From assembly GCA_032595685.2 (NCBI GenBank), contig CP159373.1, positions 1,385,001 to 1,449,000 on the forward strand: a stretch of DNA of 64,000 nt. The letters are read 5' to 3'. A program made the position numbers and the translations under genes. The DNA is from Candidatus Electrothrix aestuarii. Its GTDB lineage: Bacteria > Desulfobacterota > Desulfobulbia > Desulfobulbales > Desulfobulbaceae. Of the stretch, positions 1 to 64,000 are shown piece after piece (within the stretch, counting starts at the first letter, position 1; every line of letters begins with the position of its first letter). Under the pieces are notes generated by a model. It was not told where the DNA came from. It searched no databases and saw nothing but the letters and a program-made list of their open reading frames with translations.

Positions 1-319
1 ACTGAATCCCCTGTTTCAAAGAGACCTCCCAGGACAGGGGATCAAGCTGTCGGGATGAGGCGGCCAGTAGCGGCTGAAGCTGCATCTCAAAGTCCAGGGC
101 GAACAAGGTCTCTGTCACCCCGGCCTCGCTCAGGTACCAGCCGTTATAGCCCTTGGCCGGGTCCGGCACTACTGCGGAAAGGCCAAAGGGCTTGCCCACC
201 ACCAGTTTGTTGCCACTATTGCTACTGTTGACCGGCAGAACCGGCCCCCCTGAAATGAGCGGCCAGGCCAGCCATGTCAGCCCGATGAAAAATAACAGGA
301 AACATATTCCTTTGAACAT
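1..319 (-). CDS. Peptide/nickel-type ABC transporter substrate-binding protein (SBP_bac_5), N-terminal part
   Basis: The reading frame starts at the ATG at 319 and runs off the left edge, so only about 106 N-terminal residues are present. It opens with a hydrophobic export segment (residues 4-22). The segment GVTETLFALD, followed about 20 residues later by SWEVSLKQGI, is the typical N-terminal signature of the oligopeptide/nickel-binding family (NikA, CntA, OppA). Such proteins bind a small ligand outside the inner membrane and deliver it to an ABC permease. It is the last gene seen in a minus-strand metal-uptake locus and is separated from the methyltransferase gene by a palindromic repeat. 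Nickel or a metal-metallophore complex is the likely ligand, inferred from the context. The ligand-binding core is outside the window. Confidence 0.75.
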   Translation of the reverse strand, partial: MFKGICFLLFFIGLTWLAWPLISGGPVLPVNSSNSGNKLVVGKPFGLSAVVPDPAKGYNGWYLSEAGVTETLFALDFEMQLQPLLAASSRQLDPLSWEVSLKQGIQ

Positions 320-356
320 GTTCCCGAAAAGACGTTTCCTATCTTTCAGGCATATT

Positions 357-426
357 GTAGGGGCAGGCCCCTGTGCCTGCCCTGTGTCCTGGGATGAACC
401 GGGCGAACACAGGGGTTCGCCCCTAC
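357..426. repeat. Dispersed composite palindromic repeat, copy 1
   Basis: Two imperfect palindromes lie back to back: GTAGGGGCAGGCCCCTG running into TGCCTGCCC, then GGGCGAACACAGGGG running into TTCGCCCCTAC. The outer edges are GTAGGGG and CCCCTAC. The right half matches, in inverted orientation, the left half of the copy at 22050-22166. It fills the gap between the methyltransferase and substrate-binding-protein genes and could fold into a stable RNA stem. Confidence 0.8.
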
Positions 427-428
427 GA

Positions 429-1169
429 TTATTTTCCGGCATGGACAATAAAAAAAGAAGGTTCTTTTGGTTTCGCCTGATGTTTCTGATAAGGATGGGT
501 AGCAAAACAGGCGGTATCATAACAGCCTATTTCCTTAAAACTGGCCTGCTCCAGCAGCTGAACCGCATCGCTTGCATTCAAACCGGCATAGAAGGGAAGA
601 GAACGCTTCACTTTGGAATAGCTCCAGAAAAAATGCATGGAGCGCCTGCTGGTATCGCTGAACCGCTCCCGGAACATGTTCATCGCCAGACGGGGGACAC
701 TCTTCCAGGTACTGTTCATCCAGAACCCATCAGAGACAACCAGTTTGCCACCCGGTTTGAGCACTCGTTGCCATTCCTTCAGGGCCAGATCCGGATGCGG
801 CAGGGTCCAGAGCAGATTTCGCGACACAACCACATCAAAACTCTCATCGGCAAAGTCCAGATGTTCTGCATCGCCTGTCTGAAAACGAATGGGAAGCCCT
901 TCCTGAGCAGCATTCTGACGGGCCGTGGCAATCATTTCCTCAGAAAGATCCACCCCAGTCACCTCAAAGCCCTTATTGGCCAGGTAAACCGCGAATTGCC
1001 CTGTGCCGGTGCCCACATCAAGGGCCTTTTTGCCAGCCCCGTTCTCGACCAGGTCATGCAAGACTGCGGACCAGGTTTCCGCTATGGATGAGGACTTATC
1101 CTTATCCAGGCCATAGCTGCTACTTCTTTTATTCCAGTACGTCTTGATTGGTTCTTTCACATATTTCAC
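429..1169 (-). CDS. Class I SAM-dependent methyltransferase
   Basis: The product is 246 aa with a Rossmann-fold methyltransferase domain. Motif I DVGTGTGQFA is at residues 51-60, followed by VTGVDLSEEMI (acidic ribose-binding residue), GDAEHLDF and the motif IV region FDVVVSRNLLWTLP, then LKPGGKLVVSDG. This is the ubiE/biotin-synthesis BioC-like Methyltransf_11 architecture. It lies 40 bp downstream of the TonB receptor gene in the same orientation and probably belongs to the same transcription unit. An AAAGGAGG-like ribosome site precedes the ATG at 1169. The substrate is unknown. Methyltransferases of this type often sit beside nickel/opine ABC transporter genes, so modification of a metallophore or of a corrinoid-like ligand is possible but unproven. 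Confidence 0.85.
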   Translation of the reverse strand: MKYVKEPIKTYWNKRSSSYGLDKDKSSSIAETWSAVLHDLVENGAGKKALDVGTGTGQFAVYLANKGFEVTGVDLSEEMIATARQNAAQEGLPIRFQTGDAEHLDFADESFDVVVSRNLLWTLPHPDLALKEWQRVLKPGGKLVVSDGFWMNSTWKSVPRLAMNMFRERFSDTSRRSMHFFWSYSKVKRSLPFYAGLNASDAVQLLEQASFKEIGCYDTACFATHPYQKHQAKPKEPSFFIVHAGK

Positions 1170-1209
1170 AGCCCATCTCCTCCTTTGGGTTCCCCGGCCT
1201 TAGCCCGGT

Positions 1210-3561
1210 TTAATAAGAAAAGCTCAGGGTTGCGAGAGCAAAGCGCCCTGGCCCCTTGTAATACTCGTAGTATTCCTCGTCGAGAAGGTTATCCACAGAA
1301 ACGGACAGCGCCAGATGCTCAGAGGGTCTGTAGGTCAGCTTGGCATCCATGACATAATATTCGTCATCGCCCTTATAGGAATTTTCTCCATAGGCTGCAT
1401 ACTCATCGTCATAGCGGGAGTCGCAGTAGCGATAGCTCAGGTTCAGGTCCAGATTATCGGTGAAATAATAACCGATCCAGGCGCTCCAGATATTCGTGGG
1501 CACCTCATCCACTTCCCAACCCAACTTGGAAGAATCCTTGGTCACCGTATATTCGGACCAGTTATGGGTATAGAACAGGCCGCCCCGCAGATCAGCGGTG
1601 AAAGATGCCTCCACAGCCGCCTCAATACCGTTGACCTCGGCCTCATCCGCATTGATCCTGGTTTTATCGATAACCTGCGTGCCATCAGCCAAGGTGGAGT
1701 TTTTACTGGTACTGACGATCATGTCTTCAAAATCGTTTTCAAAATAGGTCAGCTTGACCCGGACCCGTTTCTTCCAGAATTCCCATTCCGTACCCACTTC
1801 CCAGGAGGTATTGGTCTCCGGTTTCAGATCTGGATTAGGGCTGGCCATAGAGATAGTTCCACCCCCTTCCCAGTAATAGCTTGAGGTTCGGTAGTACAGC
1901 GAGGGCGCTGTAAAGGATTGGCCATAGGAGGCCCGCACAGTACCGTTCTCCAGGGGATGATAGACCACAGAAGCCTTGGGGCTGAACTGGCCGTCATCGG
2001 TATCTGGATGTTGGGTATAATATTCTCCAGAGAGGCTGGAGTAATAATCCGCATCACTACCCCACCAATGGTCATATCGACCGCCGAGATAGAGAGTCAG
2101 CGGATCAAGCGGGGAATATTCAGCCTGAACAAAGGTGCCCAGGGTCTGATTGGTGCCGTTGGTTTTTTCCCGAGTGGAAATAATGCTGTCCTCGTCCGAG
2201 GCGTTAGAGAGATTGCTGTCCGTTACCGTTGCCTCTTCCTGTACGCCCTGAGTGCCCACGGTCAGGAGCAAGCTGTCTGAAAGCAAATGAAAGGTGGCGG
2301 TCAGGTCAGCCTGAGTCAGGGAGCTGTCCTCTGCTTTATAGCGGCTACTGCTCTCATAATGGGTGCCAGCCTCCTTATCGTTGAATCCGACCATCATTGT
2401 CAGGTCAAGTAAATCAGGGACGGTATGATCAATGTGCAGGCTATGCACCAGGGACTCTTTTTCTTTGGTATCTGAGGTAAAAAGAGAGGGGCTCAGGCTT
2501 ACCAGGGAAGTCTTACCGCCGTCCTGAATATAGACATCTCCCTCATAGACTGCATTGCCCGAGGAATCGCGGAGGAGGCTTGTCCCGTCCTCCCAGCCAT
2601 ATTCAAATTTGCTGGCACTCAGACTGTACCAAAGGCGAGTGTTCTCAGAAAAATCATAGCCTGTCTTGATAAAGACACCGTAATCTTCATACCAGTTATT
2701 GCCCTGATCACCAATCTTATAACGGGTCTTACCGGTCTGCGGATCAATGTCTTTTTCCCAACCCGTTACTACGGGAATGGATGAATCAGCCGCTCCTTCT
2801 ATAGAACTTAGGCTCTTATAAGAGGGTGTGGTAACGTAGCTGTCCGAGGTTCTGGATTTAAAGCTGAAAGAGTAAAAGAAGCGCTGGCCAAGCACGCGGT
2901 CAGCCCATGATGCTTCATCAATGCCTTCTTCGGATTTGCCAAAGGGACGATCAGCAAAGTGGAAGCTGTAGAAACGGCTGTTCCAGTCCCCAAAAGAAAC
3001 TGAGGCGTCTATCTCCTGGCCTTCCGGGATCCTGGTTGTGTAGCTGACCACAGCGGTCTGAGCCATTGTGCCATACAGGGCGGAAAACGGCCCCCGCACT
3101 ACGTCCACTTTTTCCAGATCAGACATGGGAACAGCTGCGGTATCCACATAATACCCGTAATCGTACCAGTTCATACCGTCGACCTGCATCAGGGCTCTTC
3201 TGCCCCTGACCATCGGACGAGCCCAGTAATCAGCCAGTCCCCTGTATTGCCTTGCCCAGACGCCCTCAGTGAGATGTAGTACCTTGAAGGGGTGCTCAGC
3301 ACTAAAGGCATTGATCTGCTCTTCTGTAATCACAGAGACACTACCCGGAGCATCCAGGAGTTTTTTCGGGGTCTTGGTGGCAATAACTGTGACCGGCTCC
3401 AGCTCATAGGTCTTTTGTTGCTCTACCTGCTGCTCTGTCTGCTGTTCTGTCTGCTGTTCTGCTGTTGCAGCACTCTCTTCCCCCTGGGCTGGCAGAATAC
3501 AGGTCAGGGGAATAAGGGCCATCGAAGTGCAGTAGAGTGAAAGTTTCCAAGGGGGTATCAT
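1210..3561 (-). CDS. TonB-dependent outer-membrane receptor (metallophore/cobalamin type)
   Basis: The product is 783 aa. It has a signal peptide (about residues 1-27), a Gln-rich linker with repeated EQQ units (about residues 36-50), a TonB-box-like EPVTVIATK and a plug domain with VDVVRGPFSALYG. A 22-strand-type barrel follows and ends in the aromatic LATLSFSY. Receptors of this family import chelated metals or vitamin B12 across the outer membrane using TonB energy. Its start overlaps the end of the upstream nicotianamine-synthase-like gene by 4 bp (ATGA), indicating translational coupling. By analogy with the pseudopaline locus, where receptor and synthase genes are co-transcribed, it probably takes up a nicotianamine-like metal complex. 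The ligand is inferred. Confidence 0.93.
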   Translation of the reverse strand: MIPPWKLSLYCTSMALIPLTCILPAQGEESAATAEQQTEQQTEQQVEQQKTYELEPVTVIATKTPKKLLDAPGSVSVITEEQINAFSAEHPFKVLHLTEGVWARQYRGLADYWARPMVRGRRALMQVDGMNWYDYGYYVDTAAVPMSDLEKVDVVRGPFSALYGTMAQTAVVSYTTRIPEGQEIDASVSFGDWNSRFYSFHFADRPFGKSEEGIDEASWADRVLGQRFFYSFSFKSRTSDSYVTTPSYKSLSSIEGAADSSIPVVTGWEKDIDPQTGKTRYKIGDQGNNWYEDYGVFIKTGYDFSENTRLWYSLSASKFEYGWEDGTSLLRDSSGNAVYEGDVYIQDGGKTSLVSLSPSLFTSDTKEKESLVHSLHIDHTVPDLLDLTMMVGFNDKEAGTHYESSSRYKAEDSSLTQADLTATFHLLSDSLLLTVGTQGVQEEATVTDSNLSNASDEDSIISTREKTNGTNQTLGTFVQAEYSPLDPLTLYLGGRYDHWWGSDADYYSSLSGEYYTQHPDTDDGQFSPKASVVYHPLENGTVRASYGQSFTAPSLYYRTSSYYWEGGGTISMASPNPDLKPETNTSWEVGTEWEFWKKRVRVKLTYFENDFEDMIVSTSKNSTLADGTQVIDKTRINADEAEVNGIEAAVEASFTADLRGGLFYTHNWSEYTVTKDSSKLGWEVDEVPTNIWSAWIGYYFTDNLDLNLSYRYCDSRYDDEYAAYGENSYKGDDEYYVMDAKLTYRPSEHLALSVSVDNLLDEEYYEYYKGPGRFALATLSFSY

Positions 3562-4415
3562 AAAGTTTCTCCAAAAAAATAAAACGGATGGTCAGCAGGA
3601 TGCTTCCTGACCATGACAACGGTATTATTCACTGGTGGTCGCGGGGGGATGCGACAATGGCGAGAGAAGGCATCCGGGAGGAGAAAGTCTTCCTCCTGAT
3701 CCAGAATTCTCCGTAGCCCCTTTTCATAGAGCCGATAGGACACAAGACTGTCTGCGGGCAGAATCCGGGCAAGACGGCGGAAGATCTCCTGCTTAGGCCG
3801 AGCCATAGCCGCGACCATGACTAATTTACAGTCCACCATCTTGCTTTCTTTGTGCAAAGTAAAATGATCGCCTACAAGGATGCTGATCTGCTCCTGCATT
3901 CCCAGATGCTCCAGCAAATGCCGGGAAAATTCAGCAGAGTCCTGATCTCGCTCAATCCCCAGACCATTGAGTCCGTATTCGGAACAGAGCAGGATCAGAG
4001 AAAGGGGCAAGGGACCTGAGCCGAGAAAAATGACCCGGTCACCTGGCTGAAGGTTTGCCCCCTGTTGCTCTGTCGCAGCCAGCTGCACATAATTCGGGTA
4101 AAAGGTGAATCCCTGTATTGCTTGCCAGGGATGAGAGTTTTCCAGGAGGGAGCGGGCCTGCTGAATCTCCAGGCGGAGGCTGTAGAGATTACGCAAACGG
4201 CTGATCTCTGGCAGCACCGAAGCCAGCTCCTGGGCATAGAGGAGTCGCTCCACAATCTCCGGTTCCACATCCTGCGCTGCCAGAATGTCCAGCTCTCGAA
4301 AAAGCGGGTCAAGGACAGTTGCATCTCCCTGAAGGATCTCTTCATCGCGCAGGGGACGTACAGACTCAGAGATACGGGCCAGCGTAGCAGCAAGTTCCGT
4401 GTAATCAGGTATCAT
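3558..4415 (-). CDS. Nicotianamine synthase-like protein (CntL/NAS family), copy A
   Basis: The product is 285 aa. An N-terminal helical half is followed by a Rossmann-like SAM-binding half with IFLGSGPLPLSLILL (GSGPLPLS at residues 132-139), the diagnostic glycine/proline loop of nicotianamine synthases. FYPNYVQL at about 105-112, VMVAAMA near 205 and NNTVVMVRK near the C terminus match conserved NAS positions. NAS enzymes move aminobutyrate groups from SAM to an amino acid or to each other, making nicotianamine, staphylopine or pseudopaline precursors. The gene overlaps both neighbours by 4 bp (another NAS-like gene upstream, a TonB receptor downstream). No opine dehydrogenase (CntM-like) gene is visible, so the product may be nicotianamine-like rather than an opine. 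The family call is firm; the product is inference. Confidence 0.82.
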   Translation of the reverse strand: MIPDYTELAATLARISESVRPLRDEEILQGDATVLDPLFRELDILAAQDVEPEIVERLLYAQELASVLPEISRLRNLYSLRLEIQQARSLLENSHPWQAIQGFTFYPNYVQLAATEQQGANLQPGDRVIFLGSGPLPLSLILLCSEYGLNGLGIERDQDSAEFSRHLLEHLGMQEQISILVGDHFTLHKESKMVDCKLVMVAAMARPKQEIFRRLARILPADSLVSYRLYEKGLRRILDQEEDFLLPDAFSRHCRIPPRPPVNNTVVMVRKHPADHPFYFFGETL

Positions 4416-5296
4416 CCATTCATCTCCAGCTGAAGCAGCGTATTATTTACTCTGTTGTTTTCCGGCCTGATCTCCTGATGAACACGAAAGCCCATATAGT
4501 CCTCCTCCCGTAGAGGGGGATGAAGCAGAGTCAAGAGACCAGAATAGGTCCGACAGATTACAGGTCGTTTTTGGCTGGCCTTCATAATTCGGTACAGACT
4601 GGCAAAAATCTTGCGTTTCGGTTCAGCCAGTGCCGCAACCACCACCACATCCCAGTCCAGAGCGGCAAGCATCTCTTCTGTCCCCTGAAGGATAGAAATC
4701 TCCTGATCAAGTTCCAGGCGCTCAAGACATTGCCGGGCCAAAGAAACTGCCTTAGGGTCAATATCCAAACCAATAGAGCTGATGCCATAGAGACGGTTGA
4801 GCAGGATGAGGGAAAGCGGCATGGGGCCGCAGCCTATAAAAACCAACTTTTGCGGGCGGGGTAGATCAAGCTGCTCCATCTGGGTGCGGATCAGTGTTTC
4901 GTAGCGGGGATACAGGCCGAAAAACTGCAGGGGCTGCCAGGGATCATCAGCGGCCAAAACCTCATGGACCAGATAGGTCTCATGCACCTCGAAGAAGGTA
5001 TTATAATACCAACGAATATCCGGCAGGATCTCCTGGATCTCTGCACTGGCCAGGATACGCTCAGCCAAGTGCGAGCCGCATTCGAGATGGGCAATATCAT
5101 CCAGAATCAAATAGAGCTGATAGATATCCTGCTGGGAAAGTTGGCGAAGCTCTTGCTGACTATAGCCGCTGAGTTGCGTATGAAAGTCCCGGAGCCGCTC
5201 CGATACCAGGTGATAACTGCGTTCACAGTCCCGGCAACAGTTCACAAAGGCCTGGTCTGTCAGGCTATGTTCATGGGAAAAAGGAAAAACATGCAT
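4412..5296 (-). CDS. Nicotianamine synthase-like protein (CntL/NAS family), copy B
   Basis: The product is 294 aa with the same two-part build as the downstream copy. It has LVFIGCGPMPLSLILL (GCGPMPLS at 155-162), YPRYETLIRTQ at about 129-139, VVVVAALAEPKRK at the NAS acceptor-pocket position and NNTLLQLEM near the C terminus. It is clearly diverged from copy A, so the two are old paralogues rather than a recent duplication. The N-terminal 90 residues contain several Cys and His residues (CCRDC at 20-24). The two enzymes could act in sequence, form a heteromer, or use different amino-acid acceptors. The gene begins 4 bp after the ABC ATPase gene and overlaps copy A by 4 bp, forming a tight operon. 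Confidence 0.82.
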   Translation of the reverse strand: MHVFPFSHEHSLTDQAFVNCCRDCERSYHLVSERLRDFHTQLSGYSQQELRQLSQQDIYQLYLILDDIAHLECGSHLAERILASAEIQEILPDIRWYYNTFFEVHETYLVHEVLAADDPWQPLQFFGLYPRYETLIRTQMEQLDLPRPQKLVFIGCGPMPLSLILLNRLYGISSIGLDIDPKAVSLARQCLERLELDQEISILQGTEEMLAALDWDVVVVAALAEPKRKIFASLYRIMKASQKRPVICRTYSGLLTLLHPPLREEDYMGFRVHQEIRPENNRVNNTLLQLEMNG

Positions 5297-5299
5297 AGC

Positions 5300-6106
5300 T
5301 CAGGATAATTCAGCGTTTTCCGGTAAAGACTGAACATTGTTAAGATGGGCGTGCGGCTGCCTGCCATAGGGGTGGGAGTGACGGTGATCATGGAGATAGG
5401 AGAGATCGTTCATTGTCACCTGCCCCAGGTCCATCGCGCAAACTTCATAACAGGTGTCAGCCAGCAAACTCCAGTCATGGGAGATAATCAGCAAAGCCAG
5501 ATCCAACCCGTTCATGACCTCAATCAAGCGGGAGCGGGTTGCCGCATCGAGATTATTGGTGGGTTCATCCAGAAGCAAGGCATCCGGGCGCATGGCCAGG
5601 ATAGTTGCCAAAGACACCATCTTCTTTTCCCCGCCGGAAAGCTGATGGGTAATCCGCTGTTCAAGGTGCTCCAATTTAAGCTCGTAGAGGGTCTGACGGG
5701 CTATTTCCCTGGCCTCTTGTGGGGTTGCACCAAAATTGAGCGGTCCAAAGGCCACATCCTCCAGCACGGTCGGAGAAAAGAGCTGATCATCAGAGTCCTG
5801 AAAAAGGAGCCCCACCTTCCGGCGCAGTTTTCTGAAATCCTCCTTATCATGCATCTCTTCCCCGTTAAACAGCACCAGGCCTGATTCCGGTTTAAGTAGC
5901 CCCATAATAACATGGAAGAGCGAGGTCTTACCAGAACCGTTCGGCCCGACCAGACCCACGCGCTGCTGCCTTTCCAGAAAAAAATTAATTCCTTGTAACA
6001 GCTGCAAATCTGTCCCCGGATAATGAAAACAGATGTCCCGTAATTCTATTAAATGTGGCCTGCTGTCGAATTTTTTTTCCGGTTGCATAGCATTATTGAT
6101 CAGCAT
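5300..6106 (-). CDS. Energy-coupling-factor/CbiO-like metal transporter ATP-binding protein
   Basis: The product is 268 aa. It has Walker A GPNGSGKTS (54-62), Q-loop FQDSDDQLF (102-110), signature LSGGEKK (156-162), Walker B LLLDEP (177-182) and switch His210. The FQDSDDQLFSPTVLEDVAFGPLN stretch is characteristic of CbiO/NikO-type ATPases of cobalt/nickel ECF transporters. A His-rich tail (HDHRHSHPYGRQPHAH, from about residue 239) is likely metal-binding. No CbiM/CbiQ-type membrane genes are adjacent in the window, so its permease partner is unknown. It heads the tight operon that continues with the two NAS-like genes and the TonB receptor. Confidence 0.88.
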   Translation of the reverse strand: MLINNAMQPEKKFDSRPHLIELRDICFHYPGTDLQLLQGINFFLERQQRVGLVGPNGSGKTSLFHVIMGLLKPESGLVLFNGEEMHDKEDFRKLRRKVGLLFQDSDDQLFSPTVLEDVAFGPLNFGATPQEAREIARQTLYELKLEHLEQRITHQLSGGEKKMVSLATILAMRPDALLLDEPTNNLDAATRSRLIEVMNGLDLALLIISHDWSLLADTCYEVCAMDLGQVTMNDLSYLHDHRHSHPYGRQPHAHLNNVQSLPENAELS

Positions 6107-6456
6107 TCCTTAATAATTCTTTCCTTCTGTTGAGCCTTAAAAGGAGCTGATACCCCAGCCAGGCTTGTAGTTATCACTATTATAAATTTCATACGTTTTT
6201 ATTTTCCGTATTACTTATCACGATTCAGACAACCCAGACAATAGGGTTTATGGCTTATTTTATCGGGCAGAATCCCCAGAAGACGGGTAAGAAGGAAGGT
6301 CCTTTAAAGAGAAACGGCAGCCACAGAAAAAGAAGATGGAAAAAACTGCAGCCACCGCCCATGAGAGTTCTTAACAGGAAATAGATCAGTGCCACCGAAT
6401 CAGCAAAGGAACTGAAAAACTCTTGTTTGAATCGGTGGGGTAAAATCTACAAAGCT
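6107..6456. other. Intergenic region with an inverted repeat
   Basis: No credible gene is seen here. It is the leader of the minus-strand ATPase/NAS operon. An 11-bp inverted repeat with one central mismatch (CCACCGAATCA at 6392-6402, TGAATCGGTGG at 6428-6438) could be a stem in the leader RNA. I do not see a clear cobalamin or NiCo riboswitch core. Confidence 0.4.
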
Positions 6457-6484
6457 TATAAAAGGGGCACTGAGAGCTTGCCCC
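6457..6484 (-). terminator. Intrinsic terminator after the NicO gene
   Basis: Read on the minus strand, GGGGC...GCCCC (6484-6480 with 6468-6464) forms a short stem followed directly by TTTTAT. It lies just past the stop codon of the NicO permease gene. Confidence 0.6.
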
Positions 6485-6487
6485 GTT

Positions 6488-7498
6488 CTAAAACCAGATA
6501 CTTTTAACAGAGTGGAACATGGTATAGGATCCTATTCCTATAATCAGTAAGGCGCTGACGAGGCCCATACGCCGGGCAAAGTCGAGGTTTTCACTAATCT
6601 TCCCGGTCAGACGTCCAGCCTGAGACAGAATCACGCCTATACTCATCATAACCAACCCCAATCCCAAACTGAAAAACAAGGTTACGCTTAGCCCTTGCGC
6701 GATCTTACCGGCCGCAATAGCAGCTAATAAGGTGGCGATGGCTGCCGGGCAAGGGATGATACCGCCGGAAATTCCCAGCATCAAGAGTTCCCAGGGATTT
6801 TTTTTGCCACTCGCGTGTTCATGATGTGTATGTCCCTTTTCGCTATGATTATGACTATCATGCTTACCATGACTATGATGACTATGATGGCTGTGTTCAT
6901 GGTAGCCATCATGCTCGTGATCATGGGTATGGGGATGATGATGCTCGTGGGTGTGTTCATGCTCGTCAGAAGTATGAGCATGATCGTGGTCATGAGTATG
7001 TTTGTGGGAATGATGGTCTTGATGGCTATGACTATGTTCATGTTCGTCATGAGAGTGCTCATCATGGCTATGCGAATGACCATGCTGGTCATGTGAATAT
7101 CCATCATGAGTATGCAGATGGGTGTGGGGATGATGATGCTCATGACTGTGCCCTTTCCCAAAGAGATGGATATGGGTATGACCACTCTTGCCGGAAAGCC
7201 GCTGCCGGAGCATCCAGAGCCCCACCGCCAGGATAATCCCGGCGGAGACTAAACCGAGCCAGTTATGCAGTGTTTCCTCTGAATAGGTTCTGGACAAAAT
7301 TTGCGCCACAAGGCCCAGTAAAATAACACTGAAGGTGTGGGTAATGGTCACAATTGCCCCAAGCAGCATACCATCCCAAGCCCGCCCCCTTGTACCTATC
7401 ATATAGGCGGCAATAAGCGTTTTTCCGTGGCCGGGTTCAAAGGCATGCAAGGCACCAAGTGTTGCTGCTCCCGAATAGAGCATAAGGAGGTTGGTCAT
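6488..7498 (-). CDS. NicO-family nickel/cobalt permease with a very long His-rich loop
   Basis: The product is 336 aa from the preferred start. N-terminal helices contain HAFEPGHGKT (18-27) and a C-terminal half has GGIIPCPAA. Both are NicO/RcnA/HupE-type metal-transport motifs, so this is an inner-membrane Ni2+/Co2+ transporter. Between them, about residues 106-236 are a low-complexity loop made mostly of His, Asp, Glu and Ser (HSHEHHHPHTH and similar), much longer than the usual His loop, and probably binding metal. An in-frame ATG at 7600 would add 34 residues, but an AGGAAG ribosome site precedes the ATG at 7498 and the usual family N terminus begins there. It could be importer or exporter; the surrounding uptake genes favour import. 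Confidence 0.88.
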   Translation of the reverse strand: MTNLLMLYSGAATLGALHAFEPGHGKTLIAAYMIGTRGRAWDGMLLGAIVTITHTFSVILLGLVAQILSRTYSEETLHNWLGLVSAGIILAVGLWMLRQRLSGKSGHTHIHLFGKGHSHEHHHPHTHLHTHDGYSHDQHGHSHSHDEHSHDEHEHSHSHQDHHSHKHTHDHDHAHTSDEHEHTHEHHHPHTHDHEHDGYHEHSHHSHHSHGKHDSHNHSEKGHTHHEHASGKKNPWELLMLGISGGIIPCPAAIATLLAAIAAGKIAQGLSVTLFFSLGLGLVMMSIGVILSQAGRLTGKISENLDFARRMGLVSALLIIGIGSYTMFHSVKSIWF

Positions 7499-7930
7499 AA
7501 TACTTCCTGTTCCTTTCATGGTTGATAGTAATAAATGCAGATCGATAAAATTCCTATCAACCATATTTGCACCGCCCGTACAATGAGGCGTATACCTCAT
7601 TTTTGCAGGAATAATCCCCAGGGGTAATAGGTTTCCTTCAAAAAGAATCCCTCCAACAGAACACCATCCACCTGATATACCTTCCTTTCAAAGGCATCCG
7701 AAGAGCTGGAATTCTTCCAGTCTGTTCTGGGACCTGATCTTCTAAAAATATCTTAAAAAGGTTGAGCAACAATGACTATACAGATGAGGATACAGCTATA
7801 GAAAAGAGAGGATTACTTAAAATGAAAATATATAGTAAAAACATACAAAACAGCTTCCTGCCATATATCAAAACAAACAATAATAATCAAAAAGGAAAAT
7901 ACCTTGAAAAGATGTTACAAAATAATATAT
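7499..7930. other. Intergenic region upstream of the NicO gene
   Basis: No full gene is seen. At 7583-7600 the minus strand carries ATGAGG, a 6-bp centre, then CCTCAT, an inverted repeat suited to a dimeric regulator and lying in the NicO leader. A minus-strand frame of about 50 codons without a start codon (7597-7752, containing the peptide YQVDGVLLEGFF) reads like protein and may be a gene remnant. The stretch from 7760 to 7930 is AT-rich and shows nothing recognisable. Confidence 0.35.
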
Positions 7931-7931
7931 A

Positions 7932-9586
7932 GAGCATCCTCAAAAAGCCAACCTCTCATACAGGCAATACTGCAGGACTTGCCTTGGCATTTGCTCAAAG
8001 AACGCAAAAAATCGAGCGCTAATATGATTCAGCTGGCTGCGTAAAAGTAAAAACCGTGAAAGATATAAATTTTCAAGCTGTTCCTGCAACTTCCTGAGCA
8101 GAACCATCAGATTCATGACCAGGAAAATACAGTTAATCCATGCTTCAGAGGTTCTCTGAAGTTTTGCCCGGATGTAGTTGAGTCGGTAGCCGTTTTTTCC
8201 TTGGCCAAATTTCCCTCAATGGGGATCCGTTCTCGACTATCCCGAATCCGTTGTGCTTTCAGTTCCCGAAGACGTTCTTTGTTTTCTTCTGTCTCTTTCG
8301 GGGACCTGCCCATTCGTTTACCACCAAATCGAATGCCTTTCTCTTTGAGATATTTACGATTTTCTCTTGTTCCGTAAATTTGATCAGCAAGCACTGCAGC
8401 AGGATAGTAGCCATTTCGGCGTTTGTAGTTTTCCACCTGCGCCTGCAAATCCGTGCCTTCGTTGAAGGCATCCCAACCAATATGATCGACAAAAGCCAAA
8501 CCATCGACCATGCTCACGCTGAGTTTGGCACCGAACTCCACATTTTTACCTGCTTTCCCACGAACTATTGGTCGTACATGAGGTTGGGCAATGGAAACAA
8601 TTCGGTCATCGCAGCGTCGTTTTCGTTTTTTGTACATCTCATCCTGCTGGCGATACACATGCTGAATGATCCAATACTGTCGTTGTTGCTGATGGGGAAG
8701 TGGAAAAGGTGCCGATCCAACATTATCAAGCAACTCATCAATATATCGTAAATTTCTTCGGACGTACTGTAATTGCTGCCGAAGTCCGCGCCGCAGATTT
8801 TTTTGCCTGGTTTCTTTTTTTTAGCCAGATTCAGGTAGTTTTTGCGAGCAACTCTCCGATATGTCCTGGGCTTTTTGGGGTAGCCACTCTGTTTGTACAG
8901 ATCATCAATCAGCTGCTCGGAAATCTCACGAGCTTCGTTGAGTAAACTCAGATCAGTCGGGTAACGAATCGCTTGCTCAGCAACCGTTGCATCGACAAGC
9001 ATTTTCCCCTTATTTTCAACGGGCTCTTCCTCACCCTTATCCTCTTTTTCATCTTCATTTGTCGTACTTTTCTTTGAGAGAGCAAGTTTTTCCAAAATCA
9101 CTTCTTCAAACGCAGAAAAGACATCCTTTCCCATCCGTTTTCGAATCTCAACAAACAGGCTCGGAGCTAGAGGTTGCTTGTCTTGAAAAGAAGAAAACCC
9201 AACAAAATACTGAAGATAGGGGTTCTCCTGAATCTGGAGTACGGTTTCTTCGTCACTGAGCGTCAGCTTATGTTTAATGATTAACGCGCCGATCACCAAT
9301 CTGGCATTTTTGGCAGGTCGCCCCTGACGCGGGTCCAATGTTCGGTAATATCTGATGGCGAACTCATCCCACGGAATAACTTTATGCCATTTGATCCATC
9401 TGTTGTCAGGGTTCAGTTTGCCTCCAAAGGGAAGGCTGAATCCTTCAAGTGTAAGCTGTCTGTCACTGGTGTACCTGATCATGTGCATGCCTTATGAGGG
9501 GGTGAACGTCAAAAGTATGCATATTTTACAATATTTTTATAACTTTTTCATTTAAAATCAGCGCGCTGAGAGTTTTTAAGGACAAT
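7932..9586 (-). mobile_element. Decayed insertion sequence, IS5-like
   Basis: A DDE transposase gene fills nearly the whole segment. Weakly matching ends are present: CATCCTCAAAAAGCC near 7936 on the plus strand, and TTGTCCTTAAAAACTC near 9583 read on the minus strand. I take these as degenerate terminal inverted repeats, so the borders are approximate. No clear target-site duplication was seen. The element lies between the metal-uptake locus and the phosphatidylserine-decarboxylase-like gene. Confidence 0.6.
7940..9488 (-). pseudogene. IS5-like DDE transposase, two frameshifts
   Basis: The N-terminal part (from the ATG at 9488) carries the DUF772-type region GRPAKNARLVIGALI and SDEETVLQIQENPYLQYFVG. 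The frame is lost near 8780-8800, at an A-rich stretch, and continues in another frame from QLQYVRRNLRYIDELL through VADQ-like ADQIYGTRENR and RIPIEG. It is lost again near 8195-8205, and a third frame continues FGQGKNGYRLNYIRAKLQRT to a stop at 7940-7942. Joined, the three pieces give a full-length IS5-family transposase of about 515 aa. As it stands it cannot be made unless frameshifting occurs, so the element is probably dead. Confidence 0.85.
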
Positions 9587-9678
9587 CTATATAAATTAAA
9601 TTTAATGCCAAATGAAAGGCAAAAACTATCAATCATCACATGACAGGATAACAATATATAAAAAAAGGAGAAATAGTC

Positions 9679-10953
9679 ATGTCCGACAACAAAATTATTG
9701 ATGATGGGATGCCCCCACCTCCCGCCACCACATGGACTCAACAGGACAAAGAACAAGTTGCTCTTTTGCTCGCGGAGTTGGACGTCATGCTCGTTCGTCC
9801 CGACGGACGCATGTCAAAAACAGGCACGTTGATGCAAGAATCGCTGTCAGAGGTATGTAATCCCTTGCTGAACCCTGAACAGGACCGGCGGACGTTCTGG
9901 TATCCCTATCGCAATGGCGAAAAACCGATGTCAGACTTCTTTGCAACCTGGTTCTACTACGCTCCCGTCCCGACGGGTATCGGTCCTGGTTACTACATTG
10001 AGCAATGGGACTATCTTGCGAACACCAAGGCAGGGTTAATACTCAATAACGAGGATCAGTGTTTCAAGAACTGGTTTGTTGACTTTCTCAATCTCCGGGG
10101 AGCGTGGCTCAACAGCACAGATTCAAAGGGGTCTATCGACAAATGGATGGCATACCAAGGCACCACGGAGCATCCTTTTGACATAAGCGAATACATAGTA
10201 CCCGAAGGCGGGTTCCAATCCTTCAATCAGTTTTTTCTCCGGGAACTAAAACCGGGTAAGCGGCTGATGTGCCCTTGCGCTGATGATTCAGATGTAGTGG
10301 TCGCGCCCTGTGATGGAGGTGTGTTTTATCTCACTCGCGGACAACTCGAAGGCAATAAGTACCCGCTTCCGGGTAAATCACATGATGTGCTCCAGCTCGA
10401 ACAGTCTCTTCCAGGATATGGTGGGAGTTTTATAGGTGGCCCTCTGCTCGACATTCTACTCTGGTTCACCGATTACCATCACTTCCGTGCTCCAGTCTCC
10501 GGGACGGTCATCCACCAAGGGATGTACGAGGGATCCTACAACTATGACTTTGATAACTATGATCCCAACGATCCCTACGCGCCTGCACTGCCAAGCGGCA
10601 GTGATCGGGTAGGTTGGTACCGGAGCTTAGGTAAACATAAACGCTATGTTTGGATTTTCCGAACAAAAGAACTTGGTTTAGTAGCGATGATGGCCATTGG
10701 ATTCTGGGGTGTCGGCAGTATCATTAATGAGGTGCCCGAGGGTGCAACGTTGAAAAAAGGCGATCGGATGGGACACTTTGGCTACGGTGGTTCATCAATC
10801 GTGCTGGCATTCGAGCCTAACCTGGATTTGCAGTTCGGCGTGCAGAATGCCAAGGGGGGAACCACGCTCGTCAATGACCCCGACTCCCCGACCTTGATGC
10901 AGATTCAACAGTGCCTCGGAAGGCGCACACCACCCATGAAGTGGTTTGATTGA
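9679..10953 (+). CDS. Phosphatidylserine decarboxylase-family protein
   Basis: The product is 424 aa and starts 6 bp after a good AAGGAG site. The C-terminal half is a PSD domain. DGGVFYLTRGQ is followed by FTDYHHFRAPVSGTV, with the conserved active-site His, and FGYGGSSIVLAFE with the GSS self-cleavage site at about residues 371-373, which would give a pyruvoyl prosthetic group. Family members decarboxylate phosphatidylserine or, in divergent clades, other amino-acid-like substrates. The roughly 170-residue N-terminal extension and the lack of a membrane helix set it apart from housekeeping Psd and match the soluble PSD-like proteins of secondary-metabolism type. The substrate is unknown. 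It leads a plus-strand run with the GH64-like gene. Confidence 0.85.
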   Translation: MSDNKIIDDGMPPPPATTWTQQDKEQVALLLAELDVMLVRPDGRMSKTGTLMQESLSEVCNPLLNPEQDRRTFWYPYRNGEKPMSDFFATWFYYAPVPTGIGPGYYIEQWDYLANTKAGLILNNEDQCFKNWFVDFLNLRGAWLNSTDSKGSIDKWMAYQGTTEHPFDISEYIVPEGGFQSFNQFFLRELKPGKRLMCPCADDSDVVVAPCDGGVFYLTRGQLEGNKYPLPGKSHDVLQLEQSLPGYGGSFIGGPLLDILLWFTDYHHFRAPVSGTVIHQGMYEGSYNYDFDNYDPNDPYAPALPSGSDRVGWYRSLGKHKRYVWIFRTKELGLVAMMAIGFWGVGSIINEVPEGATLKKGDRMGHFGYGGSSIVLAFEPNLDLQFGVQNAKGGTTLVNDPDSPTLMQIQQCLGRRTPPMKWFD

Positions 10954-11084
10954 TGTAACATCTCGATTACTGAAGCGATCACCTAATGAGACAATAGGGC
11001 CAACTTTAACATCCCCTGCCAGCAGACCTTTCAGTCGGTTAACTCTACAGTCAGTATAATTACTTACCAAAGGGAATTAAAAAA

Positions 11085-13652
11085 ATGTCACGCATTAAAA
11101 GTTCAGATTACTATTGCTTCCAAATCGTTATTAACGGTTCAATGCCAGGAACTAAGGGAGACAAAATATACGCATGCGGCACGGTTAATACCGTTGGGGA
11201 CGGAGCCGCCGCCTACTTCGAGTGGCAAAAACAAGATGACGAAAATTATCAAGTAGCCTTGAAAGCCCCCTCCAACCTTGAAAGACTCACCACCTCACTG
11301 TCGAAAATCGTGACCGCGCAGGTCAACACGAAAACCACCGAAACCTTCCCCCCCAGTGTCAAGACGACCATTACGCAAAGCATTCCCTACACTTTATCGA
11401 CAAAGGTCAATGGAGACTTCCCGAAAGAGACAACCACGTTTAAGGTCAACGACGCCTCCGGTGTCGCGAAGGGCATGACGCCCTCTGGCGGTATGCTTCC
11501 CAAGGGAGATGCATTTAGGGGCAAAACCACCGTAACGAACGTCGATTTGAGCACCAATAAAATCACAGTCAGCCACCCTTCTTTGGTGCAGCTGAGTGAC
11601 ACAGCTAACATCACGTTTACCTCATCACATGACAGCACCTATACGATCAAAGTCGCCAGCGTAGAAGGGATCAGGAAGGGCATGAAGGTGACGGGGGGAA
11701 AGCAGGACGGTACCGGCTTCAATCTGCACACCCTCGTGGTTTCCACCGATGGGGAAGATCAAAGCGTCACGCTCAACAAACTCACCATCCCTTCTTCCAT
11801 CGACAAAGGGGCGCCTGTCGTTTTCTCTCCAAATATACCCTCTGGCAAGGTCATTTTGCACCTGAAGTCAGTGGACAACATTGAGAAGGGGATGCTGGTT
11901 TCCGGCGGTGCCGACACGGGAAGCGCCTTTCCGGCAACAAGCGAAGTCGTGAAGGTCGATGCGACCAACAAAACGGTAACAGCCTCTCAAGTGACTAAAT
12001 CCTCGATTAAAATCGGGACACAGATAACCTTCACTCCCGCTACCACGTGGAAATTGGAGGTCGCCGGCAAGCCCAGCAAAGCCAACATTATGATCCCTAA
12101 TGATCAGCTGCTCGCCGGTGGTCGGATCATATTCTCCGTTGGAGACGAAACGCAGTTTTCGGTCAACAGCAACAATAAACCGGTCGCGCCGGTCCCCTAT
12201 GCCGGGACCGTCGTCGAAGGCTACTACGACTTTATTGAGTTCGCCTGGACACCTGGTGACGACAACCTCAACTTCGACACTTCCATCGTCGATCAATACG
12301 GCTTGCCGATCTGCATATCCTTTGACGGTCAGAGTCAATCCGAAAGGGGCGTGCCGCTCAAAAGAAGTGACGTGTTTGATACATTCAAAAACTTTATGAC
12401 GACCCAGCCTTCTTCCACGTACAGCGCGTCATCCCCCAAAAAAAGCGACGTGACCGACTTTTTCAAAGGGCTTGCTGAGTACATGACCCCCTACCGCATA
12501 CTAGCCCCGGCGGATGCGTTTCTGCGGGCTCAACAGCAAGACACAACGAGCGACATCAAGCACAAGGTCAACGCCGTGTCGACCTATTTCGACACCATTA
12601 TCCAGGCATTCTTTGACCAATACGACCCGAGCAAGCCCCTCGGCGCGAGCTTTGTTATGCAAAATGTCCCCGGCTGCGCCAATACCGGCAAATGCGGGAG
12701 CAGCCTGCACGACCTTCAGGGTTCAGTAACAACCGTTCAGCGAAAAGCAACCAATGGTACGGTCCACACGTATAGAGTATTGAAGATCAAGGACATCACT
12801 CCCAACATCGGCGATAAGCAAGGAAAGGATTGGGAGTACACGATCTTCGAGCCGTTCTTTTCTTCCAATGGCTATACCAACAAACCTCTGCCGCCGCACT
12901 GGTTGAACGACGGCCAGAATATCCCGACCACTGAAACCCCAACCCAGATGGTATTCGGCGCCAGCGGTGTATTTGCCGACAGCGCGGAAGGAAACGCCCC
13001 CGAGTATCACCCCCCCGGATACAACCCGACCTGCTATCAAACATTGTTGGGCGCCATCGAAAACCAAATCGTCACCGCGATAAGCCGAGGTATCGCGTTG
13101 GCCTCGCAATGGCGTTGGTTATATCAGTCGACGGAAAATCCCGTTACCCCAGTTTTCAAACCTCAAGTGACGGTAAATCCCGGCAATACGCTGACCATCA
13201 GCGCGCAAGCCTTCGTCCCCGTATTCAAAGGAATGTCCGTGCAACAAACGGGCAGCGAGTATGTCGACAATGGCACCCAGGACGCTCCAAACGTCGTCAC
13301 CGACGTGAGTATCGATTCGAATGGCACCACGACAATTACCCTACTTAACGCCAACGTCGCCAGCCACAACAACGTTCAAGTCATTTTCTCCTACGAAAAC
13401 ATCAAAAACCCGTTTTATCAGCTATCCGATCCCATGACCTGCAGCCCTTTCGACGGACAGAATTTCAATAATGAGGGTGTCTGGAACTACTTTGCCCAAT
13501 TCTTCCACCAGACCTATGACCCGGCCTCCCAAAACGGCATCAGCATCAAGGGCCTGGCTTACGCCTACGCCTTTGATGATCAGGGAAATTTCTCTACTGA
13601 CATTTCTATGGATAACGCGTCGAGCGCCACAGTAAAACTTGGTACCCCTTAG
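11085..13652 (+). CDS. GH64-like beta-1,3-glucanase-type protein with repeated beta domains
   Basis: The product is 855 aa with no signal peptide visible. Residues about 95-325 hold three tandem units of about 80 residues, each with a KGM-x-SGG-type turn (AKGMTPSGG, RKGMKVTGG, EKGMLVSGG) and a VTxxxVD strand; a fourth diverged unit lies near 690-760 (FKGMSVQQTG). Around residues 345-450 the pattern GGRIIFSVGD, YYDFIEFAWT and NFDTSIVDQYGLPI matches the thaumatin-like beta-sandwich of GH64 laminaripentaose-producing beta-1,3-glucanases. The C-terminal YAYAFDDQGNFSTD matches the family end. The repeats appear inserted ahead of and inside the GH64 fold. It may bind or cut beta-1,3-glucan. The catalytic pair cannot be assigned from sequence alone. 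Confidence 0.65.
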   Translation: MSRIKSSDYYCFQIVINGSMPGTKGDKIYACGTVNTVGDGAAAYFEWQKQDDENYQVALKAPSNLERLTTSLSKIVTAQVNTKTTETFPPSVKTTITQSIPYTLSTKVNGDFPKETTTFKVNDASGVAKGMTPSGGMLPKGDAFRGKTTVTNVDLSTNKITVSHPSLVQLSDTANITFTSSHDSTYTIKVASVEGIRKGMKVTGGKQDGTGFNLHTLVVSTDGEDQSVTLNKLTIPSSIDKGAPVVFSPNIPSGKVILHLKSVDNIEKGMLVSGGADTGSAFPATSEVVKVDATNKTVTASQVTKSSIKIGTQITFTPATTWKLEVAGKPSKANIMIPNDQLLAGGRIIFSVGDETQFSVNSNNKPVAPVPYAGTVVEGYYDFIEFAWTPGDDNLNFDTSIVDQYGLPICISFDGQSQSERGVPLKRSDVFDTFKNFMTTQPSSTYSASSPKKSDVTDFFKGLAEYMTPYRILAPADAFLRAQQQDTTSDIKHKVNAVSTYFDTIIQAFFDQYDPSKPLGASFVMQNVPGCANTGKCGSSLHDLQGSVTTVQRKATNGTVHTYRVLKIKDITPNIGDKQGKDWEYTIFEPFFSSNGYTNKPLPPHWLNDGQNIPTTETPTQMVFGASGVFADSAEGNAPEYHPPGYNPTCYQTLLGAIENQIVTAISRGIALASQWRWLYQSTENPVTPVFKPQVTVNPGNTLTISAQAFVPVFKGMSVQQTGSEYVDNGTQDAPNVVTDVSIDSNGTTTITLLNANVASHNNVQVIFSYENIKNPFYQLSDPMTCSPFDGQNFNNEGVWNYFAQFFHQTYDPASQNGISIKGLAYAYAFDDQGNFSTDISMDNASSATVKLGTP

Positions 13653-13727
13653 TACCTATCAACTTTGTAGTGATATGGACATTTATAGTAAACAACATCA
13701 AATACAAAGCTGAGGATCCCTGTATTT

Positions 13728-13766
13728 CGACCACCTCCGTGCTTTTTTCAGCACGAAGGTTGGTCG
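13728..13766. other. Strong stem-loop downstream of the GH64-like gene
   Basis: CGACCACCT-C-CGTGCT and AGCACG-A-AGGTTGGTCG pair across a TTTTTC loop. There is no T-run after it on the plus strand, so it may be an mRNA-stabilising structure or a factor-dependent end signal. It sits in the 210-bp gap between two genes. Confidence 0.5.
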
Positions 13767-13862
13767 TCGCTAGCCTGCGCCGGAGAATAGTGACCCAAAA
13801 AATAAACTTCCGAAGGAAAATACGGTCAGTCTCGTCATCCTAATACCAGCATAGGAGGAGCT

Positions 13863-14607
13863 ATGACACAAGGAAAACCAAGTGTGGACAGCAGTTACGC
13901 AAATGTCACAGAAAAGCTCATTGGAGAAGTAAAGGATTTTTTAGGGGAGCTCCCCGTATTCTGGGGTCGCTATTTTGCAACCCAGGGTGTTGTCGAATAC
14001 CATCATGCCACGGAAAATGAACCGCTCTCTCAAGCCGGTATCCGCTTGCTTCCCATTCACCCGGAGAACATCTGATGTGGGCGGTACAGAAGCAGAAGGA
14101 GCAACAGATGCCCGTGCCTGTGTTGATGACATCCTGGCAAGCTTCCCGATAGAGTATCTCGCTCGTCAGGGCGGAGAATTCTTTGTTTTCCTCGATGTTG
14201 AAAATTCTCCGGCCCTTTCAGAAGCATATTATACTGGCTGGGCCGAGACCCTACGCATATACAGCCGGGAACGCAGCGAAAATGCAGTCTCACTTCTCCC
14301 CTGCGTCTATGCTGCCCAGTCCAACCAAGCCACCTGGACAGTTCTGAGCCGAACCCATGAAGCTGGTATCCCTTGCTACGGCGTTTGGGTTGCCCACTAT
14401 CACAGCACCGAGTGCAGTGCTCAACGCCCCCAATGGGAGGGCGAATTCCTCACCCCAGAAATAAAACTCCCCTGCCCGATTCTCATCTGGCAATATGCAG
14501 AGAACTGCGTCAACGGACAGGTTGATCTCAGCCAAGTCAACCCGAACATCAATCTTGATAACGACCTGCTGGCTAAGCTTATCTTGCCGCCTCCTACAGA
14601 AATCTGA
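13863..14607 (+). pseudogene. DUF1906 (Rv2525c-like) glycoside-hydrolase-like protein, frameshifted
   Basis: The first frame (13863-14075, after a GGAGG site) gives residues that include LPVFWGRYFATQGVVEYHH and AGIRLLPI, the start of a DUF1906/Rv2525c TIM-barrel domain, and then hits a stop. The rest of the domain continues in the next frame: VGGTEAEGATDA, FVFLDVENSP, WTVLSRTHEAGIPCYGVW and ILIWQYAENC, to the stop at 14607. The shift lies at about 14040-14070. Joined, it is about 247 aa. Family members resemble GH25 lysozymes and are thought to act on cell walls. A sequencing error or recent decay are both possible. It follows the GH64-like gene, so both neighbours are carbohydrate-related. 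Confidence 0.75.
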
Positions 14608-14728
14608 TTCACCTGATCGCTCAGATAGAACGAACTCAAACCATTCTCAAGCAACAAATAACACTGTCAATAAGGCGGGTTGCAACTGACCAACGACGAC
14701 AAGACCACATCTCAAAAAGGAGGAAAAT

Positions 14729-15940
14729 ATGCCCACAAGAACGCTCTTTATCAGCGACATCCATATGGGAGTAAACAGAAAAACCAATTGGTATCAAGAT
14801 AACGTACATACAGTAGCGTTAAAAGGATTCCTGCGCTATGTTCTCGAACATGTAAACGAAATCAACGACCTTGTTATTCTTGGTGATTGGTTTGATCAGT
14901 GGACATATGCACCAAATGATCTTCCTCCCACAATTACGGAAATTATGACAAGCAACCCGGAAGTCTTTACCAGACAGAGTGATGGGAGCGGTGATTTCAT
15001 TACTGTTCTGAATGCCCTGAAAGGCAAAGGAAACCTGCGCTTTGTCAACGGCAACCATGATATGCTGGCAGAACTTCAGGAGATCAATGCCTGGTTTACT
15101 CAGCATACCGATCAAGCTGTTCTTCCGGGAGTCGGCAATGACCTCACAATGACCTGGGCTGAGAACACCTTTTACCAGAGCAGCAACAACAAAATATATG
15201 CTGAGCACGGGCATCTTCACGACCTGTTTAACAAACCTGCCAATATGTCGGCCAATCCCTATATTCCTCTCCCGGTGGGCCACTTTATCACCCGTACCGT
15301 GGGAGATTCAGTGCTTAAACAACTCAGCACTGACAAGCCTAACAGTGCCTACCTGAAAAACTCTGGCGATCCAGATTACTCACATATTGGTGTGGACATC
15401 AAAGTGATCATCCAAACGATCAAGGATCTGATTGAACGAGGAGAGTCCCCTCATATTGCAGAGATTGTTTTAGATACCGTTCTCTCGTTCGATAAGAGTA
15501 AAAAACTGGAATACAACATGGAATGGTACAGAGGTGGTCATCCCTCTTCTGATGCAGTGGATAATTATTACCCTGCCCTTCTTACTCTACAAGAATTTTT
15601 TCAGGATATTAAAGAAATAGAAGTAAACTTCAATGGACTGGATTATTTTGCCAAACAATATTACCAACAGCACCCTGAAGCACGGGTAGTGGTCATGGGC
15701 CACACCCATGACTATAGACTGGTTTGGAATGGCCGAGAGAATGCTCCGGTGTATATCAACTCTGGCTATTACTGCCCATCAATTCCTGATATGGAGAGCG
15801 GGACAAAACTGCCTACCTTTGTGGAAATTATTAAAAACGAGCATGCCAGCTTTACGGTCAATGAAAAGAAGATAACGGATTATAAAGCAGGAACCGTGGT
15901 CACAGGGCAGACAGCAACGATAAATTGGGAGCCATCTTGA
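14729..15940 (+). CDS. Calcineurin-like metallophosphoesterase
   Basis: The product is 403 aa and is preceded by an AAGGAGG site. All five metal-binding blocks are present: SDIHMG (9-14), GDWFDQW (about 52-58), NGNHD (about 110), EHGHLHD and, near the C terminus, VVMGHTHDYR. This is a two-metal phosphoesterase of the UDP-2,3-diacylglucosamine hydrolase-like superfamily, but longer, with a helical insert between the His blocks. The substrate is unknown. It is the last gene of the plus-strand set that starts with the PSD-like gene, and a role in phospholipid or glycan chemistry is an inference from that context. No signal peptide is seen. Confidence 0.88.
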   Translation: MPTRTLFISDIHMGVNRKTNWYQDNVHTVALKGFLRYVLEHVNEINDLVILGDWFDQWTYAPNDLPPTITEIMTSNPEVFTRQSDGSGDFITVLNALKGKGNLRFVNGNHDMLAELQEINAWFTQHTDQAVLPGVGNDLTMTWAENTFYQSSNNKIYAEHGHLHDLFNKPANMSANPYIPLPVGHFITRTVGDSVLKQLSTDKPNSAYLKNSGDPDYSHIGVDIKVIIQTIKDLIERGESPHIAEIVLDTVLSFDKSKKLEYNMEWYRGGHPSSDAVDNYYPALLTLQEFFQDIKEIEVNFNGLDYFAKQYYQQHPEARVVVMGHTHDYRLVWNGRENAPVYINSGYYCPSIPDMESGTKLPTFVEIIKNEHASFTVNEKKITDYKAGTVVTGQTATINWEPS

Positions 15941-16121
15941 CCACCTGGAGCAGGAGAACGTTACGTACATCTAGGTGGTAGGTCATGGTAAAACTCTCAC
16001 CCTAACATCTTGATTAAACGGATCAGGACGATATATAATCCTTTTAATAAGGCGACGTCTATCCAAAAGCACAGCGCTCCGATAACACCGCCCCTCCTCG
16101 AAATTATACCTCCTGTGCAAT

Positions 16122-16376
16122 ATGACCAATTACGACACCAGCAAAATAAAAACACGAGAAGATTTTGTCCGTTTTCTTCGCTTCCTTTACCACACCTACC
16201 TGCATGAAGGAGCCACTTGGGAGAACGAAACCCTGGAAAATTTTCTTGAAGCATTGACATGGCACACCGAAGAGCTTCCTGTCTCCTATCAAAAGAATGG
16301 GGAAGACATAAACACCGATACTCCCAGTTGGCAGGTATTTGCAGACATGCTTATTGGCGCAACGCTTCATAAGTGA
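16122..16376 (+). CDS. Small DUF7660-like protein
   Basis: The product is 84 aa and acidic. It has the pattern FVRFLRFLYHTYL, WENETLENFLEALTWHTEEL and PSWQVFADMLIGA, which fits the small DUF7660 family often found as immunity-like or orphan genes. No ribosome site is strong. The flanks hold no partner gene. Function unknown. Confidence 0.6.
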   Translation: MTNYDTSKIKTREDFVRFLRFLYHTYLHEGATWENETLENFLEALTWHTEELPVSYQKNGEDINTDTPSWQVFADMLIGATLHK

Positions 16377-16666
16377 CCTTACAGTCAGCCTCCCTCATTA
16401 CCTTCATACAACTCTAACGGGTAGGCAGTTACCTCCCGTCGGAAATTTTTTCCTTCATCTGCTGATACAAAAAAGCAGCTCCGACACGTATGTCTTACTT
16501 CTCCCCCAATTGGTTCCACCCCCATTTTCCCCTTGCCAAGCCCTCATACCTGTGTTTAAGAAATAATATCAAGATATCGCACCAATTTTCTCGGTAGATA
16601 AGCTCAATATACAACACGTGGGCCTCAGCCCAAACACTTTCCCCTTGTTTCTCAATGGAGCCTCCT

Positions 16667-19600
16667 ATGAAAAAAACTCTCCTTGCAGTAACACTCCTTC
16701 TGCTTCAGGCTGTGATTTATTCCAGCCCAGGCTGGGCAAAGGATCACACTCTGAACGACCTGACCAAGGAAGCAGGTAAACTCACACCGAGTTATACAGC
16801 CAGGGGTAACCTACCGCCCAAGCCCCAGGAGGCAGACCTCCTCCGCCGAGCCGCAGACATCATGGTAGAGGCACGAAAATGTACTACTGCCATTCCTCTG
16901 TATAGGCAGGCAGCCCTTTTTTCCGGGCAGGCAGAAGCCGAGCTCTGGCTCGCTGTAGCAAAGGCGAGTAGCTGCGCTAAAAACTGGAAACAGGCAAGTC
17001 AAACGGGCTGGCTGGCCTATTCTTCTACGAGTAGCAATGTGCTGCGGGCAGAGGCCCTTGCACTCACCGGAGAGGCTCTGGAACAGCGGACCACCTCCTA
17101 CCATAACTGGACCCCAGTTGGTATTGACCTCTACGAGCGACTCAACAAGCTGAACAGCAGCTCGACGAATGCGGAAAAATTGGCCCGCTTACGGATCAAG
17201 CAGAATGAGGACAAAAAGCTGCTGATCCGGAGCTACACTGCGGACAGCAGCAGCGGCCATCCCAGACTCTGCATCGGGCTGAATGACGAGATACTCAACC
17301 CGGAGCAGGCTCATTACGGCGATTACATCCGGGTCTCTCCCGCCCTGAGCCCTGACTTCTATGTCGAATACAAGAAGCTCTGCATCGGTGGTGCATCCTA
17401 TGGTACTACCTATGAGGTCACCCTGCGCAAGGGCATGAAAAGCAGGAACAAGGAGCTCATGGACACGGCGACATTCAACATTGCTACGGATCATAGCCCA
17501 TCCCAGCTCTGGTTTAACCAGAACGACTACATCCTTGCAGATGTATCCGGGGCAGTGGGACTGCATACCATCAACGTGAACAAGGTCAAGCTACGCCTGT
17601 ACCGTATCCACGAGCGCAATATCCTCGGGGAGTTTGTCAGCAATGCCTTCCGCCGCAAGCTCAACGAATATGAGCTGGAGCGCATCAAGGAACGGGAAGG
17701 CGAGCTGGTTTGGGAAGGCTCAACAGATATTACGGCTCCTCAGGATGAGAAAACCGTCAGTGATCTGGCCCTGCCCATGCAGGCTATAGCCGCTCCTGGC
17801 CTCTATATCCTCATTGCTGAGGACGGCAATACCAAGCCGCAACGCTGGGAGGGTGCTGCCAGTCAATGGTTGGTCAAGACCAATATCGGCCTGACCACTT
17901 ACCAGGGCAATGATGGACTCACGGTCATGGCCCGCAGCCTGGACACAGCCCTGCCCCTGGCCGGGGTAGATATCACCCTCACTGCCCGCAATAATACCCC
18001 GCTGGGCACCCTAACAACAGACGAAAAAGGACTGGTCCGTTTTGCCCCTGGTCTGCTGCGTGGGAAAGGCGGCCAGGCCGCTGTTCAGCTGGTCTCTATG
18101 GATAGTAGACAAGGTTTCACCTTTCTCCAACTCCAGCAGGCCCCCTTTGACTTTAGTGACCGAGGGGTGGGCGGACGAACTGCCCCTGGTCCTGTGGATG
18201 CCTTTGTCTACACCGAGCGGGGAATCTACCGTCCAGGTGAGACCGTCAATGTGGTGGCCCTGGTTCGGGATGAGCTAGGGCGGGCCATCGATGCCCCGCC
18301 CCTGACCCTGCGCCTCAGAGGCCCCAATGCTAAGATCCAGCTGGAGCGTCTCCTCCAGCCCGATGCCGCCGGTGGCTATACCGAGACCATCAACCTGCCT
18401 CATGCGGCCCGTTCCGGCTCCTGGACCGCTTCCCTTTACGTGGATGTGAAGGAGAAACCCGTGGGGCAGGTCAGTTTTGTGGTGAAATCCTTTAAACCAC
18501 CCCGTCTGGATGCCCGCATGGAGCCCGAGGGCATCCTGACCCCCAAGGAAGGGGCCAAGGCCGTGGTCCAAGCCGATTATCTCTACGGTTCTCCCGGTTC
18601 AAACCTGCGGGTTCAGGCCCGGATGAGCCTCCAGTATGATCCCCATCCCTTTGCCGATTTTGCCAACTTCTTCTTCGGCAGGGCTGGCGAAGAACCAGGC
18701 ATCGGAGATATCGAGCTGCCGGACATCACAACCGATGCCCGGGGACAGGGCACCCTGATCCTGCAACTTAACGGCCAGCAGGAGAGCACCCGTCAGCCTC
18801 TCAAGGCCGTGGTCTCTGCTGAGGTCATGGATATTGATGGCCGAACCGTTGCGGCGAGCACCGGGGTTCCGGTACGGCATCTCCCTGAATACCTGGGCGT
18901 AAAACCGGGCTTCCAGGATGAGCAGGTCCAGGCCGATAGCACAGCAAAATTTTCGCTCATCGCCCTGGACGGCAAAGGTCTGCCTCAAGCAAAAGGATCC
19001 CTCAGCTATCGGCTTATCCAGGAGGAAGTTGATTACCAGTGGTTCCAAAAAAACGGGGGCTGGGGCTATGAACGGATAGTCCGTGACCACGAGAAAGCGA
19101 GAGATCAATTGAGCTGGAAGAAGACCGGCCCACTCCCCCTGGCCTTACCGGTTACCCTGGGGGTGTATCGGCTGGAACTCCTCAATAAGGACGCAGAGCT
19201 GGTCACCGCCTTTCGCTTTACCGCAGGCGAGCAGCTCATCGGTCAGAGCGACACCCCGGATGCGGTCAAGGTGGAGCTCGATCGACAACAGTATCAGGTC
19301 GGCGAGACCGCCAAGCTGACCATCAAATCACCGTATCCAGGTCAGGCAAGCCTGATCCTGGCCAATAGCTCCATCCACGATGTGAGCAATATCTCCCTTG
19401 CTGAAGGCAAAGATACCCTGGAGATCCCGGTCAAGGCAGACTGGGGGGCAGGTGTTTATGCCCTAGTCACAGTTTATCGTCCTGGTGAAGGTCAGAAAAA
19501 GGGGGCGGATCGGGCTGTGGGCCTGGTCTGGCTCAATGTTGATCCGGCGGCCCAACGCCTTCAGGTCGCTATCAAAACACCGGATAAAATTCGTCCCCGC

Positions 19601-22039
19601 CAGACCCTCAAGGTACCGGTGGAGATTAAAGATGCTGTTCCTGGTGAAGCAGTACACTTAACCTTGGCTGCGGTGGATGACGGTGTTCTCCGTCTCACCA
19701 ATTTTGTCTCACCAGACCCGCTGACCTGGTTCTTTAACAAACAGCAGCTGGGCCTGGAAATCCGCGACCTCTACGGGCAGCTCATCGCCCCGCCGGAAAG
19801 TAAACCCCTGGTCCTGCGCACCGGTGCCGGTGAGAACGGGCTGCGCGGCGCCCCTGAATCCAACATCAAGGTGCTCTCCCTCTTTTCCGGGGTGGTCCAG
19901 GTCGGGGAGGATGGCACGGCCACGGTTCCTCTGGAGATCCCTGACTTCAACGGCAGGGTACGTCTCATGAGCGTGGCTTGGTCCCCGGATAAACTGGGCT
20001 CAGCCAGCCGTGATATGCAAATCAATGATCCGGTGGTAGTTTCTCCGGCCCTGCCCCGCTACCTGGCCCAGGGCGATGAATCAAGCATCCAGCTCCTGCT
20101 GGAAAACATCGACGGTCCAGAAGGAGAGTATCATATCGCCTGGACAGCAGAAGGCGCTGTGGCTATGGAAACAGAGGAGAGAGAGGAGATGGCAAGCTCC
20201 CTCACCATCAACCTTGCATCGGGCAAACGGGAAAACCTCCGCTTCCCGGTACAGGCGAATAGCATCGGGAAGGGCAGCCTCCATGTCCAGGTCAAGGGCC
20301 CGGAAGGATATAGCTATAGCGGAGACTTCCCCCTCAATGTGCGGGGGAAATACCTGCCCACCCTGGAGCGTCGCTATGCCAAACTGAATCCTGGCGAGTC
20401 GGTTGTTCTGGATAAGGAAACACTGACAGGCCTTTTCCCGGAAACCGCCAAAGTGGGGTTGACGATATCCAGCTCCCCTAATCTGGACGTGCCCGGTTTA
20501 CTGGGCCAGCTTGATCGCTATCCCTACGGCTGTCTGGAGCAGCTCACCAGCCGGGCCATGCCCCTGCTCTCGGCTAATCTGCTGGCAGAACGCTTTGCCG
20601 CGCCTCTGGATAAAAACCTGCCCGGCAGGGTGCAGGAGGCCATTGACCGAATTCTCCAGAAACAACGTGGAGATGGCAGCTTTTCCCTCTGGTGGGACAG
20701 CGGCAGCGCTAAGCCCTGGCTCACGGCCTATGCCCTGGATTTCCTCAGTCGGGCCCAGGAAAAGGGTTATGTGGTTCCTGAATATTTTTATAAGAAAGGG
20801 ATGCACTGGCTGACAGATCAGGTCAAAAACGCCAACAACCCTCAGGTACAAGATCTGGCGCCCCTGGCCTACGCCCATTGGGTACTGGCCCGGACCGGAC
20901 AGGGCCGACACGAGGATGCCCGTTATCTCTTTGACACCTGGTTCCAGCAGACACCTTCTCCCCTAGCAAAAGCCCAGCTTGCGGGATCCCTGGCCCTGTT
21001 AGGAGATAGAAACCGGGCGATCAAGGGTCTGAAGGCGGCAATGGAGCAGGCAAACCGCGATCCCTCCTCCAGCTGGCACAACTACGGCTCACGCCTCCGT
21101 GATCTGGCTGGCATCATCCATGTCATTGCTGAATCTGGAATCACGGAAGTCGACCCGGCCCCGGCCTGGCAGGAGCTGACCCGCCTCTTTGCTCAGGAGA
21201 AATACCTTTCCACCCAGGAACAAGCCTGGCTGATCATGGCCTCCCTGACCCTCGAACAGAGCAGCCCCCTTGACCTGGATATCGCGGAAAAGGCCCCAGC
21301 CAAGGAGGAGAAGAAAGAAAAAGAGAAACCTTCCCTGCTGAGCAGGATCAAGTCCATGCTCAGTTTCGGCACCCCGGAGCCTCCTGAAAGCGAGGAGCCA
21401 GCTGATGCGCAAGACGAGGAAACGGAACAACCTGCCCCTCAGAGCACCTTCTTTGCCCTGGAACGGAAAGGTGAGGCCTTACTGAGCAACCCGGTGACCA
21501 TCACTAATAATGGAGACAAGGCGGTCTGGTTGGTGACCACTTTACAAGGCTCGCCCATTGAGGCACCTGCACCGGTGGAAAACGGCTTTACGGTGTTCCG
21601 GGATTGGTATACGACCGAAGGTGAACCCATGCCAGTGGATGCCATCCAGCAGGGTGAGCTCATGGTGGTAACGCTTCAGGGCGAGGTCAAGACCGGGTCC
21701 GACTTCCAGGCCCTGCTGGTTGATCTGCTGCCTGCGGGCTTTGAGATTGAACGGCCCATTACTGAGCAAGACACAGCCTTTAGCTGGCTCAAGGATCAGC
21801 TCACCAATAACGAGTATGTTGATGCACGGGACGACCGTTTTATAGCGGCCTTTCATACCAAGTCTCTGCCAAGGGTTGATGGAAACAAGAAGATGAGCAG
21901 GTTCCAGTCAGCCTATCTGGTCCGGGCGGTCACGCCGGGCATCTACACCCTGCCCCCGGTGGAGGTTGAGGCCATGTATCGACCGGTGTACCGGGCCCGA
22001 GGTGGAGTTGGTACGGTGATCGTGAGTGGGGTGGAGTGA
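16667..22039 (+). CDS. Bacterial alpha-2-macroglobulin (YfhM-like), secreted
   Basis: The product is about 1790 aa. The chosen start, ATG 16667, has a GGAG site 6 bp upstream and gives a clean Sec signal peptide (residues 1-24, ending SPGWA); an ATG 12 bp earlier overlaps that site. Macroglobulin domains follow, with the typical TERGIYRPGE near residue 515. A complete thioester motif YGCLEQ is present, with Cys1289 and Gln1292, then the helical thioester domain. The family traps proteases in the periplasm by covalent thioester attack and is often paired with PbpC, which is not in this window. A charged low-complexity insert (Lys/Glu then Pro/Glu, about residues 1541-1590) sits before the C-terminal domain. 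There is no lipobox, unlike E. coli YfhM, so it may be soluble. Confidence 0.93.
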   Translation: MKKTLLAVTLLLLQAVIYSSPGWAKDHTLNDLTKEAGKLTPSYTARGNLPPKPQEADLLRRAADIMVEARKCTTAIPLYRQAALFSGQAEAELWLAVAKASSCAKNWKQASQTGWLAYSSTSSNVLRAEALALTGEALEQRTTSYHNWTPVGIDLYERLNKLNSSSTNAEKLARLRIKQNEDKKLLIRSYTADSSSGHPRLCIGLNDEILNPEQAHYGDYIRVSPALSPDFYVEYKKLCIGGASYGTTYEVTLRKGMKSRNKELMDTATFNIATDHSPSQLWFNQNDYILADVSGAVGLHTINVNKVKLRLYRIHERNILGEFVSNAFRRKLNEYELERIKEREGELVWEGSTDITAPQDEKTVSDLALPMQAIAAPGLYILIAEDGNTKPQRWEGAASQWLVKTNIGLTTYQGNDGLTVMARSLDTALPLAGVDITLTARNNTPLGTLTTDEKGLVRFAPGLLRGKGGQAAVQLVSMDSRQGFTFLQLQQAPFDFSDRGVGGRTAPGPVDAFVYTERGIYRPGETVNVVALVRDELGRAIDAPPLTLRLRGPNAKIQLERLLQPDAAGGYTETINLPHAARSGSWTASLYVDVKEKPVGQVSFVVKSFKPPRLDARMEPEGILTPKEGAKAVVQADYLYGSPGSNLRVQARMSLQYDPHPFADFANFFFGRAGEEPGIGDIELPDITTDARGQGTLILQLNGQQESTRQPLKAVVSAEVMDIDGRTVAASTGVPVRHLPEYLGVKPGFQDEQVQADSTAKFSLIALDGKGLPQAKGSLSYRLIQEEVDYQWFQKNGGWGYERIVRDHEKARDQLSWKKTGPLPLALPVTLGVYRLELLNKDAELVTAFRFTAGEQLIGQSDTPDAVKVELDRQQYQVGETAKLTIKSPYPGQASLILANSSIHDVSNISLAEGKDTLEIPVKADWGAGVYALVTVYRPGEGQKKGADRAVGLVWLNVDPAAQRLQVAIKTPDKIRPRQTLKVPVEIKDAVPGEAVHLTLAAVDDGVLRLTNFVSPDPLTWFFNKQQLGLEIRDLYGQLIAPPESKPLVLRTGAGENGLRGAPESNIKVLSLFSGVVQVGEDGTATVPLEIPDFNGRVRLMSVAWSPDKLGSASRDMQINDPVVVSPALPRYLAQGDESSIQLLLENIDGPEGEYHIAWTAEGAVAMETEEREEMASSLTINLASGKRENLRFPVQANSIGKGSLHVQVKGPEGYSYSGDFPLNVRGKYLPTLERRYAKLNPGESVVLDKETLTGLFPETAKVGLTISSSPNLDVPGLLGQLDRYPYGCLEQLTSRAMPLLSANLLAERFAAPLDKNLPGRVQEAIDRILQKQRGDGSFSLWWDSGSAKPWLTAYALDFLSRAQEKGYVVPEYFYKKGMHWLTDQVKNANNPQVQDLAPLAYAHWVLARTGQGRHEDARYLFDTWFQQTPSPLAKAQLAGSLALLGDRNRAIKGLKAAMEQANRDPSSSWHNYGSRLRDLAGIIHVIAESGITEVDPAPAWQELTRLFAQEKYLSTQEQAWLIMASLTLEQSSPLDLDIAEKAPAKEEKKEKEKPSLLSRIKSMLSFGTPEPPESEEPADAQDEETEQPAPQSTFFALERKGEALLSNPVTITNNGDKAVWLVTTLQGSPIEAPAPVENGFTVFRDWYTTEGEPMPVDAIQQGELMVVTLQGEVKTGSDFQALLVDLLPAGFEIERPITEQDTAFSWLKDQLTNNEYVDARDDRFIAAFHTKSLPRVDGNKKMSRFQSAYLVRAVTPGIYTLPPVEVEAMYRPVYRARGGVGTVIVSGVE

Positions 22040-22049
22040 TTTGAGTGCT

Positions 22050-22166
22050 GTAGGGGCGAACCCCTGTGTTCGCCCTTGGTATCGCAACGAAATTCGTGAG
22101 CCCCCATGTGGTTGCTCGTGACACGACGACGCGATTAAATGGGCAGGCACGGGGACCTGCCCCTAC
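22050..22166. repeat. Dispersed composite palindromic repeat, copy 2
   Basis: GTAGGGGCGAACCCCTG running into TGTTCGCCC at the left end, and GGGCAGGCACGGGG running into ACCTGCCCCTAC at the right end, flank about 68 bp of unrelated sequence. The left arm matches, inverted, the right arm of the copy at 357-426. It sits just after the alpha-2-macroglobulin stop and may act as an mRNA 3' structure or be a non-autonomous mobile repeat. Confidence 0.8.
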
Positions 22167-22212
22167 AGCATATACCGAAAACCAGGAGATTATTTTTTGA
22201 AAAATCCTATAA

Positions 22213-23079
22213 ATGAAAACCTTAGACCAAAAACTTAATTTTTCTTTTACAACAAATCAACAGCTTATCCAGCTGATTGCCGAGATTGACCTGTTTCGCG
22301 GAAAATGGGATCATCTGGAGCACCTCCATCCTGTTTTTCTCCAGGAGCTGAAAGGGATGGCAACCATTCAAAGTATTGGCTCTTCCACCCGAATTGAAGG
22401 GGCAACCCTTTCGGATGCGGAAATCGAACAGCTGATTGCCGACCTGAAGGTGAACAAGCTGGAAAACCGTGATGAGCAGGAGGTGGTGGGGTATTACGAT
22501 GTGCTTGAGCTGATCTTTGATAATGCGGAAGATATTCAGCTCACCGAAAATTACATCATGCAGCTGCATACCCTGCTGCTCAGGTATTCGACAAAGGACA
22601 GCGGCCAGAAAGGGGCCTATAAAAAGGTCTCCAACAAGGTTGTGGCAAGTTACCCGGACGGAACTCAGCGGGTCATCTTTAATACCACTGAGCCCTATCT
22701 TGTGCCAAAAGAGATGGAGGAGCTTCTCAGCTGGACAAAAACATGCCTTGAGACTCAAAAATACCATCCGCTCTTGGTTGTCGGGCTGTTTATCTATGAA
22801 TTTCTCTCCATCCATCCCTTTCATGACGGCAACGGCAGGCTTTCGCGCTTACTCACCACCTTGTTGCTGATCAAACTGGACTATGACTTTATTCAATACA
22901 TCTCCTTTGAGCATATCATAGAGAACCGGAAGGAAAGGTATTATGCGGCCCTGATGGAATGTCAGCGCCAACGCAACACGGATGAAGAACATCTTGATAC
23001 CTGGATGCTGTTTTTTCTCAATGCGTTAAAATTGGTTACGGTGAAATTGAGTTTGAAGATGAGTAACCGTAGCGGGTGA
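22213..23079 (+). CDS. Fic-domain protein (AMPylator-like), self-inhibited type
   Basis: The product is 288 aa. The Fic core HPFHDGNGRLSR is complete at residues 201-212, including the catalytic His201. An N-terminal inhibitory helix motif STRIEG is at 58-63, the (S/T)xxxE(G/N) signature of class II Fic proteins that block their own ATP site. Such proteins transfer AMP or related groups to target proteins and act as toxins or regulators. The usual C-terminal winged-helix extension of this Fic group is missing or very short, since the protein ends soon after the Fic bundle. A separate antitoxin gene is not needed or seen. It opens the plus-strand defence/stress island. Confidence 0.9.
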   Translation: MKTLDQKLNFSFTTNQQLIQLIAEIDLFRGKWDHLEHLHPVFLQELKGMATIQSIGSSTRIEGATLSDAEIEQLIADLKVNKLENRDEQEVVGYYDVLELIFDNAEDIQLTENYIMQLHTLLLRYSTKDSGQKGAYKKVSNKVVASYPDGTQRVIFNTTEPYLVPKEMEELLSWTKTCLETQKYHPLLVVGLFIYEFLSIHPFHDGNGRLSRLLTTLLLIKLDYDFIQYISFEHIIENRKERYYAALMECQRQRNTDEEHLDTWMLFFLNALKLVTVKLSLKMSNRSG

Positions 23080-23140
23080 TGCTGACCATACAAGGACAAT
23101 TCCGTAATTCATACCCACAAACAGATACAGAGGGGATACC

Positions 23141-23458
23141 ATGAAAAAACTCATAGAATTTGAACTGGACGGACAGCCGGTCTATATCGAGGCCGAGGAA
23201 ACCAACCCAGAGGGAATGCGCCGGGTGAGTCGAGGCGGAGATAATGAAGCAGAGAAAGCGGATTCCCTTTTTGTCGATGCGGTGGACCGGATCAAACCTG
23301 CTGCCGAGGTAATACTGAACGCCTTCCGGGAGATGAACACACCGGACGAAATAGCTTTAGAGTTCGGTCTTAATTTCTCCGCCAAGGCCGGTGCATTCTT
23401 CACTTCAGCAGACAGCTCGGCGGCCTTTAAAGTTTCGTTGAAATGGAATAATAAGTAG
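23141..23458 (+). CDS. Trypsin-co-occurring domain protein (Trypco1, CU044_2847 family)
   Basis: The product is 105 aa. The beta-strand start IEFELDGQPVYIEAEE and the end FGLNFSAKAGAFFTSADSSAAFKVSLKW fit the small Trypco1/CU044_2847 family, which nearly always lies next to a trypsin-like peptidase fused to a STAND or effector module. That is the case here: the stop TAG shares one base with the GTG start of the protease-STAND gene (TAGTG). It is predicted to be a partner or substrate of the protease in a conflict system. Confidence 0.82.
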   Translation: MKKLIEFELDGQPVYIEAEETNPEGMRRVSRGGDNEAEKADSLFVDAVDRIKPAAEVILNAFREMNTPDEIALEFGLNFSAKAGAFFTSADSSAAFKVSLKWNNK

Positions 23459-26040
23459 TGAGCAAACCAACACATGATGCTGCCGTTGTCCGCATCCTAA
23501 CTGATGACCAAAGCCCTCGTAACCCTAAAGGCGCGGGCTTTCTCGTAACCCCCCAGCATGTTCTCACCTGTGCTCATGTGGTGAATGATGCTCTTGGTCG
23601 TAAGCAAGAGTCTATTGACCAGCCTAATTTTACAATTTTTCTTGATTTTCCACTTCTTCCCTCCTGCCCTTTGGTGCAAGCGACAGTCAAGGGCTGGCTT
23701 CCAATGAAGGAGAAAGTCATATTCGGCGAACAAGAGGACATCGCCCTACTGGAGTTGCTATCGAACACACCTCTGCCTGCCGGAGTACATCCTGCACCTA
23801 TTGTGACACTCTATCCTTATGAATTTGATGAAAAAGTCAGGATATTTGGATTTCCAGGTATAGCTCTTGACGGTAAGTGGGTTGACGGCATTCTGAAAAG
23901 GCCGACAGGCAAAGGCTGGATCCAAATCAATCATGAGGATAGCAGCGGCAGCATTAAACCGGGCTTCAGCGGCGCAGCGATTTGGTCAATTCGGAAGAAT
24001 GCGGTTTGCGGTATGACTGTGAGCATGTTGAACAGTACAGCTTCATATATGATTCCCGCTGATACATTGCTTCAAGCTTGTCCTGAAATAGATCAGTTAA
24101 GAATATCTTCTAATCCATACAAAGGATTGCAGGCATTTCAGGAAGAGGATGCCTGTTTCTTTTTTGGCAGGGAGAAGACTGTGGCCCGCCTGCAACGAAC
24201 CGTAGAAGAGCAGTCCTTCACAGCCGTGATTGGAGCCAGTGGTAGTGGAAAATCCTCCTTAGTCTTTGCTGGTCTGCTGCCTATTCTACGTCAAAGTAGG
24301 CAGTGGGAAGTTGTCACTTGTCGCCCTCAAAACAGAGCGTTTTGTGAATTGGCAGGTTCTCTTACAGATAAGAACATTAAAGGGGAAGCCCGCTATGAGG
24401 AAGTAACGAGGATTAAAAAAATTCTTACTGATGGTTCTAATCCTTATCGTTTGTATGATCTAATCAGATACCGCAATCCTGACAAAATCTACGATCATTT
24501 TCTCTTGGTTATTGATCAGTTTGAGGAACTTTACACCTTGAATAATGATAATGGTGAGACGTCTCGACGTTTTATGAATTGCTTGCTTGGATCTATCCAA
24601 TCGGAAAAATTTCATATTCTGGTTACTATGCAGGGAAATTTTCATGATAATTTGGACAATGATATTAGTTTGAAGACATATCCTCCTTTTCGCATCGGGG
24701 AGTTTGATAGAAAAGGATTGAGAGAGGCGATAGAGCGACCGGCGAAGAGGAATCATGTCATCTTTGAAGATGGACTTACCGATACGATAATTCAAGAGTT
24801 GGGCGACGAACCGGGTAACTTGCCTTTGTTACAGTTCTGTCTGACACAATTATGGGAACGACAGAAATATGGCTGGATCAGTTGGGATGCATATAGAAAT
24901 ATCGGCAGGGTGCAGCAGGCCCTGATTAAACATGCAGACAGTACCTATAAAAATATTTGCATAGAATATGAGAACGCATGGATCAAACAGATATTTCTCA
25001 ATCTGATTTATCCGAAGATTCTTCCAGGTAGAGGCATAGTATATACCAGGAAGGCTCGACTCATTGAAGAATTCAGGAAGGAGCATAAAAAACTGCTCAA
25101 CGAACTTACCAAAAAAAGGCTACTAGTCACACTGAACGACGACGCGGGGAAGAAGATTGAGATAATTCATGAAGCATTAATCCGGCATTGGCAACCCTTG
25201 CAGAGCTGGATAAATAAAACGCATGACTTTCTGATTTGGCGGGAAGATTTAAAAAACAGTATAGATGAATGGCATAAAAGGAATAAGGATAAGGGTATTC
25301 TTTTGAACGAAAAAATGCTTAATAATGCATTTGAAATGATGTCAGAGCATAAGGAATATCTATTACCTCATGAGCAGAAGTTTATTTATGCTAGCAAGCA
25401 GACCATAAAAGAAAGAAAATATATATTAAGAGCAGTTGTCATTGCTTTTGTTGTCCCTTGGCCTATTATCCTAGGTTTACTAGCAGATCCACAACAAAAA
25501 AATCCTTTTAAAAAAACAGAAGAAGCTACTACATCTACCTCTTCTTCAATGGGACAATATATGGCTTCATATAAAGAACCTTTGAACTTTGCTTCTACTA
25601 AAATATTCTTTGACACTAAAGTATTGCAAGATAAACTTAACAACTCAACTTCTTCAAGAGATCAGAAATTGGTTCATGATATATTTTTCATTTCTGAGAA
25701 TAAACAATACCCGAGATCTGATTTAAAGTATAATACGTTTCCCGGACAGAAATTTGAAGCAACCACTCCCTTGCTGCAAGATTGTAGAGCAACCCCTCTG
25801 TATCGTACTTTCATGGAAGGATTAATTTTTTGTCAGCAAGTGGAGAAGGGCGACCGTGAAGTTGTATACGCAGATCTCACCCCGGCAGACCAGAAAAAAT
25901 ACGGTAGCTTGCTCGACCCCCACCCCCGGCCAAAGCAAGTTCGATCAGGTCTTGGAATGGGCCCAGGCCCAACAGAAAAATGCTCAAGAATCCCCTTGAG
26001 CTTCCTTACCCACAGGCCCATTACCCCATCCCTCAGATAA
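23458..26040 (+). CDS. Trypsin-like protease fused to nSTAND1 NTPase with a membrane segment
   Basis: The reading frame is 860 aa with a GTG start. Residues 1-200 form a trypsin-like domain with His40 (TCAHVV), Asp94 (EDIALLE) and Ser171 (GFSGAAIW). NPYKGLQAFQEEDACFFFGRE at about 215-235 starts an nSTAND1 P-loop domain with Walker A GASGSGKSS (259-267) and Walker B LLVIDQFEELY. A helical STAND region follows, then one membrane helix (about 650-672) and a C-terminal tail. Such proteins are predicted NTP-driven sensors that switch on a protease in defence or self-killing. The last about 40 residues look out of frame. Loss of one C in the run at 25917-25927 would restore a tail ending SKFDQVLEWAQAQQ with a stop at 25997-25999. 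Confidence 0.87.
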   Translation: MSKPTHDAAVVRILTDDQSPRNPKGAGFLVTPQHVLTCAHVVNDALGRKQESIDQPNFTIFLDFPLLPSCPLVQATVKGWLPMKEKVIFGEQEDIALLELLSNTPLPAGVHPAPIVTLYPYEFDEKVRIFGFPGIALDGKWVDGILKRPTGKGWIQINHEDSSGSIKPGFSGAAIWSIRKNAVCGMTVSMLNSTASYMIPADTLLQACPEIDQLRISSNPYKGLQAFQEEDACFFFGREKTVARLQRTVEEQSFTAVIGASGSGKSSLVFAGLLPILRQSRQWEVVTCRPQNRAFCELAGSLTDKNIKGEARYEEVTRIKKILTDGSNPYRLYDLIRYRNPDKIYDHFLLVIDQFEELYTLNNDNGETSRRFMNCLLGSIQSEKFHILVTMQGNFHDNLDNDISLKTYPPFRIGEFDRKGLREAIERPAKRNHVIFEDGLTDTIIQELGDEPGNLPLLQFCLTQLWERQKYGWISWDAYRNIGRVQQALIKHADSTYKNICIEYENAWIKQIFLNLIYPKILPGRGIVYTRKARLIEEFRKEHKKLLNELTKKRLLVTLNDDAGKKIEIIHEALIRHWQPLQSWINKTHDFLIWREDLKNSIDEWHKRNKDKGILLNEKMLNNAFEMMSEHKEYLLPHEQKFIYASKQTIKERKYILRAVVIAFVVPWPIILGLLADPQQKNPFKKTEEATTSTSSSMGQYMASYKEPLNFASTKIFFDTKVLQDKLNNSTSSRDQKLVHDIFFISENKQYPRSDLKYNTFPGQKFEATTPLLQDCRATPLYRTFMEGLIFCQQVEKGDREVVYADLTPADQKKYGSLLDPHPRPKQVRSGLGMGPGPTEKCSRIPLSFLTHRPITPSLR

Positions 26041-26373
26041 AAAAAACTCCCTCCCCACCAAACTGACAATAAAACACTGGACAATCCGAAGCAAACTCAT
26101 TATTCTTTTGTTAAATCAAGTAATAAAATCTGTTCTCCTATCACGTCTGCATGGAAATTTCGTTCAGCCCCAAAGAAAAAACAGGCAGCAGCACAGTAAT
26201 CCCATGCAGAAGGTGGGAAAAACGAGTAAGGAGCAAAGGAAAATGAGCTCGAAGCTCGGCAAAATGACCGAGAAGCAGAGAAAAACCACCAAGAAGCCCT
26301 CCTCTGCCATTTTTCCAGCCTGCACTCCCCCTTTTCCGGTAATCTTCCTCATAACTCCAGCCAGGAGCACATC
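26041..26373. other. Intergenic region without a recognisable gene
   Basis: Several frames are open but none has coding-like composition. The segment near 26200-26300 is rich in AAG and GAA and looks like decayed coding sequence. Nothing firm is seen. Confidence 0.3.
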
Positions 26374-27036
26374 ATGCCTAGCATTTCCCACCAATCTATT
26401 GAACGCCGCCTCGACATTTACCACACCGGCCTGATCAATGCCCGTGACGTTGCTGAATTGCAGAGCCGCTTGGTCGTGTATGGCTATACTCCAAACAAAT
26501 TGAACCAGCTCCTTGCCCTGTATCAGGAGGTTTTCGACCTCTATCTGGCCCAAAAGACAGAGTACAGTGAGCAACTCGCAGCCACGCATTCCTTTAAAGA
26601 GGCCTGGAAGACGGCCCATACAGGTTATATCCGCCTAGTCAAGTTGGGGCGGATCATCTTTAAGGGTGATTATGCCGCCTTTGTCAAACTGACCCTCAAC
26701 GAAGAGCGCAAGAAATCCTTTTCCGGTTGGTTGGCCCAGGCCCGGACCTTTTTCAATGCCCTGCTGGCCGATGCTGCCCTCCTGTCCCGCTACGAACAGT
26801 ACGGCACGGATCAGGATGCGATTCAGGCTGCCTTTGCCCTGGTCGAGACAGCAGAGCAGGCCCATACCGCCAAGCTGAAGGAGACCGGCGAGGCCCAGCA
26901 GGCCACCAAGGAGCGAGATGCCCGCCTTGATGTCCTGGACAGCAGTATGGCGGAATTCTATGCCCTTGCCCGGCTGGCCTGCGAGGATGCACCTCAGCTC
27001 CTGGAGATGCTCGGAATTACAGTCAAGACCGATTGA
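26374..27036 (+). CDS. Hypothetical helical protein
   Basis: The product is 220 aa, predicted almost wholly helical with no signal peptide or membrane segment. It opens SIERRLDIYHTGLINARDVAELQSRL, then repeated heptad-like stretches, and has an Ala/Glu-rich helix at about 165-200. I do not recognise a named domain. It lies alone between the protease-STAND gene and two toxin-antitoxin pairs. Codon use looks native. Confidence 0.65.
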   Translation: MPSISHQSIERRLDIYHTGLINARDVAELQSRLVVYGYTPNKLNQLLALYQEVFDLYLAQKTEYSEQLAATHSFKEAWKTAHTGYIRLVKLGRIIFKGDYAAFVKLTLNEERKKSFSGWLAQARTFFNALLADAALLSRYEQYGTDQDAIQAAFALVETAEQAHTAKLKETGEAQQATKERDARLDVLDSSMAEFYALARLACEDAPQLLEMLGITVKTD

Positions 27037-27050
27037 TCAGCGAAATCGCT

Positions 27051-27131
27051 ATGCTCAAAAAAATCTCTCCGCACCTCCCTGCCCTCATAAGCAGTAGCGC
27101 CATCCTCTGCGCGACCTTTTTCAGCCAAAGC
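27051..27131 (+). repeat. Partial direct repeat, copy 1
   Basis: About 81 bp is nearly identical to 28611-28691, with only a handful of substitutions. The central core around CATAAGCAGTAGCGCCATCC is the same in both. The two copies flank both toxin-antitoxin pairs. Confidence 0.8.
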
Positions 27132-27179
27132 AAATTCGACCAGATGCTGGAATGGGCCGAGAAGCAGCAGGGGAAATAG
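27051..27179 (+). CDS. Mosaic 42-aa ORF, probable gene fragment
   Basis: The first 27 residues (MLKKISPHLPALISSSAILC onward) copy the start of the membrane gene at 28611. The last 15 (KFDQMLEWAEKQQGK) match the tail SKFDQVLEWAQAQQ that is encoded, in a shifted frame, at the end of the protease-STAND gene. It therefore looks like a recombination product joining two local sequences. It may be a remnant rather than a functional gene. Confidence 0.4.
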   Translation: MLKKISPHLPALISSSAILCATFFSQSKFDQMLEWAEKQQGK

Positions 27180-27331
27180 GAGCGATTCGCGAAACGCTCC
27201 CTTACACCGCTATGCACCCCTTGCGCTCTGATTAATCACGCTGTATCCTGTAAATAAGTGCTCAATCAACAATCCGAAGGAAACAGGAAAAAGCACAACA
27301 TACGACCTACAAAGTAAAGGAGGGCTGCACA

Positions 27332-27586
27332 ATGGCTCGAACACGTTCAATCCTGACTGATGTCAGTGCCGGAATATCAGAACTGAAAAAAAATCCAATG
27401 GCTGTCCTGCAACAGGGCCACGGTGCCCCGGTTGTTATCCTCAATCACGATGAACCCGCATTCTATGCAGTACCCGCCGAGATGTATGAACGGCTCATGG
27501 AACGACTCGACGACATTGAACTTGCCGAAATTGTCCGGGAACGGCAGGATCAGCCCGAAATTGAGGTGGACATTGATGACCTTTAA
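27332..27586 (+). CDS. Type II antitoxin, StbD/YefM-like
   Basis: The product is 84 aa. It opens with the Phd/YefM-type DNA-binding fold ILTDVSAGISELKKNPMAVL, then PVVILNHDEPAFYAVPAEMYERL, with an acidic tail (EIEVDIDDL). This pattern is typical of StbD-like antitoxins. It is preceded by AAAGGAGG and overlaps the toxin gene by 11 bp. It should bind and neutralise the RelE-like toxin and repress the operon. Confidence 0.87.
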   Translation: MARTRSILTDVSAGISELKKNPMAVLQQGHGAPVVILNHDEPAFYAVPAEMYERLMERLDDIELAEIVRERQDQPEIEVDIDDL

Positions 27587-27866
27587 ACTGGTCTTCAAAC
27601 AGGACGCTAAAAAAGAATGGGATCGTCTCGATCCGACAGTCCGTTCCGCCTTTGCGAAAAAGCTGAAAGCCAGATTGGAGCAGCCGAGAGTACAAAGTGC
27701 TCGACTCAGCGGAATGAAAGATTGCTACAAGATTAAACTTCGGCGGATCGGATTTCGTCTTGTCTATCAGGTACGTGACGATGAGTTGGTCGTGTCGGTC
27801 ATCGCTGTCGGCAGACGGGATAAAAACCGAGTATACAAAACAGCTCTCAAAAGATTTGACGAGTAA
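27576..27866 (+). CDS. Type II toxin, RelE/StbE-like mRNA interferase
   Basis: The product is 96 aa from the ATG at 27576, inside the end of the antitoxin gene. It starts with TFKLVFKQDAKKEWDRLD and has MKDCYKIKLRRIGFRLVYQV followed by VVSVIAVGRRDK, the complete RelE/ParE core with the basic residues used for ribosome-dependent mRNA cleavage. The 11-bp overlap with the antitoxin gene indicates coupled translation. Confidence 0.9.
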   Translation: MTFKLVFKQDAKKEWDRLDPTVRSAFAKKLKARLEQPRVQSARLSGMKDCYKIKLRRIGFRLVYQVRDDELVVSVIAVGRRDKNRVYKTALKRFDE

Positions 27867-27976
27867 AAGGTAGCGTTACACCTTGTACATCCCTTTGACA
27901 TATCCCTCTCCAGTAGTATAATTATATCTGAAGCAATCAACTCACCCTTCCAACGACATTCCCCAGGAGGTACCCC

Positions 27977-28213
27977 ATGAACTGCGCTCGAACCAAAATA
28001 TTTAAAAGCAACAGAAGCCAGGCAGTTCGACTGCCAAAATCCGTTTCTTTTCCCGAATCCATCAAAGATGTTGAAATCATAGCCATCGGCAACAAACGCA
28101 TTATTGCCCCGGCAGATCAATCCTGGGATGACTGGTTTGATGCACCAGGAGTTTCCGACGATTTCATGGAAGAACGGGAGCAACCCAAAGACCACATCCG
28201 AGAGCCCTTCTAA
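27977..28213 (+). CDS. vapB: Type II antitoxin, VapB (AbrB-like)
   Basis: The product is 78 aa. The N-terminal AbrB/MazE-type half has FKSNRSQAVRLPKSVSFPE, the classical VapB swapped-hairpin motif. The C-terminal half (WDDWFDAPGVSDDFMEERE) is the acidic toxin-binding tail. An AGGAGG site lies 7 bp upstream of the ATG. The stop shares one base with the VapC start (TAATG). Confidence 0.9.
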   Translation: MNCARTKIFKSNRSQAVRLPKSVSFPESIKDVEIIAIGNKRIIAPADQSWDDWFDAPGVSDDFMEEREQPKDHIREPF

Positions 28214-28617
28214 TGCTGAAGTACATGCTGGACACCAATATCGTTATTTATGCGATAAAAAATCGTCCGCAACAAATACGGGAATGTTTTAAAAAGCACC
28301 AGGGACAAATGTGTATTTCCACAGTCACCCTTGGCGAGCTGATTTTCGGGGCAGAGCGGTCACAGCAGGTAGAACGAAACCTTGCTGATATCGAAGCAAT
28401 GGTCGCCCGAATGGAAGTACTTCCTCTGGACAATGAAGCCGCCTACCATTTTGGCCAAATACGGAGTGAGTTGTATCGAATCGGCCAGCCCATAGGTCCA
28501 TACGATATGATGATAGCCGGGCATGCCCGATCATCGGGGCTTATTCTGGTGACAAATAATACCAAGGAATTTGAACGGGTTTCTGGATTGCGCCTTGAGA
28601 ATTGGGTAACATGCTGA
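28213..28617 (+). CDS. vapC: Type II toxin, VapC PIN-domain ribonuclease
   Basis: The product is 134 aa with the PIN acidic residues Asp7 (YMLDTNIVIY), Glu42 (TLGELIFG) and Asp98 (GPYDMMIAGHA), and the NNTKEF end motif. The class cuts tRNA or rRNA with Mg2+. Its last codons overlap a membrane-protein gene that starts at 28611, an unusual third gene for a vapBC operon. Confidence 0.93.
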   Translation: MLKYMLDTNIVIYAIKNRPQQIRECFKKHQGQMCISTVTLGELIFGAERSQQVERNLADIEAMVARMEVLPLDNEAAYHFGQIRSELYRIGQPIGPYDMMIAGHARSSGLILVTNNTKEFERVSGLRLENWVTC

Positions 28618-28691
28618 AAAAAATCTCCCCACTCCTCCCTGCCCTCATAAGCAGTAGCGCCATCCTCTGCGCGACCTTCTTCAGCCAAAGC
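28611..28691 (+). repeat. Partial direct repeat, copy 2
   Basis: Partner of 27051-27131. Here the repeat is the 5' end of an intact 117-codon gene, so this copy is probably the source. Confidence 0.8.
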
Positions 28692-28964
28692 GCCACCAAA
28701 ATGCTCAACGACTCCATCCAGGAGATGACCGGAGGCGTCCTTCCCATCGCGACCACTCTGGCCCTTACCTGCTTTGAATATTATCTGCTTCCCGGAGTAG
28801 CGGCCCTTACCCTTTGCATAATCAGCTGGACCGAATGGAAAGTACAGGACAGGCCGAAACGACTGGCGGTTCAAGTCTATCTCCTTGCCGCCTTTTTGCT
28901 GCTCACCACTGTCCTCTTTGCGGCAACGGCCATCCCCTTTGCCTGCTTCTGCGACACCTTGTAA
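28611..28964 (+). CDS. Small multi-pass membrane protein overlapping vapC
   Basis: The product is 117 aa with about three hydrophobic segments (residues about 8-25, 43-68 and 85-110). The start ATG at 28611 lies inside the last codons of vapC, so translation is probably coupled. No family is recognised. The first 81 bp are duplicated at 27051. It could be an accessory protein of the VapBC unit or an unrelated gene caught by recombination. Confidence 0.6.
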   Translation: MLKKISPLLPALISSSAILCATFFSQSATKMLNDSIQEMTGGVLPIATTLALTCFEYYLLPGVAALTLCIISWTEWKVQDRPKRLAVQVYLLAAFLLLTTVLFAATAIPFACFCDTL

Positions 28965-28992
28965 TCAAGGCTTCATAGAAGTCCGAAAAGCA

Positions 28993-29032
28993 CAAAAAAA
29001 GCCCGGCACGTATCATAAATACGTACCAGGCC
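28993..29032 (-). terminator. Intrinsic terminator of the cytochrome lipoprotein gene
   Basis: On the minus strand a 13-bp near-perfect stem (GCCTGGTACGTAT with ATACGTGCCGGGC, 5-nt loop) is followed by TTTTTTTG. It ends the gene at 29060-29938, 27 bp past its stop. Confidence 0.85.
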
Positions 29033-29059
29033 TCAGAGCAGATTCTTTTTCTGCGTATC

Positions 29060-29938
29060 TTACTCTGCTTTTTCCTCTCCTTCTTCTTCAGCCGGAACAG
29101 CATCTTCTGGAGCCTCGTCAGCAGGAGGTGCTGCAACTTCCTCATCAGTCTCTGCCTCAGGTGCAACGGCATCTGATTCACCAGCTTCAGCAGCAGCGGC
29201 AGCCGCAGCAGCCATCTTCGCTTTGAATCCCTCAATCAGAGCCTGGAGGTCTGCAAGGGCCTTCTTATCCTCATCAGTCAGCTCTACCGGCGCACAACGC
29301 TTATCGGTCTTTTGCAGGGCAACGATCATAGGACGGGTAATGGGAATCGGTTGACAGCCGTGGCCGGACTCACAGACCATATCCCATTTCGGCTCTGCCT
29401 GGGCATGACAGGAAAGGCAGTTCTGACCAAAGGGATTTTCCAGCTCTTCGCCACCACGGGCCGCAATCTTGGTTCCCTCTGCTGAGACATCCAGGATAAA
29501 AAACTCCCAGTCATTAGTTGCCTCATTAAAGCCAGCCTCTCGTTTTACCATAGCCTCGGTGGGAACAATCTGGATAATGGTTCCCGGAGGATAAACGCCA
29601 CCTTCCTCGGAATTAGCCACTGCAATGGTTGCATCGATATTGCCGAGCAGGTTACCGACATACATGCCACGGATCGCCTCCATATCACGAACACAACCAA
29701 AGCCTTCGCCTGTTACATCGACGGTTTTTTCGCCAGCGCCGGAATCATCAACCAGGACTTCTTCAACTGGCGTAGCATCCTGAGGAGCTGTTTCTGTTGC
29801 TTCTGGGGCCTCCGGCACAGTGACGGAAACTGCTGGTTCAGGGGCCTCAGCTTGCTCATTGCTGGGTTCTTTGCAAGCGGATAAGGACAGAAGTAATGAC
29901 AAACTACTGAGTAAAACAAGTGCTTTTGTAATACGCAT
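29060..29938 (-). CDS. Monohaem c-type cytochrome lipoprotein (P460-like domain)
   Basis: The product is 292 aa. A lipoprotein signal with lipobox LSAC (Cys22) is followed by a Pro/Glu/Ala-rich linker to about residue 75. A single domain ends in NCLSCHAQ with one haem c site (Cys174, Cys177, His178). VYPPGTIIQIVPTEAM and the domain layout resemble cytochrome P460-type proteins. More Cys residues follow (CESGHGC). A helix and a low-complexity acidic Ala/Glu tail occupy residues 235-292. It probably sits on a membrane facing the periplasm and carries electrons or binds a small ligand. It is transcribed alone. Confidence 0.8.
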   Translation of the reverse strand: MRITKALVLLSSLSLLLSLSACKEPSNEQAEAPEPAVSVTVPEAPEATETAPQDATPVEEVLVDDSGAGEKTVDVTGEGFGCVRDMEAIRGMYVGNLLGNIDATIAVANSEEGGVYPPGTIIQIVPTEAMVKREAGFNEATNDWEFFILDVSAEGTKIAARGGEELENPFGQNCLSCHAQAEPKWDMVCESGHGCQPIPITRPMIVALQKTDKRCAPVELTDEDKKALADLQALIEGFKAKMAAAAAAAAEAGESDAVAPEAETDEEVAAPPADEAPEDAVPAEEEGEEKAE

Positions 29939-30063
29939 GTGGATTTTCCTCTCTGGTTTTATAATTAAAATGCACTCTCCTCCTCATAGATAGGTTCATT
30001 GTATAGGTAGGAGGTTTTATCTGTCAATTTTTGATTCAATTTTTTTAACATAGTTACATTTTT

Positions 30064-31989
30064 TTAACCATGTAACTTTTCAGCCAGGCCGGAAAAGCGT
30101 TGCGTCTTTCTCTTGACCGTTATTGCGAGCCTTTCTGAGGAAGCACAAAGGATAAGTTTGCTGCGAGCCCGGGTAATACCGGTGTAGAGGAGTTCCTGAC
30201 TGAGCACCCGGCTCTCCTCTTCCGGCAAAAGCAGCAGGACCTGATCAAACTCCGACCCCTGGGCCTTATGCACCGTAATGGCATAGGCCGTCTCATGCTC
30301 TGGTAAGCGCGCAGGACTGATCGAGATCAGGCTGTTATCTGCCCGGCGAAACCAAGCTCGTAATTTTCCCCGCCCGTCCCGCCAAAGTATACCGGTATCG
30401 CCATTAAAAAGCTGCATCTCATACTGATTACGGAGGATCATGATCGGTCGTCCTTGGTACCAGTCTGTCTTTTGCGCAGGAATAAGACCGATCCGTCGTA
30501 GGACCTGAGTCACCAGGGCATTGATGCCCTCAACCCCATCCTGTCCCTTGCGCAGGGCGCAGAGAAAGCGAAACTCCTCCATTGCCGTAAATGCCTGTTC
30601 CGGGGAAGAGGCTTGCAACATAGGCAGAAATCCCTTTCGTATCTGCTCCTCCAGCCATTGCGCCCGCTGCGTCCCGGTGTGTTGCACCACCTCCACATCT
30701 GGACGTTCATCCGGGTCACCAGCCAGAATCTGGTGCATCTGCTCCACGGAGCCGCTCTTTACTGCCGCAGCAAGGGCACCGATCCCACTCTCATCCTGAA
30801 AACGATAACTGGTGCGCAGTAGCACCAGTGAATCGGCCAGAGGATGACCTGCTGTGGTATCAGTTACATCAGCTTCCTCCTCTGTTTCCTGCATAGAGCG
30901 AGACCCCGACATGGAACTCCCGGTCAACTGCTCCAATTTAGTACAGAGCTGAGGGGACCATCGAGGCTCGCCCTCGCCGCAGAGATCGGCAAAGAGGCTG
31001 CCCGCTTCCACCGAGGCCAGCTGATGACGGTCCCCGAGCAGAATGATGCGGGTCTTTTCCGGCAGGGCCTCCAGAATGGCGACCATCATCTCCACATCAA
31101 TCATCGAGGCCTCATCCAGGATCAGCAGGTCCAGGTACAACAAATTATCACGATTAAAACGGAAATCCGCAACACCGGGCCGGGAACCAAGCAGACGATG
31201 CAGGGTTTGGGCTTGTTCCGGGATATCCTGCTGGAGGTCCTTGGGTAATGAGAGCTTAGCCTTGCGGATGGATTCCTCCAGGCGGGCTGCTGCCTTGCCT
31301 GTCGGAGCAGCCAGGGCAATCCTGAGGAGCTTTTTTCTCCGCCCCTTCTGCGCCTGCTCCTCTTTATCCTGCTGCTGAGCATGCAGGGCCTGAATCACAG
31401 CCAGAATGCGGGCCACTGTATGGGTCTTTCCGGTTCCAGGGCCACCGGAGATAATCACCAAGGGTTTCAGCAAGGCCAGAGCAGCAGCCATTTTCTGAAA
31501 ATCTATGACGTCACCACCCTCTTCGCTCTGAGGAAAAAGTCGGCTCAGTACTTGAGAGGCAAGCTGCGAATCAAAATCAAGTTGGCTTGCAGCCCGACGT
31601 CGCAGGGTTGCGGCAATAAATGCCTCGTAGCAGGAGAAGCGGTAGAGGTAGAGCCGGTTCTTCTCGTCAAGAATCAGAGGAGATGTCTCACCGGGAAGGC
31701 CAACAACCGTGGTGGCCAGCAAGTCCTTGCGCCACTGTTCCAGATCTGGACAGCATTCCTGCACAAACTCTACCAAGCTTGCTTGCTCGGGTGTCTCTGC
31801 TAAAGGATAGCAGACATGTCCATTACCTACTGCGGCACTGGCCAAGGTTGCAGCAAGGAGGAGGGAGGGATGTGTTGGATCCGCTGGTCGGGCTTTGGCG
31901 AAGGCCTGCTTTTCCAGGAAAAGCCCGAGATGAAGGTCCAGGAGCCGTATTTCGCCTTGCACACAGGCCTGTTGCAGCTGTTTATGCAT
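30064..31989 (-). CDS. recD: RecD-like exodeoxyribonuclease V alpha subunit / SF1 helicase
   Basis: The product is 641 aa with an N-terminal RecD domain, Walker A GGPGTGKTHT (182-191), Walker B LLILDEASMID, motif III RIILLGDRHQLASVEAG, and C-terminal UvrD-like motifs GDTGILWRDG, YAITVHKAQGSEFDQVLLLLP and LLYTGITRARSKL. These match the alpha subunit of RecBCD, a 5'-3' helicase in double-strand-break repair. RecB and RecC genes are not next to it here, so it could also act alone. Its start codon is close to a small hypothetical gene upstream. Confidence 0.9.
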   Translation of the reverse strand: MHKQLQQACVQGEIRLLDLHLGLFLEKQAFAKARPADPTHPSLLLAATLASAAVGNGHVCYPLAETPEQASLVEFVQECCPDLEQWRKDLLATTVVGLPGETSPLILDEKNRLYLYRFSCYEAFIAATLRRRAASQLDFDSQLASQVLSRLFPQSEEGGDVIDFQKMAAALALLKPLVIISGGPGTGKTHTVARILAVIQALHAQQQDKEEQAQKGRRKKLLRIALAAPTGKAAARLEESIRKAKLSLPKDLQQDIPEQAQTLHRLLGSRPGVADFRFNRDNLLYLDLLILDEASMIDVEMMVAILEALPEKTRIILLGDRHQLASVEAGSLFADLCGEGEPRWSPQLCTKLEQLTGSSMSGSRSMQETEEEADVTDTTAGHPLADSLVLLRTSYRFQDESGIGALAAAVKSGSVEQMHQILAGDPDERPDVEVVQHTGTQRAQWLEEQIRKGFLPMLQASSPEQAFTAMEEFRFLCALRKGQDGVEGINALVTQVLRRIGLIPAQKTDWYQGRPIMILRNQYEMQLFNGDTGILWRDGRGKLRAWFRRADNSLISISPARLPEHETAYAITVHKAQGSEFDQVLLLLPEEESRVLSQELLYTGITRARSKLILCASSERLAITVKRKTQRFSGLAEKLHG

Positions 31990-32015
31990 TAGTCTCGTTA
32001 AGCGAACTCGACAGA

Positions 32016-32399
32016 TTAGAAATCAAGAGTGAAGTGCCATTTAGCATCTACTCTTTTAGCGTTCTCCAGTACTCCTTTATACTCATTAAGATCTTCTATT
32101 ATGGGGTCAATTGAAAGAGTTGATGATTCGGATTTCAGTTTAGCAACGAGCTCATTGATCCAATTAATTCCTATGTCGGCCTCAAACCATTTGACCTCTC
32201 GCTCTGGAATTTCAATATCTTCATCCCATTCCATCAGTTCACTTGGATCTTGACTATAAAAATCATCTATTGTCTGCAAGCCATGCTGGCTGCAAAACTT
32301 AGCCAACCCTCTAGAAGATTTCGCAACATGCTTTCCATTGACGAATAAGTCGAAATCCACATTTTCCTTATCTATCACTATAAAATATGCGGCACCCAT
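32016..32399 (-). CDS. Hypothetical protein of a small conserved family
   Basis: The product is 127 aa. It opens MGAAYFIVIDKENVDFDLFVNGK and ends RWHFTLDF-like (KWHFTLDF). The SQDPSELMEW and EVKWFEADIGINWINELV blocks are typical of an uncharacterised family of stand-alone cytosolic proteins. The ATG shares one base with the upstream desaturase-like gene's stop (TAATG), so the two are co-translated. Function unknown. Confidence 0.72.
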   Translation of the reverse strand: MGAAYFIVIDKENVDFDLFVNGKHVAKSSRGLAKFCSQHGLQTIDDFYSQDPSELMEWDEDIEIPEREVKWFEADIGINWINELVAKLKSESSTLSIDPIIEDLNEYKGVLENAKRVDAKWHFTLDF

Positions 32400-33895
32400 T
32401 AATTTCCTCTTAACATATCAAAATTATCTTCAAAAATCTCCGCCCCGATAAGCAACTTCACCGTACTGAAGGAGCCCATAAGCGTACCGATGACTCCGGG
32501 AGCCAACACATTCTGCCCGGCAAGGTACAGGCCCTTGACCGCAGTGCGATTCAGCAAGGCCGCAGCCAGCATCTGGCTGGAAGAACGCTGCACCCCGTAA
32601 GCGCTTCCACCCGGACTATTCATCCAATCCCGCATGGTCAGAGGCGTGTAGGCATCAAGGATCTTGGCACCTTTGAAGGCACCAAATAGCCCCTCGGCCT
32701 CTTTCAATAATTCCTCAGCATGTTGCATCTTCAGCGTACCATAGTCATTCCCGCGCCACCCGGTACGGGTATCCTGCCAAGGTGCCCATAACTCATCCTT
32801 CCCCGAGGTGAGAATGGAAAGGAGGTTGGCATCCTTCCTGCCTGTTGTGCGGATCTGATAATACTTCATATCCGGGACATTCCCCTCTTTATCCGTATCT
32901 ATCTTGAAAATATTATAGGGAATCTCAGGATGGCTCTCCGCATCAACCCGGACATGTACAGAAAAAATCCCGTGGGTATCCAGGAGCCTGCTGATCCGTT
33001 GCCGATAGGATGGCTTCACCGCTCCTTCGGGCAACATCCCCAAAACCACCTTGGGATGCACGGCCCCGATCACTGTTTCAGCCTCCAGATATTCCCCGGA
33101 TTGCAAGCGTACCCCTTTAACGACGCGGTCAGCAATCTCCAGCCCGCTAACCTCGGCTCGGGTGATGATCTTGCCACCTAATTCCAGCAGACGCCGAGCA
33201 AAGGCATCTGCCATCTCCGACCCACTGCAATCCAGGCGCCAGGAGGAGGAGAGGTAGGAGGCCAGGGCCATATTATGGTAAAAGGCAGGACAGTCCTGCA
33301 AGGGAACGCCGATCCAGCAGGAGGGTACAGCCAGAATACTCCGCAGCCCTGGAGAACAGTGCAGTTCGTTCAGGATTTCACCAAAGGAATCCGCCTGATC
33401 CAGGAGAGTGAAATTGCTTTCCATCCCGTAAAGGAAATCAAGGCCGTGCAATTGCTCACTGGCCTTTCGCAGGCGGGCAAGGATCTCAACGATGGCCCTC
33501 CGCTCCTCAGGAAAGGCCTGCTTGAGATTCTCGGCAAAGGCATCCAGGCCCTCCGGCACATCAAAGGTTACAGATCCTCCAGATTGCCTGCCCGAAGCAG
33601 CAAAGAGGTAGCGATCAATAACACCACCCTTCCCCATCCTGGTGACCGGGATACTTTCGGTGACACCGAGATAGTCAAAAAATGTACGCAGGATCTGTCC
33701 CTTATCCAGAGAGCCCAGATAATGTATCCCGACCTCACACTCAATGCCCTCGCGAGGGTAGCTACGCATCAGCCCCCCTGCCTGGGAATTCTTTTCCAGG
33801 ACCGTGACCTCGAAGCCCAGCTTGGCCAAAATAATTGCTGTACTGAGGCCACCGATACCGGAGCCGATCATCAAAACCTTCTTCTTGGCAAGCAT
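32399..33895 (-). CDS. Phytoene-desaturase-like FAD-dependent oxidoreductase (lipid locus, 1 of 3)
   Basis: The product is 498 aa. An N-terminal dinucleotide-binding motif VLMIGSGIGGLSTA is followed by VTVLEKNSQAGGLM (FAD ribose Glu, GG). A C-terminal FAD motif reads YLAGQNVLAPGVIGTLMGS. The layout is that of CrtI/retinol saturase-type enzymes, which desaturate, isomerise or saturate long isoprenoid or acyl chains. It lies near the radical SAM, ketosynthase and ACP genes of the same strand, separated only by the tandem AAA/PD-(D/E)XK genes and one plus-strand gene. I therefore place it in that lipid pathway, which is inference. Confidence 0.87.
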   Translation of the reverse strand: MLAKKKVLMIGSGIGGLSTAIILAKLGFEVTVLEKNSQAGGLMRSYPREGIECEVGIHYLGSLDKGQILRTFFDYLGVTESIPVTRMGKGGVIDRYLFAASGRQSGGSVTFDVPEGLDAFAENLKQAFPEERRAIVEILARLRKASEQLHGLDFLYGMESNFTLLDQADSFGEILNELHCSPGLRSILAVPSCWIGVPLQDCPAFYHNMALASYLSSSWRLDCSGSEMADAFARRLLELGGKIITRAEVSGLEIADRVVKGVRLQSGEYLEAETVIGAVHPKVVLGMLPEGAVKPSYRQRISRLLDTHGIFSVHVRVDAESHPEIPYNIFKIDTDKEGNVPDMKYYQIRTTGRKDANLLSILTSGKDELWAPWQDTRTGWRGNDYGTLKMQHAEELLKEAEGLFGAFKGAKILDAYTPLTMRDWMNSPGGSAYGVQRSSSQMLAAALLNRTAVKGLYLAGQNVLAPGVIGTLMGSFSTVKLLIGAEIFEDNFDMLRGN

Positions 33896-33903
33896 AGCAG
33901 CTC

Positions 33904-35700
33904 CTATAACCCTTCAGTACATTCCTCGGAAAAAACCAGTCGCTCAAATCCCACCGACACCACACTGAAACTGCGTAGCCTGAGCTGCGCAGCAAACTTG
34001 CGCCTCAATTTCTCCTGATAACGGGCCAGCCCCTGCCGAGCTTCCTCCTGCTTTTTCTGTACAGCAGGCAGTAGCCGGAGTTCTTCTTGAGAGAGTTGCT
34101 CAAGCTGCTCACCGCTCAGGCCCGCCTCTTTCAGTGAGACATACTTGAATTCCAGCAGAATATCCAGCAAGTCGTACTGGCGCATATCCGGGCGCACGAT
34201 CATGGTCAGGTCGGCATACGAGCGCTCCAGCGCGGTCTCCGACTCCATGATGTAAAAGGTATCGTTAAAGAGCAGGGTCAGGAAGGCGGTCTTAACAGTC
34301 AGTTCGTTGCTCCAGGCATAATCGCGATTATGGAAGACCTTGAAGTACTTTTGCTCAACAAAATCGCAGAGAGGTTGGATATCCCCCCGCTGATACAGGG
34401 TCTCCGCAGCCTGGCGGGCAGATTCAATACTCCTATTATCTGGCAATAACGCATCCCTGATCCGCTCCGCATAGAGTTTACGGATCACCAGATTAGGGAT
34501 GGTCAAAATGATCTTACCGAACTCGTCCTTCCCTCCGATGGTCAGCACCCCGAAGTAATAAAGCAACGAGGCCATAAAGACATCGTCTTTCTTGGCAGCA
34601 AGCATATCCTGCACGCCAAAGCGTCGCGCCAGCTTGGGCACACTTAAGGGAGGATCTTCAGCAAGTGTACCGGCAAGCATTTCGTCACCACCAGGCAAGC
34701 GGGAGATATATTGTAATTTTCCCCGGTCCATGACAAGGTTGCTGTCCAAAATCTCTTCTGGGTATTCGCAAGTGCGCAGCAAGGACTTGAAAAAATAGAG
34801 AGCCAAGGTGGGATTATAGATGCGCTTCTCAGTGCGTGGACTGAAGCAGTAGCCATTATAAAAGGTACGCATCAATTCCAGGGCTTCCGCAGACTTCTCT
34901 TCCGGCAGATCACAGTGGGTTGCGACCTGCTCCAGCATTTCCGCGATTTCCTCCTGATGAAAGCCGCAGAGATGGTTGAATTCCGGCAGTAGGTAGATAT
35001 TTTCCGCAACATTATAGCCGCTGGTGATATCGCTCAGCACCACAGGCGACACCCCGGTGATAAATACCCGGTCCAAGCCCTGCCCGGCAGCAGCAGATTT
35101 GATAACCTTGAACAAGGCCTTCAACGCGCCTTCCCCGGAAAGCAGGGTCTTATACTGTTCTCTGTCGCCATTCTCCGCGCCCATCATAACTTCATTGGCG
35201 AAGTTATCGTACTCATCAATAAGCAAATAGAGCTGAGAGGAAGTCTGCCGTACTGCTGCCAGCAACGATTTGAAGGCACTGAACCCATTGCTGGACTCTC
35301 GAATGATACCGGTTGGCAGAACACCCTGGTACTTCAACGCGAAATCTCTGATAGAATCGTTTAAATAGAGATGCAGATTTTTCTGGATGTCCTCGCTGCT
35401 CCCCTGGGGATTTATCTCGGAGAAATCCCATTTCAGAATGAAATAGCTGCTATGGCGCGGGGTGGGATTTTTTCCGATCTTCAGATGGCCGAAAAGTTGG
35501 GTAAAGCTATCTGCCTTAGCCAGATCATAATAGTTCTCCAGCATAGACAGGAGCAGGCTCTTGCCGAAACGGCGGGGACGGAGAAACAGGAGTTGGTCGC
35601 CGGTCTCCTCCAGCAGGGGGATCAGATCGGTTCGGTCGGCGTAGAAATAGCCTTGGGTGATAATCTTGTGAAAATCGCAGATGCCGTAGGGAAATTTCAT
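33904..35700 (-). CDS. AAA-ATPase-like / PD-(D/E)XK nuclease-fold protein, copy 1
   Basis: The product is 598 aa from the ATG at 35700 (MKFPYG), the same start as its paralogue. The N-terminal half is an AAA-ATPase_like domain with the odd P-loop RPRRFGKSLLLS (41-52) and YLLIDEYDNFAN (Walker B). The C-terminal half is a PD-(D/E)XK_9 fold with LLDILLEFKYVSL holding the E-x-K pair. The family is abundant in Bacteroidetes and Desulfobulbales genomes and has no assigned role, though defence or mobile-element control is suspected. It lies 9 bp after its near-identical paralogue. Confidence 0.9.
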   Translation of the reverse strand: MKFPYGICDFHKIITQGYFYADRTDLIPLLEETGDQLLFLRPRRFGKSLLLSMLENYYDLAKADSFTQLFGHLKIGKNPTPRHSSYFILKWDFSEINPQGSSEDIQKNLHLYLNDSIRDFALKYQGVLPTGIIRESSNGFSAFKSLLAAVRQTSSQLYLLIDEYDNFANEVMMGAENGDREQYKTLLSGEGALKALFKVIKSAAAGQGLDRVFITGVSPVVLSDITSGYNVAENIYLLPEFNHLCGFHQEEIAEMLEQVATHCDLPEEKSAEALELMRTFYNGYCFSPRTEKRIYNPTLALYFFKSLLRTCEYPEEILDSNLVMDRGKLQYISRLPGGDEMLAGTLAEDPPLSVPKLARRFGVQDMLAAKKDDVFMASLLYYFGVLTIGGKDEFGKIILTIPNLVIRKLYAERIRDALLPDNRSIESARQAAETLYQRGDIQPLCDFVEQKYFKVFHNRDYAWSNELTVKTAFLTLLFNDTFYIMESETALERSYADLTMIVRPDMRQYDLLDILLEFKYVSLKEAGLSGEQLEQLSQEELRLLPAVQKKQEEARQGLARYQEKLRRKFAAQLRLRSFSVVSVGFERLVFSEECTEGL

Positions 35701-35710
35701 AATGAGTACA

Positions 35711-37495
35711 CTATGCCTCTTCAACCCAAACCAGTCGCTCAAACCCCACCGACACCACACTAAAGCTACGTAGCCTGAGCTGTCCAGCAAACTTGCGCCT
35801 CAATTTCTCCTGATAACGGGCCAGCCCCTGCCGAGCTTCCTCCTGCTTTTTCTGCACAGCAGGCAGCTGCCTGAGTTCTTCTTGAGAGAGTTGCTCAAGC
35901 TGCTCACCGCTCAGGCCCGCCTCTTTCAGTGAGACATACTTGAATTCCAACAGAATATCCAGCAGGTCGTACTGGCGCATATCCGGGCGCACGATCATGG
36001 TCAGATCCGCATACGAGCGCTCCAGCGTAGTCTCTGATTCCATGATGTAAAAGGTATCGTTGAAGAGCAGAGTCAGGAAGGCGGTCTTAACAGTCAGTTC
36101 GTTACTCCAGGCATAATCGCGATTATGAAAAATCCTGAAGTACTTTTGCTCAACAAAATCGCAGAGAGGTTGGATATCCCCTTGCTGGAACAGGGCCTCC
36201 GCAGCCTGACGGACGGATTCAATGCTTCGATTATCCGGTAACAATGCGTCCCGGATTCTCTCTGCATAGAGTTTACGGATCACTAAATTAGGAATCGTCA
36301 GAATGATCTTACCGAACTCACCTTCTCCGCCTATGGTCAGCACCCCGAAGTAATAAAGCAGCGAAGCCATGAAAACATCGTCTTTCTTGGCTACAAGCAT
36401 ATCCTGCACGCCGAAGCGATCAGCCAGTTCCACAACACCAACAGATGACTGTTCAGCCAAAGCTCCCATGACCAGTTCATGGCCTCCGGGCATTCCGGCA
36501 ATGCTGCGAATTTTTCCCCGGTCCATTGCCATATTGCTGTCAAGTGGCTTACGTGGATATTCACAGCTCCTTTGCAAGGACTTGAGGAAATAGAGAGCCA
36601 AGGTGGGATTATAGATGCGCTTCTCAGTGCGTGGACTGAAGCAGTAGCCATTATAAAAGGTACGCATCAATTCCAGGGCTTCCGCAGACTTCTCTTCCGG
36701 CAGATCACAGTGGGTTGCGACCTGCTCCAGCATTTCCGCGATTTCCTCCTGATGAAAGCCGCAGAGATGGTTGAATTCCGGCAGTAGGTAGATATTTTCC
36801 GCAACATTATAGCCGCTGGTGATATCGCTCAGCACCACAGGCGACACCCCGGTGATAAATACCCGGTCCAAGCCCTGCCCGGCAGCAGCAGATTTGATAA
36901 CCTTGAACAAGGCCTTCAACGCGCCTTCCCCGGAAAGCAGGGTCTTATACTGTTCTCTGTCGCCATTCTCCGCGCCCATCATAACTTCATTGGCGAAGTT
37001 ATCGTACTCATCAATAAGCAAATAGAGCTGAGAGGAGGTCTGCCGTACTGCTGCCAGCAGCGATTTGAAGGCACTGAAACCATTGCTGGACTCTCGAATG
37101 ATGCCGGGGGGCAGGACATCCCGGTAGGTCAGCGCAAAATCTCTGATAGAGTCGTTTAAATAGAGATGCAGATTTTTCTGGATGTCCTCGCTGCTTCCCT
37201 GGGGATTTATCTCGGAGAAATCCCATTTCAGAATGAAATAGCTGTTATGGCGCGGGGTGGGATTTTTTCCGATCTTCAGATGGCCGAAAAGTTGGGTAAA
37301 GCTATCTGCCTTAGCCAGATCATAATAGTTCTCCAGCATAGACAGGAGCAGGCTCTTGCCGAAACGGCGGGGACGGAGAAACAGGAGTTGGTCGCCGGTC
37401 TCCTCCAGCAGGGGGATCAGATCGGTCCGGTCGGCATAGAAATAGCCTTGGCTGATAATCTTGTGAAAATCGCAGATGCCGTAGGGAAACTTCAT
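35711..37495 (-). CDS. AAA-ATPase-like / PD-(D/E)XK nuclease-fold protein, copy 2
   Basis: The product is 594 aa with the same domain order as copy 1: P-loop-like RPRRFGKSLLLS, YLLIDEYDN, then a C-terminal EFKYVS nuclease-fold core. It differs mainly in a block of about 70 residues (from about residue 305), where copy 2 reads RSCEYPRKPLDSNMAMDRGK against RTCEYPEEILDSNLVMDRGK. The gene is upstream of copy 1 and starts at ATG 37495. Confidence 0.9.
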   Translation of the reverse strand: MKFPYGICDFHKIISQGYFYADRTDLIPLLEETGDQLLFLRPRRFGKSLLLSMLENYYDLAKADSFTQLFGHLKIGKNPTPRHNSYFILKWDFSEINPQGSSEDIQKNLHLYLNDSIRDFALTYRDVLPPGIIRESSNGFSAFKSLLAAVRQTSSQLYLLIDEYDNFANEVMMGAENGDREQYKTLLSGEGALKALFKVIKSAAAGQGLDRVFITGVSPVVLSDITSGYNVAENIYLLPEFNHLCGFHQEEIAEMLEQVATHCDLPEEKSAEALELMRTFYNGYCFSPRTEKRIYNPTLALYFLKSLQRSCEYPRKPLDSNMAMDRGKIRSIAGMPGGHELVMGALAEQSSVGVVELADRFGVQDMLVAKKDDVFMASLLYYFGVLTIGGEGEFGKIILTIPNLVIRKLYAERIRDALLPDNRSIESVRQAAEALFQQGDIQPLCDFVEQKYFRIFHNRDYAWSNELTVKTAFLTLLFNDTFYIMESETTLERSYADLTMIVRPDMRQYDLLDILLEFKYVSLKEAGLSGEQLEQLSQEELRQLPAVQKKQEEARQGLARYQEKLRRKFAGQLRLRSFSVVSVGFERLVWVEEA

Positions 37496-37817
37496 GAAGC
37501 AATGCTCAATAGTGGTGGAAGAGTTCGACTGGATGGCGCTGCTCTTGAAATATTCTCAAGCAGGTATGGTAGAAAGAGGTGGGGGCTTTGTCAATGGGAA
37601 ATGCGGGGGAAGCGGAAACATGCTTCGAGATTATCCAAAAGCAAGACAGATATCCCTTCACCTTGATGAAGCTTTCCCCCCACATTTACTCTGTTGACAC
37701 GAAAGGTTACATGCTTATATTTCGGATTAAATTTCAAAGCCTGCTTTCCGCTTCCATGCAATTTAACAAAATAAACGAAAACGGGTTAATCAATTCTTCT
37801 AATACACTGGAAGTCTC
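37496..37817. other. Intergenic region between divergent genes
   Basis: It separates the minus-strand tandem pair from a plus-strand gene and so should hold two promoters. No ORF with coding character, hairpin or known regulatory element is seen. Confidence 0.35.
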
Positions 37818-38321
37818 ATGAATGCATACATCTCGATCATCGCAGCTGTTCTTGCGGGAATATTTACTGTCATTACGGCATATATAGCGTGGAAGCTAAA
37901 AAATGTGACTGATGAACGAGCCAGAAACTTAGCTATTGACAAGGAGCAACACGATGAAAAAAAGAAACTATATGAAAGTGTATATACTCTCTTTGAACAG
38001 GCAATACGTGAAATACAACTGAGGGAAGAATTTACGTTGACACGAGAGTTCAGCGACATAAATGCCAAGATACATCTCTTTGCCCCTGAAGTAATCGGCG
38101 AGCAATATTCAAAGGCTCATCACCTTTTGGAAGAATGGTCAATCCTTCACCATAAGGCTTCACCGCGTCAAATGGAAGTAGGTGAAAGGACTATCACAAT
38201 AATCGAGGCTCCTGACCCAACGGAACAATACAAAAAGCCAGCAATGGAGAGTTTTGATGAATTGCAGGAGCAACTACAGAAACTTATAAAGCTTATGCGT
38301 CAGGACTTAAACACTGATTAA
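37818..38321 (+). CDS. Hypothetical single-pass membrane protein
   Basis: The product is 167 aa. An N-terminal helix (IIAAVLAGIFTVITAYIAW, about residues 7-25) is followed by a charged coiled-coil-like region. No family is recognised. It is the only plus-strand gene between the tandem duplication and the radical SAM gene and may be a cargo gene. Confidence 0.65.
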   Translation: MNAYISIIAAVLAGIFTVITAYIAWKLKNVTDERARNLAIDKEQHDEKKKLYESVYTLFEQAIREIQLREEFTLTREFSDINAKIHLFAPEVIGEQYSKAHHLLEEWSILHHKASPRQMEVGERTITIIEAPDPTEQYKKPAMESFDELQEQLQKLIKLMRQDLNTD

Positions 38322-38397
38322 TCAAGACCAACAGAAGAAGATACTTCAATCTCCCCGACCTCTTATCAATGGAGGCAATCAGCCGGAATCCCACTCC

Positions 38398-39759
38398 TCA
38401 ACGAATAAGATACTCCCAAAGAGGCCCGACATACCCTCGGGTATGCATCTTACTGACGATCTCAGCGGCTCGTTTCCCACCAGACCCGACGATCCAGTTG
38501 ATCCGCTTCCCGGCCCGTTCCGTGACCATCGTATCAATCTGCTCCCGACTGATGAGATCAGGTTCATAGAACACAGGCCGGAGGAGATCCGTTTCCTCGT
38601 TGATCTTGCCCTCTTCCAGGGCGATGTCATACAACCCCGTACCGGGATAGATCCTGATCCCGACAAAGTAAAAGGTCACGGTCTTCTTGAGCTGCTCGCG
38701 ATGCTCCAGACTCTCGTTGATCGTGCCCTCAGATTCCCCCGGTCCTCCCAGAAGAAAATAATGGGCCGTGTGCAGGCCCGCATCAAGGGCCTGCTGATGG
38801 GCGGTAACGACATCCTGCACCCGGAAGGGTTTCCTATAATTCTTCAGCATGGTATCGGACAGGGCCTCGGTGCCGAATTCCACATGGGCAAGCCCGGCAT
38901 CAGCCATAATCGTAAAATAGTCCGCAGGCAGTCTGACCGGGGCAAAGAATCCCCCCCAGGGGATGGACAACCCGGCCTGTTGAAAGGCCTTGGCCACCGC
39001 CAGACTATGCTCAATATCCGAGTTAAAGGCCGAGTCGGTGAGAAAGAGATATTTCGCCCCGGCAGCTTCCAGCTCCAGCGCGGTCTTTGCCACCTCTTGC
39101 GGATCAATCAGGCGATGTTTCCTGCCCTCGATATGCGGGTACGGGCAGTAGACACAACGGAAGGCGCAGCCCCGTTTGCTCTGGAGATTGAGCATACCAC
39201 CATGCTCAAGGTAAAAGCGATAATGCCCGGCTTCCTGAGGAAAGGTGCGATTGCGCTGACCGTCCCAGGGTGGGGCCTTCTCGATAGGGATGCCAGATGA
39301 GCAGGAAGAGGCCGTCAAAACGCCGGGGATCTCGCTCGGGTCCTGTTTCTTTTCCAGGGCCTCCACCAGCAGGCCGAAACGCTCGCCCTCGCCCACCAGG
39401 CCGTAATCCACATCAAAATAGGGCAAGATCTTTTCCGGCATGATGTTAAAGCCGCTCCCGCCGCAAACCAAGACAGCTTGGCTCCGCGTGCGCAGCCAGG
39501 AGACCAGCTCCTTATAGACATTGATAAAACAGAGCGGATCTCCGGCCTCGGTATTATCAATATTCCGGCAGGAAATACCTATCACTTCCGGCTGATATTC
39601 AACAAGGAGTGTCTCCAATTCCGCACGGGAGACGACATTGCAATCCGCAATACGGACCTTGTGCGGCGCCGGGATCGAACCTGCCACATAATCCAACCCA
39701 AGGGGATAGACCGGGTACGGTACGGTCAGGGTGTTTGGTGAAATCAGCAGAACTCTCAT
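38398..39759 (-). CDS. B12-binding radical SAM protein, lipid-biosynthesis type
   Basis: The product is 453 aa. An N-terminal cobalamin-binding Rossmann domain (about residues 1-150, with LVCGGSGFNIMPEKIL) is followed by the radical SAM core with Cys198, Cys202 and Cys205 (GCAFRCVYCPY), and then GGPGESEGTINES and IRIYPGTGLYD. The start overlaps the ketosynthase gene by 4 bp (ATGA). Proteins of this subgroup occur in ladderane-like lipid clusters, where a radical step on an acyl chain (cyclisation, methylation or reduction) has been proposed. The reaction is not known from sequence. It is the last gene of the ACP-KS-rSAM operon. Confidence 0.88.
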   Translation of the reverse strand: MRVLLISPNTLTVPYPVYPLGLDYVAGSIPAPHKVRIADCNVVSRAELETLLVEYQPEVIGISCRNIDNTEAGDPLCFINVYKELVSWLRTRSQAVLVCGGSGFNIMPEKILPYFDVDYGLVGEGERFGLLVEALEKKQDPSEIPGVLTASSCSSGIPIEKAPPWDGQRNRTFPQEAGHYRFYLEHGGMLNLQSKRGCAFRCVYCPYPHIEGRKHRLIDPQEVAKTALELEAAGAKYLFLTDSAFNSDIEHSLAVAKAFQQAGLSIPWGGFFAPVRLPADYFTIMADAGLAHVEFGTEALSDTMLKNYRKPFRVQDVVTAHQQALDAGLHTAHYFLLGGPGESEGTINESLEHREQLKKTVTFYFVGIRIYPGTGLYDIALEEGKINEETDLLRPVFYEPDLISREQIDTMVTERAGKRINWIVGSGGKRAAEIVSKMHTRGYVGPLWEYLIR

Positions 39760-42050
39760 GGCTCCCTCTTGGTTGCTGGACAGAACTCCATCGCTGTGAT
39801 GTATTCCCCTAAGCCCAGGACAAGGATAGCCTTCTTCTGCTCATTCAGCAGGATATCCTCTGCTCCTGCTCTTTTTCCTGCTAACGCGCCGGGAACACGC
39901 CCTGCTGCCATAAAGGAAACGGCAAGGGCAGCTGCCGTTGCTGAAGCTGAGGCGAACTCACCGATTTGTTTGCGATAGCGCAGGACCGGCACCGTGAGAG
40001 CGGCCTGCTCCTTGAAGCGGGCAAGTTGTTCATCCCCTTCCTTTTCCTGAGCAGCCGGGATACCGACAAGGATCAGGGCGTAGCGGTTGAGCCCTTCAGC
40101 GTCTCCAGTTTGTTCGGATCCTTGCTGGAGGATGTTAATGAGGGCATTGATAGGATTATCCCCCTTACTGCTCCGATAAAAAGAGAGAGAGAGCTGACAG
40201 ATGGCCCCCTCCATCTTGCGGCTCACCAGGAGGGCACCACCGCCATCAGAGAGATCGGCCGAAGAGGTACCCAAGGGGATTGAAGGATCAAAGAGCGGAG
40301 AAAACTCCCCGTGCCCCTCATCAGCACCAAGGACCAGGGCCGGGCTGTCCCCATCCAGTTGCAACTGGGCAGCCAACAGGGCCTGCTCAAAGGAATAGTC
40401 GCCCCCGCTGGTGGTGATATTGGGGCCAGTGGAACCAAAGAGAATCGCAGCCTGGCTGGCCGGGCTATTATGCACTGAGCCGACAAAATCCGTAGGGCTA
40501 GGAAACTGCTCTTGCGATTCTTGCAGGCGAGCCAGAAAATCGTAGGTATCGGAAAGCGCGCCCCAGCCAGTGCCCATGAACACCGCAGCCGGTTTCTCCG
40601 CATCTTCCCCGTCCTTGCTCTGCGCAGAAAGTAGCGCCTCCTGGGACAGAGATAGAGTCATTCTCGGCAGCCGCTTCAAACGACGGATCAGGCGAGGGGG
40701 GAGATTCCTGGAAATAATATCCTCAGCTGCGCAACCAGTAGCGGATTCACCCTTTTGCAGGCACGCCAAAGTAGCTGCCAGATCACCGGCCCCGGTCAGG
40801 CAGGAGGAGCCATGAACGGCCAGCCCTCCCACCGCTTGTTCCTGTTTGTCACCTTCTTGTTCTGGTTCTTTTCCCGCAAGATCTGGTGTACTGATAACCA
40901 GAGAGGCATTATTGCCGCCGAATCCGAAGGAATTGGAGAGCATCGCCTTGGTCGGTTCCACAAGAGGCTCGGTTAATGGAGAGAGCTCCAGGGCCGGGTC
41001 CACCTGCTGCAAGCCGGTATTGGCAGGCCGCAGTCCCTGGGAAATACTCAGGGTCGAAACCACGGCCTCGATTGCCCCGGCAGCAGCCAAGGAATGACCT
41101 GATGCGCCCTTAATAGAGGAAAGCGGAGGAACACTGCTGAACAACCTTCGTACCGCCTTGGACTCCGCCAAGTCGTTATCCAGGGTGCCGGTGCCATGCA
41201 GGTTGATATAATCTATATCATCAGGCCTTAGGCCAGCATCAGCCAAGGCTGCCTCCATCGCTGCAAAAGCACCCTTCCCGTCAGGCTGCGGAGCCGCAGG
41301 ATGATAGGCATCGCAGGAAAGACCGGCCCCGAGCAAGCGTGCCCGGCAATGCTGAGGCTTGCGGGTGGAGAGCAGAAGCATGCCAGCTCCTTCGGCCACG
41401 GCCATCCCCTGCCTGTTCTGATCCAGGGGTTTGCAGCCCTTCCGATCAACCAATTGCAGGGAATGAAAACCGAAATAGGTGAGACGGCAGAGTGAATCCA
41501 CCCCGCCTGCCAGGACGGTCTCGGCCTGACCGCTGCGGAGCATACGCAAGGCCAGAGTCAGAGCAACCGCCCCGGAGGCACAGGCTGTGGAGACGGTGAG
41601 AACGGGGCCGGTGCATTGGTAGGCTTCAGCAAGGCAGCTTGCTATACTGTGCAGGCCGTGATGCTGAAAACGTGCTTTTTCCCGTACCTGCTCCTGGAGG
41701 AGTTCTTCAGTGGTCAGGATACCACCGGTGGTGGTGCCAAGGATAATGGCATCTGGTCGTATATCAGACCTTATCTCACCAGCCAACTCTGATGGAGCGT
41801 CCCGCAGGGCTTGCTCTGCGGCGGCAAGGGCCAGCCGATGGCTACGCGGTAGGGAATCTGCACTCCCTTCTCCATTTTCCTCCGTCAGAGGAGCCTGCCC
41901 TACAGGCAGGGGATTCCCCTGCATCAGAGGAAAAAGCTCCAGCGGTCGGATCGCAGAATCGCCTTTGCGCAACCGTGTTTCCGTGGCTGCACAATCAGCA
42001 CCAAGGGCGCTGATGATTCCGGTACCGCAGATATATACCGGCAGAGACAT
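39756..42050 (-). CDS. Ketosynthase fused to a chain-length-factor-like ketosynthase
   Basis: The product is 764 aa. The N-terminal half (1-400) is a complete beta-ketoacyl-ACP synthase with active-site Cys157 (STACASG), His285 (NLHGTGT) and His319 (GASGHSLAA). The C-terminal half (about 420-760) is a second, shorter KS-like fold (Ketoacyl-synt_2 type, SVHNSPASQAAI, SGGDYSFEQALLAA) that lacks the Cys, as in chain-length factors. Fusion of the two halves in one chain is unusual, since type II systems keep them as separate subunits. It should extend an ACP-bound chain with malonyl units. The start shares one base with the ACP stop (TGATG). Confidence 0.9.
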   Translation of the reverse strand: MSLPVYICGTGIISALGADCAATETRLRKGDSAIRPLELFPLMQGNPLPVGQAPLTEENGEGSADSLPRSHRLALAAAEQALRDAPSELAGEIRSDIRPDAIILGTTTGGILTTEELLQEQVREKARFQHHGLHSIASCLAEAYQCTGPVLTVSTACASGAVALTLALRMLRSGQAETVLAGGVDSLCRLTYFGFHSLQLVDRKGCKPLDQNRQGMAVAEGAGMLLLSTRKPQHCRARLLGAGLSCDAYHPAAPQPDGKGAFAAMEAALADAGLRPDDIDYINLHGTGTLDNDLAESKAVRRLFSSVPPLSSIKGASGHSLAAAGAIEAVVSTLSISQGLRPANTGLQQVDPALELSPLTEPLVEPTKAMLSNSFGFGGNNASLVISTPDLAGKEPEQEGDKQEQAVGGLAVHGSSCLTGAGDLAATLACLQKGESATGCAAEDIISRNLPPRLIRRLKRLPRMTLSLSQEALLSAQSKDGEDAEKPAAVFMGTGWGALSDTYDFLARLQESQEQFPSPTDFVGSVHNSPASQAAILFGSTGPNITTSGGDYSFEQALLAAQLQLDGDSPALVLGADEGHGEFSPLFDPSIPLGTSSADLSDGGGALLVSRKMEGAICQLSLSFYRSSKGDNPINALINILQQGSEQTGDAEGLNRYALILVGIPAAQEKEGDEQLARFKEQAALTVPVLRYRKQIGEFASASATAAALAVSFMAAGRVPGALAGKRAGAEDILLNEQKKAILVLGLGEYITAMEFCPATKREP

Positions 42051-42316
42051 CAGGAGGGTTTATCCGAAGAGTGTTCCTGGATATACTCGGCCAGAGAGAC
42101 CAAGGAGGAAAAAACCTTCTGTCCCACCTCCTGGTTATTGATGACGATCCCGTAGTCCTTCTCCACCATAACCACCATTTCCAACACGTCTATGGAGTCT
42201 ATGCCCAGTTCTCCGCCGACCAGTTGGGCATGTTCATCAAAAGTTTCCGGCTGGACGTCGCTGAGATTAAGAATATCAATAAGTTTTCGCTTCAGTTCTT
42301 CTATCAGTTCCTGCAT
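42050..42316 (-). CDS. Acyl carrier protein (lipid locus, 1 of 2)
   Basis: The product is 88 aa with the phosphopantetheine site Ser41 in LGIDSIDVLEM, in the usual four-helix ACP layout. It is the first gene of the ACP-KS-rSAM operon and carries the growing acyl chain. It differs from housekeeping AcpP in the DSID motif (DSLD is usual), the variant found in specialised lipid and aryl-polyene pathways. Confidence 0.9.
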   Translation of the reverse strand: MQELIEELKRKLIDILNLSDVQPETFDEHAQLVGGELGIDSIDVLEMVVMVEKDYGIVINNQEVGQKVFSSLVSLAEYIQEHSSDKPS

Positions 42317-42452
42317 AATTCTCGCTTGGCTGGTTAGTTAGGATGAAAAATCCGATCACGGATGCATAAAGGATGTCAGCTCAACAACAAATATATAAGG
42401 GTGACGAAAAAAAGTCATCTTATTGTTGTTGAATATTCTTTCCTCAGGAAGA

Positions 42453-43292
42453 ATGCCATGTTACTCTCGCGGCATGAAAAGATACACTATACCTCGTTAT
42501 TCTCGTAAGCAGACCTTTGGAAACAAACCTGAATCAGCCAAACATAACAAAGTCATTGTGATACTTTCTCTGATTGCAGGTGTTTTTTTTATTCACGGGG
42601 AATCCCCCTCAGAACAGAAGCAAAACAGAAGGAGCCTCTCTGCCCCTGCTGTATATGCAGCCGAAATTCCCCAGAGAGCCAAAGCACCCGGGCAAGTAGA
42701 TGGGCCATCTTCTAACAAAATAGACCAGATAATTCAGGAAACAGCCATCCGGGTACAGCAGAGCAAGATGATGAACAGCTCAACATGTGGACGACCGTGG
42801 AAACTGCCCCTGACCAAAATACACGGAAAGATACATAATGTTGAGTATAAAGAGCAACCCTTTACCAAGCGAAGAGGTCTTCACCTTGATGTGGAAACAG
42901 GACCGCAAACCTACACGGTTATCCATATCTACCCAGAAAGGCTCACGTCGCTCTGCCCGTCTGTCTTTCACTTTAGGGTCGGGGAGACATTAACAGTTAC
43001 CGGCTCGGAATTCTTTACCGGCCTGAAAGGTATGCAGCAGAATATCTGCGCCTCAACTATTGCAACGGGAGAGGATGAGGAAGAAGTGCTGAGCATCCGG
43101 GACCCGCAGAGCGGAGACTTAGAGCAACAATTATGCTGCCAGCAAATATGCGAAAATAACTGCATAGGACTTCCTCCCATGTGCGGCCAGATATGCGCGA
43201 TGAACTGCGAACGAAGAGTTATGAAGGCGGTTTTTCAAAACCTTCCCTTCACCCCCTCCCAGGACAAGCAGTACAGGACAGCGACTTATTAG
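42453..43292 (+). CDS. Hypothetical exported Cys-rich protein
   Basis: The product is about 279 aa from ATG 42453, preceded by AGGAAGA; ATG 42474 is also possible. A basic N terminus and one hydrophobic segment (VIVILSLIAGVFFI) suggest export. The middle reads like an OB-fold beta domain (KIHGKIHNVEYKEQPFTKRRG, YTVIHIYPERL). The C terminus has a Cys-rich patch (CCQQICENNCIGLPPMCGQ). No known family. It is divergent from the ACP gene. Confidence 0.6.
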   Translation: MPCYSRGMKRYTIPRYSRKQTFGNKPESAKHNKVIVILSLIAGVFFIHGESPSEQKQNRRSLSAPAVYAAEIPQRAKAPGQVDGPSSNKIDQIIQETAIRVQQSKMMNSSTCGRPWKLPLTKIHGKIHNVEYKEQPFTKRRGLHLDVETGPQTYTVIHIYPERLTSLCPSVFHFRVGETLTVTGSEFFTGLKGMQQNICASTIATGEDEEEVLSIRDPQSGDLEQQLCCQQICENNCIGLPPMCGQICAMNCERRVMKAVFQNLPFTPSQDKQYRTATY

Positions 43293-43331
43293 ACGTTGAA
43301 AAACGCTGAGCAACAAGATCACAAAATAAAT

Positions 43332-43396
43332 AAGCCCCCCCCATGAGGGGCGGCTTTCTACAATAAACTCCCGTCCCGCCCCTTTGGGGCGGGGAC
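43332..43396. terminator. Two GC-rich hairpins between genes
   Basis: An imperfect hairpin AAGCC...GGGGCGGCTTTCT (43332-43360) can end the plus-strand gene. It is followed by a perfect 10-bp stem GTCCCGCCCC / GGGGCGGGAC-like with a TTTG loop (43373-43396). The first has a short T-containing tail; the second has none and may be a repeat or processing site. Confidence 0.5.
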
Positions 43397-43478
43397 ACCA
43401 AAGCATGAAAGAAAACAGTGCTTCAAGGAAGCACCAGTCCCTTTCATATAAACATTTTCAGAAGAAACAGAGAGAGCT

Positions 43479-44576
43479 ATGGGTTTTCAATGCGGCATTG
43501 TCGGCCTGCCCAACGTGGGAAAATCAACCATCTTTAACGCCTTAACAGCAGCATCGATTGAGGCGGAAAATTATCCTTTTTGCACAATTGAACCCAATGT
43601 GGGGGTGGTGCCGGTACCAGATAAACGACTGGACAAACTGGCAGAGCTGGCCAAGACCCGGAGCAAGGTGCCCACCCAAATGGAGTTTGTTGACATTGCC
43701 GGGCTGGTCAAGGGGGCCTCTCAGGGAGAAGGCCTGGGTAACCAATTCCTCGGCCATATCCGCCAGGTCGATGCCATTCTCCATGTTGTCCGCTGCTTTG
43801 AGGACGAGAACATCGTTCATGTGGACGGCTCAATTGATCCCATCAGGGATCTGGAAATTATCACTATGGAATTGATCATGGCTGACCTCGATACCGTCAG
43901 CAAGCGACAGAAAAAGGCCGCGAGCCAGGCAAAATCCGGGGATAAAAAATTTATAGCTGAAGCCGCCTTTCTGGAGCAGCTGCAATCACTCCTTGATGGG
44001 GGGAAAGCAGCCAGAATGATGGTTGTGGACAACGACCAGCAACGTGAGCTGATGCGTGACCTCTGTCTACTGACCACTAAGCCGGTCCTTTATGTCGCCA
44101 ATGTCAGTGAAGAAGATGTTGCAGAGGGGAATGATTTTGTTGAACGGCTCAAGGGTGTTGCCACCAAGGAAGGGGCATCTGTGGTTACCATAGCCGGGGC
44201 TATTGAACAGGAACTCAGCCTGCTCGACAAAGAAGAACAACAGGAATTCCTCGCAGATATGGGCATGAAAGAGCCCGGTCTGCACCGCCTGATTCGCGCG
44301 GGCTACGACCTGCTGGGCCTTATCACCTATTTCACTGTTGGCGAAAAAGAGACCAGGGCCTGGACCATCACCAAGGGAACCACTGCACCCGGAGCTGCCG
44401 GAAAAATTCACACTGACTTCCAGCGAGGCTTTATCCGTGCCGAGGTTATTGCCTACGAGGATTATGTCAGCTGTGGCTCTGAATCCGTAGCCAAGGAAAA
44501 AGGCCTGATGCGTTCAGAAGGCAAGGAATATATAGTCAAAGACGGGGATTGTATTCTGTTTCGCTTTAATGTTTGA
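43479..44576 (+). CDS. ychF: Redox-regulated ATPase YchF (Obg-like)
   Basis: The product is 365 aa with G1 GLPNVGKST (9-17), G3 VDIAGLVKGAS, and NVSEED in place of the GTPase NKxD, the change that makes YchF prefer ATP. A C-terminal TGS domain with YFTVGEKETRAWTI and the FIRAEVIAYEDY motif follows. It associates with ribosomes and stress responses. It is the first gene of a plus-strand group with argB-argD. Confidence 0.97.
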   Translation: MGFQCGIVGLPNVGKSTIFNALTAASIEAENYPFCTIEPNVGVVPVPDKRLDKLAELAKTRSKVPTQMEFVDIAGLVKGASQGEGLGNQFLGHIRQVDAILHVVRCFEDENIVHVDGSIDPIRDLEIITMELIMADLDTVSKRQKKAASQAKSGDKKFIAEAAFLEQLQSLLDGGKAARMMVVDNDQQRELMRDLCLLTTKPVLYVANVSEEDVAEGNDFVERLKGVATKEGASVVTIAGAIEQELSLLDKEEQQEFLADMGMKEPGLHRLIRAGYDLLGLITYFTVGEKETRAWTITKGTTAPGAAGKIHTDFQRGFIRAEVIAYEDYVSCGSESVAKEKGLMRSEGKEYIVKDGDCILFRFNV

Positions 44577-44621
44577 GTAAACAGCCAGCACAGTTTTCAC
44601 GAGAAAAAATCGGAGCATATT

Positions 44622-45506
44622 ATGGAACAAGGAATAGCCAAGGCCAAGGTACTCATAGAATCCCTGCCCTATATACGTGAATTTAACAACAAAACAGTGG
44701 TCATCAAGTACGGTGGTCACGCTATGGTGGATGAGGAGCTGAAAAAAAAATTTGCTCTGGACGTCATCCTGCTCAAGTATATTGGCCTTAACCCGGTGGT
44801 AGTCCACGGGGGAGGTCCTCAGATCAATAAATTTCTACAAAAAATGCAGATTACCTCCAACTATATCCAGGGAATGCGGGTCACAGACGGTGAGACAATG
44901 GATGTGGTGGAGATGGTGTTGGTGGGAAAAGTCAACAAGGAGATCGTCGGCCTGATCAACCATTGCGGCGGCAAGGCTGTGGGGCTTTCAGGACGGGATG
45001 GAGACCTTGTTCAGGCAAAGAAAATGAAGGTGCTCGGCAAGCCGGAAGCAGAAAATGCTCCGCCAGAACTCATTGATCTTGGTCGGGTAGGCGAAGTAAC
45101 CAGGGTGAATTCTGAAATCCTGACCACTCTGGATGCGCAGGACTTTATCCCGGTCATTGCCCCAGTCGGCGTAGGTGAGGACGGGCAGGCCTATAATATC
45201 AATGCAGATCTGGTAGCCGGGGCCATTGCAGCCGAGTTGGATGCAGCCAAACTCATCCTTCTCACTGACGTGGAAGGGGTGAAAGACAGCGAAGGGAAGC
45301 TCCTTTCCTCTATCCGCAAAGATGCCATTGAGCAGATGATTGAGGACGGGGTAATCAGTGGCGGAATGATTCCGAAACTCCGTTGCTGTTCCTCCGCTCT
45401 TGAAGGCGGAGTAAACAAGGCACATATTGTTGACGGAAGGCAGGAACACGCCATCCTGCTGGAAATTTTTACCCATCAGGGTATCGGTACGGAGATTACA
45501 GCATGA
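44622..45506 (+). CDS. argB: Acetylglutamate kinase
   Basis: The product is 294 aa of the amino-acid kinase family. [23 protein letters not shown] and [28 protein letters not shown] are diagnostic. It makes N-acetylglutamyl phosphate, the second step of arginine synthesis. It is long enough to include the N-terminal helix seen in arginine-inhibited forms. It overlaps argD by 4 bp. Confidence 0.97.
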
Positions 45507-46714
45507 CAGCAGTAAGTTTGAACAATACAGAATGGAAGGAAAAAGGTGATGCCGTGTTTGCAGGGACCTATAGTAGATTTCCGGCAGCTATGGTACGAGG
45601 AGAAGGTTGTCGGCTCTGGGATGCGGACGGCAGGGAGTATCTGGATTTCCTCGCCGGTATAGCAGTCTGCTCCTTAGGACATTGTCATCCAGATGTCGCA
45701 GAAGCAGTTTGCGCGCAGGCAAAGAAGCTCATGCATGTCTCTAACCTGTTTTACACGGAGCCGCAAACAAAACTGGCTGAACTACTGATTGCCAATAGCT
45801 TTGCAGATCGGGTATTCATGGCCAATTCCGGGGCTGAGGCTAATGAAGCGGCAATCAAATTGGCCCGTATTCATAGCGGCAAGGGGCGTTATGAAATCAT
45901 TTCTCTCTCCGGCTCCTTCCACGGTCGAACCCTGGCCACAGTTGCAGCCACAGGCCAGCCGAAATTTCACCAGGGTTTTGAGCCCATGCCTGCGGGCTTC
46001 GTCCATGCCGGTTTTGGCGATCCTGATGAGCTGGAAAAACTCATCAATCCAAGCACCTGTGCAATTCTCTGTGAACCCCTTCAGGGAGAGAGCGGTGTAC
46101 GGCCTCTGAATCCGGCGTATCTCCAGAAAATACGAAATCTCTGTGATAAGCATAACCTGCTCCTCATCTTTGATGAAGTCCAGACAGGTATGGGGCGGAC
46201 CGGGACTCTCTTTGCCTACGAGCAGCTGGGAGTTACCCCGGACATCATGACCCTGGCCAAGGCCTTGGGCAATGGTCTTCCTATCGGTGCCATGCTCACC
46301 CGGGCAGATATAGCCTCTTCCTTCACCGTGGGTACGCATGCCTCTACTTTTGGTGGCAATCCAGTGGCGGCGGCAGCCGGTGTTGCGGTGATGAATATCA
46401 TGTTGGCAGAGGGATTCTTTGCCAGCATCCAGAAAAAAAGTGCCTATTTTATCAAACAACTGGAGATCGTTGCAGCTGAATTCCCAGAGCTGTGTTCTGG
46501 GGTACGCGGGAGCGGCATGCTCCTCGCTCTGGTCCTGACGGAAAAGGGGATTGAGCACGGCACAGAGATCGTGCAGCAGCTGTTTGAGCGGGGTTGCCTG
46601 ATCAACTTTGCCGGGATGAGGGTATTGCGTTTTATTCCGCCCTTGACGGTTACTCAAGAGGATGTTGATCTGCTTATAACTCAGCTAAAAAACGTTTTAT
46701 CAACAATCGATTGA
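45503..46714 (+). CDS. argD: Acetylornithine aminotransferase
   Basis: The product is 403 aa, a class III PLP aminotransferase with [37 protein letters not shown] and [15 protein letters not shown] holding the PLP Lys. It makes N-acetylornithine in arginine synthesis. It directly follows argB with a 4-bp overlap. Later arg genes are not in the window. Confidence 0.96.
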
Positions 46715-46820
46715 TCCTTTTCACACCAGGGGAAGAATCTCGTTATCCTTCCCCTTAACATTAACTTGATAACTAACAATACAAGTAAGTTAGAAGTCAT
46801 CTTTATCCCGCCTTCACCTC

Positions 46821-47678
46821 ATGCATTCTCAAAAATCCAGCATATTCAAACGAAGTGGCCTCCTTCTGCTCTTCCTAGGAATCTTCTTAATTTGCAGTAA
46901 TACAATTGGCTTATATTATTTTCGAACAGTAGAACCAAGTGACCCATTTGTCACCAATCCAACAGATAGAAAACTCTCAGCAGATGAATTTTGGGAAAAA
47001 ATTGCTATAGAGCAGCCTCTAGGAGCCCAGCAATATGCTGAACGCTTAACACAAGCCATCAGTGAACGTATTTTATTCGTTCCTACTGAATATGCCCAAC
47101 TCCTGCATCCAACCTTTTTTGAAAACTGGATCATCTGGCTCTACTCATTGAATTCAACGTACTACCAATGGATTGATCCAGAAAAAGCCATTCGATTAGG
47201 CGGCGGGATGTGCTCTCAATGTGCTATTATATTTAATAAAATAATGAATAGCAAAGGATATAGCTCTGTCATTCTACGACTCAATGGTCATGTTTTAAAC
47301 GAGGTGGTTGTTGACGGAAAACTTCTTGTTTACGACGCTGATTTCAATATAAATTTTAACAAAACACTTCAGAAATTAGCCGATGATCCAGAGTTACTTC
47401 ACAGAGCATATATCCAAAGAGGGGTTACAGAGGAAGATGCAAACACTTTCACACAGGCATTCGTTACAATGGAGGATAATTCAAGGATACGATTTGCAGA
47501 CAAATATGCTGCTGCTGGCACGATGCAGCATATTATTGAGCCCGCATCTTTTTATTTGATATGGATCATTCCGATTTTTTCAATTTTACTTGGCTTAAAA
47601 ATCCTTTCTTCCCCGGCAGCAGCAAAACCGGAATCTGGACATCAATTCCTCTCTACTCAAAAAATATCTGCACGGTAG
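46821..47678 (+). CDS. Membrane protein with a transglutaminase-like domain
   Basis: The product is 285 aa with an N-terminal helix (about 12-33) and a C-terminal helix (about 235-258), so the middle is probably periplasmic. The middle has the Cys-His-Asp layout of transglutaminase-like proteases: GGGMCSQCAIIF (Cys131 or Cys134), LNGHVLNEV (His157) and LLVYDADFN (Asp172). It may be a protease or amidase, or a lost-activity relative. It stands between argD and a small Cys-rich gene. AT-rich sequence suggests possible transfer. Confidence 0.7.
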   Translation: MHSQKSSIFKRSGLLLLFLGIFLICSNTIGLYYFRTVEPSDPFVTNPTDRKLSADEFWEKIAIEQPLGAQQYAERLTQAISERILFVPTEYAQLLHPTFFENWIIWLYSLNSTYYQWIDPEKAIRLGGGMCSQCAIIFNKIMNSKGYSSVILRLNGHVLNEVVVDGKLLVYDADFNINFNKTLQKLADDPELLHRAYIQRGVTEEDANTFTQAFVTMEDNSRIRFADKYAAAGTMQHIIEPASFYLIWIIPIFSILLGLKILSSPAAAKPESGHQFLSTQKISAR

Positions 47679-47869
47679 AAGCCTCGCTTAGCGATCCAAG
47701 CTGTCCTTAGCCTAAAATCCGCCCAAAGCACCCGGGCAATTCACCCGAACAAAATGAGGTATTCACCTTATTGCAAGGGGAGGTTGAACATGCTTCAATA
47801 AGAATATAATCAATTGCAGCAAAAAACAAGACAATAGACAACGCACCAAGAGACGACAAGGAGTTTCTC

Positions 47870-48109
47870 ATGCAAGCACAACATACAACCAGCAAAGCAT
47901 ACGATTGCCCTCTAACCCAAAAGCATGTACTCGTACAGCTGAAAGGCAATCCGCAAGCCATCAATAGCGAGCCTGAGGTATGCTCAAACATCGGTGAATG
48001 TGGTTGTGATGTTGTCGAAATTATTTATGGCATGAGCTATACTGTAGATTGGAAAAAATGTTGTCTCTATTCGACCATCAGGGAACAGAACAGCTGCCTT
48101 GATAACTGA
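47870..48109 (+). CDS. Small Cys-rich hypothetical protein
   Basis: The product is 79 aa with seven Cys including CSNIGECGCDV and KKCCLY. A GGAG site precedes the ATG. The Cys spacing could bind a metal or a disulfide core. No family is recognised. It is followed by a clear terminator, supporting it as a real short transcript. Confidence 0.6.
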   Translation: MQAQHTTSKAYDCPLTQKHVLVQLKGNPQAINSEPEVCSNIGECGCDVVEIIYGMSYTVDWKKCCLYSTIREQNSCLDN

Positions 48110-48164
48110 GTCGAGAAAGCGTTACCCTCTCTCCTGTTTGATTATACATCCTCAGCTTCCTCTG

Positions 48165-48207
48165 CGGTGACCGTGTCTCCTCATCTCACACGGTCGCCGT
48201 TTTTTTC
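48165..48207 (+). terminator. Intrinsic terminator of the small Cys-rich gene
   Basis: A 12-bp stem CGGTGACCGTGT / ACACGGTCGCCG (one mismatch) with an 11-nt loop is followed by GTTTTTTTC. Beyond it, up to 48428, the DNA is AT-rich and shows no gene. Confidence 0.9.
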
Positions 48208-48428
48208 TTCAGCATATCAATTCTCCCCGTTCTTCTCCCTCATCTCATTTCACGAGTATCTCTAAGAACAAACCCTTCCTACAGTATTAATTATCATTAA
48301 ATTTTTATCGTTTTTTATTGACTTTCTCTCTCTAAGCTTGTTTTGTATATTTTTTACACAGAGTATTTAAAGATAAAATATCTGGGACCACGTTGCAAGC
48401 AATCTTGTAGACACGCACTTGAACTATC

Positions 48429-49064
48429 ATGTCCTCTATAAATATGGTCGATAAACAAGCAAAACAGTTCCGTATTAACGAATTAAAGTCAAAAATTAAC
48501 TATACAGAAGAGGCGCGAGATAATTTTAAAAATACGCACCCAGGTCTTTACGAAACAAACTCTTATTATCTAAACAAATTAAGAGAGGAACTGAGAGAGC
48601 TGGAGAAATCCTATCTGGGCATAGTTGAGAGAAACCAACGTAAATTTTCCCGCGTAGAAGTTGAACGGGCTGCACATCTTAATTTCTCTTCAGGGCAATA
48701 CCGAGGGACACTCGAAAATATAAGTCTGGGAGGCGGCTTTATTAAAGGTGCCTTCAAACAGGCAAAAGGGGATATCTGTAAAATAAATCTTACAGAATCA
48801 AAAGCTCACTCTGATGTCGTTATTTGCGCACTCGGATCGATAGTAAGGGCCAGTAACAACGGTATCGCATTCGAATTCATAGCGATGAACGCGAATAGTT
48901 ACGCAAGATTAGAAACAGAGTTACTTGATCACGCTGACGACCCTTCAATTGTAGGAGATGAAATCTTCGAAAGCGGCATTTTTGAATTTGACGATGACTT
49001 GGTGTACAGCACTGTCTTTAATTATAATATAAACAAGCTGAAAAAATTGCTTTGCCTTCATTAA
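48429..49064 (+). CDS. PilZ-domain protein
   Basis: The product is 211 aa. An N-terminal coiled coil (about 15-65) is followed by a PilZ domain with RKFSR (Arg71 and Arg75) and NISLGG (Asn97, Ser99, Gly102), the full c-di-GMP-binding pattern. It probably senses c-di-GMP in motility, adhesion or surface regulation. A C-terminal acidic stretch follows. It stands alone. Confidence 0.82.
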   Translation: MSSINMVDKQAKQFRINELKSKINYTEEARDNFKNTHPGLYETNSYYLNKLREELRELEKSYLGIVERNQRKFSRVEVERAAHLNFSSGQYRGTLENISLGGGFIKGAFKQAKGDICKINLTESKAHSDVVICALGSIVRASNNGIAFEFIAMNANSYARLETELLDHADDPSIVGDEIFESGIFEFDDDLVYSTVFNYNINKLKKLLCLH

Positions 49065-49165
49065 GCATACAACATTATATACTCATCAACGCGTGACCCA
49101 TTTTTTTAGACCCTCTTCCCTAGCGTTCAACCGTCTCACGCGCTACCTGCACTACTCTCCACAAC

Positions 49166-49750
49166 TCAAAATTTCTCGCTGTCTTTATCACGTGTTCTCA
49201 TCATTCCTTGCTCTTCAAAGGCATTTTGCCGTTCCAATTTACTATCGATATATCTCACAGTAATAAATCGCTTTTCCTGGCAGCGGAACAGCATTGAACT
49301 GATGCCGCCCTTATATTTCATCGTTATCGTAGCGCAGTTATTAAAGGTATCCAGCTTATTCTTTATCATCCCTTTGCCCTCAGTTCTTTCATCTTGTATA
49401 TATTTCGTTCCAAGAGTTTTCGACACCTTTTCGTAAAGAGCCTCTCCTTGATCAACATTTTCAATATTTCGCCAGTCAATTATTATTCCATAAAGCAAAC
49501 CGGTTTTCTGGGTGAAAACCAGACTCACCGTGGCATCTTCCTGAAAAAGAGAATCATTATAGTCGATTTGATTAGCGTTCCCTTTTTTGCTGTTTGCTGC
49601 CGTAGCATTTTTCCGTAATTCTATTTTGTTTTTCTTTGCTTTTTCCTGAACCTTCTTCTTCGCCTGCCCTGTTCTCCATATATCAAACTCAAGTGCATAT
49701 CCCTGGACAGGCGAAAGGATTATCATCATAATAAGGATTATTTTCTGCAT
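49166..49750 (-). CDS. Hypothetical exported protein
   Basis: The product is 194 aa from ATG 49750, chosen because GGGGGGAAG lies just upstream and it gives a clean signal peptide (MQKIILIMMIILSPVQGYA). A basic Lys-rich stretch at about 30-55 is followed by a compact beta-rich domain (VSLVFTQKTGLLYGIIIDW, CATITMKYKGG). No named family. A longer frame would run into the terminator of the next gene. Confidence 0.65.
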   Translation of the reverse strand: MQKIILIMMIILSPVQGYALEFDIWRTGQAKKKVQEKAKKNKIELRKNATAANSKKGNANQIDYNDSLFQEDATVSLVFTQKTGLLYGIIIDWRNIENVDQGEALYEKVSKTLGTKYIQDERTEGKGMIKNKLDTFNNCATITMKYKGGISSMLFRCQEKRFITVRYIDSKLERQNAFEEQGMMRTRDKDSEKF

Positions 49751-49805
49751 CGTCTTCCCCCCCATTTTGTTCTGAATTATTGAAAAAACGCCGTGCAAGC
49801 TGCTC

Positions 49806-49848
49806 AAACAAAAACAGCCCATCCCGTTACGACAACGGCATGAGCTGT
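49806..49848 (-). terminator. Intrinsic terminator of the second lipid block
   Basis: On the minus strand ACAGCTCATGCCGTT and AACGGGATGGGCTGT form a stem of about 15 bp, followed by TTTTTGTTTG. It ends the operon finishing with the desaturase-like gene at 49928. Confidence 0.85.
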
Positions 49849-49927
49849 AAAAAACTCTGAAACTCTGCTCTAAGGCCTTATGATTGCCTGTCCAGCGTGA
49901 AGTTAACGCAAAAGTCTACGATCAAAC

Positions 49928-51334
49928 TCAGGATCGCACATAGGCATCCACATCATTAGCCACAATCACACCATAATTAATTGCCCCGAGCCATCCGCTC
50001 ATGATGATCCCCACAGAACCTACATGAAACAGGCCACCTACCTCTTTAAAAATGGTACGGGAAATATCCAGCCCCTCGAACTTGGTGCCGAAGGAGGTGC
50101 CTCTGGTGTGAAGGGTATAGCGATTAAAGGTCTTGGGTGTAGCGGAAGAGATTGTATCCACCTTATCTTGAATGCCAGGAATATAGCGTTCCAGATCAAC
50201 AAAGCAACGCTTTACCATTGCCTCTTTTGCCTCTTTATAGGCTGCTTCATCCAACCCTGCCCAGTCGTCGTAGTTGGCATTCATAGAGGCCACCACGGTA
50301 TAGTCAGGCTTCTCAGGACGAGTCTTGGGATAGTAGACTGAGAAGGTACGACTCTTCGTCTCCATGCGCCGCATCTCTTCAGAAGAGAACTCTTCTGAGG
50401 TTGAAGTAAAGATCAAGTCACCCACGTCCGGGAAAGCTTCTCCCCTGCGAATACCGAAGTACACCTGGCATGAGGAGTTATTCACCACCACCTTATCGAA
50501 GCGAGAAAGAAAATCATCACGAAAGGCATCTCGACCTGCGAGATTGTCAATGGTGTTGGTGATGCCGGAATTGGAGACCACAGCCTTGGCCATAACTTCC
50601 CGGCCCCCAACAAGGACACCCCTGGTTTTGCCCTTATCGACCAAAATTCTATCCACCTTGGCCCCGGTGCAAAGGGTTACCCCGTTCTTTTGCAGGTCAT
50701 CAGCCATCATGCCTATGAGTTTATCCGTACCGCCCTCAAAGGTGAACACACCCTTGCTCATGAAATTAGAAAAAACAATGCCGTAGGTGATAGCAGGCTC
50801 ATCCAGGGTTGAGCCGTTTGCATAGGTAATGGGCTCCATAAGCAGGCGATGCACATCAGTCCGACCAGGAAAGAACTTTTCAAAGAGCTCCCGAGTAGTC
50901 ATCCCTTGGTCATCGTAAAAATTCATCGCCCTGACGGTATTGAAAAAATCATCCACTGTCGCGCGATCAATCTTAAAATCCTCATGCAGGATGCGGGTGA
51001 AGTCATCCTTGGAAAAGGTCGTGGTTAGGGAAAACTGAGGATTATCAAAGGCAATATCCTTCAGCTGGACAATAGAGTCTCTGATTTCTTTGGACCAGTA
51101 TTTCTTGCAGGTCTTGATCATACCATGTGGAAAGCCATGCAAGGAAACGTCAAAGATATGCCCTCCCCGCTTAAACCAGGTCGCTAAACCACCCAACTGG
51201 ATATGATGCTCCAAAAGAAGGACCCTATGGCCGGAAGTGGCAAGACGGTTGGCACAGGTCAGGCCACCAAGACCGGAGCCGATAACAATAACATCGTAGC
51301 TATTTTGAACCTTATCAATAGGTGTAAAAGGCAT
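49928..51334 (-). CDS. Phytoene-desaturase-like FAD-dependent oxidoreductase (lipid locus, 2 of 3)
   Basis: The product is 468 aa with VIVIGSGLGGLTCANRLA, LLLEHHIQLGGLA (FAD), a SKGVFTFEGGTDKLI motif at the substrate site, and a C-terminal LFHVGSVGIIMSGWLGA FAD closure. It belongs to the CrtI-like group together with the genes at 32399 and 52112. Last gene of the KS-ACP-desaturase block. Confidence 0.88.
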   Translation of the reverse strand: MPFTPIDKVQNSYDVIVIGSGLGGLTCANRLATSGHRVLLLEHHIQLGGLATWFKRGGHIFDVSLHGFPHGMIKTCKKYWSKEIRDSIVQLKDIAFDNPQFSLTTTFSKDDFTRILHEDFKIDRATVDDFFNTVRAMNFYDDQGMTTRELFEKFFPGRTDVHRLLMEPITYANGSTLDEPAITYGIVFSNFMSKGVFTFEGGTDKLIGMMADDLQKNGVTLCTGAKVDRILVDKGKTRGVLVGGREVMAKAVVSNSGITNTIDNLAGRDAFRDDFLSRFDKVVVNNSSCQVYFGIRRGEAFPDVGDLIFTSTSEEFSSEEMRRMETKSRTFSVYYPKTRPEKPDYTVVASMNANYDDWAGLDEAAYKEAKEAMVKRCFVDLERYIPGIQDKVDTISSATPKTFNRYTLHTRGTSFGTKFEGLDISRTIFKEVGGLFHVGSVGIIMSGWLGAINYGVIVANDVDAYVRS

Positions 51335-51396
51335 ATCAATACATTCTTTCTATGTTAACACGTTACCCGGAGCGCTTGACCCAAGGTTGTTGCATA

Positions 51397-52053
51397 CTAC
51401 TCTTTCCTGTGCTGAGCCCCGCTTGAATCAGAGAGCGTCAAATTTTTCCCGTTCTTTGAGGATGACTTTATCTTTTCCATCTCTTTCTCAAAACAATCTG
51501 GGCAATAACCGTGTGAGCATTCGACATTCCAATTATTTTTGAAATAGGCTTCAACCCGCATCCAGGTTTTCTCGTCATTCTGCACCTTTCCGCAGACCGG
51601 GCAGATAAAAATCATCTGATACAGCTCTGCTATATCACTTATATTTTCTATAACCAGCAGGGCATGAGGAGCACCGCCAAAGGAAAACGGTGAGACCGTT
51701 ACAAGGGCATATATTTCGACCTTCTGATCATCCTGGATCACCTCCATGCGGGTCCGCCGCCGAACAACACGTTTCCCCCGTAAGGCCTGAATAACAGAAT
51801 TTCTAATAATGCATTCCGAGCATTTTACAGATTTTCCACACTCTTTTTTATTTTCTTCCGAGTGAATGCAGTGGAGTATTTCCCCGGCGCGATGTTGCAA
51901 AATGGTGTCCCTGCCAGAGCGCATAAGCTCCTCTGCGGCTGCATTATACTCCTGGATCCGCACCTCCTGATCAACCACAAAAATCATGGACGGCAAGGCG
52001 TCAAAGATCTCTCTGAGCATTTCACCTTCGTTCATCGTCATTGTGATCTCCAA
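51397..52053 (-). CDS. PAS-domain protein with a zinc-ribbon-like tail
   Basis: The product is 218 aa. A PAS domain (about 10-130, IFDALPSMIFVVDQEVRIQEYN) holds a Cys cluster ECGKSVKCSECIIRNS that could bind a metal or sense redox. The tail (about 148-190) has ICPVCGKVQND and SHGYCPDCFEK, a four-Cys ribbon typical of the linker after PAS domains in sensor kinases, but no kinase follows. It sits between two desaturase genes of the lipid operon and may regulate it or couple it to redox state. Confidence 0.8.
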   Translation of the reverse strand: MEITMTMNEGEMLREIFDALPSMIFVVDQEVRIQEYNAAAEELMRSGRDTILQHRAGEILHCIHSEENKKECGKSVKCSECIIRNSVIQALRGKRVVRRRTRMEVIQDDQKVEIYALVTVSPFSFGGAPHALLVIENISDIAELYQMIFICPVCGKVQNDEKTWMRVEAYFKNNWNVECSHGYCPDCFEKEMEKIKSSSKNGKNLTLSDSSGAQHRKE

Positions 52054-52111
52054 TCCCTACCTATATGGATGTTTTCTTCTCAATCGAATAAACGTATTGA
52101 TCACCCAATAT

Positions 52112-53500
52112 TCAGGTCAAAAGATGCTGATTCACTATAGTCACACCACTCAGCATGGACCCAACAATCCCAAGGTATCCCTGATCCGTGCCTGCAATAA
52201 AGAGATTCTCAAACGGCGTCTTGCCGCTCTTGATCTTGATCGGGCTGCCGTACACGGCCCCGCCCCGCTTTTCCGTAAAGCGCTCAATGGTCATGGGCGT
52301 AAAGCTGTCCTGAAACACTGCACCCTGATTGTACGTACCGAGAATCTGGCTCACTGCTGCTGTGGAGAGCTGACCACATTTTTCTTTGAGCTGCTGGTAC
52401 TGCTCTTTATCAGCAGCTGCCTGTTGCCAAAGATCGTAATTGGCAGCATTGGTGACCCGAACCTGGACAGGCGCCTCGCTTTTAGGCTCCAGCCCCTGGA
52501 AATTATCTGGGAAGCAAATCACACCCCAGGAAGGATCAATGGCATCATCAGGCTGATGATAGCGAAGCTTCTCGTTGAGACTGTAAAACAGGATGGTACG
52601 CCCTGCCTTCTCCTGCGGCAGATCCAGTTCCGGGATCATGGAAATGGTTTCCATAAAGGTCATTCTACCAACATACCGGTCAATGTCCAAGGGCCAGCCG
52701 CTTAATTTTGCCGTTCCCGGAATGCCAACGGTGGACAGGACCGCATCGGCAGTAATTTCTTCACCACTTTCCAGGCGGATGCCCTGTACTTTCTCATCCC
52801 TTGTGAGAATGGCATCAACTGGAGCACGGAAACGGATCTCCCCGCCAAATTGGGCATACTGCGCCATCAGCATATCGATGAGATCCTTAATCGTCCCTTC
52901 AGGTCGAAAAAAGCCCTCCAAAAAGACCGCACGAAACATGATCGCAAACTGCCCCAGATCCATATCATGCTCTTCTGCATTGCCGTAGACCATGAGCGGT
53001 AGCAGGAGCATATCCTCCAATAGAGGCTCAGCAAGGCGGTCATGGAGAAATGCACGGGCAGACTGCCAAGGCACTTCGGCAAAAGGATCATAGGCATCAA
53101 CTTCCCTAGACATTGCCCGAAACCGATCAACGCTTGCAGGAAAAGCGCGAGCTATTTCCTCGCAGAGGAGTTCCAATTCATTAGAAAAATTGAGTGAAGC
53201 CTGGGGAAAGATCACCGCTGAGCCAAGCTGCTCATGGGTAATGAACTTTTTACGCGAAAGTTTGAGTTGGCGGAAAAGCCTGTTGAGGGGGGCATGCTTT
53301 GTCTCTGGACCAGCATAGTTGGTCATGGCATGCAGGCCGGTTTCCAGCAGATAGCCCTGACGGTAGTAATAAGAATTCAAACCACCGGGTAAGGCATGCT
53401 GCTCAACAATCAAAGTTTTTTGCCCGAAACGAGCTGAACGGATACCGGCGGCCAAGCCAGAAAGGCCGCCGCCGATAATAATGAGCTGGTAATCAGCCAT
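52112..53500 (-). CDS. Phytoene-desaturase-like FAD-dependent oxidoreductase (lipid locus, 3 of 3)
   Basis: The product is 462 aa with LIIIGGGLSGLAAGIRSA, LIVEQHALPGGLNSYY and the C-terminal LFIAGTDQGYLGIVGSMLSGV FAD motif. It is the same CrtI-like class as its neighbours but only distantly related to the one at 49928, so each probably acts on a different step. It lies 90 bp after the ACP gene. Confidence 0.87.
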   Translation of the reverse strand: MADYQLIIIGGGLSGLAAGIRSARFGQKTLIVEQHALPGGLNSYYYRQGYLLETGLHAMTNYAGPETKHAPLNRLFRQLKLSRKKFITHEQLGSAVIFPQASLNFSNELELLCEEIARAFPASVDRFRAMSREVDAYDPFAEVPWQSARAFLHDRLAEPLLEDMLLLPLMVYGNAEEHDMDLGQFAIMFRAVFLEGFFRPEGTIKDLIDMLMAQYAQFGGEIRFRAPVDAILTRDEKVQGIRLESGEEITADAVLSTVGIPGTAKLSGWPLDIDRYVGRMTFMETISMIPELDLPQEKAGRTILFYSLNEKLRYHQPDDAIDPSWGVICFPDNFQGLEPKSEAPVQVRVTNAANYDLWQQAAADKEQYQQLKEKCGQLSTAAVSQILGTYNQGAVFQDSFTPMTIERFTEKRGGAVYGSPIKIKSGKTPFENLFIAGTDQGYLGIVGSMLSGVTIVNQHLLT

Positions 53501-53589
53501 AGCAGAAATGCGGGAAGTGTGAGATGTGTTTGCTGTTATTGAAAATTCGCCCTCCCCGCTGCATAATTCAACGGAAATATTCTGGTTGA

Positions 53590-53841
53590 TCAGGCGTCTT
53601 GCAATTTCGGTTCAAGATAATTGACACAGCTGGTCAGGGTGGCGAGTTCAGGATAATCCTCCTCCGGGATCTGCAGCTTGTAGCGTTTCCGCAGCTCCAT
53701 CACGATATCAAGAAAATCCATTGAATCAAGGTCTAACTGATCTCGGAGAGGCTGATCCGCATCCAAACTGTCAAAATCCGCATCCTCATCTATGTCTTCA
53801 ATAATTTCAAGGATTATATCCTTGATTTCATCACGGGTCAT
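53590..53841 (-). CDS. Acyl carrier protein (lipid locus, 2 of 2)
   Basis: The product is 83 aa and very acidic, with Ser40 in LDLDSMDFLDIV. It is distinct from the ACP at 42050. It is encoded between the stand-alone ketosynthase and a desaturase-like gene and is the expected chain carrier of this block. Confidence 0.9.
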   Translation of the reverse strand: MTRDEIKDIILEIIEDIDEDADFDSLDADQPLRDQLDLDSMDFLDIVMELRKRYKLQIPEEDYPELATLTSCVNYLEPKLQDA

Positions 53842-53958
53842 GCCGGTTCCTCAATATAAATACTCTTTAATATTCGTTCGCTATTCTTTCAACCCTTTCT
53901 CCTGGCAGCCTCTGCCAGTCGTATTTTTTGGAAAGGGGATAACGTACCATAAAATCGT

Positions 53959-55218
53959 TTAGCTCGCCATAAATCTCTTAATAATGACGACTGAATTAAT
54001 CCCTACCATGCCGAATGAATTATTAAGAATTGTCTCGACCTGATCAACTTTTTCTGCGGTTCCGGCAACCAAACCGGGAAGCACACAGTCGGGATCAAGG
54101 CTGTCGATATTAATCGTCGGATGGACAAAATTATCTTCAAAGGCAGAGAGATTAGCAGCCAATTCCAGCACTCCGGCAGCGCCCATAGCGTGCCCAATGA
54201 TGGACTTGGTGTTATTGCTTCTCACATTGGAACAGCCAGAAAAGACCTCAGCAATGGCCTTACACTCCTCTACATCACCCTGTTTAGTGCCGGTAGCATG
54301 GGTATTGATAATACTGATATCTTCCGGGGTCAAGCCTGCCCGCCCAAGGGCCAGGCGTATGCATTCTGCCTGGCGTGGTCCATAGGGCAGGACAAAATCA
54401 CGGGCATCAGAGTTCATGGCATACCCAGCAACTTCACCGTAGATATTTGCCCCACGGGCAAGGGCCTTGTCCAGCCGTTCTAAAGCAAAAACACAACCGC
54501 CTTCAGAGATAACAATCCCGTTCCGGTTCTGGTCCAAAGGACGACTGGCCTTGGTCGGGTCATCATGCTCAGCCAAAGCGCCCTGCGCTCGAAAGCTGGC
54601 AAATATCCCAAAAGAACCAACACACTCAGAGAGCCCACCGCAGAGAGCGAAATCAATCTCTCCAAGACGCAACATCTGAGAACCCTGGATCAAGGCAGCA
54701 TTACCAGCTGCACAGGCTGCGCCAACCGAGTAATGGGGACCGGTGATCCCGAACTTCATGGTGATTTCACCAGCCGGGTTATTGAGTACGGTACGAGGAT
54801 TATGATGGTGGGTCCAGTAATCGACATTATAGTCAAACTTACTGATATTATAGACCTCATTTTCTGTTTCCACAGTCCCGTGTTCAGTCAGGCCCATGTA
54901 GACTCCGGTACGACTGCGATCATATTCGGAAAAATCTATGCCCGCATCAGCCAAGGCCTCGCCCGCACAATAAACGCCGATGCACCCAGCCCGGGTTCCC
55001 CGTTTATTTTCCTTTTTTTTGCGATATTTTGTTTCTGGAAAATCACAGATCCCAGCCGGATAAGTATCCATATAGCGCAAATCAATAGTGGAAATTCCGC
55101 TCCGGCCCGCAAGAACCTGCTCACGAAAATCCGCTAAGGTATTAGCGCCTCCGGGTGCGGTCAGGCCCACTCCGGTTATGACTATGCGCTGCGCATCTGA
55201 CAAAGAGACCTCACTCAT
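53959..55218 (-). CDS. Beta-ketoacyl-ACP synthase II-like enzyme (FabF family)
   Basis: The product is 419 aa with the KS triad Cys169 (VGAACAAGN), His307 (INTHATGT) and His343 (SIIGHAMGAAG). A basic insertion KKKENKRGTR lies at about 67-76. It starts 4 bp after the alaS stop, so it is probably transcribed with alaS. Together with the nearby ACP and flavoenzymes it forms the second lipid block. A specialised role rather than housekeeping FabF is inferred from context. Confidence 0.9.
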   Translation of the reverse strand: MSEVSLSDAQRIVITGVGLTAPGGANTLADFREQVLAGRSGISTIDLRYMDTYPAGICDFPETKYRKKKENKRGTRAGCIGVYCAGEALADAGIDFSEYDRSRTGVYMGLTEHGTVETENEVYNISKFDYNVDYWTHHHNPRTVLNNPAGEITMKFGITGPHYSVGAACAAGNAALIQGSQMLRLGEIDFALCGGLSECVGSFGIFASFRAQGALAEHDDPTKASRPLDQNRNGIVISEGGCVFALERLDKALARGANIYGEVAGYAMNSDARDFVLPYGPRQAECIRLALGRAGLTPEDISIINTHATGTKQGDVEECKAIAEVFSGCSNVRSNNTKSIIGHAMGAAGVLELAANLSAFEDNFVHPTINIDSLDPDCVLPGLVAGTAEKVDQVETILNNSFGMVGINSVVIIKRFMAS

Positions 55219-55222
55219 TACA

Positions 55223-57874
55223 CTACTCCCCTAACAGACTGCGGACGATTCCCGGAACAGCCTGCATGGCCTCCGGTAGTTTATCAGCCATAGGACCGCC
55301 AGCCTGTGCCATATCGGGCCTACCTCCTCCTTTTCCACCAACCAGGGCGGCCACCTCACTCACCAGCTGACCTGCCTTAATTTTTCCGGTCAGATCCTTA
55401 GTGACAATGGCCAAGAGCGCAGCCTTTCCACCGAACTCACCGCCCAGTACAGCAACACCGCTGGTCATCTTATCACGGACCTTATCGCCGATCTCCCGCA
55501 GAGTCTTCGGTGAATCCAAGGGAAGCTGACCGCAAATCAGCTGCACCCCATTGATATCTACCGCACCGGCCAACAGGTCATCAAGCCCTCCCAAAGCCTT
55601 AGAGGCATTCAAAGCAGCAATCTCTTTTTCCAGCTCCTTTTGTCGTTGCATGAGAGCCTTCACCTTGGACTGGGCATCGTCAAAAGAACCGGAAAGCAGT
55701 TGTCCCAGGCTGTCAGCCTGTTCAGCTAAATCTTGCACCCAATCTACAGCGGCCTGTCCGGTCACAGCCTCAATGCGGCGTACTCCGGCAGCAATACCTG
55801 TTTCCGAGATAATTTTAAAGAGCCCGATAGTACCGGTGGCGCTGGTGTGGGTTCCTCCGCAAAGCTCTTTGGAGAACTCCGGGATACTAACCACGCGGAC
55901 CTCTTCCCCATATTTCTCTCCGAACAGAGCTGTTGCCCCTCCGGCTATGGCTGCCTCTTTGGAAAGAACCTCGGTTTTCACCGGGGTATTTCTTCGGATT
56001 TCCCTATTCACCAGTTGCTCAATGGCACGAATTTCCTCAGGAGTCACTGGTGAAAAATGGGTGAAGTCAAAACGGAGGCGATCAGCCCGCACCAGGGAAC
56101 CCGCCTGCTTAACATGCTCGCCCAGAATATTTTTCATGGCTGCCTGAAGAAGATGGGTGGCAGTATGATTCAGGGCCGTGGCCGTGCGCTGCTCGTCCAC
56201 CTGCAAGCTGACCTGCTGCCCATTTTTAAGGGTTCCTTGGTTGATTGCTCCTGTATGCAGAACCAGCCCTTCTGCTGTGGCCTTGGTCTTCTGCACCGTA
56301 AAGGAGCCACCTTCCCAGCTGATGACACCACAATCACCAATCTGACCACCGGATTCAGAATAGAAGGGGGTCTGCGGACAATAAATCTGCACCTCAGCTC
56401 CGGCAGCAGCTTCCTGTACCAGATTTCCCTGCGCATCAATGATTCCTTCCACCACAGATTCGGCTGAGGTTGTCACGTAGCCAAAAAACTCGGTAGTTTT
56501 GCCCTGCTCCAGCAGGGTGATCAAACCAGCAGAAAAATGATCGACATCCTTGCCTTTCCAGGAACGCTTAGATTGCTCCCGTTGCCGCTCCATAGCTACT
56601 TCAAATCCGGCATTATCTAGGGATATGCCTTTTTCCAAGGCCACATCCCGAACAATGTCCTTGGGAAAGCCGTAGGTATCATAGAGCTTAAAGATAAACT
56701 CACCGTTGATAACCGGCTTTTCTTGCTTTTCAGCCAGCAAACGGCTGATCTCCTCATCCAGCATAGCAAGGCCATGATCCAGGGTCTCGCCGAAGCGGGT
56801 CTCTTCGTGGTCCGTTACCTTGTCCAACAGTTCTCGAGAATCGGCAAGGTGGGGATAGGCATTTTTCATCAGGTCTATCACCTGACGACAAATGCCACCG
56901 AAGAACGCCTCCGTCAGGCCCAGAGTTCTGCCGTAACGGATGGCCCGCCGCATGACGCGCCGAAGGACGTAGCCCCGACCTTCGTTGGAGGGTAACACCC
57001 CATCAGCCACCAGAAAGGCCGTGGCCCGCGCATGATCGGCAATAACCCGCATTGCTGCGTCATCAGCAGCGTTATCATTATATGCTCTGCCTGAAAGACG
57101 GACGACTGTATCAATGAGCGGAGTAAAAAGGTCGCAGTCAAAGTTATTATATTTTCCCTGCAAAACAGCGGCAACCCGCTCAACCCCCATGCCGGTATCA
57201 ATAGAGGGCTTGGGCAGAGGTGTCATAGTGCCGTCTGCATCACGATAGAACTGCATGAAGACCAAGTTCCACAGCTCAAGGAAACGATCACAGTCACAAC
57301 CCAACGCACAGTCTGCACTGCCACAACCATGCTCTACGCCCTGATCAATATGAATCTCCGAGCAGGGACCGCAGGGACCGGTATCACCCATTGCCCAAAA
57401 ATTATCTGCCTCGCCCAAGCGAACAATACGCCCCTTAGGCAGGTCTTCAACCTGCTCCCAAAGCTCATACGCCTCATCGTCTTCGCGAAAGACAGAAACC
57501 CAGAGCTGTTCTGGGTTGATTCCTAAGTCCTTGGTCAAAAATTGCCAGGCAAAATCTATTGCTTCTTTTTTAAAATAATCACCAAAGGAAAAATTGCCGA
57601 GCATTTCAAAAAAGGTATGATGCCGAGCTGTGTATCCTACATTCTCAAGATCATTATGTTTTCCACCGGCACGAACGCAACGCTGGCAGGAGACAGCTCG
57701 TGTATATTCCCGGTGTTCTTCCCCCATAAAAATGCGCTTAAACTGGAACATACCCGCATTGGTAAATAACAGGGTAGGATCATCATGGGGAACAAGGGAT
57801 GATGACTCAACAACGGCATGCCCTTTCTCTTCAAAATAATTAAGAAATTTTTGTCGTATTTCGTTACCGGTCAT
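55223..57874 (-). CDS. alaS: Alanyl-tRNA synthetase
   Basis: The product is 883 aa: a class II catalytic core (NVGYTARHHTFFEMLGNFSFG), an editing domain with HTATHLLQAAMK and CGGTHTSATG for zinc, and a C-terminal DHHA1 domain ending GGGRPDMAQAGG. It charges tRNA-Ala. Full length. It lies directly upstream of the ketosynthase gene (4 bp gap). Confidence 0.98.
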   Translation of the reverse strand: MTGNEIRQKFLNYFEEKGHAVVESSSLVPHDDPTLLFTNAGMFQFKRIFMGEEHREYTRAVSCQRCVRAGGKHNDLENVGYTARHHTFFEMLGNFSFGDYFKKEAIDFAWQFLTKDLGINPEQLWVSVFREDDEAYELWEQVEDLPKGRIVRLGEADNFWAMGDTGPCGPCSEIHIDQGVEHGCGSADCALGCDCDRFLELWNLVFMQFYRDADGTMTPLPKPSIDTGMGVERVAAVLQGKYNNFDCDLFTPLIDTVVRLSGRAYNDNAADDAAMRVIADHARATAFLVADGVLPSNEGRGYVLRRVMRRAIRYGRTLGLTEAFFGGICRQVIDLMKNAYPHLADSRELLDKVTDHEETRFGETLDHGLAMLDEEISRLLAEKQEKPVINGEFIFKLYDTYGFPKDIVRDVALEKGISLDNAGFEVAMERQREQSKRSWKGKDVDHFSAGLITLLEQGKTTEFFGYVTTSAESVVEGIIDAQGNLVQEAAAGAEVQIYCPQTPFYSESGGQIGDCGVISWEGGSFTVQKTKATAEGLVLHTGAINQGTLKNGQQVSLQVDEQRTATALNHTATHLLQAAMKNILGEHVKQAGSLVRADRLRFDFTHFSPVTPEEIRAIEQLVNREIRRNTPVKTEVLSKEAAIAGGATALFGEKYGEEVRVVSIPEFSKELCGGTHTSATGTIGLFKIISETGIAAGVRRIEAVTGQAAVDWVQDLAEQADSLGQLLSGSFDDAQSKVKALMQRQKELEKEIAALNASKALGGLDDLLAGAVDINGVQLICGQLPLDSPKTLREIGDKVRDKMTSGVAVLGGEFGGKAALLAIVTKDLTGKIKAGQLVSEVAALVGGKGGGRPDMAQAGGPMADKLPEAMQAVPGIVRSLLGE

Positions 57875-57946
57875 TACGTTGAATTGAATAAATCGTTTAT
57901 GGGTGGTAGAAAACCAGGAAAGCAGATTGTCAGAGCACCTGGGAGG

Positions 57947-58507
57947 TTATTTCAAATAGGGAAGCATGGCTTTAAAGGCTGGGGTTCCGGCTTTTTGCAG
58001 CAATTCGTAGATGATCATTTCAGCCGGGGCAACAACTGCGCCGATCTCGCGCAGGCGCTCTCTTCCGTAGACGTCATTTTCCGGGGTACGGGAAGAAACA
58101 GCATCCGCAACCACCCGCACATCATACCCGGCCCGCATCGCTCCCATAGCTGTTTGGTAGACACAGATATGGCTCTCTACTCCGCAGAGCAGAAGGGTAT
58201 CAACGCTTGCGGGTAACTTACCGAGCATACAACGCACATTCGCATTGTCTAGCCCGTTAAACTCCGTTTTATCAATGCATGGCCAATCTGCGAGCAGAGG
58301 TATTAGCTCTTCAACAATCGGACCGATCCCTTTCTTATATTGCGTATTGGCGATCACAGGAAAATCCAAGGTATCTGCAAGGCGGATCATCAGTTCAATA
58401 TTCCTGATGACTCGTCGTCCCTCATGAATATGAGCCATCAGCCTTTCCTGTGGATCAACGACATAAAGACAGCATTGGCTGGCTTGTAATGTTTTCCTGA
58501 AACTCAT
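57947..58507 (-). CDS. Isochorismatase/nicotinamidase-like cysteine hydrolase
   Basis: The product is 186 aa from ATG 58507, where an AGAGAAG site is seen; a start 45 bp upstream adds a non-conserved head. The hydrolase triad is Asp18 (YVVDPQ), Lys80 (CIDKTEF) and Cys115 (VESHICVYQT). The family cleaves amides or vinyl ethers such as nicotinamide, isochorismate or carbamates. The substrate is unknown. It stands between alaS and the dsr operon. Confidence 0.85.
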   Translation of the reverse strand: MSFRKTLQASQCCLYVVDPQERLMAHIHEGRRVIRNIELMIRLADTLDFPVIANTQYKKGIGPIVEELIPLLADWPCIDKTEFNGLDNANVRCMLGKLPASVDTLLLCGVESHICVYQTAMGAMRAGYDVRVVADAVSSRTPENDVYGRERLREIGAVVAPAEMIIYELLQKAGTPAFKAMLPYLK

Positions 58508-58790
58508 CTTCTCTCTTTCTCTATATGAAAGGATTTTCTTGTCCCACCCCAAGGTGAGCTACATGTTTATATGATTATTCTTCGTATTCACCTTTTAGTG
58601 GGCATCAGCGGAATTTGCAACAGAAAATTAATTTCTCCATAGAGCTGAGCACATCCGGTGCAAGCAACAAGCTATAAAAAAAAGAATACTACCTTTTCCT
58701 GCCAAAAAAATCATCAGAGATAACAAAAGGAAAAGCCACGTTCCAGGCAATTTCCCGGCATGCCTGATACCAGCAGAAAAAAACAGGTAG
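58508..58790. other. Intergenic region
   Basis: No gene is seen. The region is AT-rich with short homopolymer runs. It separates the hydrolase gene from the dsr terminator. Confidence 0.4.
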
Positions 58791-58826
58791 AAAAAAAAAA
58801 GCAAAGACCAAGCGGTCTTTGCTTTA
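58791..58826 (-). terminator. Intrinsic terminator of the dsr operon
   Basis: On the minus strand AAAGCAAAGACC and GGTCTTTGCTTT form a perfect 12-bp stem with a 4-nt loop, followed by a long T-run. It lies 29 bp past the dsrD stop. Confidence 0.93.
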
Positions 58827-58854
58827 TACAGCAACAACGGAGGGAGGAAAAAGA

Positions 58855-59100
58855 TTAATTAATCCCTTCGCTCCCCTCTTCGTCCTTGATACGATCTGGA
58901 CGAGCGTACATGGTGGTAGAACCAGAGGACCAGAACATCAATTCTCCCTTGGTTACCAGCGCATTAGCGATCTTTTTGATATCACGAGGTTTACGATCAG
59001 GATCACATTTATAAAAATCCTTTACGTACAACTGCGGCTTTGGCGATTTGGTCGCCTTTTCAATCATCGCAGCTTCTACTTCTTCAACACTCATTGCCAT
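58855..59100 (-). CDS. dsrD: DsrD, dissimilatory sulfite reductase accessory protein
   Basis: The product is 81 aa from ATG 59100, with an AGAGG site upstream; a start 42 bp earlier would give a non-conserved head. It has the DsrD winged-helix core with VKDFYKCDPDRKPRDIKKIANALVTKG and the FWSSGSTTMYAR end. DsrD is found in sulfate reducers with reductive DsrAB and stimulates sulfite reduction. Third gene of dsrABD. Confidence 0.95.
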   Translation of the reverse strand: MAMSVEEVEAAMIEKATKSPKPQLYVKDFYKCDPDRKPRDIKKIANALVTKGELMFWSSGSTTMYARPDRIKDEEGSEGIN

Positions 59101-59181
59101 GACGTGTACCTCTTTGGCTGAGTTGATAAGAACCCGGCCCAAAAAATCCGAGCCGGGTGAAATTGGTTACGCAGAAGAGTT

Positions 59182-60321
59182 TTACTTGGTGTAAGCGTCT
59201 GTCGCGTTGGTGTACTTGAACTGTGTAGATGTCCGCCATGTATCATAAGCCAGACGGTAATCGTCGATAGACTTATCGGTAAACGGAATCTCACACTTCT
59301 CAAAGAACTTCTCCCAACCGATACGCTCAGCCCACTCGCCGATACGCTCGTACTTCTTGGCATCCTTAGCATAGACCTCAACGATCTTGCGGATAGCCTC
59401 AACAGTCTCCGGCCAACGCGGCGGGGTGTTAGGCAGGAAGGGGATAACCAGCTTGGAGAATTTCGGAGCAGATTTCGCGTTAGAAACCTTACCACCAACC
59501 AGAATGGCAATACCATCACCTTCGGGATCAGCCAAAGGCATAGCAGGACACATGGTATAGCAGTTACCGCAGAACATACAACGATCAGCATTAACCTTTA
59601 CAGTCTTGATCTCTTCGCCGTTCACCTCAGCCTTAGCAGGCTTAACAGCTCCGAGCGGACAAGCAGAGATAGCCAAAGGCAACTCACAAACACCGGTAAT
59701 ACGGGTGTGGTCAATCATCGGCGGCTTACGATGCACACCGAGAATAGCGATATCAGACGCATGAACAGCACCACACATGTTCAGGCAGCAAGCCAGAGCA
59801 ATACGTACCTGCGCAGGCAGTGTCATGGAACCAAAGTACTCGAACAGATCATCCATAACAGCCTTAACCGGACCGGAAGCATCAGTTGCCGGGGTGTGGC
59901 AGTGTACCCAACCCTGGGTGTGAACGATGTTGGTTACACAAGCACCTGTACCACCAACGGGCAGTTTTGTCTCACGGCTCTTCAGGTCTTCAACCAGAGC
60001 ATCGCATTTTTCTTTGGAGTCGGTCATGAACTCCACGTTGTTACGGGTGGTGAAGCGCAGGTAACCATCACAGAACTTATCTGCGATGTCACACAGTTCA
60101 CGAACATACTCGATGGAAACCAGACGAGGAGAACCAACACGTACGGTGTAGCACTCATCTCCGCTCTGACCTACATGGAGCAGGATGCCGGGAGCCAGGA
60201 TTTCATGGTAATCCCATTTTCCCTTGTTGGCCGCGATAACCGGCGGCAGCATTTCCGTGTATGAACGAGGCCCTAAGTCGGTAATCCGGCCTTCCATAGG
60301 ATTTTTAGGATCGTAACCCAT
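59182..60321 (-). CDS. dsrB: Dissimilatory sulfite reductase beta subunit
   Basis: The product is 379 aa. It has the sirohaem/[4Fe-4S] Cys motifs [11 protein letters not shown] and [11 protein letters not shown], and a ferredoxin insert [17 protein letters not shown] with the Cys of a second [4Fe-4S] cluster. With DsrA it forms the alpha2-beta2 enzyme that reduces sulfite with DsrC. 58 bp separate it from dsrA. Confidence 0.98.
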
Positions 60322-60379
60322 TGCACAATCTCCTTATATAGTTGTCTATTTCAAATTTTAAGTAAAATCGGTCAACGAC

Positions 60380-61660
60380 TTACGCTGCATGCCTCTTGCG
60401 GAACGCTTCAACGTCACGCTCAAATCCGCCTTCGACTTCCTCTTCCTTCCAGAAAACGTAGGGGTTAGAACGCGGCTCTTTCACATGCTGCGGCATAGCC
60501 TCAACTTCCATAACCTTCAGGAAGGTAGGCAGGCCGATGCGCTGCATGGTCTCACCAACACGCTCACGGTTCTTACCAACTTCCATCCACCAGTCCCAAA
60601 CCTGCTCGATGACATCGATCACGTTCTCGTACTCGTTCTCTTTGGAAACTTCGATGAAAGGAATAACCATGGTAGCGAACTGCGCACCATCCAGGATCGG
60701 AGCCTTCGCACCGATGCAGATGGTAGCGCCTTTCTCTTTACCCGGCTTCAGAGCGCGAGGCATAACGTTGATGCAATGCATACAACGGGTACACTCAGAG
60801 TTATCGATTTTCAGCTCATCGCCTTCCATCCACATGCAGTTGGTCGGGCAGATATCCAGAACTTCTTTCTGAATGTCGAATGCACCCCAGTCACGACCAG
60901 CATGCGCACCACCGTTTGCAGGGTAGTTACCAGCCATGTACTCTTTTACACCAGCCTGATCAACCTGGATATCATCTTTCCAGGTACCGATTACTGCAAA
61001 GTCAGAACGTGCGATAGAAGCAACACAGTCGTTCGGGCAACCGGAAAATTTGAATTTAAACTTATAAGGGAAAGCAGGACGATGGATCTCATCCTGATAA
61101 TGCATGGTCAAATGATAGCAAACATCCTGCGCATCGTAGCAAGACCACTCACAGCGAGAATCACCCAGACAACAAGAAGGGGTACGCAGGTTAGAGCCAG
61201 AACCACCAAGATCCTGATCCAGATCGTGGGTCAGATCCCAGAACAGCGGCTCCAGATTTTCGGTACGGGTACCGAGGAGAATCATGTCACCGGTAGAACC
61301 ATGCATATTGGTCATACCAGAACCGTACTTATCCCACAGATCCATCAGAGAACGCAGGTTCTTGGTGGAGTAGTACAGACCAGAAGGCTGTGCAATACGA
61401 ACGGTGTGGAAGTGCTCTACGCCGGGAAATCTATCAGGAACGTCAGAATAACGTCCTACGATACCACCGCCATATCCAAAAACACCAACGATACCGCCAT
61501 GCTTCCAGTGTGTAATTCTGTCTTTGAACGAAAGCTCCAGCTGACCGAGAATATCCCAGCATTCTGGGTGTGTCTCTGCCTGGCGCTTCATGTCGGTAAC
61601 GAAACTTGGCCAAGGGCCGTTTTCCAGTTCGTCCAACAAAGGCGTATCATGCTTTGCCAT
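60380..61660 (-). CDS. dsrA: Dissimilatory sulfite reductase alpha subunit
   Basis: The product is 426 aa, starting after an AGGAGG site. Sirohaem-proximal cluster Cys are visible (Cys164/Cys170 in [10 protein letters not shown], Cys208/Cys212 in SGCPNDC), and a ferredoxin domain has [12 protein letters not shown] after CPTNC. This is the reductive type by its whole sequence pattern and its dsrB-dsrD company. First gene of the operon. Confidence 0.98.
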
Positions 61661-62008
61661 CGGTGTTCCTCCTCGAGAAAGTTATAAAATTAAGGTAAAC
61701 GTAAAAACGCAAAAAACTTACTGAAAATCCAACAGGTATGCAGGTGTTTTTCAGGAAAACAACAACGCTTTACCTTATTGATTACTTATTTAGCTGGCGA
61801 ACTTAAACAGATGTATCATTTTTGTCAACTAAAAAGAGTAAAAACTATTGGCAAGTCCGTTGGAAAAATGCTTTGACTACTGTCAGTAAGTACCTCTCTC
61901 TCTTTTCTCTTCTCATGAGTTTTTTGCTGTGCATTGAAAAAATAAATCGGCGCGGGCCTCACCTCTCGAAGCAACAGATTTCTATTTACATTATAGAGTA
62001 TTGCACGA
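61661..62008. other. Leader region of the dsr operon
   Basis: No gene is seen. It holds the candidate promoter at 61800-61828 and an approximately 140-nt leader to dsrA. The stop of hisA lies at its far end. Confidence 0.5.
61800..61828 (-). promoter_or_regulatory. Candidate sigma70-type promoter of dsrABD
   Basis: On the minus strand a consensus TTGACA (61828-61823) is followed 17 bp later by TAAGTT (61805-61800). The -35 is perfect and the -10 is weak. It lies about 140 bp upstream of the dsrA start. No other promoter in this gap looks better. Confidence 0.45.
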
Positions 62009-62782
62009 CTAACAGGCATGATTCTTGTGAAATTCCACGACCTCCTGATAGGTACACCCTGTGCCACCAAAAATATCTAATGCACTTCCAACTGTTGCGT
62101 CCAACCTGGACTTCCCAGCTTTATTAATAAGCTCCAGATCCTTCAGGTTCGTAACTCCGCCAGCATACGTGACCGGTTTACTGATCTCAGCTGCTGCCAG
62201 AAGCGCAATCAGCCGTTCATCAACTCCCATGCATTTTCCCTCGACATCAACCGCATGAATTAAAAATTCATCGCAGCGTTGTTCAAGCTGCTCAAGAAGC
62301 TGAGAACTGATTTTCAGGTTCGTGAATTTTTGCCATCGATCTGTCACAACGTAGTACCCATCATCCTTCCAGCGACAGCTCAAATCCAGCACTAAATGCT
62401 CTTTACCTATGAGCTGACAGAGCTTATCCAGACGTTCTCCATCAAGCTGCCCATCATGAAAAACATGAGATGTAACAATGACATGAGATGCACCACGTTC
62501 CAGCCAAGCCTCTGCATTTTCTGCTGTTATCCCGCCCCCGATCTGTAACCCATCCGGCCAGGCCTGCAAGGCCTCTGTTGCCGCCTCTTCATTACCAGGT
62601 CCCAGCATAATGACATGGCCTCCGGGAAGGTTGTCTTCGCGGTACATCTGGGCATAGTGGGCCGAGGAAAATTGTGAAGAAAAATTGGTGCGCAGGTTTG
62701 CAGAATCGCTGTCACTCAGCGTAGATCCAACAATTTGTTTGACCTTGCCGCTATGCAGGTCAATGCAGGGACGAAAACGCAT
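62009..62782 (-). CDS. hisA: HisA-type ProFAR isomerase, eukaryotic-like form
   Basis: The product is 257 aa. The N terminus MRFRPCIDLHSGKVKQIVGS and the middle LQIGGGITAENAEAWLERGA, VDVEGKCMGVDERLI and VTYAGGVTNLKDLE match the plant/yeast HIS6 type of phosphoribosylformimino-AICAR isomerase better than the usual bacterial HisA (which starts MIIIPAIDL). It acts in histidine synthesis. It precedes dsrA by about 350 bp on the same strand. Confidence 0.88.
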   Translation of the reverse strand: MRFRPCIDLHSGKVKQIVGSTLSDSDSANLRTNFSSQFSSAHYAQMYREDNLPGGHVIMLGPGNEEAATEALQAWPDGLQIGGGITAENAEAWLERGASHVIVTSHVFHDGQLDGERLDKLCQLIGKEHLVLDLSCRWKDDGYYVVTDRWQKFTNLKISSQLLEQLEQRCDEFLIHAVDVEGKCMGVDERLIALLAAAEISKPVTYAGGVTNLKDLELINKAGKSRLDATVGSALDIFGGTGCTYQEVVEFHKNHAC

Positions 62783-62818
62783 TTTTTCCTAGATAAGTAC
62801 TCCTTTCTGGGGCAGCTG

Positions 62819-62880
62819 TAGGGGAGATCCTCTCTGTTCACCCTTTCACGCAGGGGCAGACACGCAGGTCTCCCCCTACC
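62819..62880. repeat. Dispersed composite palindromic repeat, copy 3
   Basis: GTAGGGGAGATCC at the left and GGTCTCCCCCTAC at the right bracket a centre GCAGGGGCAGACACGCAGG. The outer GTAGGGG/CCCCTAC edges match copies 1 and 2, but the inner sequence is more decayed. Confidence 0.7.
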
Positions 62881-62953
62881 CGTCCTGCATCAAAAAGAAA
62901 TTTTTATTGATAGCCTGGAGTTACCACCCGGTAGGTCAGCCTTACTGTTTGAC

Positions 62954-62988
62954 AAAAAAAAGCAAGATGCGAACTCTCGCACCTTGCT
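62954..62988 (-). terminator. Intrinsic terminator of the P-loop ATPase gene
   Basis: On the minus strand AGCAAGGTGCGA and TCGCATCTTGCT form a 12-bp stem with one mismatch, followed by TTTTTTT. It lies about 22 bp past the stop of the gene at 63011. Confidence 0.9.
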
Positions 62989-63010
62989 TTGTACTACAAT
63001 ATATACCTAC

Positions 63011-63709
63011 TTATCCTTCCAGCTTCACCATCATGGTTGCAGGATCAAGGCTCAGCTGACAGGAGTCGCCGCTACAGGCGTCACTGTTATGACGAATGAT
63101 CTCCAGCTGAATGTTCTCCTGCTCAGGCTTGAGCAGAACAACTGTCTCAAAAAGATCATCAAGCTCGTGACAAGGAGCAGGTACCCCGGAAGGAGAAACC
63201 CGATCATCCTCACGATGGCTGGTTGCGGAAAACCAAGTCTGTAACCGGAGGTTTTCCATCAGATTTTTGACATCTTCCAGATGTGCATGATCCATACTGG
63301 AAAAATCAAAACCATCAATAACCACGCAGTCCGGCTTAAAGATGTCCTGCAAGATCAGATCGTTCAAACGCTCTTCCAGACGATCGCGATCAAAGGCAGC
63401 AGCCTTAAAGCTCATAATCATCCGGTGCTGTTGCACCATTTCAACCAGCTCATGAGGCTTGGCCACAGAGCACTCCTGAAGGATAACTTCCAGGATATCA
63501 TCGTACCAGAGTTTGGTCTTTTCCAGGTTCTCACCAATGCTAATGTGAACAACCCGTTTTCCACGCAGAATAGCATCCAAAGCAATCTGGACCAGAAGAG
63601 CGGTTTTTCCCAATCCTGCCCGGGCCATAATCAGACCCATTTTCTTATCATTTCCGGCTAACTTCAAAACCCGTAAAGGATTTTTTTTCACCAACGGTTC
63701 ATATCCCAT
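63011..63709 (-). CDS. RecA/DnaB-like P-loop ATPase, hypothetical
   Basis: The product is 232 aa with Walker A RAGLGKTAL (30-38) and Walker B CVVIDGFDFSSM. ISIGENLEKTKLWYDDIL follows the second strand, as in RecA/KaiC/DnaB-type folds. A Cys pair near the C terminus (SDACSGDSCQ) is notable. No specific family is recognised. It follows the EF-G gene on the minus strand and is transcribed away from hisA by its own terminator. Confidence 0.7.
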   Translation of the reverse strand: MGYEPLVKKNPLRVLKLAGNDKKMGLIMARAGLGKTALLVQIALDAILRGKRVVHISIGENLEKTKLWYDDILEVILQECSVAKPHELVEMVQQHRMIMSFKAAAFDRDRLEERLNDLILQDIFKPDCVVIDGFDFSSMDHAHLEDVKNLMENLRLQTWFSATSHREDDRVSPSGVPAPCHELDDLFETVVLLKPEQENIQLEIIRHNSDACSGDSCQLSLDPATMMVKLEG

Positions 63710-63782
63710 GATACCACCTCATATTTTTTCGTCTCTCTCAACGCAGTTCACGCAATCAGGTGCAAGCTGCTGTTTTTACCCA

Positions 63783-63797
63783 AATGCCGTCGGCATT
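63783..63797. other. Short perfect palindrome at the EF-G stop
   Basis: AATGCCG, one T, CGGCATT lies across the stop codon of the elongation factor gene. It lacks a T-run, so it is not a complete terminator. Confidence 0.4.
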
Positions 63798-64000
63798 AGC
63801 CGTTCTTCTTGGATTCTTCGTATTCCTTAATCAGCTCCTCAGAAACACTCTTTGGAACCTGCTTATAGGTTGAGAATTCCATCGTGAATTCTGCCTTACC
63901 CTGGGTCAGAGAACGCAGGGTGGTTGAGTAGCCAAACATCTCGGACAAAGGCATCTCCGCCTCAACAACGGTGTAGCTCCCCTCTTCTGAGGTACCAACA
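63796..64000 (-). CDS. fusA: Elongation factor G, C-terminal end (partial)
   Basis: The visible 67 residues end the protein: [38 protein letters not shown] and a Lys/Glu-rich tail. This is domain V of EF-G (elongation and ribosome recycling). The gene continues past the right edge of the window. The Asn-Gly end and basic tail fit an EF-G paralogue or the main fusA. Confidence 0.9.

Follow-up and report, generated by a model that had tools for sequence, protein, structure and literature searches.

Paired nicotianamine-synthase-family genes, often beside nickel transporter genes, in a cable bacterium and other anaerobes suggest a little-studied mode of nickel capture

In this study, two adjacent genes of a cable bacterium, NAS-A and NAS-B, were found to encode diverged members of the nicotianamine synthase (NAS) family. 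In the genomes compared, the two genes recur together as a conserved unit in many anaerobes. The pair often lies beside nickel transporter genes, which suggests a mode of nickel capture about which little is known. Few molecules dedicated to scavenging nickel have been described. The reading favored here, which we hold to be somewhat probable, is that two aminocarboxypropyl transferases jointly build a nickel chelator, which is recovered by a TonB receptor and an Opp/Nik importer. If true, nicotianamine-type metallophores would be made by a third route, besides that of plants and archaea, which uses one enzyme, and that of a synthase plus an opine dehydrogenase. It would also provide a candidate for the missing ligand of the cable-bacterial TonB receptor and Opp importer.

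The window analyzed was a stretch of 64,000 nucleotides. NAS-A (294 aa, 4412..5296, minus strand) has the loop GCGPMPLS, and NAS-B (285 aa, 3558..4415, minus strand) has the loop GSGPLPLS. As originally predicted, the two NAS-like ORFs are diverged (34% identity over 236 aligned positions) and overlap by 4 bp. The overlap ATGA (4412..4415, minus strand) contains the stop of NAS-A and the start of NAS-B and would couple their translation. Both ORFs exceeded the curated cut-off of PF03059 (27.1 bits), NAS-A with 76.6 bits and NAS-B with 97 bits. The top PDB sequence match for both was MtNAS, the thermonicotianamine synthase of Methanothermobacter (E 3.9e-38 and 1.5e-32). The AlphaFold models of NAS-A and NAS-B had mean pLDDT values of 91.1 and 90.7. 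MtNAS (3fpe) was the top Foldseek match of both models, with a TM of 0.83 (E 1.5e-20) for NAS-A and 0.78 (E 5.2e-22) for NAS-B, both by query length. By sequence and predicted fold, both ORFs were confirmed as genuine NAS-family proteins rather than plain methyltransferases, in agreement with the original prediction.

Glu81 and Tyr107 of MtNAS deprotonate the acceptor amine (PMC10491745). Their equivalents by alignment, the residue numbers of MtNAS having been verified, are Glu106 (4979..4981) and Tyr132 (4901..4903) in NAS-A, and Glu83 (4167..4169) and Tyr109 (4089..4091) in NAS-B, all on the minus strand. Loss of pocket residues had been named as a possible refutation of the NAS reading; these residues were kept in 33/33 A and 33/33 B proteins, counted at a 240-bit threshold with the split NAS-A of L096 and L106 excluded. 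The N-terminus of NAS-A carries a motif of H2, H8, H10, C20, C21, and C24 (5216..5296, minus strand), a putative metal site. The motif was compared between 31 aligned NAS-A rows and 10 of the single-NAS rows. C20, C21, C24, and S27 were kept in 31/31 NAS-A rows, and H2, H8, and H10 in 29/31. Among the single-NAS rows, H8, H10, and C20 occurred in 0/10, C21 in 1/10, and C24 in 9/10. The AlphaFold confidence of NAS-A residues 1–10 averages 56.

The distribution of the pair was investigated at 37 NAS-A loci, 34 from a scan of named genomes and 3 from the own and near genomes. The scan for relatives kept 80 of 112 and detects only proteins with its two peptide patterns; L029, L030, and L032 represent genomes that also appear as L010, G069, and G100. 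NAS-B was directly downstream of NAS-A at 35 of the 37 loci, and the overlap was exactly 4 bp in 25/33 pairs. Chance tandem arrangement was ruled out because gene order and overlap are conserved. In an unrooted tree, which left out proteins shorter than 215 aa, NAS-A and NAS-B formed separate branches. Since the branches are separate and the pairs recur, recent local duplication was also ruled out. The distances of A and B were correlated (r 0.875, 29 of the 33 pairs used), and 0/2000 permutations gave a value as high.

The pair recurred in sulfate reducers and in some methane-making archaea. It was present in the named strains Desulfospira joergensenii DSM 10085 and Desulfonema magnum 4be13, and in MAG contigs binned as archaea (L050, L055, L096, and L106). 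In the Thermodesulfobacteriota class sample (257 genomes), six of the seven genomes above the cut-off had two adjacent NAS matches, and the locus of the seventh was cut by a contig end. The phylum sample (395 genomes) gave 6/6; the own genome is in both samples, and the other five phylum genomes were counted by two adjacent NAS matches, whatever their A/B type. Single weak NAS matches below the cut-off occurred in 1/257 class genomes (G230) and 4/395 phylum genomes. Within the genus, the pair was present in three of eight genomes and missing from five, one of which is only 69% complete and another 89%. A lone NAS-A was found at L036, and B-type enzymes stood alone within the available DNA in Methanosarcinales (L101, L102, L104, and L107). 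Therefore, each enzyme is probably able to act alone. Three pattern matches in viral contigs included no true relative, and no mention of a tandem NAS pair was found in the open-access literature searched.

Nickel marker genes were present at 15/37 NAS-A loci versus 0/46 other NAS loci, these controls being mostly Methanobacteriales, for which the bacterial query proteins are less sensitive. Many of the 22 NAS-A loci without markers were on short contigs. In the window and at G006, RcnA was the only marker counted. At L036, the NikR gene overlaps NAS-A. The gene order at L031 and L035 was NikM-NikL-CbiQ-CbiO-A-B-MTase-RcnA, with the CbiO of L035 in two frames, and in Desulfospira (L044) the pair comes after NikK-NikM-NikL-CbiQ-CbiO.

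The reversed NikR signal GTAACAC-N13-GTGTTAC of Desulfotalea psychrophila (PMC545781) was searched for in 544 kb. With at most one mismatch, seven sites were found versus 0.3 in shuffles; with three mismatches allowed, there was no excess (29 versus 40.5). The shuffles move two-letter blocks and keep dinucleotide counts only approximately; some scanned stretches are present twice, and no reported site was double-counted. NikR-type sites with 0–2 mismatches were located at G077, L030, L031, L032, and L035. Those of G077 (at most one mismatch) lie upstream of nikR and of TonB-NikK-NikL-A-B, and that of L032 (at most one mismatch) lies between TonB and NAS-A. At the operon in the window, no NikR operator was found with up to three mismatches; the own genome contains a NikR gene. 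The NikR, NikMLKQ, and NikR-type operators of the relatives strengthened the nickel context that had been proposed.

The host had been taken for an anaerobic sulfate reducer; it is a cable bacterium, of the genus of Ca. Electrothrix gigas AU1_5, rather than an ordinary sulfate reducer. Nickel is in particular demand in cable bacteria, whose conductive fibres depend on it (PMC11247825). A direct role of the pair in the NiBiD fibre cofactor is unlikely, since the pair is missing from five of eight genus genomes. The predicted flanking genes, a CbiO-like ATPase and a TonB receptor, are both in place on the minus strand. The former (5300..6106) encodes the NikO/CbiO-type ATPase component of an ECF nickel/cobalt transporter and lies 3 bp upstream of NAS-A; its best NCBIfam matches are cobalt/ECF ATPases, below their cut-offs. 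Its probable partners are the NikM-NikL-NikK-CbiQ genes at G000:C1 ~3171.5–3174.6 kb, which have no adjacent ATPase gene. No convincing NikM/L/K/Q remnant was found in the gaps beside CbiO and RcnA (best E 2.0). The TonB-dependent outer-membrane receptor (1210..3561; PF00593 and PF07715) overlaps NAS-B by 4 bp.

The gene at 6488..7600 (minus strand), previously called a NicO permease, did match Pfam NicO (48.6 bits, cut-off 27.7), but it is probably an RcnA-type nickel/cobalt exporter. Its best NCBIfam model is the RcnA-type efflux model NF007454 (160.8 bits, below the cut-off of 195), and its His-rich loop, which by the boundaries chosen here includes 55 His among 125 residues, resembles the His loops of cable-bacterial RcnA, which have 100–123 aa with 33–53 His (PMC11247825). 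A SAM methyltransferase (Methyltransf_11; 429..1169, minus strand) is a possible tailoring enzyme, and its relatives occurred at eight other NAS-A loci, including two archaeal MAG contigs. The N-terminal part of an Opp/Nik-type solute-binding protein lies at 1..319 (minus strand), with the remainder beyond the window; a longer ORF start, at 520, crosses an interspersed repeat. The full gene (L003:16745-18520) lies mostly outside the window, and with two Opp-type ATPases it spans L003:14935-18520. It had been described as a nickel-type binding protein. The nickel Opp/NikA model was indeed the best NCBIfam match (272.9 bits), but this score is below the cut-off of 600, and the protein is classed as a family-5 solute-binding protein.

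An outer-membrane receptor and Opp/Nik-type importer genes are present, as in opine metallophore systems. Close copies of the TonB receptor (82% and 99%) occurred only in the other two pair-bearing genomes of the eight in the genus. Receptor, binding protein, and pair were all found in the same three genomes and were all missing from the other five. At G077, L030, L033, and L057, too, a receptor gene lies ahead of the pair or of NAS-A, and G006 has a complete Opp operon. In the own genome, nikB occurs as two fragments ~39.5 kb apart, and therefore the Opp importer linked to the pair may no longer function there. Relatives of the two TonB query proteins were absent, within the available DNA, at many pair loci, archaeal ones included. 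No exporter was recognised by eye among the families recurring in at least 3 of the 37 NAS-A loci. The CntM family PF10100 had no match in the own genome or in the 10 other pair-bearing genomes, and the control genomes were equally silent, with one match only, below the cut-off. This fits a chelator made without an opine step, the PF10100 search having had no working positive control. In a search likewise without a positive control, the own genome gave no protein homologous to the PLP enzyme encoded in the Desulfobacterales clusters.

In the favored mechanism, we infer what is made and from which starter amino acid, the order of steps and how the two enzymes share them, that the metal is nickel, and that the product is secreted and taken up again. 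NAS-A and NAS-B would form one working unit in which, from their residues, both are predicted to be catalytically competent. Each enzyme would transfer 3-amino-3-carboxypropyl groups from SAM to an amine, successively or as a heteromer. The joint product would be a nicotianamine- or thermonicotianamine-like chelator, made with no opine-dehydrogenase step, and the neighbouring methyltransferase may complete it. In bacteria with an outer membrane, including this cable bacterium, the chelator would retrieve external nickel. The TonB receptor would carry the nickel complex across the outer membrane, and the Opp/Nik-type binding protein and ABC importer would carry it across the inner membrane. The NikMLKQ-NikO ECF transporter would be a parallel nickel route, and RcnA would act as an overflow valve. 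A broader version is tentative, and we would not yet bet on it: NAS-A, with a putative metal-binding His/Cys N-terminus, and NAS-B may work on the same molecule to produce a dedicated nickel chelator, controlled by NikR in several lineages and feeding the nickel-based fibres of some cable bacteria.

Several other readings were weighed. The chelator might, like nicotianamine in plants, stay in the cell to buffer or deliver nickel, with the TonB receptor and Opp importer handling other ligands. The lack of a recognised exporter among the recurring families would fit, as would the pair in the four MAG contigs binned as archaea, organisms that have no outer membrane, and in Desulfospira, where the pair follows the ECF genes and no relative of the TonB queries was found in 18.9 kb. 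However, the receptor gene overlaps NAS-B in cable bacteria and is present or missing together with the binding protein and the pair across the eight genus genomes, and a receptor gene also lies ahead of the pair or of NAS-A in the four loci given above. This reading is considered rather doubtful. Somewhat less probable is that only one protein is a synthase; its companion, NAS-A being the likelier of the two because of its His/Cys N-terminus, would sense metal or load nickel and would control the product or complete it. The six conserved His/Cys in the first 24 residues of NAS-A, five of which occur seldom or never in the 10 single-NAS rows, are consistent with such a partner, as is the L036 NAS-A that overlaps the NikR gene without NAS-B. 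Against it, neither protein shows any variation at the catalytic Glu and Tyr, and the lone NAS-A and lone B-types are each probably self-sufficient.

That the chelator works for cobalt or zinc, not for nickel, is judged unlikely. The families of CbiMQO and NikMQO overlap, transporters of the CbiMQO type carry cobalt as well, and NCBIfam gives the name CbiM to the NikM-like proteins of this system. Nicotianamine-like metallophores are described as binding several divalent metals (PMC13142891). NikR, NikK/NikL, and RcnA at many loci, the NikR-type operators, and the nickel demand reported for cable bacteria (PMC11247825) nevertheless point to nickel. A misannotation, in which the NAS label would hide two ordinary SAM methyltransferases, was dismissed as barely credible. 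NAS-A does reach the PrmA model (24.9 bits, cut-off 22) and has weak matches to Methyltransf models, but NAS is the top match of both proteins by sequence and by fold over nearly the whole length, and both have the NAS catalytic pair.

MtNAS shares PF03059, the whole predicted fold, and Glu81/Tyr107 with the two proteins. It is a single enzyme on its own branch, drawn beside NAS-A in the unrooted tree, whereas two synthases are present here. Of the NAS-A motif, H8, H10, and C20 are missing from the MtNAS group, which makes up most of the 46 other NAS loci, where no nickel marker was seen. CntL of staphylopine and pseudopaline synthesis is a NAS-like aminobutyrate transferase and was the second-best fold match to both proteins. 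CntL genes also adjoin an Opp-type importer in Staphylococcus or a TonB receptor in Pseudomonas, and Cnt opine metallophore systems have a dedicated exporter of the CntE/CntI type. The CntL equivalog NF033601 was not reached (32.9 and 42.7 bits, cut-off 350). The present system differs from CntL systems in its two synthases and nickel-type context; no CntM was found, the control being silent.

The delta-proteobacterial NikMLKQO ECF transporter and NikR regulon (PMC545781) has the transporter genes and the type of operator that also occur at pair-bearing loci. No NAS genes are named in the available part of that report, whereas the NAS pair here lies within or next to such operons. With the nickel genes described for cable bacteria (PMC11247825), the window shares an RcnA with an expanded His loop, and the Nik/Opp/Dpp operon described there, immediately preceded by a TonB receptor gene, is like the one found here. 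A second type of Opp operon was observed at L120/L121, and the operon of PMC11247825 could be of either type. The words methyltransferase, opine, and nicotianamine are absent from the main text of PMC11247825, and the NAS pair is not described in it.

The two minus-strand proteins NAS-A (4412-5296) and NAS-B (3558-4415) were assigned to the nicotianamine synthase family PF03059 with 76.6 and 97 bits, respectively, against a cut-off of 27.1. The closest solved relative of both was MtNAS, the thermonicotianamine synthase of Methanothermobacter, by sequence (3.9e-38 for NAS-A and 1.5e-32 for NAS-B) and by Foldseek search with AlphaFold models (TM by query length 0.83 and 0.78). The opine-metallophore enzyme CntL was the second-best match, and the two proteins scored 32.9 and 42.7 bits in the CntL equivalog model, against 350. 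A SAM review describes MtNAS Glu81 and Tyr107 as helping to deprotonate the acceptor amine (PMC10491745). Their equivalents were present in both window proteins and were kept in 33/33 NAS-A and 33/33 NAS-B sequences.

The operon is read on the minus strand from an RcnA-type protein, a nickel/cobalt exporter type (6488-7600), through a CbiO/NikO-type ATPase (5300-6106), NAS-A, NAS-B, a TonB receptor (1210-3561) and a methyltransferase (429-1169) to the start of a family-5 binding protein gene at the window edge. Because the gap between CbiO and NAS-A is 3 bp and the NAS-A/NAS-B and NAS-B/TonB junctions each overlap by 4 bp, the arrangement suggests that CbiO-NAS-A-NAS-B-TonB is a single translationally coupled unit. 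Past the window edge, the own genome (L003) continues with the remainder of the binding-protein gene, genes for two Opp-type ATPases and the 5' half of a gene for a NikB-type permease. The near relative G006, which like the window belongs to the cable-bacterium genus Candidatus Electrothrix, has an unbroken operon that extends as far as NikB and NikC. The nikB gene of the Opp importer is split in the own genome (contig C1, 1378122-1378607 and 1338112-1338621; L003:11122-11607 and L121:16112-16621). About 39.5 kb separate the two pieces, and one 335-aa transposase-like gene (IS66-like by eye) has a copy near each of them; nikB is whole in G006 and in Candidatus Electrothrix gigas AU1_5 (G003). 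An interspersed repeat enters the longest ORF of the binding protein (window about 360-430, residues about 30-57), so this ORF overstates the gene; short translated matches to the repeat occurred in all 7 genus genomes giving matches.

Counting the own genome, NAS matches were found in 3/8 genomes of the genus, 8/257 of the class (7 above cut-off) and 10/395 of the phylum sample (6 above cut-off). Two adjacent NAS genes were present in 6/7 class genomes above cut-off, the seventh (G224) breaking off inside NAS-A at a contig end. All six phylum-sample genomes above cut-off had two adjacent matches, with A/B type unassigned for the five new ones. A scan of named genomes yielded 112 relatives, and 80 of these were retained; the 34 NAS-A loci they gave and one locus each in G006, G077 and the own genome make 37 loci. 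NAS-B lay directly downstream of NAS-A in 35 of the 37 (33 by threshold, plus L096 and L106, both with NAS-A in two frames), and was cut by the contig end in L034 and L038. The overlap was exactly 4 bp in 25/33 pairs. The two loci without NAS-B were L033, which breaks off inside NAS-A, and L036 (795-2286, on a contig labelled Pirellulales), where the end of NAS-A overlaps a NikR gene instead. Carriers include Desulfospira joergensenii, Desulfonema magnum, strain NaphS2 and Desulfosarcina cetonica, the last with NAS-A in two frames. Further carriers are MAG contigs binned as Methanotrichaceae, Methanothrix, Methanosarcina and Methanoculleus, for which binning errors are possible. Three B-type NAS genes were seen within 3.3 kb in L108, a contig labelled Methanosarcinales.

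An unrooted tree of 116 proteins was examined, in which several flagged long branches make deep placements unsure. One branch separated NAS-A from all other proteins; its support was 97/67 when the long row L106 was included and 97/97 when it was excluded, and it appeared in 96% of bootstrap trees. NAS-B grouped with 7 Methanosarcinales B-type enzymes (100/100), owing to which the label B on its own needs 3 changes on the tree. MtNAS-like single enzymes formed a third group (99/99), drawn beside NAS-A. Distances within NAS-A and NAS-B were correlated (r 0.875, 0/2000 permutations, 29/33 pairs used), as joint inheritance of the genes would give. At the N-terminus, C20, C21, C24 and S27 were present in 31/31 NAS-A rows and H2, H8 and H10 in 29/31. 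Among 10 single-NAS rows, H8, H10 and C20 occurred in none and C21 in one, and a cysteine aligned with C24 in nine. These His/Cys residues may form a putative metal site; the Met-His start is reminiscent of the nickel chaperone HypA.

Nickel markers (relatives of NikR, NikM/CbiM, NikL, NikK, CbiQ or RcnA at >=80 bits) were found at 15/37 NAS-A loci versus 0/46 other NAS loci, the former being non-independent (three Electrothrix, several Desulfobulbales) and the latter mostly archaeal. The marker counted was RcnA at the window and G006 loci, and one NikK- or NikL-like protein each in L033, L040 and L057. The gene order was NikM-NikL-CbiQ-CbiO-A-B-MTase-RcnA in L031 and L035, NikK-NikM-NikL-CbiQ-CbiO-A-B in Desulfospira (L044) and NikR-NikM-NikL-NikK-CbiQ-CbiO-TonB-NikK-NikL-A-B in G077; CbiO was in two frames in L035 and G077. 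Since NikM-NikL-NikK-CbiQ of the own genome (C1, about 3171.5-3174.6 kb) stand without an ATPase gene, the window CbiO probably serves as the ATPase for them.

The reversed NikR signal GTAACAC-N13-GTGTTAC has been published for Desulfotalea psychrophila (PMC545781). With <=1 mismatch, 7 sites were found in 544 kb of NAS-A loci; the corresponding counts were 0.3 for shuffled sequence and 0 for 557 kb from other NAS loci. Two mismatches gave 12 sites versus 2.8 and 4, and three mismatches gave no excess (29 versus 40.5 and 47). The half-sites were first spotted in G077, so that the sites elsewhere are the independent cases. In G077, the <=1-mismatch sites precede nikR and TonB-NikK-NikL-A-B; in L032, they lie in the TonB/NAS-A interval and 5' of a hypothetical gene with importer genes behind it; and in L030, one lies between a methyltransferase and the same hypothetical gene. 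The own genome has two, both outside the NAS operon, and the window operon has no such site. Of the two own-genome sites, one is a perfect palindrome upstream of another TonB receptor gene (L003:1637-4073; C1 about 1368.6-1371.1 kb), about 16 kb from the window edge, and the other adjoins a transposase gene. With several TonB receptors, the region around the palindrome resembles a metal-uptake island. Two-mismatch sites stand 5' of nikM in L031 and L035. Three genomes encode a 200-aa protein close to the pair (L022:1585-2187, L030:11526-12128 and L032:16324-16926); its L030 and L032 genes are preceded by NikR-type sites, and the L022 copy had no Pfam match.

A Methyltransf_11 relative lies beside the pair at the window and 8 other loci. 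A PLP enzyme of the alanine-racemase/D-serine-dehydratase type (PF01168 and PF14031; e.g., L044:10720-11829) was found at 12/37 NAS-A loci (9 with Desulfobacterales names, 3 labelled Deltaproteobacteria), mostly right after NAS-B and on the other side in L034. CntK supplies D-His; by analogy, the PLP enzyme might provide a D-amino-acid starter or trim one. None of 11 pair genomes matched opine dehydrogenase PF10100 in a search that lacked a working positive control, and no exporter was recognised among the gene families recurring at NAS-A loci. A 397-aa protein with a signal-peptide-like start was seen at three NAS-A loci (L011:138-1331, with relatives in L058 and L059).

Of the genus genomes, the three with the pair, and no others, carried close copies of both the TonB receptor (100, 99 and 82%) and the binding protein (96, 100 and 86% versus the G006 copy); in G003 both are on a different contig from the pair. 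A second Opp importer type (SBP_G100) adjoins the pair in L032 and is also present in the own genome, G006 (in two frames) and G002. G002 has no NAS match, and we speculate that it may use chelators made by others.

No literature on a NAS pair was found in open-access text. For cable bacteria, PMC11247825 describes an RcnA with an expanded His loop and a Nik/Opp/Dpp operon with an undefined TonB receptor directly upstream; the words methyltransferase, opine and nicotianamine are absent from its main text. That operon, which may be the second Opp type (SBP_G100), is stated there to be absent from Ca. E. gigas, whereas AU1_5, whose record is labelled E. gigas, has the set described here. NAS-A/NAS-B is a real, conserved, nickel-linked two-synthase unit of predicted chemistry.
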